Assembly (NCBI GenBank): GCA_964036195.1
Contig: OZ038452.1
Location: 16,548,704 to 16,612,703, forward strand
Reading direction: 5' to 3'
DNA from: Sphaerolaimus hirsutus
Lineage: Eukaryota; Nematoda; Chromadorea; Monhysterida; Sphaerolaimidae
Length of the DNA: 64,000 nucleotides
Position 1 is the first letter of the stretch, and every line of letters starts with the position of its first letter. Below the pieces are notes generated by a model. That model was not told the DNA's origin and made no database searches. It saw only the letters and a list, made by a program, of their open reading frames with translations. The position numbers and the translations under genes are program-made. Shown one piece after another: positions 1 through 64,000 of the stretch.

Positions 1-349
1 AGGCGCTCTGGCCCAACACGCCGAGTTAGTGCATTGGTCAAGGGTTTTGTAGGAGGGGGTTGGGGTGGGTACCCCCAAATCCACCAGCTATCTACCTACC
101 CCGGAGGCCGCTCAACAATCTCTATCCCGGTGGGGGAAGTTTATGGCTACTATCCCCTGAACCACCCCCCCCCCCCAACCGCCCAGCTATTTAGCTATCT
201 GGAGCTTTTTTTGAGAAATTTTACGCAAATGTTTGCTCAAGATCATTCATTTTCAAACTTTTATAGATTTTTACCGTATAAATCACTATTTCATCTGTTT
301 TATTGGCTTCTTTTAGCCCCTCCAACCCCCGACCCCAAAAATTTCGCAG
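1..349. repeat. Dispersed AGCTATCTATC/CCGGAGG-type repeat, probably inside a PDCD10 intron
   Basis: The stretch carries runs of C and the motifs CAGCTATCTACCTA and CCCGGAGG, which recur at 3630-3860, 29484-29600, 45420-45800 and 49100-49640. It lies directly upstream of the first visible PDCD10 exon, so it is read as intron sequence. No coding signal was seen in it; open frames here come from the low-complexity C runs. Confidence 0.55.
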
Positions 350-1306
350 ACTGCCCGTCGACCTGCAGGAGTCTCTGCTGCGACTGCAGGCGGCCGGCGG
401 CGGCGTGGAAGACGAGTCGTGCGCGGCCACGCTGAACGGCCGCGGCCCGCCGCACAGCGATCTGGCCGAGCGCGCGTCCAGTCTGCGCTCGGTGCTCGCC
501 CGCGTTCCCGACGAGATTGCCGACAGACGCGCCTTTTTGGAGACTATTAAGGTGGGATAGATCGTGCTCTTGACTACTTGGGTTGGAAAAAAATGATTTT
601 ATTTCAAACGCGTTGACAAAAAAATCTATTTAAAACAAATTGTTTTGTTTTTTAAATTGCAAAAACTTCAAAAAAAGTTTAAATTGCAAAGTGCAAAAGA
701 ACTTCAAAATAGGTATATAGTGCCCTTTTGAAATTTCCCCTTTTGATTTTTTTGAAGATCATTTTCCACCCTGTGATTTTGAAAAAAAATCAGTTGGAAA
801 AATAAAATCCCTACTATCAATTATCATACCTACTCTTGATCGATCGTGAGTTGAAGTGTGAATAAGGATCATAATTGGATACTTTTAAATTGTTGTCTGG
901 TACTGTTTTTAATCTGATGTTTCACTGGATTTTTTCAAATTACCGGGTGGACCAAAAAATATTTGTTTCTGTTATCGATTCCAAAAGATCGAAATTGATG
1001 CGGATATTTTTAAATAGATATGTATCATCGTCGTCACGTTGCTTGCAGGAGATTGCTAGCTCAATCAAAAAACTGCTGGACGCCACAAACGCGGTGCACG
1101 CGGCCAGCATGAGCTCATCGTCGCAGCAGGGTCTGGCCGCCATGGAGCGCCGCAAGAAGGAGTTCGTGCACTACTCGAAGCGCTTCTCGAACACGCTCAA
1201 GGAGTACTTCAAAGGGGAGCCGACGCACAGCGTGTTCGCCGCGGCCAACCAGCTCGCCTTCCACACGGTGCTCATCGTGCGCACCGCCGCCCACAAGCTC
1301 GCGTAA
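350..1306 (+). CDS. PDCD10: Programmed cell death protein 10 (CCM3) homologue, C-terminal two exons; 5' part outside the window
   Basis: Two exons are visible: about 350-551 and 1049-1306. The first encodes ESLLRL, a variable stretch, then LARVPDEIADRRAFLETIK and ends at AAG|gtggga. The second starts after ttgcttgcag with EIASSIKKLLD, continues KKEFVHYSKRFSNTLKEYFK and ends at TAA 1304-1306. These align segment by segment with the C-terminal half of animal PDCD10, including the FAT-homology helices. The phase-0 junction falls at the position where IK joins EIAS. By family knowledge PDCD10 is a scaffold that binds GCKIII kinases (STK24/25/26) and the STRIPAK and CCM complexes. About 100 N-terminal residues should lie on exons left of the window. 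An alternative acceptor for the first exon is ctgcag at 366-368, which would start it at 369. Only the exact start of the upstream exon is uncertain. Confidence 0.93.
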
Positions 1307-1534
1307 TGGACGGCTGCCGTCGGTTCCCCGCTGCCGGTGGATATTGATGTCGTCTGGCAAATGTGCCTTTGCTGTGATTTCTGCACCATGTGGTAAAACA
1401 CGATTCTATGCATTTCGTGACAACCATTTCACTCATTTTTATTGGCTTTATTTGCATTTGTGCCCGAAATACCAGGTTAGTAGGGACGATCCACATTCTG
1501 TCAACTGACAAATTTGTTTTTTTATTGTCTCAAA
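1307..1534. other. 3' flank of PDCD10, no further feature
   Basis: This is AT-rich sequence after the PDCD10 stop. No further exon was recognised. Confidence 0.5.
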
Positions 1535-1954
1535 CTGCGTTTACACTGCCACGTGTGGCGACAAATTTTTTTTTGCCCTCATGTCATGAAAATTGAATAA
1601 TTCTTGTATCGAACACCTAGATCACGATCACTCTTTTTGCCCAGGACAAACATATTTTCATATGTGACGTAATCATACACATTAAGATAACATTTTTTGT
1701 TGTCACACAGTTTCGGTTCCATTTCTTCTAGGTAGCCTCGTTAACGAGGTTACCTCGAAGAGATGGAAGATATTGGACCGACAACTTGTGACGACAAGAA
1801 AGAATGTTATTTTATTGTGTATAATTACGTTAAATATGAAAATTTATGTTTGTCCTAGGCAAAAAGGGTAATCGAGATCTAGGTGTCCGACAACAAATAT
1901 TCAATTCTGAAAGCCAAAAAAATGTTGTCGTCACACGTGACGGTGTAAACGCAG
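1535..1954. mobile_element. Foldback (palindromic) MITE
   Basis: The ends CTGCGTTTACACTG and (reverse complement) CTGCGTTTACACCG are inverted repeats. The whole 420 bp folds back on a centre at about 1735-1755, where GGTAGCCTCGTTAACGAGG is itself palindromic. The arms pair over nearly their whole length; for example, GTCCTAGGCAAAAAGGG on the right matches CTTTTTGCCCAGGAC on the left. No ORF is present. The superfamily is not assigned because no clear target duplication is visible. Confidence 0.8.
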
Positions 1955-2644
1955 CTTCAGTAAAGATTGACCGATGATCGAAATTTTACAATCTATCCAC
2001 AGCCCGACAAAATCGGGATTTTTCAATACTGATGATTCCTGTATCTGATATTAGAAAATATTTGTGAGTTTTCGATTTTTTGGGTGTTTTTTAACATATC
2101 ACAGGCAAAAAAATATTTTCATTACGATATTGTTTCAAAAAATTTCATATTCGGTGTGAAAAAGTTCAATATTGAATTTGATATGTTTTTAATATTAATT
2201 CGATCGCGCAACATAAAATATCAATTTTCTATCGGAAAGATTTGCATAGAGCAAGCATAAATATATTTATCATTGAAGTGGCACATAATGCACCGTTATG
2301 TCTGCTGTGGATTTTACAAATTTATACAAACAAAAATAATTTATTGTTTGTTCAAAAATAATTATTACAGGCCTCATAAAAGCATTTGCAAGCGGAATGA
2401 ACACCGTGTTCATCTAAATACTTCATTTTATGAAAATTGATCTTACTTTTTTAATGAAAAATGAATGCCGAGTTGCAGTTCACAGGAATAGTGGTAAATC
2501 TACATCTGCATGAAAGAAACCTAAAAACTATTGTAAGATGCTTCTGTTTTTCAGACATTTTTGCTTTATGTATCTTGAATATTACGCGCTGAAGAGTTGT
2601 ATTTCATGTTTGCTTAATACGTTTGCTAAGAGTAAATAATTACG
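1955..2644. other. AT-rich intergenic sequence, nothing recognised
   Basis: No ORF, repeat arm or RNA gene is recognised in this stretch. Confidence 0.5.
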
Positions 2645-3026
2645 TACCGTATTTCCTCGAAATACCCCCCGGGGGGTGATTGTTTCATAGTGGTCCCGAG
2701 AGGGGGGGGGTTATTATTTCACAAGAAAATTTTTGAAAACCAAGTACGAAATTGTCGTCTGAAACGTACGCAGACGTCGAAAAATGCAACAAAAACCGCC
2801 ATTTATAAGGTTCTGTGGACTAATATTAGTATGTAGATGGTATGTACACTGTTCTAACGTGACACCGACATTGTTTTAACGTGTGTTCTGCAGTACACTG
2901 AACACAAACTACAGTTATTGTCATGTACGTTCCCTTTACACTCAATTTGGGGGGGTGATTGTTTCATAGTGGTCTCGAGAGGGGGGGTCAAACTAGGGGG
3001 GGGGGGTATTTCGAGGAAATACGGTA
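2645..3026. mobile_element. CCGTATTTCCTCG palindromic MITE, copy 1
   Basis: The element begins TA|CCGTATTTCCTCG followed by a C run and ends with its complement CGAGGAAATACGG|TA. Flanking TA on both sides suggests a TA target duplication, as in Tc1/mariner-type MITEs (inference). The interior holds a conserved stretch around CGTACGCAGACGTCGAAA and long G runs. It is the reference copy for a family found at least 15 times in this window. Confidence 0.85.
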
Positions 3027-3100
3027 AATATAAGTGTTGGCCTGCCCAATTGGGCATGTCCCTTTCGTGCCTACGCAATCGAAATATAATTCAAATTTTT

Positions 3101-3434
3101 GCCGTATTTCTTCGAAATACCCCCCTCGTATTCAATTCAGAGTGGCCTTCAAAATGGCCACTATGAATTGATAAGCCCCGCCTCGAAATACCCCCCTAAA
3201 TCAAAATAGACTTATAAATGGATCCTATAGACCTTAATTTACATGGCGGCTATGGTTGCATTTTTATACCTCTGAGTACGTTACAAACGGCAAATTAGTG
3301 CTGGGAGTTAAAGAAATTTCTGGTGGAATAATAACCCTCCTCCATATTGACATACCCTCCCCCTCGTTTAATCCCCCTCAAAATTTGCACTCCGAAACGA
3401 TCACCCCCGGAGGGTATTTCAGGGAAATACGGTA
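3101..3434. mobile_element. CCGTATTTCCTCG palindromic MITE, copy 2
   Basis: The termini CCGTATTTCTTCGAAATAC and its near complement at 3418-3434 define the copy. The interior matches the family in inverted orientation (ATGGCGGCTATGG, GTACGTTACAAACG). Confidence 0.75.
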
Positions 3435-3599
3435 CATGCATCTCGCTTTCTTATTTTCCCTTCTCGAAACTTTCGCAATAAAAATGACAAAAATATTTGA
3501 GGCGTAAAACTCTTTGAACGCATGAAATTCTATTTAGCGAACGTGTGCGCATCGCTGTGGCTCATCAGGCCTGTGCCTGTCGGCACGTAAACCGTTTGG

Positions 3600-4156
3600 C
3601 ATGCAGACAACAATCAGGGGTTTCCAAGGTTTTGACCCTCGCGAGGGCTTCATAGATAGCAAATCCCTCCTAGGGAGTGACAGATAGGTGAAAAAAAATT
3701 TTTAGGGTGCTCGCTGGGTCGAAAAAGTATATGATATATTTATATGGCAAAGTCGAGCATAATTTAGCGATTTTTAGTAAAAATTGGGGAAAAATTGCCC
3801 AAAGTATCATCGATAGTAGCCTCGGATAGATAGATAGCTGAGCAGCCCCCCCCCCCAATGGGACCCCCGCAACGGGTTTACATGCCAAGCGGGTTAGATG
3901 CCAAGCAAGCCTGCGTCGGCTCATCGAGGTGCATAGCAAAGTGCTTTCCGCTTGGCTGGCGTCTGTCGTTTTTGTTTGGACCGGGCCATTCGTCATTCCG
4001 TGTTCGCTTGTCCGGGGTTGCTCCGAGTGGAATGACCTGCACTTGTGGTTTTTGTCCACTTTGTTGCTTTGTCCTTAGAGGGCTCTCGAATTCCGTGATC
4101 TCGTTTTTCCCTGAAATATTTTATGAATACCGTCACTTAAAAACTAAAAAGTAATT
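3600..4156. repeat. Dispersed GATAGATAGCTGAG-type repeat followed by unassigned sequence
   Basis: Positions 3640-3860 carry the same motif set as 1-240 and 49100-49640 (CTCCTAGGGAG, GGATAGATAGATAGCTGAGC and a C run), in the opposite orientation. The following 300 bp show no recognisable gene. Confidence 0.5.
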
Positions 4157-4370
4157 ATTGTATTTCCTCTATATGCCCCCAGGGGGTTTATTATTTCGCC
4201 AGCAATTTCAGGGGGGTCTATTATTTCGCCGGAAATTTAGTGAAATTCTTACAGATCTCAAAACGAATATTTGTCGTATCCCTTTACACTGATTTCGGGG
4301 GGGGGGGGGGTGGTTATTATATCTTCAGCAAAATTTTAGTGGGAGAGGCTTAATTCGAGGTAATACGGTA
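4157..4370. mobile_element. CCGTATTTCCTCG MITE, degenerate copy 3
   Basis: The left end TGTATTTCCTCTATATGCCCC and right end TTCGAGGTAATACGGTA match the family. The interior is shortened. Confidence 0.65.
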
Positions 4371-5342
4371 TGTTTTTTTGCAGCTACGATGGAAAAGAAT
4401 GCGAAAAAGCCATCGTAATCGAACGCGACGTTTGCGATTTAGCCATATTGTTTTACGTATATATGCCAGTGTGGTAGTTGACCCCGGTCTTTCCGATGCT
4501 TTTCTTAAATGGCTGTCTCCTGTCGACCGTGTGTGAGCTGGATAATTGCTTTGTGAGTTAAGCCAAGACTACAAGTCAAGTTTAAATTTCAGTTTCCTTT
4601 GATGTTGAGGTGTTTTCTTGAACCGTATTCATTTCACTACTTTTTAGCTGGCTTGTTCTATAGTAATACTGGATGAGAAACACTGCTGCCAAATGGGCAG
4701 ACTTGTTAAAATTACTGAACTTTTTCAAAGAATATGTCAATGTAAAATATTTTTATCAGGAAAAATATGTACCTTTTGTATTTCATAAAACGTTTTGTGG
4801 TTGTTTTCTTTCAGCGATCAGCATTCGAAAACGTAAAGTGTTCCAAATTCGAAAATTTCAGTATTCGAAAACATTTTCGAAATTTTGTTTTCCATCGTTG
4901 GTCAACCCTCGTCGGCGCTGGCTGTCCAACCCGTTCTGCGCAATCAACGCAACATCGCATGATCTTTTAAACTCGCGCTAGCAAGCGACGCATGGCGGTT
5001 CATTTAAGACATCAACTGAGGCACTTGTGAAATGCACGCTGCTCTCGTTATGATAACGTATGCGGTAAGCGATGGGAAATTTTCATTTAAGCGTGAAACG
5101 TCGCCGGCGTATGACAAAACTGCAAAAACGTTTATTATTTTAGGTATTTTATTATGCCGTCTGCCCCGGGGGCAGCGTTTTTTTGTTTTGTTTTTTATCA
5201 TCACCCAGTTACCTAAGTGCATTTCCAATGCTAGTGAGAAAAGAGACTATAAATACCCATTCATTTTGCAATGTGATTCCCATCGTGGTTTCAAGCAAAG
5301 ATGGACGCGCTTCGCGTAGTATTACGCGAAAATGATACACTG
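4371..5342. other. Intergenic, nothing recognised
   Basis: AT-rich sequence with short open frames that resemble no known family. Confidence 0.45.
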
Positions 5343-7008
5343 TTAGTGATGGAAAAGCGCCAGAAAAAATGGCGCCAATGGCGCCATTCGGAAACCGGGC
5401 GCCACGGGAAAAGGGCGCCAAGGTCCCATGGCGCCATTCGGAAACTGCGCGCCAGGCACCAAGGGCGCCACGGAAAGAGGCGCCAAGCGCCAAGGGCGCC
5501 AGGGCACCAATTGTAAGCAGGGTGCCAGGCGCCAATGGCGCCAGAATAGAAACGGTTTTTCTTCTAAAAGATGAGAGCCCTTCTATTTTTTGTCAATTTT
5601 CACCGGCCCTTCTATTTTAGACGCCCTTTTTACCCTTGTTTGCCTTTTTTACCTGCCCTTCTATTTTAAGATATACTCGGATGACATTACGCCGTACATT
5701 TTTCCGGAGGAAACACTCCATCATGACGTCATCACTTTCATCCCAATCATCATCTCTCGCCATCACGCCTTCCATAAGTTATTGGCTGGCCGTCTGCCAG
5801 CCAAAGACATAACTCCTATATGTTTGTAGAGTATCGTGTCTGCCGAGTATACCATTCTATTTTCTTCGCTATTTTCAGGCAAGTTCTGCTAAGGTTTTTC
5901 AAAGTATCAAATCGTACTACCGTATTTCCTCGAAATACCCCCCGGGGGGTGATTGTTTCATAGTGGTCCCGAGAGGGGGGGGGGTTAAACGAGGGGGGGT
6001 ATTTCGAGGGGGGGGTATTATTTCACAAGAAATTTTTTGAAAACCAAGTACAAAATTGTCGTCTGAAACGTACGCAGACGTCGAAACATGCAACAAAAAC
6101 CGCCATTTATAAGGTTCTGTAGACTAATATTAGTATGTAGATGGTATGTACACTGTTCTAACGTGACACCGACATTGTTTTAACGTGTGTTCTGCAGTAC
6201 ACTGAACACAAACTACAGTTATTGTCATGTACGTTCCCTTTACACTCAATTTGGGGGGGGGGGTATTTCGAGGGCGGGGTGATTGGTTCATAGTGGTCTC
6301 GAGAGGGGGGGGGGGTCAAACGAGGGGGGGGGGGTATTTCGAGGAAATACGGTTTTCATAGAAAGACGATACATAAATAGAGTTCATGTATACATCTGTA
6401 TCATCTTAAAATGGAATGAAATAAATGGACCAAAGGCAAAATAACAGCGTCTACTGACATTTAAAAAAAAATGCATTTGGCACAATTCCAGCAGTTTGTG
6501 ACCCTTCTATTGGAAGTTGCCCTACTATTTATTTCGTGGTCTAAATAACGTCAAAAAGTGTATCTTCTATTGGAGACGCCCTTCAATTAGAAGAAATACG
6601 GTCGTAAACAAAAATACCCTGCCTGTGCTCAAAATATGTATTACTTCAGCGACACAGTGCACACATTGCACATGTTCATTCACTTTCTCCATGATTTATC
6701 CAGCAAAAACAAGGTAGGCAACAAAACTTCTGATCTGTCGGATATGTCTGATGAACTGTTGGATGAAAGATTTTCGTCCACTCGCACCACTTTATCCATT
6801 TTTGCGGTGAATTAGCATTATCCACACATGCACTTTTTATTTTTATTTTATTTTTCCATATACACCGCACTCACCTCGAAAACCTGCTGGCGCCATCTTG
6901 GCACCCTCTTCGGCCATGGCAAAAGGGCGCCAAGAGCCAATGGCGCAATGGCGCGGCGCCCTTTGGCGCCCGAAAATGGCGCCAGCGCCATGGCGCCATT
7001 CCATCACT
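5343..7008. mobile_element. Putative GGCGCC-rich hAT-like element or composite, with a nested MITE
   Basis: The left end TAGTGATGGAAAAGCGCC is followed by an array of GGCGCCA motifs (5360-5545). The right end, 6885-7008, is an inverted array finishing GGCGCCATTCCATCACTA. This matches the ends of the smaller elements at 9338-9525 and 15105-15292. A clean 8-bp target duplication was not found, so the two ends may belong to different insertions. A CCGTATTTCCTCG MITE sits inside at 5918-6353. The interior shows no transposase. Confidence 0.5.
5918..6353. mobile_element. CCGTATTTCCTCG palindromic MITE, copy 4 (nested)
   Basis: Complete copy, highly similar to copy 1 over the whole interior. It carries extra internal G-rich motifs of the type GGTATTTCGAGG. 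Confidence 0.85.
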
Positions 7009-7009
7009 A

Positions 7010-7720
7010 ACTGTGATCCAAACATAAATACGTACATAAATATTTATGGGAAATTCCGTGTATATTTCAGTGCGAATAAAACTCTCAGCCTTGTCCCAAT
7101 TGGTAATTATCGGCTTCAGCAAAAAGGATTACCCAAGTGCGTGTGTCATCTAAAAAAATCATGCTGTCCACTTTTAGATACACTAGTCAGTGATAGATTT
7201 GACAGCAACCAAGTGTACCCACTCGCGTGCATGCTGCCTGAGTACCATGCATTTTTATCAGTTTGCATGCAGCAGCGGGGTGTGGAAGAGTGTCCAGATT
7301 TCGCATGCTTGCGGTGGTTTTGCAATGATTCTGTTGTGACGAAAGCGGGATTATCTGTGAAAATATTACTAGGTTTTGTATTTCTGAGAACAGTATCGTT
7401 GTGGCCTACCTTTACGATGCGGAAAATCTCACTGTTGGGTTGCTCTCTGGAAGGACCCGCGCGTCTTGATTGGATGTTCTCCGCAAACTGCTTCAAATCC
7501 CCGTTATGACTTTTTTTCAGAGGATCTTAAACAAAAATTTTTGCATCTTGACAAGACTATTGTGTTTTGGTAACTAATAAAAAACGGAAGTCAGAAACGA
7601 AATTGATACATTGTGATCCAAACATACATACCTACCTATAGGTAATTCCGTGTACTTTTCAGTGCTAATAAAACACTCAGTCTTGTCCCAATTGGTAAAT
7701 ATTTATCGGCTTCCGCAAAT
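7010..7720. repeat. Pair of direct repeats of about 100 bp flanking unassigned sequence
   Basis: Positions 7010-7120 and 7610-7720 are diverged direct copies (GTGATCCAAACATA, TTGTCCCAATTGGTAA and TATCGGCTTC occur in both). Between them, overlapping open frames on both strands (7146-7496) resemble no family I recognise. The second copy is followed at 7734-7785 by another GGCGCC-type element end (GCGCTTTTCCATCACT). Confidence 0.55.
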
Positions 7721-7797
7721 GATTTGAGGGCGTCAAAGGGGGCGGCGCCATGGCGCCATTTTTTCTAGCGCTTTTCCATCACTTACTACAATACAAC

Positions 7798-8153
7798 TAC
7801 CGTATTTCCTCGAAATACCCCCAGGGGGTTTTTCAGAGTGGAAATTTTGAGGAGGGTATTTCGAGAGGGGGGGGGTTATTATTTTGTTAGAATTTTCACG
7901 AAATTCATCGTAAAGAGTACTCTTATATACCCAAAACCTGTAATCAACGTAGGTAAGTAGGGTGTATTTGGGCATACCAACGTCCATCGATGCAAACTGC
8001 GACCACAATATACATAATGTACATTGCATACATGATGTACATAATTCCAGAGGGAGGTCTATCGAGGGGGGTATTTTTTTCCCAGCTCAAAAACACCTGG
8101 AGGTATTTCGCGGGGGGTTAATTCAAGGGGGGGTCATTCAAGGAAATACGGTA
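7798..8153. mobile_element. CCGTATTTCCTCG MITE, copy 5
   Basis: Begins TA|CCGTATTTCCTCG and ends AAGGAAATACGG|TA, with G-rich inner arms. The middle differs from copy 1. Confidence 0.75.
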
Positions 8154-8194
8154 TGCTGATATTACATTAAGGCTTATTTCAGCAAAGAACGCAG

Positions 8195-8975
8195 CCCTAC
8201 ACGGAAATTTCTAAAAATTTGGAAAACTGATTAATGAGCCTTGAATGCTCAACTAGGTAGTGTTAATGTTACTACTGTTCAACAACAATTCAACTGCTGT
8301 GAATGGAGATTAGAAATAACTCATTCCGGTAAACTCAAATGCGTCCAAGCTGATTATCGGTTTTCCAAATTTTTCGAAATTTCGGTAGAAAACGAGTCTG
8401 CATCAAAATCCAAACAGCTCATAATCCAAACAGCATAATCCAAACAAAAATGAGGCATAATCCAAACGAAAATGAGGCATAATCCAAACACTTTTTTGTG
8501 CCCCAAACTGCAGCATAATCCAAACAAAAATGAGGCAAAATCCAAACAAAATGAGGCAAAATCCAAATGCTTGTCCAAGCACTCTGTCAAAGACGTGAAC
8601 ACCACTTGAATTTAAGAGGCAGATTTAATGGGAAAATGACGTGAGTTGTAGCTTTGAAGTGACCAATGGATAGTTTTTACCATTATCGCAATTTCAGTGC
8701 AGTGGTTGTTAAAATGGCAACATCATATGTAAATAAATATATGAATGCATGAGAACAGGCAAAGTGAGTGTTTGGATTATGCCTCATTTTGTTTGGATTT
8801 GGCCTCATTTCTGTTTGGATTATGCTGCAGTTTGGTGGCACAAAAAGTGTTTGGATTATGCCTCAATTTCGTTTGGATTTTGCCTCATTTTTGTTTGGAT
8901 TATGCTGTTTGGATTATGCGCTGTTTGGATTCTGAGCTTTCCCCGTAGAAAACTAGTGTGTGTGTGGGCACTTTC
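8195..8975. mobile_element. CACACTAGTTTTC-type MITE interrupted by a second element
   Basis: The flanks (AAATTTGGAAAACTGATTAATGAG at the left, GTAGAAAACTAGTGTGTG at the right) match the ends of the palindromic MITEs at 19957-20149 and 24648-24894. Near its right end it is split by the element at 8394-8944. The left terminus is degraded, so the start is approximate. Confidence 0.6.
8394..8944. mobile_element. Inverted-array element built of ATAATCCAAAC / GATGAGGC-type motifs, 9-bp target duplication
   Basis: The flanking duplications GTAGAAAAC at 8385-8393 and 8945-8953 are identical. Related sites at about 14715 and 24875 read AGAAAACTAGTGTGTG without an insertion and act as empty sites. Each arm is an array of TAATCCAAAC and AAATGAGGC motifs, in direct orientation at 8403-8570 and inverted at 8768-8935, around an unrelated core of about 190 bp. 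No ORF is present. An 8-9-bp duplication and subterminal arrays suit a hAT-like non-autonomous element (inference). Confidence 0.8.
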
Positions 8976-9216
8976 TCCGCCAAAACAAAATCGTTACAGA
9001 TCTAGGTATTTGGTTACCGTACATTATGGAGTTTAGCATAAGTCCTCCCCCTGGATATTATGCTTTGAGTGAATCCTTAATGACATACAGTGCTTATAAA
9101 AGACAAGGGTTTATGATGTATCGGGTTGGCATTGATTGACTCGCACTAATTCGATCATCCCGGTATAACGATTGTTAATGACTCTCACTGTGGCTTACCT
9201 ATCTATCTTACCTACC

Positions 9217-9567
9217 TACCGTATTTCCTCTAAATAACCTCCTCAAAATGACCACTATGAACTTATTAGCCCTCCACCTCTAAATACCCCCCGTTTAACC
9301 CCCTCAAAATTCTCACTCTGAAACAATTACCCCCGGGTAGTGATGTGAAAAGCGCTAGAATTTCGGCGCCAAGCGCCATGACGCTTTTCCGACCCATAGC
9401 GCAAGGCGCCAGCGCCAGGCATTTTGTTCCTGGCGCCGGTCAAAAATAGCACCAAGCGCCAAGATCGCCATGGCGCTTTTTGCTTTGGCGCTAGCGCCAG
9501 GCGCCATGGCGCTTTTACATCACTACCCACGGGCCCCGGGGATCGGTTATTTCGAGGAAATACGGTA
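9217..9567. mobile_element. CCGTATTTCCTCG MITE, copy 6, interrupted
   Basis: The ends TA|CCGTATTTCCTC and CGAGGAAATACGG|TA are intact. The GGCGCC element at 9338-9525 is inserted in it. Confidence 0.8.
9338..9525. mobile_element. GGCGCC-array hAT-like MITE
   Basis: The ends are TAGTGATGTGAAAAGCGC and GCGCTTTTACATCACTA. The flanks CCCCCGGG (9330-9337) and CCCACGGG (9526-9533) form an 8-bp target duplication with one mismatch. The interior consists almost entirely of GGCGCCA-type motifs in both orientations. No coding capacity. Confidence 0.85.
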
Positions 9568-9605
9568 TTTCCTTACCAGTTTCCACCATCTGGGTATCTA
9601 GGTGC

Positions 9606-10283
9606 CAGAGTTGCGAAAGCGTATTTACGCTTACCCGAAATACCCGGGTAAATGGTATACTTACGCTTACGCTTTCGTAAAATACCCGTACGCTTTTTTA
9701 CGCTTTCCCGGCCAAAATACCCGGGTACTAAAAGCGTAAAAAAGCTTTTCACACAGTTTAGTTTTACGCTTTTGAAAAAGCGTAAAACCACAAAAAACAC
9801 ACGGAGTGAACGAGACTGCGTACCAAAAAAAAATGACTGCGTGTGTGCAGTAATGCACTGGAAAAAGTGGCACATTGTACAAATTGTGTCGCAATATGAA
9901 TGTCTTGTGAATATGTACTGTGTCATCGAGCAAAATCGTGGCTTCAGATTAGAAAATGGATCCCGACGATGATTTTATCGCCGTTGACAGCACTAACTCC
10001 ACGTTAGAAGATGAGGATAACTAAAGTGTTGCTGCCGATGAATAACCAAACAAAATATGAGGGCAGACTATACTAAGTGGACATCCATAAAATGTCTCAG
10101 AGAGCTTGATTTGGAAAGAATTCACTGAGCAAAAAGCCTCTAAAACATTTTTACGCTTACGCTTTTATTTACGCTTTCCTAGGTATTTTAAAAATACCTT
10201 ACGCTTTCAGTATCCATACTCAAAATTTGGAAAGTGTATTTACGCTTATGCTTTCCAAAAATACCGGTATTTTAACAACTCTG
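9606..10283. mobile_element. CAGAGTTG...CAACTCTG element with TTTACGCTTACG motif array
   Basis: The left end CAGAGTTGCGAAAGCG and right end TTAACAACTCTG match those of the element at 56759-57478, which has a perfect 8-bp duplication. Subterminal motifs TTTACGCTTACGC and CCCGGGTA recur on both sides. The paralogous stretch at about 15370 lacks the insertion after TCTAGGTGC. The right flank does not match the left, so the end is tentative. Confidence 0.65.
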
Positions 10284-10358
10284 GTTTTAAGTCAAAATTT
10301 GCATGGAAGTGCATCTGCATGCAGTCTTTACGCTTTTTGGATTTTGAAAAAAATTGAA

Positions 10359-10428
10359 AAAAACACTACTGGAAATCACATTTTATACAAATAATAATGT
10401 TAAAATGTGATTTCCAGTAGTGTTTTTA
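10359..10428. repeat. Short hairpin
   Basis: AACACTACTGGAAATCACAT and its complement lie on either side of a 20-bp AT-rich loop, forming arms of about 25 bp. It is probably a remnant of a foldback element. Confidence 0.65.
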
Positions 10429-10646
10429 ACATTGTTTAAACGAAAAAAAGCGTAACGACATTTTTTTATGCAAATTTTGACTTTACAACAGCCACCAAAA
10501 AAGCAGCGATGCATGGAATGCGCTGAAAATATAGACGTGGTATACCGGGTATAATTATGCAAACAGTTGCCAGATTTCATATGGGTGGGCATCAAAAAAT
10601 TTCCTCCCCTGCAGGAAAATAAAGACATTTTTCCCGGAGTGTAAGT

Positions 10647-10960
10647 ACCGTATTTTTTCGAAATACCCCCGTCTCGAAATACCCCCCTCAAAATGGCGAC
10701 TATGAAATAATTACCCACCCCCTCGAATTACCTGTTGGCGCTTGGCGCCTTTTTGCTGTGGCGCCATTGGCGCTTGGCGCTGTGCTATGGAAAAGCGCCA
10801 TGGTGATTTTGGCGCTTGGCGCTATGATGCCGTGGCGCCATTGGCGCTTGGCGCTCGTGTTTTAAAAAGCGCCAAAAAAGCGCCATTGGCGCTTGGCGCT
10901 CGTGTTTTAAAAAGCGCCAAAAAAGCGCCATGGCAGTTTTGCCAAACTGACAAGTAAAAC
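10647..10960. repeat. Half CCGTATTTCCTCG MITE followed by a GGCGCTTGGCGC array
   Basis: Positions 10647-10735 match one MITE arm (CCGTATTTTTTCGAAATACC). Positions 10736-10945 are a dense array of GGCGCTTGGCGC and AAAGCGCCA motifs, with a direct repeat of about 40 bp (GCTCGTGTTTTAAAAAGCGC twice). Confidence 0.65.
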
Positions 10961-13420
10961 TCGAAAATAGTATTGTGGAAACAAAACAGTTATGTTTCAG
11001 TAGGGTTTATGCACCCTGCAATGTGTAAAATCAAGTGTTACAGGTCATTGTAAGGTAAAAGTACTAAATTAATTTTTGCGATACTAATTGCAACCAACTA
11101 ATTATTTCAATTTTGTTTCGCACTAATTTTTAACACGTCTTTAACTTCTTATTTTTAACCTCTATTGAAGCCCTCATTTTCACTCTGAATTTACTACGGT
11201 AGGTAAGGCTGAATATTGTTAATTTGAATATCATGCTTAAGCTAAATGTTTGCAGCTAGCTAAACACAATTCCCTTGATACATGAAACCGATGATTCATG
11301 ATAGATTATCATGAACAACAGCTGAGAGAATTCAGCTGGGAATAAGGAAGCATGATATGTGGTTACATGACATTACACCTGATGGCCTTGAGGAAGGAAG
11401 TGACTTCCGTTAGCTAGATTATAATAGCACTCTTTGTGCAGGTGAAAATTGGATAAGCACATTATAATTGTGCGCCTGGGGAATTGACTTGATAAATTGC
11501 TTGACTTGTTCTATATAAGGTAGAATATGAATATTTTGGACATTCAGTATCCATGAGTTCCAGTTTTCAAGAGACAAAAGCGGTTTTGAATGAGTCATGA
11601 TCCACCGAGATTGAGTGGAATCATGAAAAGGAAAAAGATGACCGAAGGCTGCAAAAAGCAGAATATATTATAGACTGGAATGTTGAATGAATATTTCCCA
11701 AGTCCACTAATTAGTGAATACTTAATTAGCTCAATTATCCTAATAGAACTAATTAAGTTCATAAAATAGATTCAATTGCCTCTCTAGATCATGAAATAAA
11801 TGTTCAGAATTCTTTACTTATTGACCATGATTATGCGCTAATTACGATCAAGGACTATTGAACTGAACCATGAAACTGACTCAAAAACTAAAATGTCTAA
11901 AATACTATTTCAAGATGTCTATACTAATCCAGAGATTATCCCCAGCTTCGTTCATGTTTAATGTTGAATGGTTCAACTTCAGTATTATCTCATTTACCTT
12001 AATTGTATTCTTAATTGAGTGGTAGCAATATATTCCTAATTTAATTAGTGAGAAAGTATAAGTAAGCACTTCATGAGAAATTTAGCAAGAGTTGTTAAAT
12101 AGTGAAAAATTTGGAAAAATGCATGAACCTGACATGCATCGATAACATCCTATCCCTTGGAAAAGCCAAGCTTTAATTGCATATTTACATGCAATAATGA
12201 GAGAATATTATAGGAATATTCCACCTAATGAGAATTGTATGTGGGATCACCCCGTACAGTCCAATTGTGATATGGCACCTCCTGGAGAATGAAAAAGGAT
12301 GTTCAGTGATAACCATGTAGGCACAGTGATGGTATGTGAGAGATCACCTGTGTAGAACATGGCTTGTAGAAATATAGTCAAGAGGTCCAAAAATATAACA
12401 CTAGCTAGTGAAATGTCACTTGAATATCTGACGTCAGATTGTAGAGAAAAATATGCCATAACCACGGAATCATGCGATAAGCCGCAGAGATGTGATAATA
12501 AATAAGCACAAAAGCATGACATTCAAATATTGCATTTATGTGAGAACTTTGACGTCAGTTTGAATGCAATGTTACGCTTTTCGATAATACGGCCGAATAC
12601 TGCAGTAATAAAGTAAACAACAAATACTTGATTTGATTTGATTGAAGCCTAATAACTTTCTGCTTAGCCATGATAAATGAAATCTAAATATAATTATTTA
12701 CAGTTAAATCTGGACACTCAAATCAAGTTCAAAGACCTCGTTAACAAAAATAGAAGTAAATAGTTGTCTTCTCCCTAACCAACTTTACATCATGCAAAAT
12801 TTCACACGAATTTGTGAAATGTCATGCAGTATGTCAAAAGTGCAATTATAAGTTTATTTGTTTATTGTTTTGATTGACATTTCACATCACATTTGATGCT
12901 TGACATTGTAGGGTACGGATTGCGCTCTGAGGCCATTCCAAACTAACAATGGCAATCCAAAATTCAAAAATTCAAAAGCATTTTATGGTTTTTATTCCAC
13001 CCTAAGAAAAACACTAAAACATAAATATATATTTTTTATAGAAAAATTGTTTAAAAAAATTCTCCAGTATCTTTTCTGGTAAATGTAAGATAATGCTTCT
13101 TTGCATGCATGTAAAATTCAAGACCACAATGTGAAAACTTCAATTTGACATGGATTGTTTTTGTGGCTGGAACTGATGTGTTCAGAACTGACAAGCAAAA
13201 CTCGATAATTCAATATCCAAGAGGAATCAAAATGTACCCCAAAAAATTTGTAAAGTTAATTTGAAAATTGTACAACCATTTTTGGGAAAAATTCAAACTT
13301 CCAAACATCATTAAAACACTTTAAAATCTAAGCACATTTTCCAGATGGTTTGCCATCGTTAGTCTGAACTCCCAAAATCCGAAGTCTGAAAGTAACATCA
13401 CAAAGAGAACAAAACTTTAA
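10961..13420. other. AT-rich gene-free stretch
   Basis: About 2.4 kb with low GC and no ORF above 100 codons. I recognise no gene or known repeat family. CATGA-containing words are frequent at 11300-12500, which may mark a degraded repeat, but no boundaries are visible. Confidence 0.4.
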
Positions 13421-13866
13421 TGTAGTTTGCGTATACGCTGCAAATTCAACGAATAAATGGCACTGCATAAGCATGGCTGCATATATGTGCAGCCAAATTT
13501 TTTTGGCGCTGGCGCTATTGGCGCTTGGCGCCAACATCCTCTGGCGCCATTGGCACTTGGCGCTGTGGTCTAGAAAAGCGCTATGGCGCTTTTGGCGCTT
13601 GGCGCTCTTTTGCTGTGGCGCCATTGGCGCTTGGCACTATGCATGCAAAAGCGTCATGGCGCTTTTGGCGGTTGGCGCCAAAGTGCTGGTGCTTGGCGCC
13701 AAAGTTCTGGCACTTTTTACATCACTAGTCACGTCAGAACAGGGTTTACACCATCTACATTAGTGATGTAAAAAGCGCCAGAACTTTGGCGCCAAGCACC
13801 AAAAGCGCCACAGCAATGTTTGCAGTGCCATTTATTCGTTGAAGTTGCAGCGTATACGCAAACTAA
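13421..13866. repeat. Inverted repeat with GGCGCC array
   Basis: Positions 13421-13467 (GTTTGCGTATACGCTGCAAA and ACGAATAAATGGCACTGC) recur inverted at 13817-13866. Between them is a GGCGCC array (13500-13726) ending TTTTTACATCACTA. After a 34-bp spacer, an opposite element end begins TAGTGATGTAAAAAGCGCC (13761). The two hAT-like ends face each other. The structure could be a foldback derivative or two adjacent insertions. Confidence 0.6.
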
Positions 13867-14445
13867 ACACCTTCCCGGACAAGTTCACCACCCATTTTTT
13901 TATTTCACTTCGAATGCAATATCTCCGCCCATGGGGGTGTTATACGGCTGAAACTTTGTATATATTAAGTTGTAAGATCCCCTTACTCCCCAACAATGGG
14001 GGGAGGTGCGGCGACCCACTACAGGGTGGGTCGCCCTATATGCAAAAAAAATTTGTGGCGTTTTTGGTGTCCCAAGCAAGTTCACCACCCACTTGATAAG
14101 CTACACTGTGAAGGCTATATCTCCAGCTGTGAGGGCGGTAGAAAGCTGAAATTTGGAGGATGTCTTGCCAACAACCCCCCTCACAATACACCAGTGGGGC
14201 GGCTGCCGACGACCCACTAAAGCATGGGTCACTGCATATAAATTTGATAATTTTTTTAAGAACAACCCAAGTGTCCCAAACAAGTTCGCCACCCAACTGT
14301 ATTATAAAAAAATGTTGTGAGAACATACCTGATATAAAATTGAATCAGATATGAACCCTAGTTCTGCTCATTCAAATTTTTTTCAGTAGGGCACCCACCC
14401 TGGCCCATAAACAACAGATTGAAAATTTCACTTTAAATTTCATTT
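13867..14445. mobile_element. One arm of the AACACCTTCCCGG foldback element, cut by the assembly gap
   Basis: This stretch matches the left arm of the complete foldback at 21328-22784 from its terminus TAAACACCTTCCCGG onward. It runs into the gap at 14446, so the second arm may be missing from the assembly. Inside are degenerate tandem units of about 200 bp, each starting near CAAGTTCACCACCCA. Confidence 0.8.
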
Positions 14446-14645
14446 NNNNNNNNNNNNNNNNNNNNNNNNNNNNNNNNNNNNNNNNNNNNNNNNNNNNNNN
14501 NNNNNNNNNNNNNNNNNNNNNNNNNNNNNNNNNNNNNNNNNNNNNNNNNNNNNNNNNNNNNNNNNNNNNNNNNNNNNNNNNNNNNNNNNNNNNNNNNNNN
14601 NNNNNNNNNNNNNNNNNNNNNNNNNNNNNNNNNNNNNNNNNNNNN
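14446..14645. other. Assembly gap (200 N)
   Basis: Exactly 200 unknown bases, probably a placeholder of arbitrary length. It lies where a palindrome arm would begin, which is a usual cause of assembly breaks. Confidence 0.98.
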
Positions 14646-14974
14646 CCGAAAACTCTCATACGGCCTGAAAAATCTCCTGATTATCAGTTTTCAAATATTT
14701 CGAAAATTCGGCAGAAAACTAGTGTGTGTGGGCACTTTCTCCCAAATCAGGATCGTTACAGATGTATTTGGTTACCGTACATTACGGAGTTTGGCAAAAG
14801 TCCTCCCCCTGAGTATTATGCTTTGAGTGAATCCTTAATGACATCCAGTGCTTATAAAAGACAAGTGTTTATGACGTATCGGGTTGGCATTGATTGACTG
14901 GCACTAATTCGATCATCCCGGTATAACGATTGTTAATGGCTCTAACTGCGGCTTACCTATCTATCTTACATACC

Positions 14975-15335
14975 TACCGTATTTCCTCGAAATACCCCCT
15001 CCCCTCAAAATGACCACTATGAACTTATTAGCCCTCCACCTCGAAATACCCCCTCATTAAGGTAACCCCCTCAAATTTCGCACTCTGAAACAATTACCGC
15101 CGGGTAGTGATGTGAAAAGCGCTAGAACTTTGGCGCCAAGCGCCATGACGCTTTTCCGACCCATAGCGCCAGGCGCCAGCGCCAGGTATTTTGTTCCCGG
15201 CGCCGGTCAAAAATAGCGCCAAGCGCCAAAAGCGCCATGGCGCTTTTTGCTTTGGCGCTAGCGCCAGGCGCCATGGCGCTTTTACATCACTACCCCCGGG
15301 CCCCGGGGAGGGGGGTATTTCGAGGAAATACGGTA
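14975..15335. mobile_element. CCGTATTTCCTCG MITE, copy 7, interrupted
   Basis: Intact ends flanked by TA. It carries the element at 15105-15292. Confidence 0.8.
15105..15292. mobile_element. GGCGCC-array hAT-like MITE, second copy
   Basis: Same ends as 9338-9525 (TAGTGATGTGAAAAGCGC and its complement). Flanks CCGCCGGG and CCCCCGGG form the 8-bp duplication with one mismatch. Confidence 0.85.
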
Positions 15336-15531
15336 TATCCTTTCCAGTTTCCACCATCTGGGTATCTAGGTGCCTAACACTAACCGTACACTACGGTCTG
15401 TAGTTGCTATGAAGTTTCAAATAAGCGGATCTCTAAAATTTGGTGAACTTGTGGCACTCATTGAACCGCTTCAAACCGGTACTGTTAAAAGGTTGTCAAA
15501 ACAAGTACTTATGCCCAATTCGATTTCGATT

Positions 15532-15614
15532 TGCCGTATTTCCTCGAATTACCCCCCCCCCGGGTTATAATTTTAGTCTCCATTTCGAGAGGGGTATTTC
15601 GAGGAATTACGGTA
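15532..15614. mobile_element. CCGTATTTCCTCG MITE, short copy 8
   Basis: Only the two termini, about 35 bp each, with little between (CCGTATTTCCTCGAATTACC and CGAGGAATTACGG). Confidence 0.75.
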
Positions 15615-15936
15615 CTTGTCTCAGACTTTGCGAAATCAAATAAAAGTATGCAATAGCATAAATACTACCTATTTAACTCCCATCCACTTATAATAAATTG
15701 CGTCCTTCATAATCACACCTTCTTTGCATTTCGGCTGGGAGTATCTTTCTCCTAGCCGATATAGCAGTAAAAGTCTTGAAAACAGTGAAGTTGGATAAAT
15801 TAACTCCCAACTTATTGGAGAAAATGAATATGGAAAAGCCATACAAATTACATATTTTGCAATTTAGTGAGACAGTGTAGTGCTGCTCTTGCCGTGGTGG
15901 ACTGAATTTCAATAATATGCAGCACTATGCACATAA

Positions 15937-16233
15937 CTATCGTATTTGCTTGAATTATTCCCCCTTGAATAATTACCACCTCGATTAATTCTCCCCTGTA
16001 AGATGAGTGAGGAAAAATAAATCCCCTTTGAATAAATCCCCCCTTAAGGCATATGATCACATTTGTTATGTTTAATTTGAACAAAAAAGCATGTTTGTGG
16101 AATGAGTTGATAGAAACATGCTTGAAAATTCTCTCTAGGTAATAATTCCTCCCCTTGAATGACCCCCCCCCCCCTTAAAAAAGTCTGACGAAATAATAAT
16201 TACCCATGGGTGATTATTCGAGCAAATACGGTA
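15937..16233. mobile_element. CCGTATTTCCTCG-related MITE, diverged copy 9
   Basis: The ends TATCGTATTTGCTTGAATTA and TTCGAGCAAATACGGTA are inverted, with C-rich and T-rich inner arms. Confidence 0.65.
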
Positions 16234-16392
16234 TACACAGCTGGTTGTCAGTTTCCCAGGTTACTAAATATAATATATTCCACCCAAATTACCTAGGTGG
16301 CGACATTTCATTCTACTTCAACTTCGCGTCATGAGTAATCTTTTATCATATTCACTCGGCCTTGTCTATTTTCACATGGAGGTGCTGTAAAC

Positions 16393-19300
16393 ATGAAGTC
16401 GCATCTGAGTGAAAATTTACTACGCGTGCCAGAGGTTTCTACGAAACGGAAATCCATATCATACGGTTCTGTGAAACGCAGCATTAGCAAAAATTCCAGC
16501 TTTCGAAGATTAAAGGTGAGCCGGTTTATTGGTGGTTTGTTCAAACTTTCATTGTTCCGAAAATTTTAGCGGATGCTGCATATTCGAGAGGGTATGGAAA
16601 GGGGTATGGGTAGACGGACGACTACCCGTTTGTTTTGATCAGATTCCAAAAAGAGTAAATGACACAAATTATGATAGATACTTTGAAAGGACGAAAAATT
16701 TGTTTTCACACACGAAAGGACTAAAACCATGACATTGAGAGTGTTCGCAAACCCCATGTACGACACAATAACTCGAGGGAGTGGTCTCAGCGGTTCGGGG
16801 CGGCGGCAACCGCGCTGGCGGCGGGCGCGGGCGGCGGGTCGCGGCACCACCCGCTGCACTCGCAGCCGCTCACGCTCGCCACCTGCGTCGGCCTGGCCGT
16901 CAAGCCCATACTGCCCATCAAGCCCGTCAAGAAGAGCATACCCGTGTACATTGAGTTAGTTTGGTATGCTTTTTGTATTTTTCTATGGTTTTTACCATTG
17001 GCTGGCATGGCACCATAGAGACCGGAAAATTTACTGTATTTCCTCGAAATACCCCCCCCCTCGTTTGACCCCCCCTCTCGAGACCACTATGAAACAATCA
17101 CCCCCCCCCCTCGAAATACCCCCACCCCAGATTGAGTGTAAAGAGAACATACATGCCAAATTCTGCAGTTTGTGTTCTGCGTAGTGCAGAACACACGTTA
17201 AAACGATGTCGGAATCACGTTAGAACAGTGTTTATACCATCTACGTACTAATATTAGTCTACATAACCTTATAAATGGCGGTTTTTGTTGTATTTTTCGA
17301 CATCTGCGTACGTTTCAGACGACACTTTCGTACTGGGATTTAAAAAATTTCTTGTGAAAAAATACCCCCCCCCTCGAAATACACCCCCCTCGTTTAACCC
17401 CCCCCCCCCTCTCGGGACCACTATGAAACAATCACCCCCCGGGGAGTATTTCGAGGAAATACGGTAGTTCCGCGTCCGAACAGCTTTTCGACGTGGAACT
17501 GCAAATCCATAACCAGAAAACAACGGAACAGGCGAATGTCAGATGATTACTTTCATTCCAGCGGGAAATTTCTAGGGTGAGCATCAACTAGACCAGACAA
17601 TCAGATTTACGTAATAGCCGGTGGACTGTTGAATTTTTCCGTGTTTGAGTGCGTACTGCATGCATGTGCTCCAGAGTTGTTAAACTGAAAGTACTGAACA
17701 TTTTTTAAAGTCCCGTATTACCTCGAATTAACCCCCCCTCGAAATACCCCCCCTAAAATTGAGTGTAAAGAGAACGTACATGACAAATACCGCAGTTTTT
17801 TATCTGTACATTGGAGAACACACGTTAAAGCCGATGATTGAGTGACGTTAGGGAAGGGTTTATGTGTATATGTAGTTGAGGCCTTTACTTCTAAAAGTCG
17901 ACAAGTCAACAAAATGTGATTTTGAGTAAATCGCATTTTAAGTTTCCGATCCAATTCCAGAATCCAGGCCCGTGGTGCGTGTCCAATTTGGCTCTCTCAT
18001 GCTTTCCATTAAGTTCCATATGTTGACAATAAAGTGTCAAATTTTCAGCCCCTGCTTTCAACTTTTATGTGAAAAATGGGGTGTCCATAAATTTCCATTC
18101 GGTCAGAGCAAAACTGTTTTTGGGAGGGAAATGGACTTGTCGGCTTCTTGCACTCGAGAACATTTTTGTTCCCGCTGGCGTTGCGCCTGCCTAGGGCAAT
18201 TTATGGACTTGTACACTTTTAGAAGTAGCTGTCCATGACGGACTTATCACATTTCTTGCTATTTTTCCCAACAAAAACGAAGACAAAGGGTGGACTTGTC
18301 AACTTCTTGCCCGAAACTAAGTGGACTTGTCGACTTCTTGCCCGAAATTTTTGGTATTTTTCCCCAAAAATGTCAAATTTGGCACTTTTCCATATGGGAA
18401 TGTGAGGTCTAAAAATTTATGGAAAATGAAAAAAATGTGCGGAAGTAGCCCCAGATGACGTTTCCGGGCCTAACTTGAAATTTTCTTATTTTGGACTTGT
18501 CGACTTTTAGAGGTAGACGCCTCAGTTACATATGCCTGTAAACACATATACATCTATGTAATTGTTTTATTTTTCTACGTCTGAGTATGGGGAATTCCAA
18601 AAATTTCTGGCGAAAACGTAAAAGTGAGTATTTAGCTCACAGGAAAAGTGAGTGTTTTTCAATTTTTACACTTGCATACATTAAAGATGTGTTTTTCTCT
18701 CCTGATAAGTACTTATGAAAACGTCTTATGTTTGTCAGTTTCTGTTTGACAAAAGAACATTTTCTGTCCCATAAAAATTGTGTATACCGTTTTCTGTACT
18801 CGCGTATTTTCAAGTACGAGAGTAAGTGAGTACTGGTATCGTATGAGTACCTGGTATGAGTACCACGAGAAAACGTAAACGTATTTACGCAGTACTCTAG
18901 TTTTAACAACTATGATGTGCTCTAGTCACAGACTGCATCAAAAACCTACAACAGAATGGCACAGAACTAACGATGACAAACTGAATTTCGAAAATTGGAA
19001 ATTGTTTTCGATAGTTGTCTGTTTTCGAATTTTTATATTAAAAACAAAAAATCAAAAAATTTAGACTTTTAGAATCGAAACATTCAGAAATTTGAAACTG
19101 TTTCCTAGTGGTAATTTTGATTTAAAATGTATTGAAATGCCTACCTATATAAATACAACAAAAATCGTTATTGTCTAATTGATTCATTTTTAGCTGAAAA
19201 GCGGTGTGAAAATGTGTCTGCGGCAACAGCCGACGACGCGGGTTTTTTAAAAGGTCCCAAAAATTCGAAAACTTTTTATGGAAAACATTTGAAATTCGGA

Positions 19301-20918
19301 AACACATTTTGCCAGAAACACATAAAAGGTGAAGCACTTTTCTTGAGGGAGTTCGCCATCGTCACACAGAAAGCGAATTTTATTCATTAAATTATGGTAA
19401 CATTCTGTGCAAAGCATGCGGTCCGTCCGTTCAGTCTTTTTATGTGGCCCCACTTTATTAAATTGATCGGTAGGCATTTAGTGAAAGCATGACCGATGAT
19501 GAGCGCTGTTAGTGCGCCTAGACATTGATCCATCGACTAAACTAGTGACAGTCAGTGTGCCTGTTCCAACGCCCCCCCCCCCCCAGCAACTTTCAACGGC
19601 AAATACCGTTGAAAGAAAAAACCGTAAAATGAGTCCGAAACGTGCAGACAACAGGTGAAATCACGTAAAAATACTTTTTTCGCACAAATCAAATTCCCAT
19701 CTGACCGCAAGACCCGTCGCAGGTACACGCAAGGTTGCATCTGCGGGCGCCTGTCGCTGCGCTCGGGAGTCTTCGCGGTGGCGCTCATCGAACTGTTTTT
19801 CGCCGCCGTGTCGCTAATTACGGCCGCCGACTATTTGATCAAGGATGGCCACTTTTTCTACTCGGACGCCTTCGTGGGCTATGGCAAACAGCTGTTTGGC
19901 TACTCGCTGATTAGTGAGTCGGCTTGCGGTGACAAAAAAATAATCCATTGGCCCTGCGCACACTAGTTTTCACCCGAAATTTGGAAAACTCATAAATGAG
20001 CTTTGAACGTGTTGTGAGTTTTCCACAATGAGTCATTTTTAATCACCGTCAACTGTAGTTGACGGCCACATCATTGTAGAAAACTTCAAATGCGTTCAAA
20101 GCTGATTTGTGAGTTTTCGAAATTTCGTGCGAAAAGTAGTGTGCGCAGGCACAATATCGCACCAGTCGCCTGTGCAGTGAATGGGCTGTGCATCGCGACG
20201 GTGGTCGCGCTGCTGGCGGGCGTGCGCACCAGACAACACAAACTTCTGCTGCCCCATGTCGTTTGGCAGGCGACTTACCTAGCTGCGCAGTTACTTGCCG
20301 CGGCAGCGGTGCTCTTCCTGTGGAACAGAAAGTGAGTGACTAGCACGCGCACCCAGGGGTAGCTTTCGCAAGTGGAGAAGTTATTCTGGAAGTGAAATGA
20401 GAAATATGTGAAATGAGGATTTAAAGGGTTACTTAGCTTTGAACTTTCCAGTTTTCACTTCTAAAATTTATTTGCTTCTTGACTTGCGGAATTGGCACCA
20501 GGACACTACACCACCCAACGTAGCCAAATCTTCCCGGAATCGGCAGTGGTGTTACTGTGCGAGAAGGCGGTGTGCGTGCTGGTCGAGCTGTACTTCATCA
20601 CGGTGACTTACAACTGCGCCGAGGCAATACGCATGTAAGTCAACGATCCAGTCATCACACACAACTGGGCACATGCAACGTTCACGCGGCAGGCGACGGC
20701 AAGTTCACAAGGCAGTGGCGGCCGACGGTTGCCGCTGGGCGGCGGAGGGCCCCTCAAACGCGTTGGTGCAGAGCCGCAGGCACCTGGTGGCGTTCGGACA
20801 GCGCGACTGGGGCAAATGCGACCGGCCGCACAGCGAGAACGACAGCGACACCCGCGACTGCGTGGAACGACCGCTGCGCAGACACAGACCCGTCACAGTC
20901 AGCTCTAGCGTGTTGTGA
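16393..20918 (+). CDS. LAPTM-like four-span membrane protein, six exons, about 323 aa
   Basis: Exons with consistent phases: 16393-16515, 16791-16945 (donor gtacat), 19723-19913 (gtgagt), 20166-20331 (gtgagt), 20524-20634 (gtaagt) and 20693-20918 (TGA). The N-terminus is basic and Ser-rich. Then GCICGRLSLRSG precedes four hydrophobic segments, around FAVALIELFFAAVSLI, IACAVNGLCIATVVALL, LAAQLLAAAAVLFLW and VCVLVELYFITVTYNCAEAI. A Cys-rich lead-in before span 1, a long first loop and a soluble hydrophilic tail are the layout of LAPTM4/5 and related insect and nematode proteins. Those act in late endosomes and lysosomes (family knowledge). The tail here (ending TVSSSVL) lacks obvious PPxY motifs, so the assignment is by architecture only. 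The first ATG has a plausible context, but further upstream exons are possible. Introns 3 and 4 consist largely of MITE sequence. Confidence 0.75.
17032..17466. mobile_element. CCGTATTTCCTCG MITE, copy 10, in intron 2 of the LAPTM-like gene
   Basis: The ends TTACTGTATTTCCTCG and CGAGGAAATACGGTA are present. The interior matches copy 1 in reverse orientation (AAATGGCGGTTTTTGTTG). Confidence 0.8.
17713..17880. repeat. Truncated CCGTATTTCCTCG MITE
   Basis: One end (CCGTATTACCTCGAATTA) and part of the family interior (GAGTGTAAAGAGAACGTACA) are present. The other end is missing where the next element begins. Confidence 0.6.
17880..18524. mobile_element. Element with GACTTGTCGACTT subterminal motifs, in intron 2 of the LAPTM-like gene
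   Basis: The left end AGGCCTTTACTTCTAAAAGT and the complement of the right end are inverted repeats. GGACTTGTCGACTTCTTGCC-type motifs recur four to five times inside. A fragment of one end is also seen at about 31300-31330 in a phafin intron. The target duplication is unclear. Confidence 0.65.
19957..20149. mobile_element. CACACTAGTTTTC palindromic MITE filling intron 3 of the LAPTM-like gene
   Basis: The ends TGCGCACACTAGTTTTC and (complement) TGCGCACACTACTTTTCGC are inverted, and the arms share GAGCTTTGAACG/CGTTCAAAGCTG. It accounts for 193 of the 252 bp of the intron between exons 19723-19913 and 20166-20331. Confidence 0.8.
20353..20502. mobile_element. CTGGTGCC-ended MITE filling intron 4 of the LAPTM-like gene
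   Basis: The right end TGCGGAATTGGCACCAGG and left end CCCAGGGGTAGCTTTCGCAA match the two ends of the palindromic element at 23582-23742. It makes up 150 of the 192 bp of the intron. Its terminal CACCAG looks like a splice acceptor, but using it would put a stop in frame. The acceptor GTAG at 20522-20523 fits the phase. Confidence 0.7.
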
Positions 20919-21327
20919 ACGCGTTGCCATCGTAATACACTAGCGGCCAGAATAGTTGAGACTCTCCACCGTTGTCTCATAAGGGAAATTTGTTCAGGTG
21001 ATGTCTGACTGTGTTTGCATGCACGTCACTCCTCAACCGCTGAGCGAAAATAGTTGATATTTAAATATAATGAAATTTTACGTGAACGTGACTGAACGTG
21101 ACGTGAACGGCTAACGTGAAAATCGATGGCATCTTTCTACGACTCCCCTGCCCCAAAGTATGGTGGGTCTGAAAAAAGTAAATTTTTCTAAAAAAGTGGG
21201 TGTCGCCCAGAAATAACAAAATTTGCATGTCAATAACTTGGTCATTTGTCGACCGATTTTTGTCAATCGACTTTTAAAATCATCACAAATGATTGGAGAG
21301 TTCGTTTTTGAGGTCAAATCGCTGATG
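20919..21327. other. 3' flank of the LAPTM-like gene, nothing else recognised
   Basis: No ORF or repeat boundary is seen here. Confidence 0.45.
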
Positions 21328-22784
21328 TAAACACCTTCCCGGACAAGTTCACCACCCATTTTTTTATTTCACTTTGAATGCAATATCTCCGTCCATGGGG
21401 GTGTTATAAAGCTGAAACTTTGCATATATAAAGTTGTAAGACCCCTCTACTCCCCAACAATTGGGGAGGTGCGGCTACTCACTACAGGTTGGGTCGCCCT
21501 ATATGCAACAATTTTTTTGGCGTTTTTGGTGTCCCAAACAAGTTCACCACCCACTTGATTGGCTACACTACGAGAGCCATATTTCCAGCTGTGATGGCAG
21601 TATAAAGCTGAAATTTGGGGGATGTCTTGCCAACAACCCCCTTCACAATCCACCAGTGGGGCAGCTGCCAACGACCCACTAAAGCATGGGTCACTGCATA
21701 TCAAGTTAACCATTTTCTAAAAACAGCTCAAGTGTCCCAAAACAAGTTAATCACCCAACTGCAAAATAAAAATGTTGCAACAACATACCTAATATAAGAA
21801 TGAATCGGATTGGAACACTATTTCAGCCAAAAAAAATTTTTTTCAGTAGGGCACCCACCCTGTCCCATAAACAGCCGACTGAAAATTTCACTTTAAACCA
21901 ATTTTTTGTATCACACTTAAAAAGTTGGTTTACAAAGTTCACTAGGGGAGGGTCTAAGGTTCAAAGTTATGTAAACAACATAACCTCTTAAATGCTTCCA
22001 TAAGAAAATTTACTTGGGGTGAATTCTCTGATGTTAAAATGATGTCATTTCAGGAAGAAAATTTGACAAAATGTTCATTTTTTCATTCACCCCAAATAAA
22101 TTTCCTTATGGAAGCATTTTAGAGGTTATGTTGTTTACATAACTTTTAACCTTAGACCCTCCCCTAGTGAACTTTGTAAACCAACTTTTTAAGTGTGATA
22201 CAAAAAATTGGTTTAAAGTGAAATTTTCAATATGCTGTTTATGGGACAGGGTGGGTGCCCTACTGAAAAAATTTTAATGAGCAGAAGTAGGGTTCATATC
22301 TGATTCAATTTTATATCAGGTATGTTCTCACAACATTTTTTTATAATGCAGTTGGGTGGCGAACTTGTTTGGGGCACTTCAGTTGTTCTTAAAAAAATTA
22401 TCAAATTTATATGCAGTGACCCATGCTTTAGTGGGTCGTCGGCAGCTGCCCCACTGGTGTATTGTGAGGGGGGTTGTTGGCAAGACATCCCCCAAATTTC
22501 AGCTTTCTACCGCCCTCACAGCTGGAGATATAGCCTTGAAAGTGTAGCTAATCAAGTGGGTGGTGAACTTGCTTGGGACACCAAAAACGCCACAATTTTT
22601 TTTTGCATATATGGCGACCCACCCTGTAGTGCATCGCCGCACCTCCCCCCATTGTTGGGGAGTAAGGGGGTCTTACAACTTAATATATACAAAGTTTCAG
22701 CCTTATAACACCCCCATGGACGGAGATATTGCATTCGAAGTGAAATAAAAAAATGGGTGGTGAACTTGTCCGGGAAGGTGTTTA
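21328..22784. mobile_element. 1.46-kb foldback element with arms of about 700 bp
   Basis: The left end TAAACACCTTCCCGGACAAG is repeated inverted at the right end. The arms pair from the tips to about 22025/22085, leaving a loop of about 60 bp. Both sides carry TA, suggesting a TA target duplication. Each arm contains two to three diverged tandem units of about 200 bp that begin CAAGTTCACCACCCA and contain ATATCTCC, GCTGAAA and GACCCACTA. Short open frames inside are by-products. Another arm lies at 13867-14445. Confidence 0.88.
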
Positions 22785-23210
22785 GAATTGTGCATATGTC
22801 GATTTGGGCCTGCGGTTATTGATACAGATGAAAGGCAGAAGTTTAAGTGCTATAACTTTTGATTGGTAAGAGATATCGATCTGATTGATCCAGTATTGTG
22901 TTTCTCTCAATCAAGAGTATAAGATAGCATGTTCAGAATTTTTTTAATTTTTTTGTGTTGAAAAACTGGGTCAAATCGGCATGCAGAATTTATACATCAC
23001 TAATCTGACGTCAATAATGGAATCTTCAGGTTGTACCGATCATTGTAAAAGTTGAATGATCCAAATCGGCCCAGAAATGGTCAAGTTATTAAGCTTCAAA
23101 GTCAATCACCCAGATTGGCCAGATTTTTTAAATTTATTGACCACCTTTTTATAGACCCCCCTTATCTAGTCACTGGGGGATTATTAAAGCAAACAAAATT
23201 TTTAGTAATA
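22785..23210. other. Intergenic, nothing recognised
   Basis: No coding or repeat signal is recognised. Confidence 0.4.
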
Positions 23211-23218
23211 GTCCCGAC

Positions 23219-24404
23219 CAGGGTTGGTTTTATAAAAATTCATTTTAGTAAAATTGTATAAAAATTGTATAAAAATTTTATTTTATTTTTATTTTATTCT
23301 TCTTTCATTTTATTTTATTTTATTTTATTCCCAAAAGTCGTTAATAAAATAAAATGACCCATTTTACAAAAATTTTACATTAATTTTACAAAAATTTTAC
23401 AAAAAATCAGAATCATGCATGCAAGGCCAGAAAAATTTCATCATTAGACATTATACATGAAAAACTTGTGACAAATTTTGCCATTACTTGACAAAAGTTG
23501 CATGCAGTAGGTATTGTTAGCTAGCAGCAAGTGTAAACTTACCATTATTGATAACAATGGTTTGCATTTTTTAAAGGACTACTGGTGCCAGTTCCGCAAA
23601 ATGAAAAGTGAGAAGTGAAATGGCGAAGTAATCGAGCAAAGACAAAGTCAGAAAGGCTGAAGGTGGCAGCTTGCCCATTGCGCTTTTACTTCGTCTTTGC
23701 CATTTCACTTCTCACTTTTTATTTTGCGGAAGTGGCCCCTGGACTGTGCTGGGCACATTTGTAAAATATTATGCAAAGTGTCAATTGTCATGACAAATGT
23801 AAAGTAGTGTCAATTGTCATGCAAAATGTCAAGTGTCATGGAAAATGTAAATTGTATAACCAAATCTTAGGTTTTTCTATCCAAATCTTATGTTTATGTA
23901 TCCACATTTGGATACAGAATGTAAGATTTTGATACAAAACATAAGATCTGGATACAATACAGAAGATTTGGATAAAAGAGAAGATTTGGATATAAAACAT
24001 AAGATTTGGATACAATTTGCTTGACAATTGGCACTTTAATTTATTTTTGTCATGACAATTGACACTTTACTAGTTATTTGCCATGACAATTGACACTTTG
24101 CATGGCATTTTTCATGACATTTGAGACTTTACAAAGCTTGGGACCGCTCCCAGTTCCACGAATAAACAGGTAGAAACTCAAGCAACAAGAAAAATATTTT
24201 ACAAATAATATGAAGTTTTATACAATTTTACATAAAATATGAATTTTTATACAATTTTACAAAAATTTTACAAAAATTCGAATTTTTATACAATTTTTAT
24301 TTTTATTTTGAAATTTTCCATTTTATTTTATTTTATTTTATTCTTAAATTTTCCATTTTATTTTTATTTTATTTTTATTTTTTTCTGCGATTTTGCCAAC
24401 CCTG
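23219..24404. mobile_element. hAT-like element, CAGGGTTGG family, 8-bp target duplication
   Basis: The ends are CAGGGTTGGTTTTATAAAA and TTTTGCCAACCCTG. The flanking 8 bp GTCCCGAC is identical at 23211-23218 and 24405-24412. Subterminal AT-rich arrays (TTTTATTTTATTTTA and TTTTACAAAAA) occupy both sides. The core has GTATCCAAATCTTATG-type repeats and CATGACAATTGACACTTT motifs. No transposase ORF. A second full copy is at 58416-59430 and a partial one starts at 63389. CAGGG ends with 8-bp duplications are typical of the hAT superfamily (family knowledge). Confidence 0.9.
23582..23742. mobile_element. CTGGTGCC-ended palindromic MITE nested in the hAT-like element
   Basis: The ends CTGGTGCCAGTTCCGCAAAA and the complement of the right end pair over about 45 bp, including AAGTGAGAAGTGAAATGG. 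The equivalent place in the 58416-59430 copy (about 58765) reads GGACTACTGGAGTGTGCTGG and is empty. Confidence 0.85.
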
Positions 24405-24647
24405 GTCCCGACCTGAAAACTCAACATACTCAAACAGCATCAAAATTGGGCCAGGGACAAGCGATTGAGAAGCAACAAATTTATGGTGGACCCCCAGCCT
24501 CCTATTTCTCTATGGTGAAAAGTCTCAATTATTCTGGCCGCTAGTGTACATTTGTACGCAAAGTGGTTTGTCGCAATAAAATGAATAACTCGTCGCAAAT
24601 AAATACGATGAATGGTTTTATTTATGTATTTATAACGTGCTTACACA

Positions 24648-24894
24648 CACTAGTTTTCTACCAAAATTTCAGAATTTTTGGAAAACTAATAAATCAGCTT
24701 TGAACGCATTTGAGCTTATCTCCGTTAGTCGTTTGCTAATAAGTTAGCTGACGAGTGTTACTAATCAGTTAGCTGACGAGTATTCTATCTCCATCGGCAG
24801 TTTTTAATTAACAGACACCTCGTTCTGGTAAACTCAAATGCGTTTCAACCTGGTTTATGAGCTGTACAATTTTCGATAGAAAACTAGTGTGTGA
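24648..24894. mobile_element. CACACTAGTTTTC palindromic MITE
   Basis: The ends ACACACTAGTTTTCT and AGAAAACTAGTGTGTG pair, and the interior GCTTTGAACGCATTTGAG matches the copy in intron 3 of the LAPTM-like gene. Confidence 0.8.
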
Positions 24895-25951
24895 AGAACC
24901 AATGTTAAAATTTTTGTGCATAGTAAATAAATACATCAAGACCAACGTATCGATAAAAATTGACACAAATTTGGGCACGGAGCCGGAGGCAACAGTGTAA
25001 AAACTATTTCGTGTTGCTTAAATAAAAAGTACGATAAAGTACTGAGTTCAATCAAGCACGTTTACAAATTCTCCAAAAAAGAACGACAGATTAACGACAT
25101 ATATTTTGAAAGTATCAGCCAGCGTACAGAAAGCACATACTCGCATTGTTAAATTGGGTCATTTGGAAAAACTTCAATACATTTAATGACCCAAAATTTT
25201 AAAAAAATGTCTCAAAATTTTGGAAAGGTATTTACGCTTACCCTTTCCAAAGATACCAAAATTTTAGGGTAATTTGGTAGATCCTGGGTTATTGAAAAAA
25301 TTAATTATTTGGATTTTCCAGGGTAACAAATTTAACATTTACCTGAGTGGAGTGAAAATGTGTCTCTTTTTATGATCCTAAGTAAGTTATTTTTCCTATG
25401 CTTTCTGTACTTGGGCAGTGCGTAAATTTGGTAAATTTGAAATAAAAAATAAATACTTTACGCTTACACATGGTTAAAAAAGCTAAGTGCTTTGAACAAC
25501 AACAACGATGTGTAAAAATGACAGGAGATACACGCAAGTCAAACTTATTCAATCACATTAGAATTCTCTAACATATCATCACTCATATTAATCACATCCA
25601 TGTTTATTTACAAAAATATGCTACAAATTAGGCCAGGGACGTACGTTTCCAGGATTTTTTAATAGGGACCGTAAAACAGTTTTGAACCTAAGAACAGGTT
25701 TCTTGGAGGTATCGCAAACTTGGTGACCCCTGTTTCCAATTGATAGCAGCTCAAAACTCGCCCAAATAACAATCCATCAAAGACGCCGAAAGTTAGACCC
25801 ATACACCAGTGAAGATTCATATTAATTATCTCATTTAAATTTCACAGAACTGGGAAGGCATCTCATGATTTATGCAGCCGTGGACTCGCCGTAAAATGTA
25901 GCCTGCGTTGAATGAACGGTTGAGGAGGCAAACGGGGAATACGGCTGTTAG
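24895..25951. other. AT-rich intergenic sequence
   Basis: No gene recognised. TTTACGCTTACCCTTTCC at about 25230 and TTTACGCTTACACATGG at about 25458 resemble the CAGAGTTG-family motif, so a degraded copy may lie here. Confidence 0.4.
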
Positions 25952-26369
25952 CAGGGACGTAGCCAGGACTTTTGAGCGGGGGGGGGTGATTTATATACGG
26001 AGCCCGGCGAACGGGGGGGGGGGGGCGGCGACCCCCCTAAAATTTTACCCCTGTAGTAAAGGAATGGCGCCATTAGTAGGCGCCACGCCATAGCGCCACT
26101 GGCGTTGGAATTGACGCCAAAACAGCAGTATATGTCTGTATTTCACAGGCATATACAGCGACATGGACAGGAATTGAGTCCATTATTACTGACTTGAGGC
26201 TGCGAGACTAGGCAGCCGAAAATAGATGTTGCGTGAAGGGAATATGCGCGGTCGCGCGCGAAATTTCGACAAAATCGTCTTCTGGAAGTGCCATTTTTGG
26301 CACATTTCTTGGTCCGACCCGGGAAGGGGGGGCAGCCGCCCCCCCCCCGCCCGTCTGGCTACGCCCTTG
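25952..26369. mobile_element. hAT-like MITE, CAGGGACGTAGCC family, 8-bp target duplication
   Basis: The ends CAGGGACGTAGCCAGGA and the complement of GTCTGGCTACGCCCTTG are inverted repeats. GCTGTTAG is repeated exactly at 25944-25951 and 26370-26377. The interior contains G runs and GGCGCC words. Related pieces are at 28880-28985 and 63498-63864. Confidence 0.9.
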
Positions 26370-26377
26370 GCTGTTAG

Positions 26378-26781
26378 GAATGCCATTCTGAGTTTTTCAA
26401 AAAAAAATGTTGTTGAAAAAATAAGCATCGAAACTGTTGTTGTTAAAAATATAACAACATCAGTTGACATTTTTTACCTTTTAACATTACTTTGGGGTTG
26501 TTTTCATTGATAGTGGCAAACTTTCCATTTCTGCATGCTACCAGTGCTTGGCACGTTTTTCAAGGCAAAAAACCCGCAAAAAATACGTTTTTAATGAAAA
26601 AAACAAAATTTTCCCATCTGAAGTGGGGCCCGCGGCAGACACACAGGCGTCAGTGGGTCTGTGCCGGTGCAGATGCAAACCCGGTGCACATGTAGGCCAA
26701 ATTTCCCGCGTTTTTCCATAACACTGATATTTTTAAAGTAAATCGGTCCTCGTACTACCGATGCTCTACAAAATACACCGA
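26378..26781. other. Intergenic, nothing recognised
   Basis: No gene or repeat boundary is seen. Confidence 0.4.
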
Positions 26782-27370
26782 ATGGCGTGTAGGGTTCAAA
26801 CGGGATCCCGATCCCGAATCCCGAGAAATTTCGGGATTTTGTGGTCCCGATCCCGATCCCGAAATTTTAAAAAGCCAATCCCGATCCCGACCCGAGGTTT
26901 TCAAAATCCCAATCCAGATCCCGAAAAAAATGCCCCAATCCCGATCCCGGAAAATTTCAAAGGACCATTTTGTATGTAGTTTGCAAAAAAATTGCGTGCA
27001 AGCGCGCATTTGCCCACCTCCCTCTATTTCTCTGTTGCGTGGGGATGCACACCACTGCAAATGGACTCGATACAGTGCCCATTACCATAGTTGAAGGTTA
27101 ATACACATGCATATATGTCACTGGAGGCCAATTTGGATCCAACGTTTCTGGCATCCATTGTTTTTGGTGTTTTGGGTCATTTTGTGAAATGTCAGGAAAA
27201 AACCACACTGAAAACCAATTTTTTGGGCCTAAATCCCGATCCCGAAAAAACGCCAATCCCGATCCCGATCCCGAAAGGTCAATCCCGATCCCGAAATCTC
27301 AAAAAGCCAATCCCGATCCCGAATGGCCAATCCCGATCCCGAAATTTCAAAAACCAATCCCGATCCCGAT

Positions 27371-28773
27371 TAGGGATGGCCAAGGGTTTTTTTCAAAGGG
27401 TTTTTTTATAAAAAAACGTTTTATTAAAAAAACCGACCATCAAAACCGTTTTTTTAAAACCTCGGCCAAAATTTTTAGTACTAAGCACTAGGTATTTTGC
27501 AATTTCTTTGCGCGCAAGTTCACCTGCACTTTAGCATTTGTGGTGGTTTTCATTTGTTTTGGAGCATTTTTAGCACTAAAGGTTCCATTTGTTTGTGCTA
27601 TTATGTCATAATAAGCCATGATATGTAAGTGTAGTATATAATATACAGCTGATGTGCCCCCATATACTTGTACAGTGTGAAACACCACTGCCAATGTGTT
27701 AGCCTGCTCTTATATCCTTATTTAAGCACTTTTCCACACCCAACATCACAAAGTCATGAATGTTCGACAAAAGGCGATATCCGTAATAAGTCGACATAAA
27801 ACAGATATTTTTGACAGAAATCACCACTTATAATGCTATCCCATGGCTCTAAAGGCATTCTATGGCTATATATAACATCACAAAGTACTGTCACCTGTCT
27901 GATTTACCTGTATCTGTGGACTCATGACTAGGGATGGCAAGCGCTTTTTTTTAAGCGCTTTTTTTTTAAAAAACGCCGCTTTTTTTAAAAAAAAAGCGCT
28001 AGGGTCCCAGCGCTTTTTTTAAAAAAAAAGCGCTGGCAAAAAATTTTGTACTTATGCACTAGGTATTTTGCTATTTTTTGTGTGCACGCGCAAAATTTCA
28101 CATGCAAATTACCACTGGTGACTGTTTTCATTGGTTTTGTGGCATTTTTAGTGTCATTGCTTCTATCCCTGCATGCTATCATGTAATAATAAGTTGTGAT
28201 ATGTTAAGTGTAGTATAGAATATTCAGCCAATGTGCTCCCAAATACTTCAACAGTGGGGAACATTAGTCTCAATGTATTAGCCTTCTCTTATAGCCTTAT
28301 TTATAAGCACTATTTCATGCCTAACTTCACTCGAAGTCATGAAACATTCGCAAACTGCGATATACATAATGAGTCAACATAAAAAGTAATTTTTTTGGCA
28401 GAAATCACCACTGATCATGTTATCCAATGACTACACAGCCATTATATGGCTATATATCATCACAAGTACTGCCACTTGTCTGATATACCTGTATATATTG
28501 ATACAGAACCATATTTGGGAGGTTTTTAGGGAACGTCTCAAGATTTTTTGAAAAAAAGCGAAAAAAGCGCGTTTTTTTTAAAAAAAGCGCTTTTTTTTAA
28601 AAAAAAGCGGGGCCGTTAAAAAAAGCGCTTTTTTCCATCCCTACTCATGACCATATCTGGGAGCTTTTGAGAAAAAAAACGGTTTTATTTTAAAATAAAA
28701 CCGTTTTTGAAAAAAACGTTGTTTTCAAAAAAAAAACCTGTCGTTGAAAAAAAACTTTTTTCGGCCATCCCTA
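27371..28773. mobile_element. hAT-like element, TAGGGATGGCC ends; middle of the nest
   Basis: The ends TAGGGATGGCCAAGGG and TCGGCCATCCCTA are flanked by identical ATCCCGAT at 27363-27370 and 28774-28781. The target lies in the ATCCCG array of the outer element. Subterminal parts are runs of T and A with GGTTTT/AAAACC. The interior is related to the nested element at 27929-28643 (shared CACTAGGTATTTTGC and GTCATAATAAG-like stretches). Confidence 0.92.
27929..28643. mobile_element. hAT-like element, TAGGGATGGCAAGCGC ends; innermost of the nest
   Basis: The ends TAGGGATGGCAAGCGC and GCGCTTTTTTCCATCCCTA are flanked by identical CTCATGAC at 27921-27928 and 28644-28651. The subterminal arrays are AAAAAGCGCTTTTT motifs. 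The interior is homologous, in reverse orientation, to the two outer parts of the large element at 35693-43353. Confidence 0.92.
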
Positions 28774-28879
28774 ATCCCGATCCCGAAAAGTCAATCCCGT
28801 TTGAACCCTAATGGCGTGCCCGTCGCTCTATGTGTATGTATATTATATTATTATGTTATATTTACATACATATCAGCGA

Positions 28880-28990
28880 TTCCTTCACCACGTAGGTAAA
28901 ATTTGGGGGGCTGAGCCACCCCCCCCCCCGTTCACCGGGCTTAGTAAACAAACAGACCCCCGCTCCAATCCAGGATGTCCCTGCGCCCCC
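28880..28990. repeat. Fragment of the CAGGGACGTAGCC family
   Basis: GTAGGTAAAATTTGGGG, GTTCACCGGGCTTAGTAAAC and CAGGATGTCCCTG follow the order seen at 63775-63864. Only this end is present. Confidence 0.6.
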
Positions 28991-29006
28991 TACATGTGAA
29001 CCGGGT

Positions 29007-31803
29007 TTACATGCGCACCGTTTTCTCGCGGGGTCGGCCTTGTGTAAAAATCCAACTCACGCGGTGGTCGGCGGCCGCATCAACGTCACTGTCGCTCGAG
29101 TCCTTGTCGTCGCCGACGGAGCACTTGTGCTGGGGCAAGTGGTCGCCGCCGCTGCCGGTCAACTGGCCGAAGCAGGGCGAGCACACGCGCACCGGCTTGT
29201 GGTCCACCTCGGGCAGCAGGAAGCGGTAGTTGGTGCACGCGTTGCACGCGACCGCGCCGCACTTGCGGCAGTGGTGTCGACGGGAGATCAGCGTGAATTC
29301 CGTCTTGTCGCATACCATGCATCTGCGTCGCCGCAACCGAGTAGTCGACCGCTCAGCGGCGTTTGTAATGCAACATATAATGTTCCGCACTTGAATGTTC
29401 AGCGTCCGAATAGTGCGGGAACAAGCTACCGTTTGTTTGAAGGGTACAAAATCAGTCACACGGCTCCCCAACCAAAAACGGCCACATATCTATCTATACT
29501 GAGACAAAATTTTGGTACCATCCCCTGAGCCTCAGCCCCCCCCCCCAAATCGCCCAGCTACCTATCTATATGGAGCAAATATCGTATTCACAAACTCGGT
29601 AGAAGATTTCGTCTTTGACTCACTTGGTGGCGCCGCCGTCGGGCACCCACACGGCGGCCAGCTGCGTGGCGGTGGGCCGCTGCTTACCCGTTTTGGCGAG
29701 GAGTTCGTCGACGCAGCGGCCGATGTGCTCCATCCACTCGCGCTTCTCGGTCGCCGTGGCCGCGTAGACGGCGAACGACTTGCGCGGCGTGCGGATCAGC
29801 CAGCCGTTGCTCAGCGCTGTGGAAAACAAACAATATAAATGTGGAGAAAGATGCGATGCGGTAGACGAAGATGCGAAGTAGACGCATCACATAGGCACTA
29901 GGTTGCTGTAGGGTTCAAACGAGATTGACTTTTCGGGATTGGAATTGGTTTTTTGAGATTTCGGGATCGGGATTGGCCTTTCAGGATCAGGATCGGGATT
30001 GGCTTTTTGAGATTTCGGGATCGGGATTGACCTGTCGGGATCGGGATTGGCTTTTTTTCGGGATCGGGATTTAGGCCTAAAAATTGGTTTTTAGGGGGGT
30101 TTTCCTGACATTTCACAAAATGACCCAAAACACCAAAAACAATGGATGCCAGAAACGTTGGATTAAATTGGCATTCAAAACAATGCTATAGATTCATTTA
30201 GGCACTGCGAAATGGGCTGCCTGGCATTGTCATCCACACCACTGTCTTCCATATATGCATGTATATTAACCTTAAACTATGGTAATGGGCTCGAGTCCAT
30301 TTGTAGTGGTGTCCATGCCCACGCAACAGAAATATAGAGGGCGCTCTTTGCGGAAATGCGCGCTTGCGTGCAAATTTTTTGCAAACTGCATACAAAATGG
30401 TCCTTTAAAAGTGCCATTTCTGGCACCTTTTGTGACTGTGAATTTTTCCGGGATCGGGATTGGGATTTTCAAAGTCTCGGGATTGACTTTTTCAAATTTC
30501 GGGATCGGGATCACAAAATCCCGAAATTTCTCGGGATTCGGGATCGGGATCCCATTTGAACCCTAGGTTGCTGCCGGTAAAATCTTTTTGCCAAATTTGG
30601 ATGGGATTTGATTGAGTTTACTCAAATTAGGTGTCCATTAACTAGAGATGGAGATAAGGTTTCTAAAACAAATCGTAGCTTTTTAGAAAAGCTGAGATAG
30701 CATTATAAATGTGATATCTATAAAAAAAAACATTTTCATGTTAATGCGTTTGTATATCGTGTCATCAAATATTGTGCCCATACACACCGAAATTTGGAAT
30801 TTTCTAGTAATTTTTATTGAAATTTGGAAAATACGCATAGGAGCCGAAGGGCAGTAGCAAAATGAAATGCCGAGAGGACAAAGGTAGCCAAGTATCATGC
30901 ACGCACCTGGAGTGTCGGGCACATCCTGCAGACACACATCCTCGAGCGCGATCACATGCTGCTTATTGTATTTTTTCTTCGCCACAATTATGTTCCCGTA
31001 GACGAGAATGTCATTGAACAAAAAGAACTGTCGTCTCTTCGGCTTTTTTCGGCAAACTTTCAGCAATCTGCCTGAACAAGAAAGGTGAATGATTAGGCAT
31101 TACCAAGACAACCGAACAGTCGTTTTGACGTTTGCCATTGACTGGAACAAGGGCTTTCAAAGGACAGAGTTTCAAAGAAAGTTTGAAGTGATATGTATTT
31201 ATTTGTGAAATTCGCTTGAAGTTTTTTTTGTTGAAGTTTTGTTTGAAGTTTTCCAAAACAGGCTTACATTCAATAGATTTTTTGTTCCTGCATTTAAACC
31301 GTCCGCTTAAAAGTCGACAAGTCAAAAATTTCTAAAATTGAGTTGAGCATAGAAACAGCGGCATATAGAATTAGTCCCGCAAATCTTTCATTACTTTCTA
31401 ATTCTTTCGGCTCAGTTGCCCCTTTTTAATGTTATACTTTGACACTTCTGGACAATTGTCAAAAAAAATTCAGCAAGACGAGAAGAGTCCATGCATCAGA
31501 GTAACAGGAAATTCGAATTTATTTGGCAGTCGCTAACATCCCACGGAAGGGTATTCAACACAAGATCCGCAACAAAATCTCATAATCGATGACTGAAACA
31601 CAAAAATTAACGGAGCAACTCACCCTCGCCGACGAGCACGCGTCCAGGAACAGCGAGCGCCTTGCCACCGGCACCGAAACATTGCTCCACGTTGGCGATT
31701 CGAACTGCATTCACCTCCGTTCCCACTGAGTGCAAATAGTTGACTAGTCCGCAGTTTAAAACGTGGAAAAAGACTTCAGAAACTGACCTAATCGATCGAC
31801 CAT
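29007..31803 (-). CDS. PLEKHF: Phafin (pleckstrin homology and FYVE domain-containing protein F) homologue, five exons, about 263 aa
   Basis: Minus-strand exons: 31803-31788 (MVDRL plus one base), 31725-31624, 31071-30907, 29816-29624 and 29322-29007. Donors are gtcagt, gtgagt, gtgcgt and gtgagt, and all phases agree. The start MVDRL is the same as in vertebrate phafins. RKKPKRRQFFLFNDILVYGN and NGWLIRTPRKSFAVYAATAT form the PH domain (about residues 38-140). CMVCDKTEF, SRRHHCRKCG and VRVC form the FYVE zinc finger (about 160-212). The tail is acidic (DKDSSDSDVD). Phafins bind phosphatidylinositol 3-phosphate on endosomes and act in endosome fusion and autophagy (family knowledge). Whether it is PLEKHF1 or PLEKHF2 cannot be said. 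The last exon may read through to the stop at 29007. Alternatively, a strong donor CGC|gtgagt at 29061/29060 may lead to a further exon that I did not find. Confidence 0.93.
29909..30565. mobile_element. hAT-like element with CGGGAT arrays in phafin intron 3
   Basis: The ends TAGGGTTCAAACGAGATTG and the complement of CCCATTTGAACCCTA are flanked by identical GGTTGCTG at 29901-29908 and 30566-30573. It is a shorter relative of the outer element at 26790 and shares its core (GGTAATGGGCTCGAGTCC). Confidence 0.92.
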
Positions 31804-32365
31804 GACGGCAAACGATGCGCCCACTGATGTGTCACCAGTCGCACTATTTTTTTATTTACAAAATGATAAAACATTTGTACATCGTATACAGGATTTGTTT
31901 TGACCCAGGGAGGCCAACCGGGTGTACTTATTGACTCTCACGGTAAAATATTTAGTGAACAGGAACTACCAACATTGCCGTAATTACACAATATTTTTTC
32001 ACAATCAGTAGTCCATTTGTTACCAGTCTATCCACAAACGACGTGTACAATTGACACGACTGAAAATGTTATCATTTTTCCTAATATCTGAAAACCATAC
32101 CCCTATTGGATGGCTTCCGTATGTAGTCTTGGCAGATTGCCAAAACAGCCGTTTGGATACATCTATCTGCAAATATAAATGTAATTAGCCTGCCGGCCGA
32201 GATTAGCGACCATTTGCGGTCGCTTAGTCGCATTCCGTGGGCATTATTGGTGACGCGGAACGAAAACCTACGTCTTTTAGTCTCGATCGTACCATATCCA
32301 ATTGTATCCAATAAAAACTTGGATTACATACATGTCTCGAACCCCACTACTTAAATACAATACGC
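31804..32365. other. 5' flank of the phafin gene, nothing recognised
   Basis: This should hold the phafin promoter. No core element is distinct enough to call. Confidence 0.4.
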
Positions 32366-32373
32366 CTCCCGGG

Positions 32374-33307
32374 TAGTGATGTAAAGGCACCGGGGCACCG
32401 GTGCCCCGGTGCTGGGCACCGAAGGGCACCAGCACCGGTGCTGGTGCGGTGCCATTGCAATCTTCAGGGGTGCCATGCCGGTGCCGGTGCCATTTTTTTC
32501 TGAATAGCACCGGTGCCGGTGCGGTGCGGTGCCATTTTTTTGCCGGTGCCAAAGGTGCTGGCACCAGGGCAAAGTAAAAGGCACCGGGAAAGGCACCGGC
32601 CAAGGCTTCATGTGCTGTGCAATTTTGTCCATAGTATGTGCTTATTCATATTTCAAAAAACAGCGATATATTTACCCAACCGTTTTTGCCTATTTTGTAA
32701 CCCTCCCATCAAATAAATATACCTACTGTGAAATCCATTATACCCGATATATATCTGATGAGCGAATCTAAGATTTTGTTGTATTTTAAATCATTTTTAT
32801 ATTTTATATTTATCAAAATTTTTGTTCAAAATTTGTTGTCAGTTTATGACAGAGATAGTTCCATTCTCTGTACAGCAACGACTCCGATGAGTAGACAATG
32901 GTGGCTATGGACATTGTAGTGAATTAAATATTTTATCTTTCATTTGTAATCATTGTAATTGCTTCATAAAAGTGATTGCCACATCATTCTGATCATTTTA
33001 AGTGCTCAACCATCAAAATCGGTTGAAAATTCATGGAAATATGCACTTCCAAAGGTGAGACCACTGAGAAACTGCCCGATATTTACTTCAGAAATTCCAG
33101 CCCGGTGCGGTGCCTTTCGGTGCTAGCACCGGCAACCCGCCGGTGCCCTTCGGTGCCGGTGCCATTTTTTCCAAAAGGCACCGGTGCCGGTGCGGTGCGG
33201 TGCCATTTTCTGGCCGGTGCCCCAGGGTGCCAGGTGCCCTTTTCATGCGTTGGCAAAGGTGCCGGTGCGGTGCGGTGCCATTTTTCCCGGTGCCTTTAAC
33301 ATCACTA
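32374..33307. mobile_element. hAT-like element with GGCACCGG/GGTGCC arrays
   Basis: The ends TAGTGATGTAAAGGCACCGG and the complement of GGTGCCTTTAACATCACTA are flanked by identical CTCCCGGG at 32366-32373 and 33308-33315. Arrays of CACCGGTGCCGGTGC motifs occupy 32385-32605 and 33100-33300, with an AT-rich core of about 490 bp. The TAGTGATGTAAA tip is shared with the GGCGCC elements, but the array motif is different. Confidence 0.92.
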
Positions 33308-33315
33308 CTCCCGGG

Positions 33316-35443
33316 TTGACGGTCTGCCAGGCAAATTACACTTTCCGTCCCGTTTGGCACGCCGCCAGTTTGCGCTTGGGAAGGTTCTTTTGGCGTTGAC
33401 CCCGCCTTGATGATGAACTCAGGTCGGGGTTGGTGGCGGAATGGATCAAAGTGTGAATGCCATGGGATTAAGTTTGCACTTTGTCAGGATTACCTCGTAG
33501 TTTCGGATTTGTCTTGCTCACATTGTGTGGTGGACTAATTACTCAGTGTAAAAAATAAAAATAATCTGCCCTTATGCTGGTGTCGGCATGCCTTTATCTC
33601 GCCGAGATTACTTTTAGCTGCCAGCATAGTCAAACGGATTAGAAATTATTTGATGATTGAATTTAGTTCAACACGGATGTGTTATCTATAATTGGTGTTT
33701 CATGGTTCCAATTAAGTTTAATTTCATTTTATAATTTCAAAAATTGAGTGAAACACGGAAACGGTATTTGGAATTTGCTTCAGAATATATTTATTTATAA
33801 ATTATACTTTCAAATTTGGATCCGTGCGGAACAATGCTACTTGACAAAAATTCTTTGAAATTTATTTACCGTATTTCCTCGAAATACCCCTCCCCAGTAG
33901 AAGTACTCCCCAGTAGAAGAGATGACAATTTAGTACTGGAATTTCAAAAAATTTCTGGCTAAATAATAAGCCCCCTTCGAAATACGGTAGATTTTCTTGT
34001 CCTTGTGTTCTTGAAAGTATTTCTTTTCAACTTTCAGTTTGTTTTTACCAGAATTAAATTTTTTACAACTGAAACGCATTTAAGTGGAGCAATTATTAAG
34101 AAACGCGGCAATATTATCTCCATCGAATGGGTGGTTAATCCCCTTCGCATTCAACCTTTGATCCATTCCGATGCCAAATTGGTGCCATGACGTGAATTCA
34201 TTCAGCGCAATTAATCTAGGTATGTGCAATGTGGGGGTCGTGTAATCGAGTAGAAATCGACCACACACACGCAATTCAGCCAGCGTAATGGAAACCAATA
34301 TTTGACCTTTCCCGAGCGCGACCCAAGCCGAGCAACAGACGGGACGGAAACTATCGTCAACCGTTGGCCACTACACTCCGCGCAGAAATTTCTGTTTTTT
34401 TTCTTCAGCTAAACAACCAGACGAAGAGACCCCATACGGGAACTCGGCAGCCAGCCAAAAACAGCCGGCTGATAATTGTTACGAAATCGATTAAATAAAA
34501 TAGGTTGAAAATCGGTATATAACCATCTATATTGACGAAAATAGCGAAAATACCTCTCTGCACCTCAAAATATGTGTGTTCCATGCGAAATGTAAGATAT
34601 ATAGCAATTAAACTTCATTGTTGAGCCGCACACAAAAATGACACGCCTGACCGAAAATGCGTGCTCAGCGCTCGCGGGCATTCACACCAAAGTGGGCGGA
34701 GCTTATGCAGACCGGCGCATGCAAAGCAAAATATCTGCGCGCTCTGTACACATATTATGAAATCGCAAACCAAAATCTGGGCATATCAAAAGTGAGAGCA
34801 GTGTACAAAAAAGTAGTGGGATGTGCAAATTTTGTTTACCATTCCAACAGGTACATTTCATTGTTGTGTGTAGTCAATCAGTTGTTCTGATAACTCTTGG
34901 CTAAATGACAGCATGTATAAAAAACAATTCAAATGCTACCAGCGGAAATACATAAAATAAAAAAAATTTAATATAAATACTTTAAATTGTGAAAACAGTG
35001 GTGTTTTCATGTGCTCTTATGGTGGCAGCACTTTGCTTGCACTAAAATACCAGTATTTTAACAACTCTGGTTCCTACCCAATTTGACACCCAGGAAACAT
35101 ACAATACCCAGAAAAATACTTAAGCACACACATATGCAATTACGAACCCCCCTCAATTTAACGCGCCAATGACGAAAATACTTTTAGTTTTACACAGGTA
35201 CTGGGCAAAAAGTATTTAACTTCGGTTCCTTTTTTTTCGAAACACCCCCACCCCCTGAAAATGAGCACTATGAATTAATAGACCACACTCGAAATACCGC
35301 CCCCCCCCCAATGAGTGTAAATGACAAAAGCTGCGGTTTGTTATCGAGGCAAGGCAGAGCACACATTAAAACAATGACTGTTATGTTAGAACAGGGTTTT
35401 TACCATATAAGGCAGTTATTTTCTGCATACGTCGCACACAAAT
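33316..35443. other. Gene-free stretch with one short MITE
   Basis: No gene recognised. A short CCGTATTTCCTCG MITE is at 33867-33989. At 35225-35440 there is degraded family-like sequence with C runs (TTTCGAAACACCCCC and TCGAAATACCGCC). Confidence 0.45.
33867..33989. mobile_element. CCGTATTTCCTCG MITE, short copy 11
   Basis: TA|CCGTATTTCCTCGAAATACC at the left and TTCGAAATACGG|TA at the right, with little between. Confidence 0.75.
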
Positions 35444-35803
35444 TACCCTAAATCCTCGAATAAGACCCCAGGGGAGTTATTTTTTTCGTCAGACGTTTTG
35501 GAGGGGGGAGTTATTCAAGGGGGGGGGGAGTTTTTCGAGGGGGGGGGGAGTTATTATTTCCTCAGGAAACTTGGACTTCATTCATTGTATGGATGCAGTA
35601 TGTAAACTTGTGTAATTCAGGTATTTCACTGTCTAACAACAACAAAACAATGTGTATACACTGCATACACATTATGTATGTGCTGTCGCTACTAGGGATG
35701 AAAAAAAGCGCTTTTTTTAACGGCCCCGCTTTTTTTTTAAAAAAAGGCGCTTTTTTCCCTTTTTTCAAAAATTGTCAAGACGTTACCTAAAAAGTTCCCA
35801 AAT

Positions 35804-38800
35804 ATGGTCCTGAGTCAGGATGAAAAAAAAAATTTCTTGAAAAAAATGTTCAAAATTCTTGCTAAGGCAAAACGACAGCAATGGACTGTCGGCGACACTT
35901 TTATTGGTCTGGTAGTGGCACTCTGTCTTTTTATGAGAGCCCCAACGACCTTAAATGGAGTTTCGCTGATCTATATCGTTCCCTTGTCCCTCACAGATTG
36001 CGGTGGGGGTGTAATGTCGGATTTGGCGGTGAGCCAAACTTTGTCAAAACGCGAAAATAAAATCTCGGCACTTCGCGGCATCAATCTGAAAACTAATTCG
36101 GACATTTTGTCGGACAGTAGTGAGGATTCCTATGAAAATTCTGCTACCGTTCATTCTAAAATGGCTAATATGGACACTGGTGAAGCTGACAATTTGGTTG
36201 ACGACTCGAAATGTGCCAAACGCGCGCGCACTGATGTTAGTCCGAACTGGTCATGTACTTTTGATGATTTTGTGGGTTCTTATGACAACTTTGTTAGAAA
36301 TGTGAGAAAACGTCGTTTGAATTTGATGGATTTGGGCACATTTTGGTGTATCGACAGCTGGGCTAGTTGGGAAATACCCGGCCCCCAAGCAGTCGCAATG
36401 GCCATAAAAATGCCCCGGTGTCTCGATTTCTGGTTTAGCCGGGTATTTCCCAGCACCCATGATGTCGACACCAAAATATACAAAAAAAAATTCGAGATTG
36501 ATAATTGCTTGAAAATTTGCTTTATCGAAACCATATTTATTAGCGGTCACTTGCCTCAGGACACGAGTGATGATGACAATGAAAATTTGGTTGCGGTGAA
36601 AAATTTGGATGAAAAATTGTGCGCGAACATTGAAGAAGGGTTGGGTAACAGCGCAATCACAAATTCCGAAGCTTATGTGATTACCACTGCCATTTTGCAC
36701 CTGTATGATAAAGTTGGCAATGTTCAGCACAAAGACAGCGTCGACACTGAATGTGCAATGCGGGACCCAACTAGGGACATGCTAGTCCAAGTTTGGAACC
36801 CCCTCGATCCCCTTTCCCTCGTCCATGGGAACAGGATTGTTTTGGGTGGTACAACATGGAATTGCCCGGCTCTAGCTTTATTAGATGTTAGTAAATTTGT
36901 GCGAGTTTCGAAAATTGATAATTTTAAATTAGGGTGTGTTCTATCTACCATCAAATGCTGCAAATTACACACTTTTAAGGCTCAAATGACAACTTGCGGC
37001 GCGAGCGATAAGGAAAAAGCCGAATTGACGCGTTTGAATCAAACATATTCTGCACATTCGCCAAATGGCCCTGATGGCCGCTACCGTTTTTGGTTTGGTG
37101 GGCTGTTAAATTTGTGGAAGAGCGCCTCAGAGAATGATCGCTGGTACCCGGCGAGCGCCGGGCCGATCAGCCCAATTCCTTTGGAGGTACATTTTAACTG
37201 GGATTTTTCGAAATTTATAAAAATTGGCACTTTTGAAAATTTGAAAACTTTAAAATGCATGTGTCTTCTCAATCAAACTTTAGACCCAAAAATGCACTTG
37301 ACAACATCTGTAAATTGGAAAAACGTTGTAAACTACTGCGGTAAAAAACATTATACATTGCTGCAGATTGCTAAAACAACTGTGGCATTCAAATCGCTGT
37401 ATGATTGCATGGAAAATTGTTCACTGTATAACCCCAGTTTCCGAGCTATTTTGATTCCGAGAAATTCGGAGGACGGTGAAATTTTTAGCTACAATATACG
37501 CGCAATGTCGAACTTGCCCAGAAATGGCTTTAGAGGCGCTTTGTCGATTGGACTGGAGAAAATTGACGCGTCGGTAAGCACCATCTTGGATAAATATTTG
37601 GTTTTGCGATTAATTTGGATTTGCAATGTTAGGGAACAGTTGATCGTGAATATGCAAAATATTTTCACACTTTTACCATTGACACAGATCGCTTTGCCGG
37701 ATAAGGCTTTGAATCAATATGGCCGGCCGTTTTTGAATCTGTATGGCATCTGCCTGACAAAACTACGCGAAAAGTTGATCTCTGAGGGCGGTATTGTCAC
37801 CGAATCGGATGGCATGAAAAAAGCGTTTGATGCCGATTATTTGACGCATAAGAACTCTGGTATTTGGACATCGGACCCAAAATTGGATATTCACATTTTG
37901 CATTTGAGGTGGTTGCGGCCGCGTCAATATGGTGGAAAGGTATTAGATTTGTTAATTAAAGTTGACTTTATGAATTTCAAATGTATCACAAGTAAAAATC
38001 CGTTTTGTATTATCGCTCAGAGTAAATTTGTGCAAAATGTGGACAATGACACTGTTGCGAAATTACCCTCGTCACACAACTCAACTGTTTCAAATTTATC
38101 CACGCCACCTGTGATGCAATCCACACCCAGTGCACTGGATACTTCCATTATGGTGATGAGTGAAAGTGAGCCAAATCGGGCACACACCGAAAACATTGCG
38201 CGCCACCGCGACCGCCAACAACCGGTATGGGGGGCAGACCAGACACTTTTGACAGTAAACGATTTGCCGCCCTCGGTCCGAAGTCTGTGCTCAGCCATTT
38301 TGTCCGGCTTTGTCAGTGGCTCTTGGCATTGTTTAGAGGGCCGCACAGTCGCAAAAATAAATGGTAGAGACCAATCTTGCTACGATTTATTGCGCCAAAT
38401 GGGAGTTGGGGATGTTTGGTGCCCCAGCTTGCCCAGACGTTCTCAAATTTTTGACACTGAGCCAGTTCTGATGGATAGTCTGCCCAAGCAAAATGGAGAC
38501 GGAATTATTGTGAAAATTTTGCTCATTGGTGACAGCTCAATTTTTCGGCTGCATTTCGAATTGAAACGGTTCGATATAAAATTCAACTTTTCTAGTACTT
38601 TCGAGGTAAATGTAAATACTCAAATCCTGCTCAACACAAATTTCAGCTGGTTTGCAAATTGTGGAATTTCTGTTATTATCCATCACACTGGGTCGCTTTA
38701 TCATGGAAAACGTCTGGACACTATGCTGGCATGCTTTGACATGATACAAACGCATGGCGACTATGACTTTGTTCTAATTAGAGGAATTTTGGATTATGCG

Positions 38801-39403
38801 GCATTGGAACTTGACGAATCACACATCAGACCATTAAATTTGGATGATTATTTGGTGGCACGTTTTGGTGCTCCATTACGGCGCTGTCTCGCCAGAGCCC
38901 AAAACTGGCTGATGAAAAATGGAAATTCGAAAAGCGAAATCATTTTGAGCATTGTGGGGCCATATTTACCGGCCTGCGCTAAGGACATTACTAGCACTGG
39001 TTTACTAATTGAAATTATTGATTTCGGACAAAAAGTTGAATCATTTTTGATGACCTACTTATCTGACCTTGCTAATGTGCGCATTTTACCGGCAATGGCT
39101 TTTGTGAATGGCTACTTTGAAGATTTTTCGTACAACGAAGTGAAAATGAAAAATTCGGCAAATTTATATCTTCACTGCTGTAAGCCTGATGGCTTACACA
39201 ACTCTGTTAATTTTGACAAAATAATCTCAAGAATGATGTGTGAATTGACAATTGATAGGTACATTTTTGGTGAATCATTTGTACGATTTTTACATTTACA
39301 ATTGAAAAATGGCATTTTGCAGACATCGCGAAATCGCGCTGGCGCTGAAAAACGCTCCAAATCAAAAAAACGCGGTGGAAATGTGGCCGAAACTTATTAT
39401 TAA
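35804..39403 (+). CDS. Retroelement ORF1, 1199 aa, with SGNH-hydrolase-like C-terminal region
   Basis: One long uninterrupted frame. The first Met lies in the flanking hAT-like sequence (AAATATGGTCCTGAG), so the natural start may be later (next Met is residue 15) or upstream sequence may be lost. Residues 1-900 are not recognised; they include an acidic and basic stretch around 100-170. Residues about 905-1150 look like an SGNH/GDSL fold: ILLIGDSS (Ser about 911), RGILDY (about 993, in the place of the G-x-N-D block) and PDGLHNS (Asp 1129, His 1132). Esterase-type ORF1 domains are known from some CR1-like LINEs, so the domain fits a LINE ORF1. The stop TAA is at 39401-39403; the next frame is open across it. 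No APE-type endonuclease was recognised. Confidence 0.7.
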   Translation: MVLSQDEKKNFLKKMFKILAKAKRQQWTVGDTFIGLVVALCLFMRAPTTLNGVSLIYIVPLSLTDCGGGVMSDLAVSQTLSKRENKISALRGINLKTNSDILSDSSEDSYENSATVHSKMANMDTGEADNLVDDSKCAKRARTDVSPNWSCTFDDFVGSYDNFVRNVRKRRLNLMDLGTFWCIDSWASWEIPGPQAVAMAIKMPRCLDFWFSRVFPSTHDVDTKIYKKKFEIDNCLKICFIETIFISGHLPQDTSDDDNENLVAVKNLDEKLCANIEEGLGNSAITNSEAYVITTAILHLYDKVGNVQHKDSVDTECAMRDPTRDMLVQVWNPLDPLSLVHGNRIVLGGTTWNCPALALLDVSKFVRVSKIDNFKLGCVLSTIKCCKLHTFKAQMTTCGASDKEKAELTRLNQTYSAHSPNGPDGRYRFWFGGLLNLWKSASENDRWYPASAGPISPIPLEVHFNWDFSKFIKIGTFENLKTLKCMCLLNQTLDPKMHLTTSVNWKNVVNYCGKKHYTLLQIAKTTVAFKSLYDCMENCSLYNPSFRAILIPRNSEDGEIFSYNIRAMSNLPRNGFRGALSIGLEKIDASVSTILDKYLVLRLIWICNVREQLIVNMQNIFTLLPLTQIALPDKALNQYGRPFLNLYGICLTKLREKLISEGGIVTESDGMKKAFDADYLTHKNSGIWTSDPKLDIHILHLRWLRPRQYGGKVLDLLIKVDFMNFKCITSKNPFCIIAQSKFVQNVDNDTVAKLPSSHNSTVSNLSTPPVMQSTPSALDTSIMVMSESEPNRAHTENIARHRDRQQPVWGADQTLLTVNDLPPSVRSLCSAILSGFVSGSWHCLEGRTVAKINGRDQSCYDLLRQMGVGDVWCPSLPRRSQIFDTEPVLMDSLPKQNGDGIIVKILLIGDSSIFRLHFELKRFDIKFNFSSTFEVNVNTQILLNTNFSWFANCGISVIIHHTGSLYHGKRLDTMLACFDMIQTHGDYDFVLIRGILDYAALELDESHIRPLNLDDYLVARFGAPLRRCLARAQNWLMKNGNSKSEIILSIVGPYLPACAKDITSTGLLIEIIDFGQKVESFLMTYLSDLANVRILPAMAFVNGYFEDFSYNEVKMKNSANLYLHCCKPDGLHNSVNFDKIISRMMCELTIDRYIFGESFVRFLHLQLKNGILQTSRNRAGAEKRSKSKKRGGNVAETYY

Positions 39404-41474
39404 CTTCCGATTATGAGGTCGAATTTTCCCGGGCATGGGACGCCATTATGAGTCCAAACCCGGGGTTGAAATCGGTGCCTGTGAATTATCAAATGGGCAA
39501 AAATATTTTGCATTCTGGGGGGGTCGATACTTCCCTTTTGACAAAAAAAATTGATACCGGAGAAATTAAAAAGGCTATTTCTACTTTGAAAAATGGTAAA
39601 TCTGGTGGCACAACGGGGATTTTGCATGAATATTTAAAGTTAGCACCTGATGTTTATTTGGTGAAGTTGATGAAATTTTTTACTACTTGCTCGATGGCGG
39701 AAGCTACCCCGAGAATGCAAAAATCGCCAAAATGATTTTTCTGCACAAAAAGGGGGACACTTCGAACATTTTAAATTATAGGACACTTGGTCTGGGATGC
39801 AATGTGATAAAACTATTTCATACCATCTTAAACCTGCGTATCTTATCAGTTCTCGAAGCGACTGGTGCCCTTGGTGAGCATCAAGGTGGATTTCGGAAAA
39901 ATAGAAGAACGTTGGACAACCTTTTGGTGATAAATGGATGTCAACGTTTTGCAAAATTGAACAAAGGTCGGTTAATTGGGTGCTTTGTGGATGCAACAAA
40001 GGCTTTTGACAGGGTTGATCGCGAGAAACTCTGGTGGAAAATGACCCATTTTGGATTTCCGAGTTCATTTGTTGACGTGCTGAAAAATGCATACTCAAAC
40101 ATGTGCTGTGAATTATACTTCAATGAAACAAAATCTGAGGTAAAGCAGTACCCGCTAAGGGTTAAGCAGGGCGACACACTGAGTCCAACCTTGTTTTTGA
40201 TTTATATTGTGGACCTGCCATTGCTCCTCAACCCTCTAAATTGTGGTGCTAAGATCTCTGCAGATTGTAGAGTACCGTGTCTTCTGTTTGCTGATGATGT
40301 TTGTATACTTGCAAACAATGAAGAGAATTTGCAGGACCAATTGGACGTTTTCAGTGAGTGGGCCTGGACCTGGAATATTGGTGTGAACCAGGAGAAAAGT
40401 GCAGTTTTGCGGTTTGGGGCCAATGCTACGAAAACAGATTGGCACCTGGGATTTTCAGAACATCGCGAAAAGCAAATAATCAGGGAAGTTGATAACGTTC
40501 GATATTTGGGGGTAACACTTTGCAGCAGTAGCGATAGTTATCGCCTGCACAAATTGAAGGCAATTGAAAAAGCCACAAAATTCTCAAATCTGGTGAAATT
40601 AGGCGCAAAAAGAACAACCAGACCTTTAGATTATGCAATAAAAATTTGGAATGTTTATGTTGAACCGGTTGTTTTTTTTGGCTTAGATGTCTCGGGTAAT
40701 ATTGAAAGTACAGTGAAAAAAATCGCGAAAATTCAATATCGATCAATTCGGGATGCTCTTGGGCTGCCGCGCACAACATGCGAGGCAGCGTTGCGCTCTG
40801 ACTGTAAATCACTTGTTAGAATGAAAGAGCGAATTGATTGCCTGCGGATCAAATATCTGAAATATGTTGGCAGTGTATCGAAAAATAGACTAATTTACAA
40901 ATCAGAAATTGACCAATTTTCAAAAAATCCCGCCAGCGGCGTGATGAAGTTTAGTCTGTGCGGAATCGGATCAAAAATTTCAGAGTCCATGGGATTGACA
41001 GCCCCTCAACTCTCGGGGATGACAAAAATGAATATTAGGAAGCTTTTTTTCATTCGAAATAGACACAGGACTTTTTTGGAAAACAAAAATACAATTGTCA
41101 ACGACACTCTTGACACTCAGACAGTAATGCGCGGCCAGAAATTCTGGTTACAAGCGCGCTGGCGCGCTTTGCACTTCAACGTGGATAGTGATAAGAGTTG
41201 TGTTTGCAAATGTACCGGTGTAATTTCTAGGAAAACGGTTACGCACTTGTTGGACACCTGCCAAAGGGCGGACATTAAAATCTGTCGCGAGAAAATTTTG
41301 AATTGCAACAACTGCTTATGCGCACCCCCCGCAGCCAGCAGCACCAACGGCAGCGTCCAATCGAACACGGCGTGGTTCCTTTCAAATGAGCGGTGCGCCA
41401 TGCACAGAATTTCGGTGGGAAAATTCTTGGAAAAACAGTTACAAATGAGGATTGACTGGTTCAAGAGATGGTGA
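39404..41474 (+). CDS. LINE-type reverse transcriptase (frameshifted)
   Basis: The open frame runs from at least 39404 (TSDYEVEFSRAWDAIMSP), through IKKAISTLKNGKSGG, to about 39685. It then continues in another frame from about 39687 with IFLHKKGD, so one indel breaks it near 39680-39690. The second segment (595 aa) has the reverse-transcriptase blocks: FVDATKAFDRVD (motif A, about residue 102), VKQGDTLSPTLF (B), LLFADDVCIL (C, FADD, about 202) and VRYLGVTL (E). A C-terminal Cys/His stretch (CKCTGVISRKTVTHLLDTC) is typical of non-LTR retrotransposons. It ends TGA at 41472-41474. No RNase H or endonuclease was recognised. The frame change makes this copy probably inactive. Confidence 0.88.
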
Positions 41475-42790
41475 CGACATCAATCTGAGGATAGTCATCA
41501 CTTTTGAGCTTTTTTGTTTTCATTCTTGTTTATGGAGAGGTGCTCTTTGCAAAATTTAAGTAAAATTGAGAGAAGTTTGGGAGATTTGTAGTGACATTTC
41601 GTTTTTGCAAAAACTTTGGAATGTTTTTTCTTCTGAGATTTCGTTTTTGAAAAATTAATTGTACATTGAGATTGGTATAACCCCTCCTGACACACGCAAA
41701 CCCACAACATACCCCCCTCAGCCTGCTTGTCCAAATCTACATCAATCAAACCCCCCACGGCCAGCTTGTCCAACATACAGTTAACATGGATGGGAAATAT
41801 GGATGTTTTCAATGGTCTGAGTGAGTATGGATCTGGTGGTGTTGAGTCCAAAACCCAGGATAGTTTTATTTTTATTTTTTGGGGTGTACTGTGTTTGAGC
41901 AAAAATTGGTCGCTTGAGAATTTATTTAAAAACTTTTTTTTAGAGAGCGAAAATTGGTCGCTTGTGAATTTGATGAAAATTTCTGAGATATTCTAAAAAT
42001 GTGCCCTTAAAATTGCGAAGTGGCTCACTCGATGTATAAACGCTTTTGAGTGATTTGTTATTAGACTTCTGCTTTGCTCATCGAAATATTCCAAATACTC
42101 AAGTCCACAACATACCCCCCCTCAACCAGCGTGCTTCCAAAAGCTGTTTCCAATGTACGGTGTGAGGATGGACTTGGTGATGATATTTGATATGTCCAAA
42201 ACACAGGATAGTTGTAATTTTTGGGCTATTTGAAATTCAGTCTTTGAAGGAAATTTGGTCGCTTGAAAATTTGCTTGAAAATTTGGTGAAAATTTCAGAG
42301 TTCCAAATGTTTTGAAATTAATGTGCTCCTTCAAATTCTACACGGTCTGTCGGAACCGCAGTAAATATGTATGTGTATGACGTTTTTTCATCAAAAAAAA
42401 AACAGTCTCAAAACATCTATTTCTGGGTGAACGGTTTTATTTTCGCTCAGAAAACAGAAACAATACTTAAAAATCTCGTGAATATAAGCATTTGACAACA
42501 CACTAAAAACCTTTTTAATCACGCAGAAACTTGTCCACTGACTACTTGAACTACAGTGCTTGGTGAGGAAAACGATATGGATAATGGAGTGAAAGTTGAT
42601 TGATCACACATTATCACATTATAGTTCATTTGACCTAAATACTTCTCATTTTGTTGTAACACGGATGTGCCCACTCATTGGGAGATACAAACTGTTGTTG
42701 CGTCCATGTACCTGCGTGGTTGTTTACAATGGATTGTTATGTTCTATGTGGTACAATTAATCCAATGAATTGACTACTACTACAATATAT
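41475..42790. other. 3' region of the retroelement with two diverged direct repeats
   Basis: Positions 41700-41970 and 42110-42300 share ACATACCCCCCTCA, CAGGATAGTT and AAATTGGTCGCTTGA-type stretches in the same order, so they are diverged tandem copies. There is no poly(A) tail; the end is close to CTACTACTACAATATA, where the hAT-like sequence resumes. Confidence 0.55.
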
Positions 42791-43555
42791 ACAGGTATAT
42801 CAGACAAGTGGCAGTACTTGTGATGATATATAACCATAGAATGGCTATGTAATCATCTGATGGCATTATAAGTGCTGATTTCTGCCAAAAAAATTCCCAA
42901 TTTTATGTCGACTAATTATGTATATCGCTGTTTTTGAATGTTTCTTGACTGCAAGTGAAGTTAGGCATGGAATAGTGCTTAAATTTGGCTATAAAAGATG
43001 GCTAATACATGACAGTGATGTTTCACACTGTAGAAAAGTGGAAGCACATTGGCTGGATATTATTTACTACACTGACATATCTCCTCAACTTATTATTACA
43101 TGATACCATGCAGGAATAGAAGCAATGCCACTAAAATGCTACAAAACCAATGAAAACAACCACCAATGGCAATTTGCATGTGAAATTATGCGCTTGCGCG
43201 CAAATTTTTTGGCAAAATACCTAGTGCATGAGTACTAAAAATTTTGCCAGCGCTTTTTTTTAAAAAAAGCGCTGGGACCCTTGCGCTTTTTTTTTAAAAA
43301 AAGCGGCGTTTTTAAAAAGAAAAGCGCTTGAAAAAAAGCGCTTGCCATCCCTAGTCGCTACTATTCTTTTATAGTTTTGTATTGTATCCTTTTCATCAGA
43401 AGTAGGAGTTATTTAAGGGGGGGAGTTATTTTTTCCTCACCCCACCAGCAGGGGGGACTTATTCAAGGGGGGAGTTATTCGAGGGGGGAGTTATTCGAGG
43501 GGGGTCTTATTCGAGGATTTGCGTTAGTACTGCAAGTTCACGAAATTTTTAGCGA

Positions 43556-43920
43556 AATAATTAACACCCCCCCCCCTCGAAATACACCCTCAAAATTTCA
43601 ACTATGTAAAAATTAACCCCCGAGGGGTATTTCGAGGATATACAGTATTTTATAAGTATATACCGTATTATTGGGTAATAAATGTGTCCAAACAGGATAT
43701 ATTTGGACATAAAAATGTAGATAGCTACACAAACTACTCTTATGTGTAGCTGCAATGCAAATTAACAGTAATATACATCATGTACATTGCGTACATGACG
43801 TATTTATTCGAGGGGGGGGGTTATTATTTCCCCAGCCCATTTTGAGGGGGGGGGGGGTTAATTCGAGGGGGGGGGGTTAATTCAAGGGGGGGGGATAATT
43901 CAAGGTAATACGGTATTTAC
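43556..43920. repeat. CCGTATTTCCTCG-related MITE pieces
   Basis: A half copy at 43560-43648 ends CGAGGATATACAGTA. A stretch with G runs at 43795-43917 ends CAAGGTAATACGGTA. A single complete element cannot be delimited. Confidence 0.5.
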
Positions 43921-43996
43921 CAATACATGGTTTTTCTGAATTTGTCAGCATTCTGCTATTTTCTGGTAGTCTGGTACTTTCTGCATTTATCAACAG

Positions 43997-44869
43997 TAGG
44001 GTTCAAACGATATATCGTATCGAATATCGAATATCGGATATCGACCATTTTTTAATATCGAATATCGATATTGAAAATTTTGAAAAAATATCAAATATCG
44101 AATATCGATATCGAAAATTTTGAAAAAATATCGAATATCGAATATCAATATCGAAAATTTTGAAAAAATATCGAATATCGATATCGAATATCGACCATAT
44201 TTTCGATATATCGAACCTGTATAATGTCCTTAATTGAGTTATTATTTTTGTTTTGAGATATTTGTGATTAATTTGATTCGCTTATAGTATCTAAGTTGAT
44301 GAGTAAAAGTAAAGTATTTAATGTTATCTTTGTTGGAGTGCTTACTCCACATTTCTTGTATTTGGTTTGGCCACATACCTACTGAACTACCTACCTCATA
44401 TTTGAAGCCAGAAAATGCTGATATGCTGCTTTTTTGCAACATGCCCTTAAACAATTGGGTTATAAGTATGAATTGTTGTATCTACCAATTTTTGTTTGTC
44501 TGATACAATTTGATTCGTCATGTTTTTTCTTCGATTTTTTCATTCTGACCATTGTAAACCTTGTTAAAATCAATTGTACTTTTCAGTAAAGAGATAATCA
44601 ACCATGTTTGCAACCATATGAAAATACAACATGCTGCTTGAAATATGCCTTGCTATACCAAAAGCTAAATATCGAATATCGAAAATATCGAAATATTGAT
44701 ATCGAATATCGACCATTTTTTAGTATCAAATGTCGAATATCGATATCGAGGGTCCATATCGTATCGAATATCGATATCGAAAATTTTGAAAAACTATCGA
44801 ATATCGATATCGAAAATTTTGAAAAAATATCGAATATCGATATCGAAAAGTGATATCGTTTGAACCCTA
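43997..44869. mobile_element. hAT-like element, TAGGGTTCAAAC ends with ATATCGAT arrays
   Basis: The ends TAGGGTTCAAACGATAT and ATATCGTTTGAACCCTA are flanked by identical ATCAACAG at 43989-43996 and 44870-44877. Subterminal arrays of AATATCGATATCGA with GAAAATTTTGAAAAA lie at 44020-44215 and 44665-44850. The core of about 450 bp is unique and lacks a transposase. Confidence 0.93.
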
Positions 44870-44877
44870 ATCAACAG

Positions 44878-45194
44878 TGCATTATCAACAGTAGCAACAG
44901 TGCTTGCTCTACACTCCACTTTCGAGCCAATTTGAAAGAAATCTTATTTTCTTTCTCAATTAAGAAATAATTTTTTGAATCTATGTATTATTCAATTCCA
45001 ATCGAAAAGTAAAATCCGAAACGAGCAAAAGCAAAACAGAATCACCAAATCAATAAATCATTCTTTGACGAATAAATTATGCCTTGCACACAAGAGACTA
45101 AGCAAAAAAAGCCAATTCATCAATATCCCGTAAACACAACCCGCTAAAATATAAAACGGATGAAAAGAAGAGTAAGCATTATCAAATAGGCAAC
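44878..45194. other. 3' flank of the alpha-tubulin gene
   Basis: AT-rich sequence downstream (minus strand) of the tubulin stop. No further feature. Confidence 0.5.
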
Positions 45195-48100
45195 TCAATA
45201 CTCCTCAGTGCCATCGTCCAGCCCCTCAGCCTGGTTGGAGTCAAGTGCCACCTCTTCATAGTCCTTCTCGAGGGCGGCCAGGTCCTCGCGCGCCTCGGCG
45301 AACTCGCCCTCCTCCATGCCCTCGCCCACGTACCTGCGCACAATGGGGCAGGTGTGAATGAGGCCATAGATTACTCTTTTATACGAGCACAGGGGTCTCG
45401 AACTCCATAATCACCCAGTTCTTTATCTATCTATCTATCCCGGAGGCAATTTTTTGGCTACTATCCACTGACCCCCCCCCCCCCACCAATGGGTCAGCTA
45501 TTTAGCTATCTGGATCGATTTTTGTAATATTTTACCCAAATTTTCGCCCCAAAATGTTTAAATTTCGCATCGTTTTTCTGAAGATTTTCATGCCATTTGA
45601 TAGATTTTCACCTTCAAAATCACTATTTTCATGTGCCTTCTTATCACATATTTTCATCTATTTTTGGCTATAGATGTGCGTGTATACCCTGAAAAAGCCT
45701 GTATACTGAAACCACGCAAGCACCCCCAAATAAATTTTGTTCAAGCTATCTATCCGTCCAGAGGAGCGATTGGCTATTTAACTCCAGGGTCAAAATTCGA
45801 GCTACCTATGAAAGAGCGGTGTACCCATGAAAATTCACGGTACGCTGCAGACTCACCAGTGTACAAAGGCGCGTTTTGCATACATCAGGTCGAATTTGTG
45901 GTCGAGCCTGGCCCACGCGTCCGAGATGGCGGTCGTGTTGGCCAACATGCACACGGCGCGCGGCACCTTGGCCACGTCAGAGCCGGGCACCACTGTCGGC
46001 GGCTGGTAGTTAATGCCCACCTGCGCACGATCACAAATGTAAAGCGTCGCGGCATGTACTCCGCTGAAAGCAGATGCTAAACATCTTTCTGAACGAAACA
46101 CTCCATCATAACGTCATAAAAAATAAAATCAAATTGTTCCAAAAACATTTCACGCACGAAACCTGCGTTGTTTGTGAGTAACTCCTACGGTAACGGCTTT
46201 TTTGGATCATTTTCGTTTTACGAAACAGCGTGCATGCGCTTCTGCGTAGGCTACAAGTACGTGCGGATGTAAACTATGCTGTCCACTTAGCACACTTGAG
46301 GCTTCTAGTTCCGAATGTCGGTATCTCCATCATTTTAGGTTTTTCCAAAATCGCATTTGAAACTTCAACGTTGGCCCGAGCGGGCAATTTTCAAAGGAAA
46401 ACCCTTGCCCAAAACTTTTTGAAAAGCTTATAAATTTATCTACATTTTCCATATTTTCGACCCTGCGGCCGACGTATATAGCCGATTTGATTGACAGCAG
46501 GTCAGCAGATTCAGTGGAGATACCCTGTTTCGAGTGATTTTTTTATGAAAAATCACTCGAAACAGGGTATCTCCACTTAGTACATAGGATTTACTGGGCG
46601 GTGGTGGTGCACCGTTTTGGAGTCAATGGTGCCACTCCATGAGAATGGCCCCACTTGAGAGTAAATTTTGAGTGGAGATACCCTGTTTCGGACAAAGATT
46701 TTTTGGAGATACCCCGTTTCGGATGATTCTTTTCAAAAACTGGTTTGGAATTCTATACCGTAATTCGGATGATTTTTTTCTGTTTTGTATGGGAATGTAG
46801 ACACATTCCTTCAAATCTATACTGTAATCCGGATGATTTTTTCCGTTGGTGCAGATACCCTGTTTCGAGTGAAATTTTACCAATTTGAGGGTGGAGATAC
46901 CCTGTTTCGGCTGATTTTTTTTTGGGTTTTTTCTTCTAAAAATCGGCATATATGTATCTCAGGAACGGTAAAAGATATTGAGAAAATTCTTTTTCTATCA
47001 TGAAGAAATAAGTGCACCTATTACAGATCCGCACTTAACTCATTTTTTCCACTTTGGTCTTATTAGTCCGATATTCGGAACTAGATGCCTCACTTATTCT
47101 CATAAAAAATGCAATGAACATGCCAACGCAGACCTTGAATCCAGTGGGGCACCAATCGACAAACTGAATCGAACGTTTTGTCTTGATGTTAGCGATAGCC
47201 TTGTTCACGTCCTTCGGCACCACGTCGCCACGATACAGCAGACAGACCGCCATGTATTTGCCCAGCAGTGGATCACACTGCGGAAAAGGGGGAAAGGTAT
47301 TGAGCGTTTTCAGACACGCAATTGCACGTCATGTTAGGTATTCATCTTCCTAGTGTTTGTCAGTGTCTTATCAGTATCCATAGGTCAATCTACCGACCGC
47401 ATAGTATACAGTGAAACATTCCATATCACATCCGAATAATACAGAATTCTGTACACAAAACAACGCAAAGTCCAAAAAGAAAGTTGACTTTGGTCATTCC
47501 ATGCATCGAAATACATCAACATTCACCGCTAAACGTGGTCTGAACAAAATAACAATTACCTTGACCATGCAGCTGCCGGGCTCGAAGCACATGGCGGTGA
47601 TGTCGCCCACGGTGAGCGCCTCGTGGTAGGCCTTCTCGGCGCTGATCACCGGCGCGTAGCTGGCCAGCGGGAAGTGGATGCGAGGGTACGGCACCAGATT
47701 CGTTTGGAACTCGTTCAGGTCGACGTTGAGCGCGCCGTCGAAACGCAGGGAAGCCGTAATGGATGAGACAACCTGCGAGAGAATAATGATGTGATTTCTG
47801 ATGAGATATGGAAACTGACAATACTTAAGTACCGTATTTGCCCTAAATACCCCAGGGACAAGGGTTAATGCAAATTTTGATGGGGGGGGTTAATCGAGGG
47901 CGTTATTTTTTCATAGTGCTAATTTTGAGGGGGTATTTCGAGGAAATACGGTAACTTATGTATCAATACATTTTACATTATGTTGAACAATCCTCAAGGA
48001 TGTTTCAACACACCACTGTCCACTTTGCAGCAAAGCGTGGATAAATACCACAATGCTCACTGAACATCACGAAAGAGAACACGCAGACCTGGGCAATCAT

Positions 48101-51100
48101 CCTGTTCAAGTTGGGGTAACTGGGTCGCTGCACGTCCAGATTCCGCTTGCAAAGGTCGTAGATGGCTTCGTTGTCCACCATGAATGAGCAGTCGCTGTGT
48201 TCCAGCGTCGTGTGCGTGGTCAAGATAGAGTTGTACGGCTCGACCACCGCCGTAGACACCTGCGAAACATGCGCACACGCGTGCTTTATTACCATAACAC
48301 GGCGTCAAAATGTGCACATGTGGGAATTGGTAGTGCTTCAAGTGGTATAAGATTTACCAATGCCGTATCAAAAACTTTAATACCGATTACCTGTTGAAAT
48401 GAAAAAATCTCTATTGAAATGAAAAAAAGGTCATCTAAAAACCTATCCAGACAAAGCGATCACAGATAAAAGTGGTAAAAATTTGAAAAGATATATTTTA
48501 ATGAAATTGAATATTTGAAAATACGTAATATAATTATCAAAAATGCAATACATTTTCATTAAGCCGTATTTCGCTGGCAGTTGAGGAGCTATTTTTCACA
48601 AACCCTATGTGCGACGAAAACCTATACAGGAGATGTATCTTACTAAAACATAGATAGACAAATATCTAACCAGGGAATTAGGTGGTAAATGAATATTACC
48701 TGGGGCGCGGGATAAACTGAGAATTCCAGCTTCGACTTTTTGCCAAAGTCCACGCTGAGTCGTTCCATGAGCAGAGAAGTGAAGCCGGAACCAGTGCCAC
48801 CGCCAAACGAATGGAACGTTAGGAAGCCCTGCGACGATGAAATGCAACCACTAAGGGGTAAATGCAACACTCGTGGTAGAGTGACAAACTTGCAGGCCGG
48901 AGCAATTTTCAGACAGGCGACGGATTCTATCCATGGTGGACTCTATCAGCTCCTTGCCGATGGTGTAGTGGCCGCGCGCGTAGTTGTTCGCGGCATCTTC
49001 TTTACCTGACAAAATGAAAATAAACGACAGATTTTGACAAATTTCAAAATGAAAATAAACGACGTATTTTAGATTTTGACCCTCGGTGGGTTGGATAGAA
49101 GGCTGCAAGCAAATTTGGTGGTGTTGGGGGGGGGGGCAGGGGTATCTTGAATTTTGACCCTCCGAGTGGTTGGATAGATAGCAAATCGCTCCTCCGGAGG
49201 GATAGATAGCTGAAAAATTTTCTGGGGGGGGGGGGTTGGGGAGGGGTTGTGGTGGTTCGATATATAGGCTTTTTCGGGGCATAGAAGGAAGAAAAGGGAG
49301 AAAAATCGCTAAAAGTAGGTGTAAAATAGCTCAAAATGGGTATACAAGAGCATACTTATAATAGCTGAAAATAGGCAGTTAGACGCATGAACCAGTGATT
49401 TTGGAGGTGAAAATCTATATATAGGTATGAAAAATAGCGATTTTGAGCGAAAATTGGGGTATAGTTTCTGAAAAATCGCTCCAGATAGGTAGATAGCTGG
49501 GCGATTTGGGGGGGGGGGTTTAGGGGGTAGTAGCCCAAAATTTTGCCTCCGGGATAGATAGATAGCTGAGCGGCCTCCGGGATAGATAGATAGCTGGGCA
49601 GTTAGGGGGGGGGGTAACCCCCCCCCCCAACCCCCCCCCCCCCCCATTCGAGACCCCTGGGGGGGGGGTTCTATATATAGGATTTTGAAAGGGTAGAAGG
49701 AAGAAAAGGGAGAAAAACCGCTAAAAGTAGGTGAAAAAAATAGCTAAAAATAGGTAGATAATAGTACAAAAATAGCTGAAAATAGGTTATTTAACACATA
49801 AAAATAAAAATTGACGATTTTGAGCCAAAAATTAGGTAAAATTTCCCAAGAATCACTCCAGATAGGTAGATAGCTGTGCGATTGGGGGAGGGGGGGGGTT
49901 TAGGGGATAGTAGAAAAAAATGATAAATGAGTGGCCTCCAGGATAGATAGCTGGCCGGTTTGGGGGGGTTACTGACTGAGACCTGGACTTATTATACATC
50001 TAAATAAAAAAGGTATTTATAAATGTTCATATAACCTGTTCAAGGTGAAAACAACTTGCTCAAAACCATTCCTTCCTGGGTAGCTTTAGGAGGTAACTGC
50101 GACAAAACACAAATCTAAACCCATCACACATCTAGACCTGGCGCACATCTTATTCTACCCATCACACATCTTAGCCCATCACACATCTAAACGACCCATA
50201 GATGTGACGGGTCTAGATGTGATAGACAGTAGGGTTCAAACGATATATTGTATCGAATATCGAATATCGGATATCGACCATTTTTTAATATCGAATATCG
50301 ATATCGAAAATTTTGAAAAAATATCGAATATCGATATCGAAAATTTTGAAAAAATATCGAATATCGAATATCGATATCGAAAAGTGATATCGTTTGAACC
50401 CTAATAGACAGGGAATTAGTGGTGTCACAAACCGTCTGAAGGTTAAATTTTTAAGTGTTTTTTTCTTAAATGACTTTTCAAATTTTGAATTTTTCAAAAA
50501 ATAGCTTTCAAATTTTCAAATTGCCCCTTTTTCCCCAGCGTGTGTAAACATTTTGAAATTGTCCAATTTTTGTTTGCCATTGTTAATTGTGACACCGCTA
50601 ATCTCCCGCCCATCACACATCCAGACCCATCACACATCTATGGGGGTTTAGATGTGTGATGGGTAGAATTATATGTGTGCCGGATCTAGGTGTGTGATGG
50701 GTTTAGATGTGGGCTGGGACAGGGTCGGTTACCTCCCTTTCCCACCCCTGCACGCATGTGTGCAGACTGCGCCTCAACAAACCAGTTATGAGCTGCTCGG
50801 GGTGATACAGGGTCTTGTAAGCTCCCGTGCGAATTTCATCGATCACGCTCGGCTCCAGGTCGACCAGGATGGCGCGCGGCACGTGTCTCCCGGTGCCAGT
50901 CTCGGAAAAGAATGTCGAGAAGCTGTCATCGATGTTGCCGCCGTTCGACGCCGTCTGCAACGTGAGCCACAGCGTTAATTTAAAACCACGATAATCATAA
51001 GCAATCAGAAGAAAATTTGGCACAGTGCCCAAAATAGACCTTCTCAGCCGACATAAAGCCATCGGGCTGGATTCCGTGCTCCAAGCAGTACAGCTCCCAG

Positions 51101-51248
51101 CAAGAATTGCCGATTTGCACTCCCGCCTGTCCCACGTGCACGGAAATAACTTCGCGCTGCGAAATAAAAGAAAACCAAATTCGACCCACAGAAGCTGAGT
51201 GAAGATTTAGACATCAAAGCGAATAAAATAATTACAAAGCATAACCAT
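45195..51248 (-). CDS. TUBA: Alpha-tubulin, complete, ten exons, 455 aa
   Basis: Minus-strand exons: 51248-51246 (ATG alone, donor gttatg, tentative), 51156-51040, 50954-50783, 49005-48890, 48828-48700, 48259-48089, 47772-47560, 47277-47134, 46020-45857 and 45333-45195. All junctions are GT-AG and the phases fit; total 1368 nt. An intron directly after the initiator ATG is common in animal alpha-tubulins. Landmarks: [17 protein letters not shown] at the N-terminus; Lys40 (the acetylation site) as the last residue of exon 2; [19 protein letters not shown] (nucleotide-binding loop); [20 protein letters not shown] with the catalytic-type Glu near 254; and a C-terminal Glu-Glu-Tyr suitable for detyrosination. 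It polymerises with beta-tubulin into microtubules. Oddities: CDPLLGKYM where most alpha-tubulins have CDPRHGKYM, and a rather weakly acidic tail, so it may be a divergent, tissue-specific isotype. Introns hold several MITEs. Confidence 0.96.
46500..46935. repeat. GGAGATACCCTGTTTCG array with a hairpin, in a tubulin intron
   Basis: GTGGAGATACCCTGTTTCG occurs five times or more with spacers of 40-130 bp. At 46514-46578 it forms a nearly perfect hairpin around a short AT-rich loop. It is probably a MITE with subterminal motifs; outer ends were not defined. Confidence 0.65.
47830..47953. mobile_element. CCGTATTTCCTCG MITE, short copy in a tubulin intron
   Basis: TA|CCGTATTTGCCCTAAATACC at the left and CGAGGAAATACGG|TA at the right, inside the intron 47773-48088. 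Confidence 0.8.
49090..49640. repeat. Dispersed GATAGATAGCTG / CTCCGGAGG repeat in a tubulin intron
   Basis: Several diverged units with GGGATAGATAGATAGCTG, long G runs and AAAAATCGCT follow one another. Similar units occur at 1-240, 3630-3860, 29484-29600, 45420-45800 and 49860-49970. Confidence 0.65.
50111..50718. mobile_element. Element with CCCATCACACATCTAGA arrays in a tubulin intron
   Basis: Motifs of the type CCCATCACACATCTA run in one sense at 50117-50195 and inverted at 50636-50715, around a core of about 400 bp. The second copy (53990-54392) has the same arrangement without the insertion at 50230. Confidence 0.7.
50230..50403. mobile_element. Short hAT-like MITE with ATATCGAT array, absent from the paralogous copy
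   Basis: The ends TAGGGTTCAAACGATAT and ATATCGTTTGAACCCTA are flanked by identical ATAGACAG at 50222-50229 and 50404-50411. At 54088-54105 the paralogous sequence reads GATGTGATACAGGGAATTAG with no element. Confidence 0.93.
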
Positions 51249-51430
51249 GGCTGTTGATGCGGGTGATTTTGATAATGCTGTCGACTTTTTAGAAGGCGGC
51301 AAACTTTTCCAAATTGTCAGCGGGGGTAACGAACTGAATCGCGGCAGCTCCAAGGGCTAGAGATAATGGAAAATTGAAGTTGCAAAAATTTTATTCAAAA
51401 ATCCCGCCAATTATCAGATCGCCTTGAGAG

Positions 51431-51630
51431 NNNNNNNNNNNNNNNNNNNNNNNNNNNNNNNNNNNNNNNNNNNNNNNNNNNNNNNNNNNNNNNNNNNNNN
51501 NNNNNNNNNNNNNNNNNNNNNNNNNNNNNNNNNNNNNNNNNNNNNNNNNNNNNNNNNNNNNNNNNNNNNNNNNNNNNNNNNNNNNNNNNNNNNNNNNNNN
51601 NNNNNNNNNNNNNNNNNNNNNNNNNNNNNN
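51431..51630. other. Assembly gap (200 N)
   Basis: 200 unknown bases directly after CAGATCGCCTTGAGAG. In the second copy this sequence continues at 55098-55112. After the gap, TTATTCAGATGGGTTATGGT matches about 56110. The gap may therefore hide about 1 kb equivalent to 55112-56110. Confidence 0.97.
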
Positions 51631-51859
51631 TGGAACTGATTATTCAGATGGGTTATGGTAGGTTTCCATACAAACAGTGGAACAGTTACCAACCCAATAG
51701 AAACAGATGCCAACAGACGCGCACGCAGCACCGGGAGCGTTTTGTGTATTGATTCTTATTGACCTAAGTTGAACTTAGGTGCGTTGAACGCAATGATGAA
51801 TTGTTTTGCTAATTCTGGTCTGATTATCTTAGATGGTCTGAGCATGAACTTTTGGGGCA

Positions 51860-52370
51860 CAGGTGTCAGCGCCAATGGCGTCAAAGCAAAATGGCGCCAA
51901 GCGCCATGGCGCTTTTTGCTTTGGTGCTAGCGCCAAGTGCCAGCGCCAGGCATTTTGTTCCGGGGGTGCATCATTTGGTATGCTAGTCACTTAGTATGAC
52001 GCGGAAATGCACAGTTGGTATGCTGTAGTGCCTCATTTCAAGTGCTACTGTGCTAGAAGTGGATTGAGAAGTGAATTGAGAAGTAAAAAAGTAAAAAACA
52101 CATGGCAAGTGACAAGAAAATGCTTAAAAATATTTAACAAATTCAATTCACTTCTAATGCTCATGAAATCCATCTTAAGTGTCGCATTTGATGAGCAAGC
52201 ATGAGATGACTTAATGGTGGCATACAACGTGTAGCTAGTTGTGATGTCAAGCGATGCCTTACAGCATCCTACATGAGCTTTTTTGGCAGCATACCAAACG
52301 ACTAGCATCCTAAGTGGTCTGGCCTCTTTTGTTCCTGGCGCTGGGCAAAAATAGCGCCAAGCGCCAAAAG
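51860..52370. mobile_element. GGCGCC-array element interrupted by a second inverted-repeat element
   Basis: GGCGCCAAGCGCCATGGCGC motifs at 51865-51960 and 52338-52365 flank an insert of about 345 bp (51970-52317). The ends of the insert share GGTATGCTAGTC(A/G) and CACTTAG in inverted order. TTTTGTTCC occurs on both sides of the insert (51953-51961 and 52328-52336). Confidence 0.6.
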
Positions 52371-52943
52371 TATTTCACAACAGTCATCAAAATATTTCGT
52401 TTTTACTATGGAATAACAAATTACGAAATTTATCACAAGATTTTGTTCATTTAATTATGATAGGATTCTGCGCATTCTTTGCGGATTGCGGTCTGCTGAG
52501 TATAATTAGTAAATATTACAAATAGGTAATTGATGACAGTAATACGGTATGACAGATATCCAGGGAAATTATTTTGTACAAGTTAGATTTAGAAGTTAGA
52601 ATTTTGTACAAGTTAGTTAGATTACTAATTACTGACTGCAAAATTACAACAAAGTGAATACATTTCCCGTGCAGATATTTTATTACCGTTTTTTTAACAC
52701 TTTGTTCACGTCAAGACAATGTGAGATAATCCTACCAGAAGCGGCTTTTGATGCATGCCGCCGCTGACCTCTCTAATGCAAGTGGGGCAGTAAACTCCAG
52801 CGACATTACACCTTACAATGAAATCTACCATATCCTGTCTGAATAAAAGTACAAACATCAAAAAAATTTATTATCATATTTATCACATTGCTTCTACTTT
52901 GGGTGAATTTGGCGCAGTTTTTACATGATTTTATACATCAAAA
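52371..52943. other. AT-rich stretch, nothing recognised
   Basis: No gene or repeat boundary is recognised. Confidence 0.4.
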
Positions 52944-53118
52944 TACCGTATTTCCTCGAAATACCCCTCCTCTATCTGGGCACTATGATATTGTATATAT
53001 CCTTATATAAGGCTGTAAAAACTTATAAATGGTGGTTATTGTTGCATTTTTCACGTTTTTCTCTCAAAATTTTCACTCTGAAAAAACAAACCGGGGGGTA
53101 ATTCCAGGAAATACGGTA
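52944..53118. mobile_element. CCGTATTTCCTCG MITE, short copy
   Basis: TA|CCGTATTTCCTCGAAATACC at the left and CAGGAAATACGG|TA at the right. The core AAACTTATAAATGGTGG also occurs at 57505 and 62570. Confidence 0.8.
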
Positions 53119-53429
53119 TGCATTGCATTAGAAATATGCAGAAGCATTTCTTGATAACGTTTTCGGTGCTTCACTCAATTTTCGAAATTTTCTTTTTTTG
53201 TGCAGCACACTTCCCCGGAAGGTGATATAACACAAATTATATTTTAAATACTCTAATTAAGCTTGTATCAGTAGCATAAAGGCATGCCGACAGTGACAGT
53301 AACCCAAGGTAATATTTGCCTCAAAACACCGGAAACGTGCACTTGACATTTTGCACTCAATTTAGACTATTACAGAAGATGACAATTCCACAATGAACAG
53401 ATGCCATGCAGTGGCGTCTGTTTTATAAT

Positions 53430-53610
53430 TATGTAGTCGCGGCCATCGTGTCCGCGGCCACAATGGGCACGCGGCCATCGTGTCCGCGGACTTCGTGGCC
53501 GCGGCCTTGGTGTCCTGCGGCCACAACGTCCGCGGCCTTCGTGTCCCGCGGCCAGAACGGCGCGGCCACAACGTCCGCGGCCACAACGGCGCGGCCAAGA
53601 TGGGTGTCAA
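53430..53610. repeat. GC-rich minisatellite of GCGGCCACAACGTCC-type units
   Basis: GCGGCC occurs about a dozen times, with spacers such as ATCGTGTCC, TTCGTGTCC and ACAACGTCC, giving degenerate units of about 15-25 bp. GC content is far above the surroundings. No reading frame looks like a protein. Confidence 0.75.
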
Positions 53611-53625
53611 CCGGGGTAACCCCCC

Positions 53626-55111
53626 CCCATTCGAGATCCCTGAGGGGGGGGTTCTATATATAGGATTTTGAAAGGGTAGAAGGAAGAAAAGGGAGAAAAA
53701 CCGCTAAAAGTAGGTGAAAAAAATAGCTAAAAATAGGTAGATAATAGTACAAAAATAGCTGAAAATAGGTTATTTAACACATAAAAATAAAAATTAACGA
53801 TTTTGAGCCAAAAATTAGGTACAATTTCCCAAGAATCACTCCAGATAGGTAGATAGCTGTGCGATTGGGGGAGGGGGGGGGGGGGTTTAGGGGATAGTAG
53901 AAAAAAATGATAAATGAGTGGCCTCCAGGATAGATAGCTGGCCGGTTTGGGGGGGTTACTGACTGAGACCTGGACTTATTATACATCTAAACCCATCACA
54001 CATCTAGACCTGGCGCACATCTTATTCTACGCATCACACATCTTAGCCCATCACACATCTAAACCACCCATAGATGTGTGACGGGTCTAGATGTGATACA
54101 GGGAATTAGTGGTGTCACAAACCCTCTGAAGGTTAAATTTTTAAGTGTTTTTTTCTTAAATGACTTTTCAAATTTTGGATTTTTCAAAAAATAGCTTTCA
54201 AATTGCCCCTTTTACCCCAGCGTGTGTAAACATTTTGAAATTGTCCAATTTTTGTTTGCCATTGTTAATTGTGACACCGCTAATCTCCCGCCCATCACAC
54301 ATCCAGACCCATCACACATCTATGGGGGTTTAGATGTGTGATGGGTAGAATTAGATGTGTGCCGGATCTAGGTGTGTGATGGGTTTAGATGTGGGCTGGG
54401 ACAGGGTCCGTTACCTCCATTTCCCACCCGTGCACGCATGTGTACAGACTGCGCCTCAACAAACCAGTTATGAGCTGCTCGGGGTGATACAGGGTCTTGT
54501 AAGCTCCCGTGCGAATTTCATCGATCACGCTCGGCTCCAGGTCGACCAGGATGGCGCGCGGCACGTGTCTCCCGGTGCCAGTCTCGGAAAAGAATGTCGA
54601 GAAGCTGTCATCGATGTTGCCGCCGTTCGACGCCGTCTGCAACGTGAGCCACAGCGTTAATTTAAGACCACGATGATCATAAGCAATCAGAAGAAAATTT
54701 GGCACAGTGCCCAAAATAGACCTTCTCAGCCGACATAAAGCCATCGGGCTGGATTCCGTGCTCCAAGCAGTACAGCTCCCAGCAAGAATTGCCGATTTGC
54801 ACTCCCGCCTGTCCCACGTGCACGGAAATAACTTCGCGCTGCGAAATAAAAGAAAACCAAATTCGACCCACAGAAGCTGAGTGAAGATTTAGACATCAGA
54901 GCGAATAAAATAATTACAAAGCATAACCATGGCTGTTGATGCGGGTGATTTTGATGATGCTGTCGACTTTTTAGAAGGCGGCAAACTTTTCCAAATTGTC
55001 AGCGGGGTAACGAACTGAATCGCGGCAGCTCCAAGGGCTAGAGATAATGGAAAATTGAAGTTGCAAAAATTTTATTCAAAAATCCCGCCAATTATCAGAT
55101 CGCCTTGAGAG
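53626..55111 (-). pseudogene. Second copy of the alpha-tubulin 5' region (exons 1-3 only)
   Basis: The stretch is collinear and nearly identical with 49644-51430. It contains the ATG (54930-54928), exon 54838-54722 (117 nt) and exon 54636-54465 (172 nt). Splice sites are intact, and the two coding exons encode the same protein as the complete gene. The other seven exons are missing. The copy lacks the hAT-like MITE at 50230 and a stretch of about 108 bp at 50003-50110. Its left flank enters the minisatellite at 53610. It is either a partial tandem duplication or the second haplotype misplaced next to the first; the adjacent N gap favours the latter. If the duplication is real, it would offer only an alternative promoter and 5' exons. 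Confidence 0.85.
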
Positions 55112-55250
55112 TCAAGATTTAGATTATTAGGATGTATTCAATGTTCGAAACCATTCTATACTCCTTCCGGTCACACGAAATAAATGCCGATAACTAGCTA
55201 ATGAGATGCCCAAAATTGAAAATTCTTAAGTCAGAAAATTTTGAATCGAA

Positions 55251-58200
55251 ATGCCGGTGGCCGCTGTGCAGTTGACTTGGCGCCAGCGGACGTCACTCGC
55301 GAAAATCACTTTTTTTCTGCACTGCTTGGCTTGTGCGACGTGCCTCGTTTTGGGTCTCTATCAAGCAGCAGTATCATATTTGACGTTCGGCAGTGTATGT
55401 TTGATATTATATGTATTTACCTGTGAAGCGCTTAAGAGTTGCCAGAGGGCAGTCCCAAACCCAGTAAAGTGTAAAGTAAAGTAAAATGTCATGTAAAATG
55501 TCAATTAAAACAAAACATAAAAGATTTTATTACTGAACTTTGCATGCCATTAGACACCTTACTTTACACTTTACCGTGTCTTGGATTGACACCAGCTGTA
55601 CAAGGGACTCAAAGTAGCGCTTGCACAATTTTGAATCGAGCACAGCGACGCGCGTCGCAGGTGGCCACGTTGGTGTCGAGCTACCGCGGCTCGATCGTGG
55701 GCATCACGCCCATGGTGAACACGGCGCTGTTCGCCGGCCTGCTGCCGTTGCACACGTTCGAGGCCGTGTTCGCGCTCGACCACGTGTCCAGCCGCTCCGA
55801 GGACCTGACGATGCACGCGGCCGCGGGCACCGCCTGGAAGAGCAGCTCGGCGCTGGGCGAGCAGGCCGTGTTGGGCGCCTGCACTGTCTTCAGCTGCGTA
55901 CTCGCACTCCTACTCAATACCATCTATGCGGCCAAATTTAGCAAGGTTAACCATTTTGCGCTATCATTTTGAATGGTGAGTGGAGCACATATTTTGTGCA
56001 TGATCCTACCATAATTTCATGAATAAAATCTTGTGATAAATTTCATGATTAATTATTGCATAGAAAAGGCAAAATATTAAGATGAATAAGCAGTATAATT
56101 TTTGGTTCATTATTCAGATGGGTTGTAGTAGGTTTCCATACTGAGTGTGATGTCCGCCGAGTATAACAACTGATTTATAGGTTTTTCAATTTTTCTTTGA
56201 GCAGTATCATCAAAAGAGTGACAAATACAATGTGAGTGCACATGCGCTGGGGCCTGCACTACGTACTCTACTGATCATGTAGACCTGTGGCCCGTGCCTA
56301 TACCCCCCCACCTAGTCATCTACACCCCCTCCAATTAGGGTCATAGATGAGTGGCGGGTAAAAATATTTATATGACTGGCGTGTATACATGATTAGTGGG
56401 TTTACATGACTACCGTATTTCCTCGAAATACCCCCAGGGGGTTTATTTTTTCAGAGTGGGATTTTTAAGGGGGGGTTAAACGAGGGGTGGGGTATTTCGA
56501 GGGGGGGGGGGGTTATTGCTTCGCCAGAAATTTTTCGAAATCCCAGTACGAAATTGTCGTTTGTAACGTACACAGATGTCGATAAATGCAACAAAAACCG
56601 CCATTTATAAGACTCTATAGACTTACCGTATTTCCTCGAAATACCCCCCTCAAAATGGGCACTATGAATTTGTGGTCCGGGAAATGCATAACACTTTCTG
56701 TGTTACAAAGTTCAAAACACTTTCTGTGTTACGTTAGAACGTCGTTTATACCATCTACCAGAGTTGGAAAAACATATTTACGTTTACCCAAAATACCCGG
56801 TTATTTGGGTATTTATATTTACGTTTACGTTTTCCAAAAATACCATTACGTTTTGTTACGTTTTTCTGGTACATTTACTCCGAATACTTTATGGTTCCCG
56901 CTGGAAGTGTGCCAACGATGGTTAACAGGTGCGAGTTTCATAAAAAGATGACAAAATTGATTGTTGTTATAATGTTATTTATTAACATATCACATCGATT
57001 ATTTTTTTTCATTTTTTTACGGAAGTCACCATGTTAATAATCATTGGCACGCTTCCAACATGAGACATAAATCAGTGCGAGGGCAGAGTATCATGTACGC
57101 CGAGTATACCAGAGAAAACGTAAAAATCGTATGGAAAATGCACAAAAACAGTGAATTTTTCAACTTTTTTCTGATATAATAAGTACAATTTATGTTTTTG
57201 GCCAATTAGCTTCTTAATTGTTTGATAAATAACATAGGTAAGCAAGAATGTGATCGTATTAGCAGAGAAATCCTTGAAACAGGAAAAACAAAAGTGTTTT
57301 CAATGCACTTGATCATAGGTGGTGCACTTCAAAGAATTTTTTACGTTTACGTTTTTTTTACGTTTACCCGGGTATTTTAAAAGTATTTTACGCTTTCAGT
57401 ATTAATACTCACCATTTAGAAAAGGTATTTACGTTTACGTTTACGTTTTCCAAAAATACCAGTATTTGTACAACTCTGCCATCTACATCCTTATATAAGG
57501 CTGTAAAAACTTATAAATGGTGGTTATTGTTGCATTTTTCACGTTTTTCTCTCAAAATTTTCACTCTGAAAAAATAAACCCCCGGCCGGTAATTCGAGGA
57601 AATACGGTATAAAAGTACAGACGGTAAAAACCCTATTCTAACATAACACAGTCATCGTTTTTAACGTGTGTTCTGCGTTTCCCGGATAACAAACCGCATT
57701 CGTTACCTATACACTAAATTTGGGGGGGGGGGTATTTCGAGGGGGGGTATTTCGAGGAGGGGGTATTTCGAGGATATACGGTAGTAGGCCTACACCAATA
57801 ATTTAACTACGTCGGAGATGCACGCAGTACTTGGCTCACGGAATCACGGAAGCGCTGTGCAACTACGACACGATCGAGCATTTGGGCGATTCGATCGCAT
57901 TGGACAAGGTGCAGTTCACGTGGCAGTGCTGCGGCCTGGACGGTCGAGACGACTGGTCCGAGAGGATTCCGTGCATCGACGATAATGGGTTCGTATTGGG
58001 ACTGTTAGTCACGAAGCACGAAAGAGGCACGAACCACCACGGGAGCATTAAGAATATAGGTACAGTATCAATTACAATTAAGAATCAATTACAGTATAAT
58101 GGTTTGGATGTTTGCTGAAAGAGTGCGCCTGGCATAAATGGCGCCGTCGCGCAGTGCACCTTGATGTTCGCCCTCTACTGGCACCATCGCTATAGCGCCA

Positions 58201-61200
58201 TTGCACCACAATGTGAAAGGATCCACGCACGCACTGCGCCATTCCTCCCAATTCTAGGGCGGCAGGCGTAAACGTGAGCACTTTTGCTACCACGACCAAA
58301 GCGGCTGTCACTGGAGCGAGTCCATCAAGAATTCCGCCGTCCTGTTGTTTGCTGGCATCGAGCCAGTGCTATTCAGCTGAATCATCACTCGTTGGCATTT
58401 GTTACCATGCATGACCAGGGTTGGTTTTATAAAAATTCATTTTAGTAAAATTGTATAAAAATTGTATAAAAATTTTATTTTATTTTTATTTTATTCTTGT
58501 TTCATTTTATTTTATTTTATTTTATTCCCAAAAGTCATTAATAAAATAAAATGACACATTTTACAAAAATTTTACAAAAATTTTACAAAAAATCAGAAAC
58601 ATGCATGCAAAGCCAGAAAAATGTTATAATTAGACCTATACATGAAAAACCTGTGACAAATTTTTCCCTTACTTTTCAAAAGTTGCATGCAGTATGTATT
58701 GTTAGCTAGCTGCAAGTGTAAAGTTACAATTATCGATAATAATGGTTTGCATTTTCAGTAGAAGGACTACTGGAGTGTGCTGGGCACATTTGTAAAATGT
58801 CATGCACAGTATCAATTGTCATGCAAAATGTCAAGTGTCATGTAAAATTTCAAGCAAAGTGGCAATTGTCATGACAAATGTCATGCAAAGTGTAATTTGT
58901 GTATCCAAATCTTGTGTTTTTGTATCCATAGTATGTTTTATATCCAAATCTTATGTTTTTGTATCCAAATGTTCACATAAGATTTGGAGTCAACAAAAAC
59001 ATAATTTAGATACAAAACATAAGATTTCCAAATAAAACCTGAGATTTGAACACAATTTATACTTTAATTTTTACATGCCATGACAATTTACACTTTACTT
59101 TACATTTGTCATGACAATTGACACTTTGCATGACATTTTACATGACATTTGACACTTTACAATGCTTGGGACTGCCCCCAGATCCATGAATAAACAGGTA
59201 GAGACTCAAGCAATGAGACAAAAATTTACAAAAAATATGAATTTTTATACAATTTTACAAAAATATGAATTTTTATACAATTTTACAAAATTTTTACAAA
59301 AATTTGAATTTTTATACAATTTTTATTTTTATTCTTAAATTTTCCATTTTATTTTATTTTATTTTATTCTTGAATATTCCATTTTATTTTTATTTTATTT
59401 TTATTTTTTTCTCAGATTTTGCCAACCCTGTGCATGACATGTATCTGTTCGCAGCCATTACATAAATACATAAGCTACACTTCATTCCAGGTTCCGTTGG
59501 ACACCCTGGCGCAGTATCACAGTGCTGAAGGCTGCCTCCATGCCGGTAATACATTGTGCCAATTAGAAAACTGCACAGCGCTTGTGAACTGATTGGAGGC
59601 GTGCTAAATACCGTACATATGCGCAGTGACGACGAGTCTGCCCGCGTACACACTGCCACTGGGTCTTTGCGTGCTGGTGCCAATCCCGGACCCTGTTAAG
59701 TGCCCTGGAAAATTTCAAATGGCATGCAAAGCGTCAAAACTCATGTAACATGCCCTGCAAAATGGCAACTCGGTTGCATGACATTTGACATTTTACAGGG
59801 CACTTTATAGGGTCTGGGACTGCTCCCTGGTGCTGGTGCAGCTGGCCGCCTTGGTGGGCACCCAATACGTCCAGTCTGGTATTCGCAACGCGCGTCGCCT
59901 GGCCAAGAAATTCCGACGCCCCATCGCGCCCGCCTGGCTGCTGCCGTTTGGTTTGGGCGGCCTGGAGCACAAGGATGCGCTCATCGAGGTGCGTTTGACT
60001 GATTTTGAAGACACCGTATTCAGGGTTGACACCGGTTCAATCTTCATGGTTGCAGGAGGCGAAAACATTGAACGTGGAGGCGCTGCGCAACAAGCAGCAG
60101 ACACGTGAACAGCGCGACGCTGAAGCCCAAGCTAAGGGGTTAAAGAAGAAAAATAGGCGTAAAACGGTGAAATTTGCATGTACCGTATTTCCTCGAATTA
60201 CCCCCCGAGGTGGAAATTTTTAGGGGGGGGGGGGTAAACGAGGGGGTATCTCGAGGAGATACGGTATTTATTACGTATTTATTATTTAGTACGGAGATAC
60301 GGAGATACGCGTATTATTGTTTCTTGCTGACCTCGAAATTTTTTCAACACAGATGCGTTTGGAAGCGCGGATTGCTTCAGCCGAAAGGGCTATCCAAGGA
60401 ACGACGGTGCGGACAGTGCTCCCCCAAATGACAGTTATGAAAAATCTGACCGTTTATGGTGCAGCTCCAATTGCACAAACACCAGTCGCGCCGGCAACTG
60501 CAGTGGAGCAGCCCAAGCTAACACCAAAGGCTGTGCCAGAAAAACCACCAGAAAAAGCTGCGCAGACCAATCCATCAGCGGAATCAGCAACAGTTAGCAA
60601 AGCATCGATGGAGCCAAATGCATTAGGTAGACCATCGGCGGAACCGGCTGCACTGCTCAAACCACCCAGAGAATCAGCAGAGCCGGCACAAAAGGGAAAA
60701 CCATCAGTTGAGCCAGCACCACTGGGAAAACCATCAGTTGAACCAGCACCACAGAAAAAAACATCAGTGGAGCCATCACCAATGGTAAAACCATCAGTTG
60801 AGCCATCACCACTGGGAAAACCATCAGTTGAGCCAGTGCTACAAGCAAAACCATCAGTTGAGCCAGCAGCACTGGCAAAACCATCAGTTGAGCCAGCACC
60901 ACTGTTAAAACCATCAGTTGAGCCAGCACCACAGGAAAAGCCATCAGTTGAGTCAGCACCACAGGAAAAGCCATCAGCACCACCCGACCCACGTAAAAAG
61001 CTTTCAAAGGGACCAACACAGCTGGGGAAACCATCGAGGGAACCAGCACAAACCAGTCAGTCGTATAAAGAGACAGAAAGTGCAGAGAATCTAGGCAGAA
61101 GCATTGTAAGTTCAAACATGATCACACGGTTACTGAAAAATGTGTTGTAAAATAACATCAAAGCCAAAATGCAGCCGTCAAAGGAGCCGCATCGACCAGC

Positions 61201-61612
61201 AATGGCTATCAAACCAGCAATGAAACCATCACTTCCAGCACCAGCGGCATTGCAACCATCAAAGTTGCCCACTGGTGCCAATCCCAGACCCTGTAAAATG
61301 CCCTGTAAAATGTCAAATGCCATGCAAAGTGTCAAAAGTCATGTAAAATGCCCTGCAAAATGGCACACATACGTTTGCCATTTTGCTGGGCATTTTACAT
61401 GACTTTTGACACTTTGCAAGACATTTGACATTTTACAGGGTCTGGGACTGCCTCCAGGTACCAATGTAGCACCACAACAAGGTGTTTCTGGTGGTGCAAA
61501 AGCTGCACGGCCACCATCAGCTCCACCACCACCTCCACCAGCCATGCCTAAGGGGGAACAAGCATCCAGGGAAAAGCAGTCTGCCCCATCTATGGATGAA
61601 GAGCATAAGTGA
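55251..61612 (+). CDS. Peripherin/RDS-like tetraspanin with long Pro/Ser/Glu repeat tail, ten exons, about 693 aa
   Basis: Exons: 55251-55394, 55661-55945, 57828-57970, 58258-58390, 59491-59545, 59627-59988 (split by an insertion, see 59671-59841), 60056-60166, 60353-61105, 61175-61274 and 61458-61612. Phases fit throughout. Spans: ITFFLHCLACATCLVLGLY; the region of NTALFAGLLPLH; LGACTVFSCVLALLLNTIY; and PLGLCVLVQLAALVGTQYV. The large outer loop has the tetraspanin cysteines: WQCCGLDGRDDW, RIPPSCC with a following Cys, then AEGC. The spacing, and QYVQSGI after span 4, recall peripherin-2/ROM1. The tail is a basic coiled stretch (RNKQQTREQRDAEAQ), then about ten 10-residue units KPSVEPAPLG (60690-60985), then a Pro-rich end. 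Peripherins shape membrane rims in photoreceptors; that role here is only an inference. Exon 4 has an alternative frame, but only the chosen one gives the CC motif. Confidence 0.82.
55453..55595. mobile_element. GGCAGTCCCAGACCCTGTAAAATG-family MITE (reverse) in intron 1 of the tetraspanin gene
   Basis: The left end CCAGAGGGCAGTCCCAAACC and right end TTGGATTGACACCAG are the diverged, inverted ends of the elements at 59681-59829 and 61275-61457. It occupies about half of the intron 55395-55660. Confidence 0.7.
56411..57783. mobile_element. Nested CCGTATTTCCTCG MITEs in intron 2 of the tetraspanin gene
   Basis: An outer copy starts at 56411 and ends CGAGGATATACGGTA at 57783. Within it is a second copy, 56624-57609 (TA|CCGTATTTCCTCG ... 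CGAGGAAATACGG|TA). The second copy itself contains the element at 56759-57478. Confidence 0.75.
56759..57478. mobile_element. hAT-like element, CAGAGTTGG ends with TTTACGTTTACG arrays
   Basis: The ends CAGAGTTGGAAAAACA and the complement of TTTGTACAACTCTG are flanked by identical CCATCTAC at 56751-56758 and 57479-57486. TTTACGTTTACG and AAAATACC motifs are arrayed next to both ends. No ORF. Confidence 0.9.
58416..59430. mobile_element. hAT-like element, CAGGGTTGG family, in intron 4 of the tetraspanin gene
   Basis: Same ends and arrangement as 23219-24404. The flanking TGCATGAC is identical at 58408-58415 and 59431-59438. Its core (about 58769-59178) is bounded by CTGGAGTGTGCTGGGCAC and GGGACTGCCCCCAG and resembles an enlarged copy of the MITE family seen at 59681 and 61275. 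Confidence 0.92.
59671..59841. mobile_element. MITE inserted in tetraspanin exon 6, probably spliced as an intron
   Basis: GTGCTGGTGC occurs at 59671-59680 and 59830-59839. Between the copies lie 149 bp with ends CAATCCCGGACCCTGTTAAG and CAGGGTCTGGGACTGC. Without the insert, exon 59627-59988 reads continuously through span 4 (LCVLVQLAALVG). With it, an in-frame TAA at 59746-59748 stops the protein. Splicing from CTG|gtgcca (59677) to gtgcag (ending 59841) restores the frame at the cost of two residues. Confidence 0.8.
60181..60266. mobile_element. CCGTATTTCCTCG MITE, short copy in intron 7 of the tetraspanin gene
   Basis: TA|CCGTATTTCCTCGAATTACC at the left and CGAGGAGATACGG|TA at the right. 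Confidence 0.8.
60690..60985 (+). repeat. 30-bp coding minisatellite (KPSVEPAPLG units)
   Basis: About ten in-frame units containing CCATCAGTTGAGCCAGCACC. Third-position differences between units are few, while residues 7-10 of each unit vary, suggesting recent expansion under weak constraint. The antisense open frame over the same stretch is a by-product. Confidence 0.88.
61275..61457. mobile_element. MITE that coincides with intron 9 of the tetraspanin gene (introner-like)
   Basis: The inverted ends CTGGTGCCAATCCCAGACC and (complement of the right end) CTGGAGGCAGTCCCAGACC continue into CCTGTAAAATG on both sides; the arms also share CATGACTTTTGACACTTTG. The phase-consistent intron runs from ACTG|gtgcca to ctccag|GTACC, that is, from one element end to the other. 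Removal gives LPTGTNVAPQ in frame; retention gives a stop at 61400-61402. Confidence 0.82.
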
Positions 61613-62181
61613 TTGTTAGTTGATGTTATTCAAGGCACATTGGATTAATCTGAATGTTTCGTTTATTAAATTATACAGTGAACCAAATTTGATTTGATTT
61701 GATTTGATTCACATGAATGAATCACTGTGGTGTGATATATTCCCCTTGAGAAATAAGTGTAGACGGTTGTGACGTGTATTCTTGAAAGTATTTATACTCG
61801 GGTGGCCTTATATTCTCACATGCACAGCTCACTATTTGGAAAGGGTAGCAAAACATTTCATTCTCTAAAAACGGGCAAATGCAGCATGTTTTCTAAATTC
61901 GTTGTAATATGTATAAAAATATTATGATTTCCACCACCGGACAGCCATTTAGTCAAACCACTATAGTGATTGATAGAAATCTTCATGCACGTTTGCTTTT
62001 ATAGACAACAAATTATAGGTCATAAAAGTACACAAGATGATTATCTCGAAGCCCTTAGCAGGCTGGCAATTTCCCCACCGAGGACGGAGTTAACGATAGC
62101 AAACCCTCTCGAAAAAAGTATTGAAATTTTTAAGTATTTTTTTCAAAACGACTTTTCAAATTTTCGAATTTTTTCCGAAAA
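61613..62181. other. 3' flank of the tetraspanin gene
   Basis: ATTAAA at about 61667 could be a polyadenylation signal for the gene. TTGATTTGATTTGATTTGATT at about 61689 is a short pentamer repeat. Nothing else is recognised. Confidence 0.45.
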
Positions 62182-62822
62182 TACCCTAAATCCTCGAATA
62201 AGACCCCAGGGGAGTTATTTTTTCGTCAGATGTTTTGGAGGATGAGTTATTCGAGGGGGGGGGGTTATTACTTCCTCAGGAAACTTGGACTTTATTCATT
62301 GCATGGATGCAGCATGTAAACTCGTGTAATTCAGGTATTTCACTGTCCAACAACAACAAAACAATGTGTATACACTGCATACACATCATGTATCTGCTGT
62401 CGCTACTATTCATTTATAGTTTTGTATTGTATCCTTTTCATCAGAAGTAGGAGTTATTTAAGAGGGGGGAGTTATTCAAGGGGGAGTTACCGTATTTTCT
62501 CGAATTACCCCCCGGGGGTTTATTTTTTCAGAGTGAAAATTTGAGAGAAAAACGAAAAATGCAACAATACCCACCATTTATAAGTTTTTACAGCCTTATA
62601 AAGGATTTAGATGGTATAAACGATGTTCCAACGTAACACAGTAAGTGTTTTGAATGTCTGTTATGCATTTCCCAGACCACAAATTCATAGTCCCCATTTT
62701 GAGGGGGGTATTTCGAGGGGGGGTATTTTGAGGAAATACAGTATTTTTTCCTGACCCCGCCAGCAGGGGGCTTATTCACTGGGGAGTTATTCGAGGGGGG
62801 TCTTATTCGAGGATTTGCGGTA
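62182..62822. mobile_element. AAATCCTCGAATAAGACCCC MITE with nested CCGTATTTCCTCG MITE
   Basis: The ends TACCCTAAATCCTCGAATAA and TTATTCGAGGATTTGCGGTA are inverted. It is the uninterrupted relative of 35444-43526. Inside, 62488-62743 is a CCGTATTTCCTCG MITE (TA|CCGTATTTTCTCG ... GAGGAAATACAG|TA). Confidence 0.85.
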
Positions 62823-63388
62823 CTTGTCGAATTTTCGAATTTAGTTATTGAATGTTTGAATTTTGAACTTTTTTTCTGAATTTTTGAATTTTTGAATTTT
62901 GTTGAATTTTCAAATTTTCAAAAAAAATTTCTTACTTTTCAAATTTTCGAAATCTTTTTGTCACTTTTTGAATTTTTTGCATCAAATTATTGCATTTTCT
63001 AATTGTTGGTCTGACTTATGAATACATCTATGTTTTACAGCCTTTTCACTGTTACCGCATAAGTATTTTGCTTCTGCTGCTACAAAAAAAACATGTGAAT
63101 ATTATAATTTTTGTAAAGTTTCTGCATTTTTTACTCATTTTGAACAAAAATCACCAAAAAAATTCGAAAATTCGAAAACGTTTTCGAGTTTTCAAATCTT
63201 TTGTAGAAAATCGATTTTTATGTTGTTTTTTTCACCGCATGCTTAAAAATTCGAAAAGTCCTAAAAAAAATCGAAAATTCGAAAACGTTTTCGAATTTTC
63301 GAATCCTTTTTTCCATCGTTAGACGGAGTATGTTCGATGCTAGGATTCACACCGAAGAAAGAAATTGCTTGATGTTTTAAGACGTGGT
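62823..63388. repeat. Low-complexity GAATTTTCGAA-rich sequence
   Basis: TCGAATTTTCGAAAA-type motifs recur with no definable unit. At 63165-63310 they appear in both orientations around AAAACGTTTTCGA, which may mark the arms of another degraded MITE. Confidence 0.45.
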
Positions 63389-64000
63389 CAGGGTTGGTTT
63401 TAGTGAAACTCTTTTTACTAAAATTGTATACCTGCAATTTGTATAAACATTTAAACGGTATTTTTTAAATTTTATTCATGTCTCATCTTATTTTATTCAG
63501 GGCTGCAGCCACCCCCCTTCCCGGGGTGAGACCAGAAAGTGACCGGAAAATGCGATTTTTTTCAACGTCAGCGTAGAAAATTTTGCGCGCAAGCGCGCAT
63601 TTTTCGCCAGAGATGAGATAAAATAATCAGATTTGCTCCCTGTGGCCACTAATCTTTATAAATACACCCAATAGCGTGCTTTTTGCTGTATTTATATGTA
63701 GGTATATTTACATACAAAAACAGTGTTCAATGGTGTTGGCGCCAACGCCAACGGCGCCATGGCGCCATTCCGCCACTCTGTAGGTAAAATTTTAGTGGGG
63801 GAGCCCGTTCGCCGGCCTCCGTAAACAAGCAGCCCCCCGCTCAAAAATCCTGGTTACGTCCCTGATTTTATCCCAAAATGACATCAATATAAAAAGAAAC
63901 CTTTTATCAAAAATTTCACAAAAAATCGGAATCTTGCATGCAAGGCAGGAAATATGCTATCATTATACAACCTGTTAGCTATCATTATCATCATGTAAGC
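63389..64000. mobile_element. hAT-like element, CAGGGTTGG family, partial (runs off the window)
   Basis: The left end CAGGGTTGGTTTTAGTG and following AAAATTGTATA match the copies at 23219 and 58416. It is interrupted by the element at 63498-63864 and resumes with TTTTATCAAAAATTTCAC. The right end is not in the window. Confidence 0.7.
63498..63864. mobile_element. hAT-like MITE, CAGGGACGTAGCC-related, nested
   Basis: It begins CAGGGCTGCAGCC and ends TCCTGGTTACGTCCCTG. Flanks ATTTTATT (63490-63497) and ATTTTATC (63865-63872) form an 8-bp duplication with one mismatch. A GGCGCC cluster lies at 63737-63770. Confidence 0.8.

Follow-up and report, generated by a model that had tools for sequence, protein, structure and literature searches.

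This locus raises the question of whether an intron can be the direct product of a transposon insertion. Within a 64,000-nucleotide stretch of the Sphaerolaimus hirsutus genome (contig OZ038452.1; the window), a predicted intron of a tetraspanin-family gene had been described as coinciding exactly with a short inverted-repeat element, both of its splice sites being supplied by the element ends. The element is present: with its ends fixed solely from the inverted-repeat motif, it is a 180 bp non-autonomous DNA transposon (MITE) within the predicted intron (Table 1); among the loci read, this site is L009:4879-5058. The edges of element and intron differ, however, as the intron contains the element plus one of two flanking target-site copies, CTG to its left and CAG to its right. 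The original prediction is likewise correct for one splice site and not for the other: the element contributes the donor GT and a pyrimidine run, but the final AG lies in the right target copy. The exonic CTG 5' of the donor is also target sequence.

Exact removal of the element recovers the frame of the gene. The flanking exons join in frame, as had been predicted, and do so in phase 1 to give PSKEPH...QPSKLPTG followed directly by TNVAPQQGVSGG...EEHK and a stop codon, the frame staying open for 51 codons downstream of the element; the sequence around position 61275 encodes a proline-rich, low-complexity tail. The tetraspanin assignment holds, since the exons joined by hand match PF00335 (E 7e-9, above the curated cut-off), and the match extends 9 residues beyond the junction at a second element in the same gene (which follows residue 182 in the joined peptide). 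The RNA of the window site is predicted to form one hairpin (-125.9 kcal/mol against a shuffle mean of -53.6, n = 200, z -16). There are five matches in the window to the core of the terminal inverted repeat (TIR; up to 3 mismatches), with 0.01 expected from shuffles, and the copy at the window site is 3.3% away from the family consensus. Two relatives placed earlier at 59681-59829 and 55453-55595 are both real, although better limits for them are those of Table 1.

Table 1. Features of the tetraspanin-gene region, in window coordinates.
Feature	Position	Strand	Description
Upstream exon	61175..61274	+	PSKEPH...KLPTG; ends in phase 1; last 3 bases CTG (61272-61274), the left target copy
Predicted intron	61275..61457	+	Element plus one target copy
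MITE, putative introner copy	61275..61454	+	180 bp; starts GTGCC (predicted donor), ends GACTGCCTC; RNA predicted as one hairpin
Inverted arms, outer	61272-61300 / 61429-61457		29 nt, 90% complementary
Inverted arms, inner	61301-61368 / 61373-61440		68 nt, 94% complementary
Right target copy	61455..61457	+	CAG; predicted 3' splice site
Last coding exon	61458..61612	+	TNVAPQQG...EEHK, stop TGA
Second copy	59677..59826	+	150 bp; 11.3% from consensus; within transmembrane segment 4 codons of the same gene
Target copies of second copy	59674-59676, 59827-59829	+	CTG and CTG (without AG); in-frame CAG at 59839-59841
Third copy	55446..55592	-	147 bp; old, 29.9% from consensus; non-coding, upstream of a tetraspanin exon

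Other repeated sequences are found elsewhere in the window. A larger AT-rich repeat is present in two copies (23230-24380 and 58430-59410), each with degraded stretches related to the MITE family. Near-identical alpha-tubulin-like frames (named by eye) lie about 3.7 kb apart on the minus strand in a repeated stretch (50703-51206 and 54385-54888), and the segment 35741-41474 carries two long open frames of 1,220 and 607 codons that by eye resemble a LINE-type retroelement.

The proposal that the family is an introner had been drawn from three copies, and a search of the genome (348 Mb, 762 contigs) with an exact 22-nt end pattern extends it to thousands of copies, many of them in coding sequence. 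GT-ends follow CAG at 1,764 places (902+862) and CTG at 1,522 (774+748), and the opposite end is found with AG on the element's sense side at 1,423 places (682+741) and with TG at 976 (509+467); reversed-pattern controls of each search gave no matches. We read 92 loci (320,710 bases), chosen by likeness to three of the copies and comprising 40 of 40, 32 of 32 new and 20 of 39 new places from three scans, and recovered 112 full copies. Fourteen with near-identical left flanks were dropped to leave 98 with distinct left flanks, and L009, which repeats the window, was left out. The most common length is 189-192 bp (66 of the 98). The two termini are unlike each other, with GT/GG in 75 of 112 copies, GT/GA in 16 and GT/GT in 4; L010 has GT at both ends and its orientation is thus undefined. 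The TIR core has no match in public viral contigs or in bacterial and archaeal genomes, so the family has no outside relatives in these collections. Some genes contain several copies: one GPCR-like gene stretch (L028:3253-5132) has three, all in sense orientation, and L023 (SMG1) and L019 have at least two each. In the haplotype pairs L028/L049 and L018/L103 the central part of the element has diverged by several percent, and its ends and the exons are identical or nearly so, a pattern attributable to conversion, hairpin-related change or assembly error.

The target duplication is 3 bp long. In 42 copies whose ends were set from the TIR motif alone, CWG is present on both sides in 26, with the same W in 21 of the 26; some haplotype pairs (for instance L034/L035) are included in this count, but it is the clean one, as the refinement of ends used for the two window relatives and for the 112 copies favours CWG. 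The target flanks widen the CWG to a loose palindrome around CCWGG. A duplication of 8-10 bp, prompted by GTGCTGGTGC at the second window copy, was considered and dropped when further copies gave the 3-bp CWG. This same 3-bp CWG duplication is given for NuwaI (Harbinger-like) transposons of the PHIS superfamily, which are chiefly animal elements according to the available part of their description (PMC4482050). NuwaI was defined there from autonomous elements carrying genes for DDE and Myb/SANT proteins, whereas here there is a MITE alone without a linked partner, and intron birth by NuwaI is not reported in that part of the source. The genome contains 163 matches to a Harbinger-type transposase domain (PF13359); in the one copy read (L101) no TIR shared with the MITE was seen, and no autonomous partner with the ends of the MITE was found. 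We infer that a transposase of Harbinger/NuwaI type moved the MITE copies. The PF13359 matches include more than 100 near-identical copies, in each of which the match spans about 630 nt for 147 profile positions with about four in-frame TGA codons, as though a shared intron some 190 nt long were present in all of them.

Insertion into coding sequence is widespread among the copies read. A codon model, in which the strand and frame preference of each 90-nt flank was scored with the locus under test left out (its 13 training sources overlap the test set), classes 43 of the 98 distinct copies as exonic, which is a share among copies read and not a genome-wide share. In 30 of the 98 the two flanks agree on a gene in sense orientation that is in frame after exact removal of the element and one target copy; the other sense frames account for 4 and 9 copies, the antisense frames for 6, 4 and 3, and in 42 the flanks prefer opposite strands. 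This excess of in-frame sense copies is strong (p 3e-10 among same-strand pairs), and with both flank scores at or above zero there are 21 such copies against 1, 1, 1 and 2, with 16 on opposite strands. When right flanks are exchanged at random between copies, a shuffle that preserves the overall sense-frame preference, the result is a mean of 17.2 and a maximum of 28 in 5,000 trials, compared with the 30 observed. Open frames alone (25 codons on each side) run through in sense only for 27 copies and in antisense only for 7.

No antisense exonic copy was confirmed by homology. Among six antisense calls of the codon model, L052 is sense by homology (TSP_1), L027 is probably sense, and the four others were not assigned. 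Ranking by summed score prefers antisense in 16 of the 60 copies listed, including the high-scoring L024, L058 and L063; for L058 there is a sense reading that resembles WD40, with the main Pfam match confined to the left flank. Because the palindromic target gives no ground for a bias in the orientation of insertion, selection favouring the spliceable orientation would be the simplest cause of the excess of copies with the GT end on the 5' side of the gene, an excess that supports the introner proposal.

Conserved domains re-form when the element and one target copy are removed, which also supports the proposal. The joined flanks of L016 align without gaps to GRK2 residues 1-64 (E 1e-26), a gene in which introns at these positions are presumably absent elsewhere; those of L023 restore the SMG1 motif ETLLTLLEAFVYDPLVDWT (E 7e-8, exact cut checked), and those of L099 a laminin beta EGF repeat (E 1e-19). 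Thirty-eight peptides chosen by eye from two-strand lists were compared with Pfam; at E 0.01 there was a family match for 16 of them and none for the other 22. The junction is bridged above the curated cut-off by Neur_chan_memb (L029), Sterol-sensing/Patched (L044), Trypsin (L032), Ribosomal_S7 of mitochondrial type (L036), EGF_laminin (L099), adh_short (L056, a copy starting GG instead of GT), TSP_1 (L052) and Tetraspanin (the window), and LRR_6 (L071), also above the cut-off, reaches 3 residues beyond it. Matches to 7tm_1 (L028), DOMON (L014) and WD40 (L062, 2 residues beyond the junction) bridge it below the cut-off, and Vinculin matches (L030, L073) are also below. A search of the same assembly for empty sites of 16 re-joined junctions found none, all 46 matches being half-sites.

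The two ends of the exonic copies differ in how uniformly they resemble splice sites. GT begins 42 of the 43, and at the acceptor AG is present in 25 and absent from 18 (16 CTG, one CGG and one CCG). Copies lacking AG share the sense orientation of those that have it, and occur as sense insertions inside conserved domains (Patched, 7tm_1, trypsin and tetraspanin). They are younger (median distance 0.058 vs 0.079 with AG, p 0.015), the second window copy being an old one. AG is favoured genome-wide on the acceptor side (59.3% vs 53.7% on the donor side, p 2.7e-5), and mismatched target pairs are CTG/CAG in 11 of 112 copies and CAG/CTG in 4 (p 0.12). The window copy itself has CTG on the left and CAG on the right, and a later T-to-A change may have created its AG. 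In two GRK2 gene copies the acceptors are GAG and TAG, the first base having changed and the AG being kept. Exonic copies do not exceed the others in their share of AG (17/30 vs 38/62), which is a sign that AG matters little. At three sites a CTG insertion is present in both haplotype or paralogue copies (L018/L103, L028/L049 and L044/L102); the exons of L044/L102 diverge more than the element does, so that exchange between copies is possible and the pair provides no insertion date. Use of a downstream in-frame AG by the AG-less copies was considered and there is no sign of it, the first AG being in frame in 9 of 18 compared with 15 of 25 copies with AG. The RNA of one CTG copy is predicted to fold at -155.1 kcal/mol (z -21). 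Within the element TTTTACAG would be a candidate competing acceptor, and GTGCC looks like a weak donor.

We propose, with a probability of about 0.88, that the family is an introner: a MITE with 3-bp CWG target duplications that turns into a spliceosomal intron in one step when it inserts into an exon. A CWG-cutting transposase would insert the MITE, and in a sense copy the GT end would abut the left target copy to give the donor CAG/GTGCC or CTG/GTGCC. The opposite element end would provide a run of C and T, and the right target copy an acceptor if it is CAG; the intron would then comprise the element together with a single target copy, leaving the mRNA as it was before insertion. The fold suggests that the hairpin may draw the ends together and hide inner GT and AG dinucleotides. 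On this proposal the element copies are probably spliced from RNA and the introns at them probably recent. Counting against it are the AG-less exonic copies and the level AG share, the weak-looking donor and the competing inner acceptor, the searches that found neither empty sites in the assembly nor an autonomous partner, and the antisense preference of L024 and L063. CTG insertions would need something extra, whether TG as 3' splice site, an SOS-type rescue or a T-to-A change.

Several other accounts of the data can be given. For the single window site one might suppose that the MITE entered an older intron and that its ends match the splice sites by chance or after the remaining intron was lost; this is highly improbable, as no remnant of an older intron was found at that site and the exact fit with frame is repeated at many sites. 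SOS splicing, in which a hairpin directs excision and RTCB performs the ligation, might clear the element from mRNA in place of the spliceosome. This account has more in its favour, in that pairing of the inverted ends within the mRNA is predicted both at the window site and at the CTG copy, no AG would be needed, as in the 18 AG-less copies, and DNA transposons with paired inverted ends do leave animal mRNAs by this route according to the review PMC13247085. SOS splicing as presented there is a cellular rescue that should ignore orientation and GT, and the hairpin is identical either way round, yet the exonic copies are sense, their ends are base-exact in many genes and the acceptor side shows a preference for AG; we regard SOS splicing as improbable.

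It is also improbable that exonic copies are retained in the message, the tetraspanin gene stopping early or this allele being broken, and that such copies are generally young and being lost. The low-complexity, proline-rich tail, an open frame that ends at 61402 and the lower age of the AG-less exonic copies are consistent with retention, but it fails to account for the orientation excess, the 51 in-frame codons beyond the element, the conserved flanks around insertions in GRK2, SMG1 and mitochondrial-type S7, the presence of the element in all haplotype or paralogue pairs checked, or the AG-less second window copy, which at 11.3% is old. Least probable of all is somatic excision of the element from DNA, with RNA removal unnecessary. 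Harbinger-type excision can be precise and would require neither GT nor AG, but would leave unexplained both the orientation excess and the GT at one end of nearly every exonic copy.

The introner reading places the family within a known kind. Introners form families of look-alike introns in which the similarity stops at the splice sites, and they show DNA-transposon features and exonic insertion (Gozashti et al. 2022, PMC9860276), and the type in Figure 2C of that paper carries the 5' site and takes the other from a target copy. The available portions of the same source report introners in only two animal groups, with animals and land plants making up 835 of 3,325 genomes, and do not name Harbinger. 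The MITE family has in common with them DNA-transposon features, a similarity between copies that reaches the predicted splice sites, exonic insertion, and one predicted site carried with one from the target: the element edge is the predicted donor and the element plus 3 bp the predicted acceptor in many genes, with the mRNA restored or in frame. Its target copy is CWG, unlike the introners in the available text of PMC9860276, and half of the targets should therefore lack AG. On this reading a CWG-target MITE has given rise to an introner family in an animal. No other such case was found in the literature searched, which took in few subscription papers and is no proof of absence. Introns in the larvacean Fritillaria are reportedly MITE-derived and non-canonical, with splice sites other than GT-AG; these would also be animal introns from inverted-repeat elements, but with different splice sites. 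The Gozashti group is said to have a later paper on introner diversity.

The copies that lack AG may be removed through GT-TG splicing or hairpin-directed SOS splicing. We tentatively suggest, although we hold it somewhat less likely than its opposite, that the family forms introns with or without AG, GT...CTG copies also being removed exactly, either with TG as the principal 3' splice site or along a route assisted by the hairpin and still dependent on the 5' GT, and that some CTG later became CAG. TG is known in place of AG from alternative 3' splice sites in 36 human genes, as described in PMC2374985; these sites are alternative, whereas in the CTG-ended copies TG would have to be the sole site of the whole intron. 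If the suggestion is true, the birth of an intron would precede the birth of its AG, with a step between RNA-level rescue of a transposon insertion and ordinary splicing.

Introners rank among the leading explanations of intron-gain bursts, and the family seems to be an uncommon example of bulk intron creation in an animal, with young copies in conserved genes and a plain CWG insertion rule. The CAG and CTG targets form two natural classes that are one base apart at the 3' splice site, and they make it testable how a fresh transposon insertion turns into an intron and whether RNA rescue is an intermediate step.
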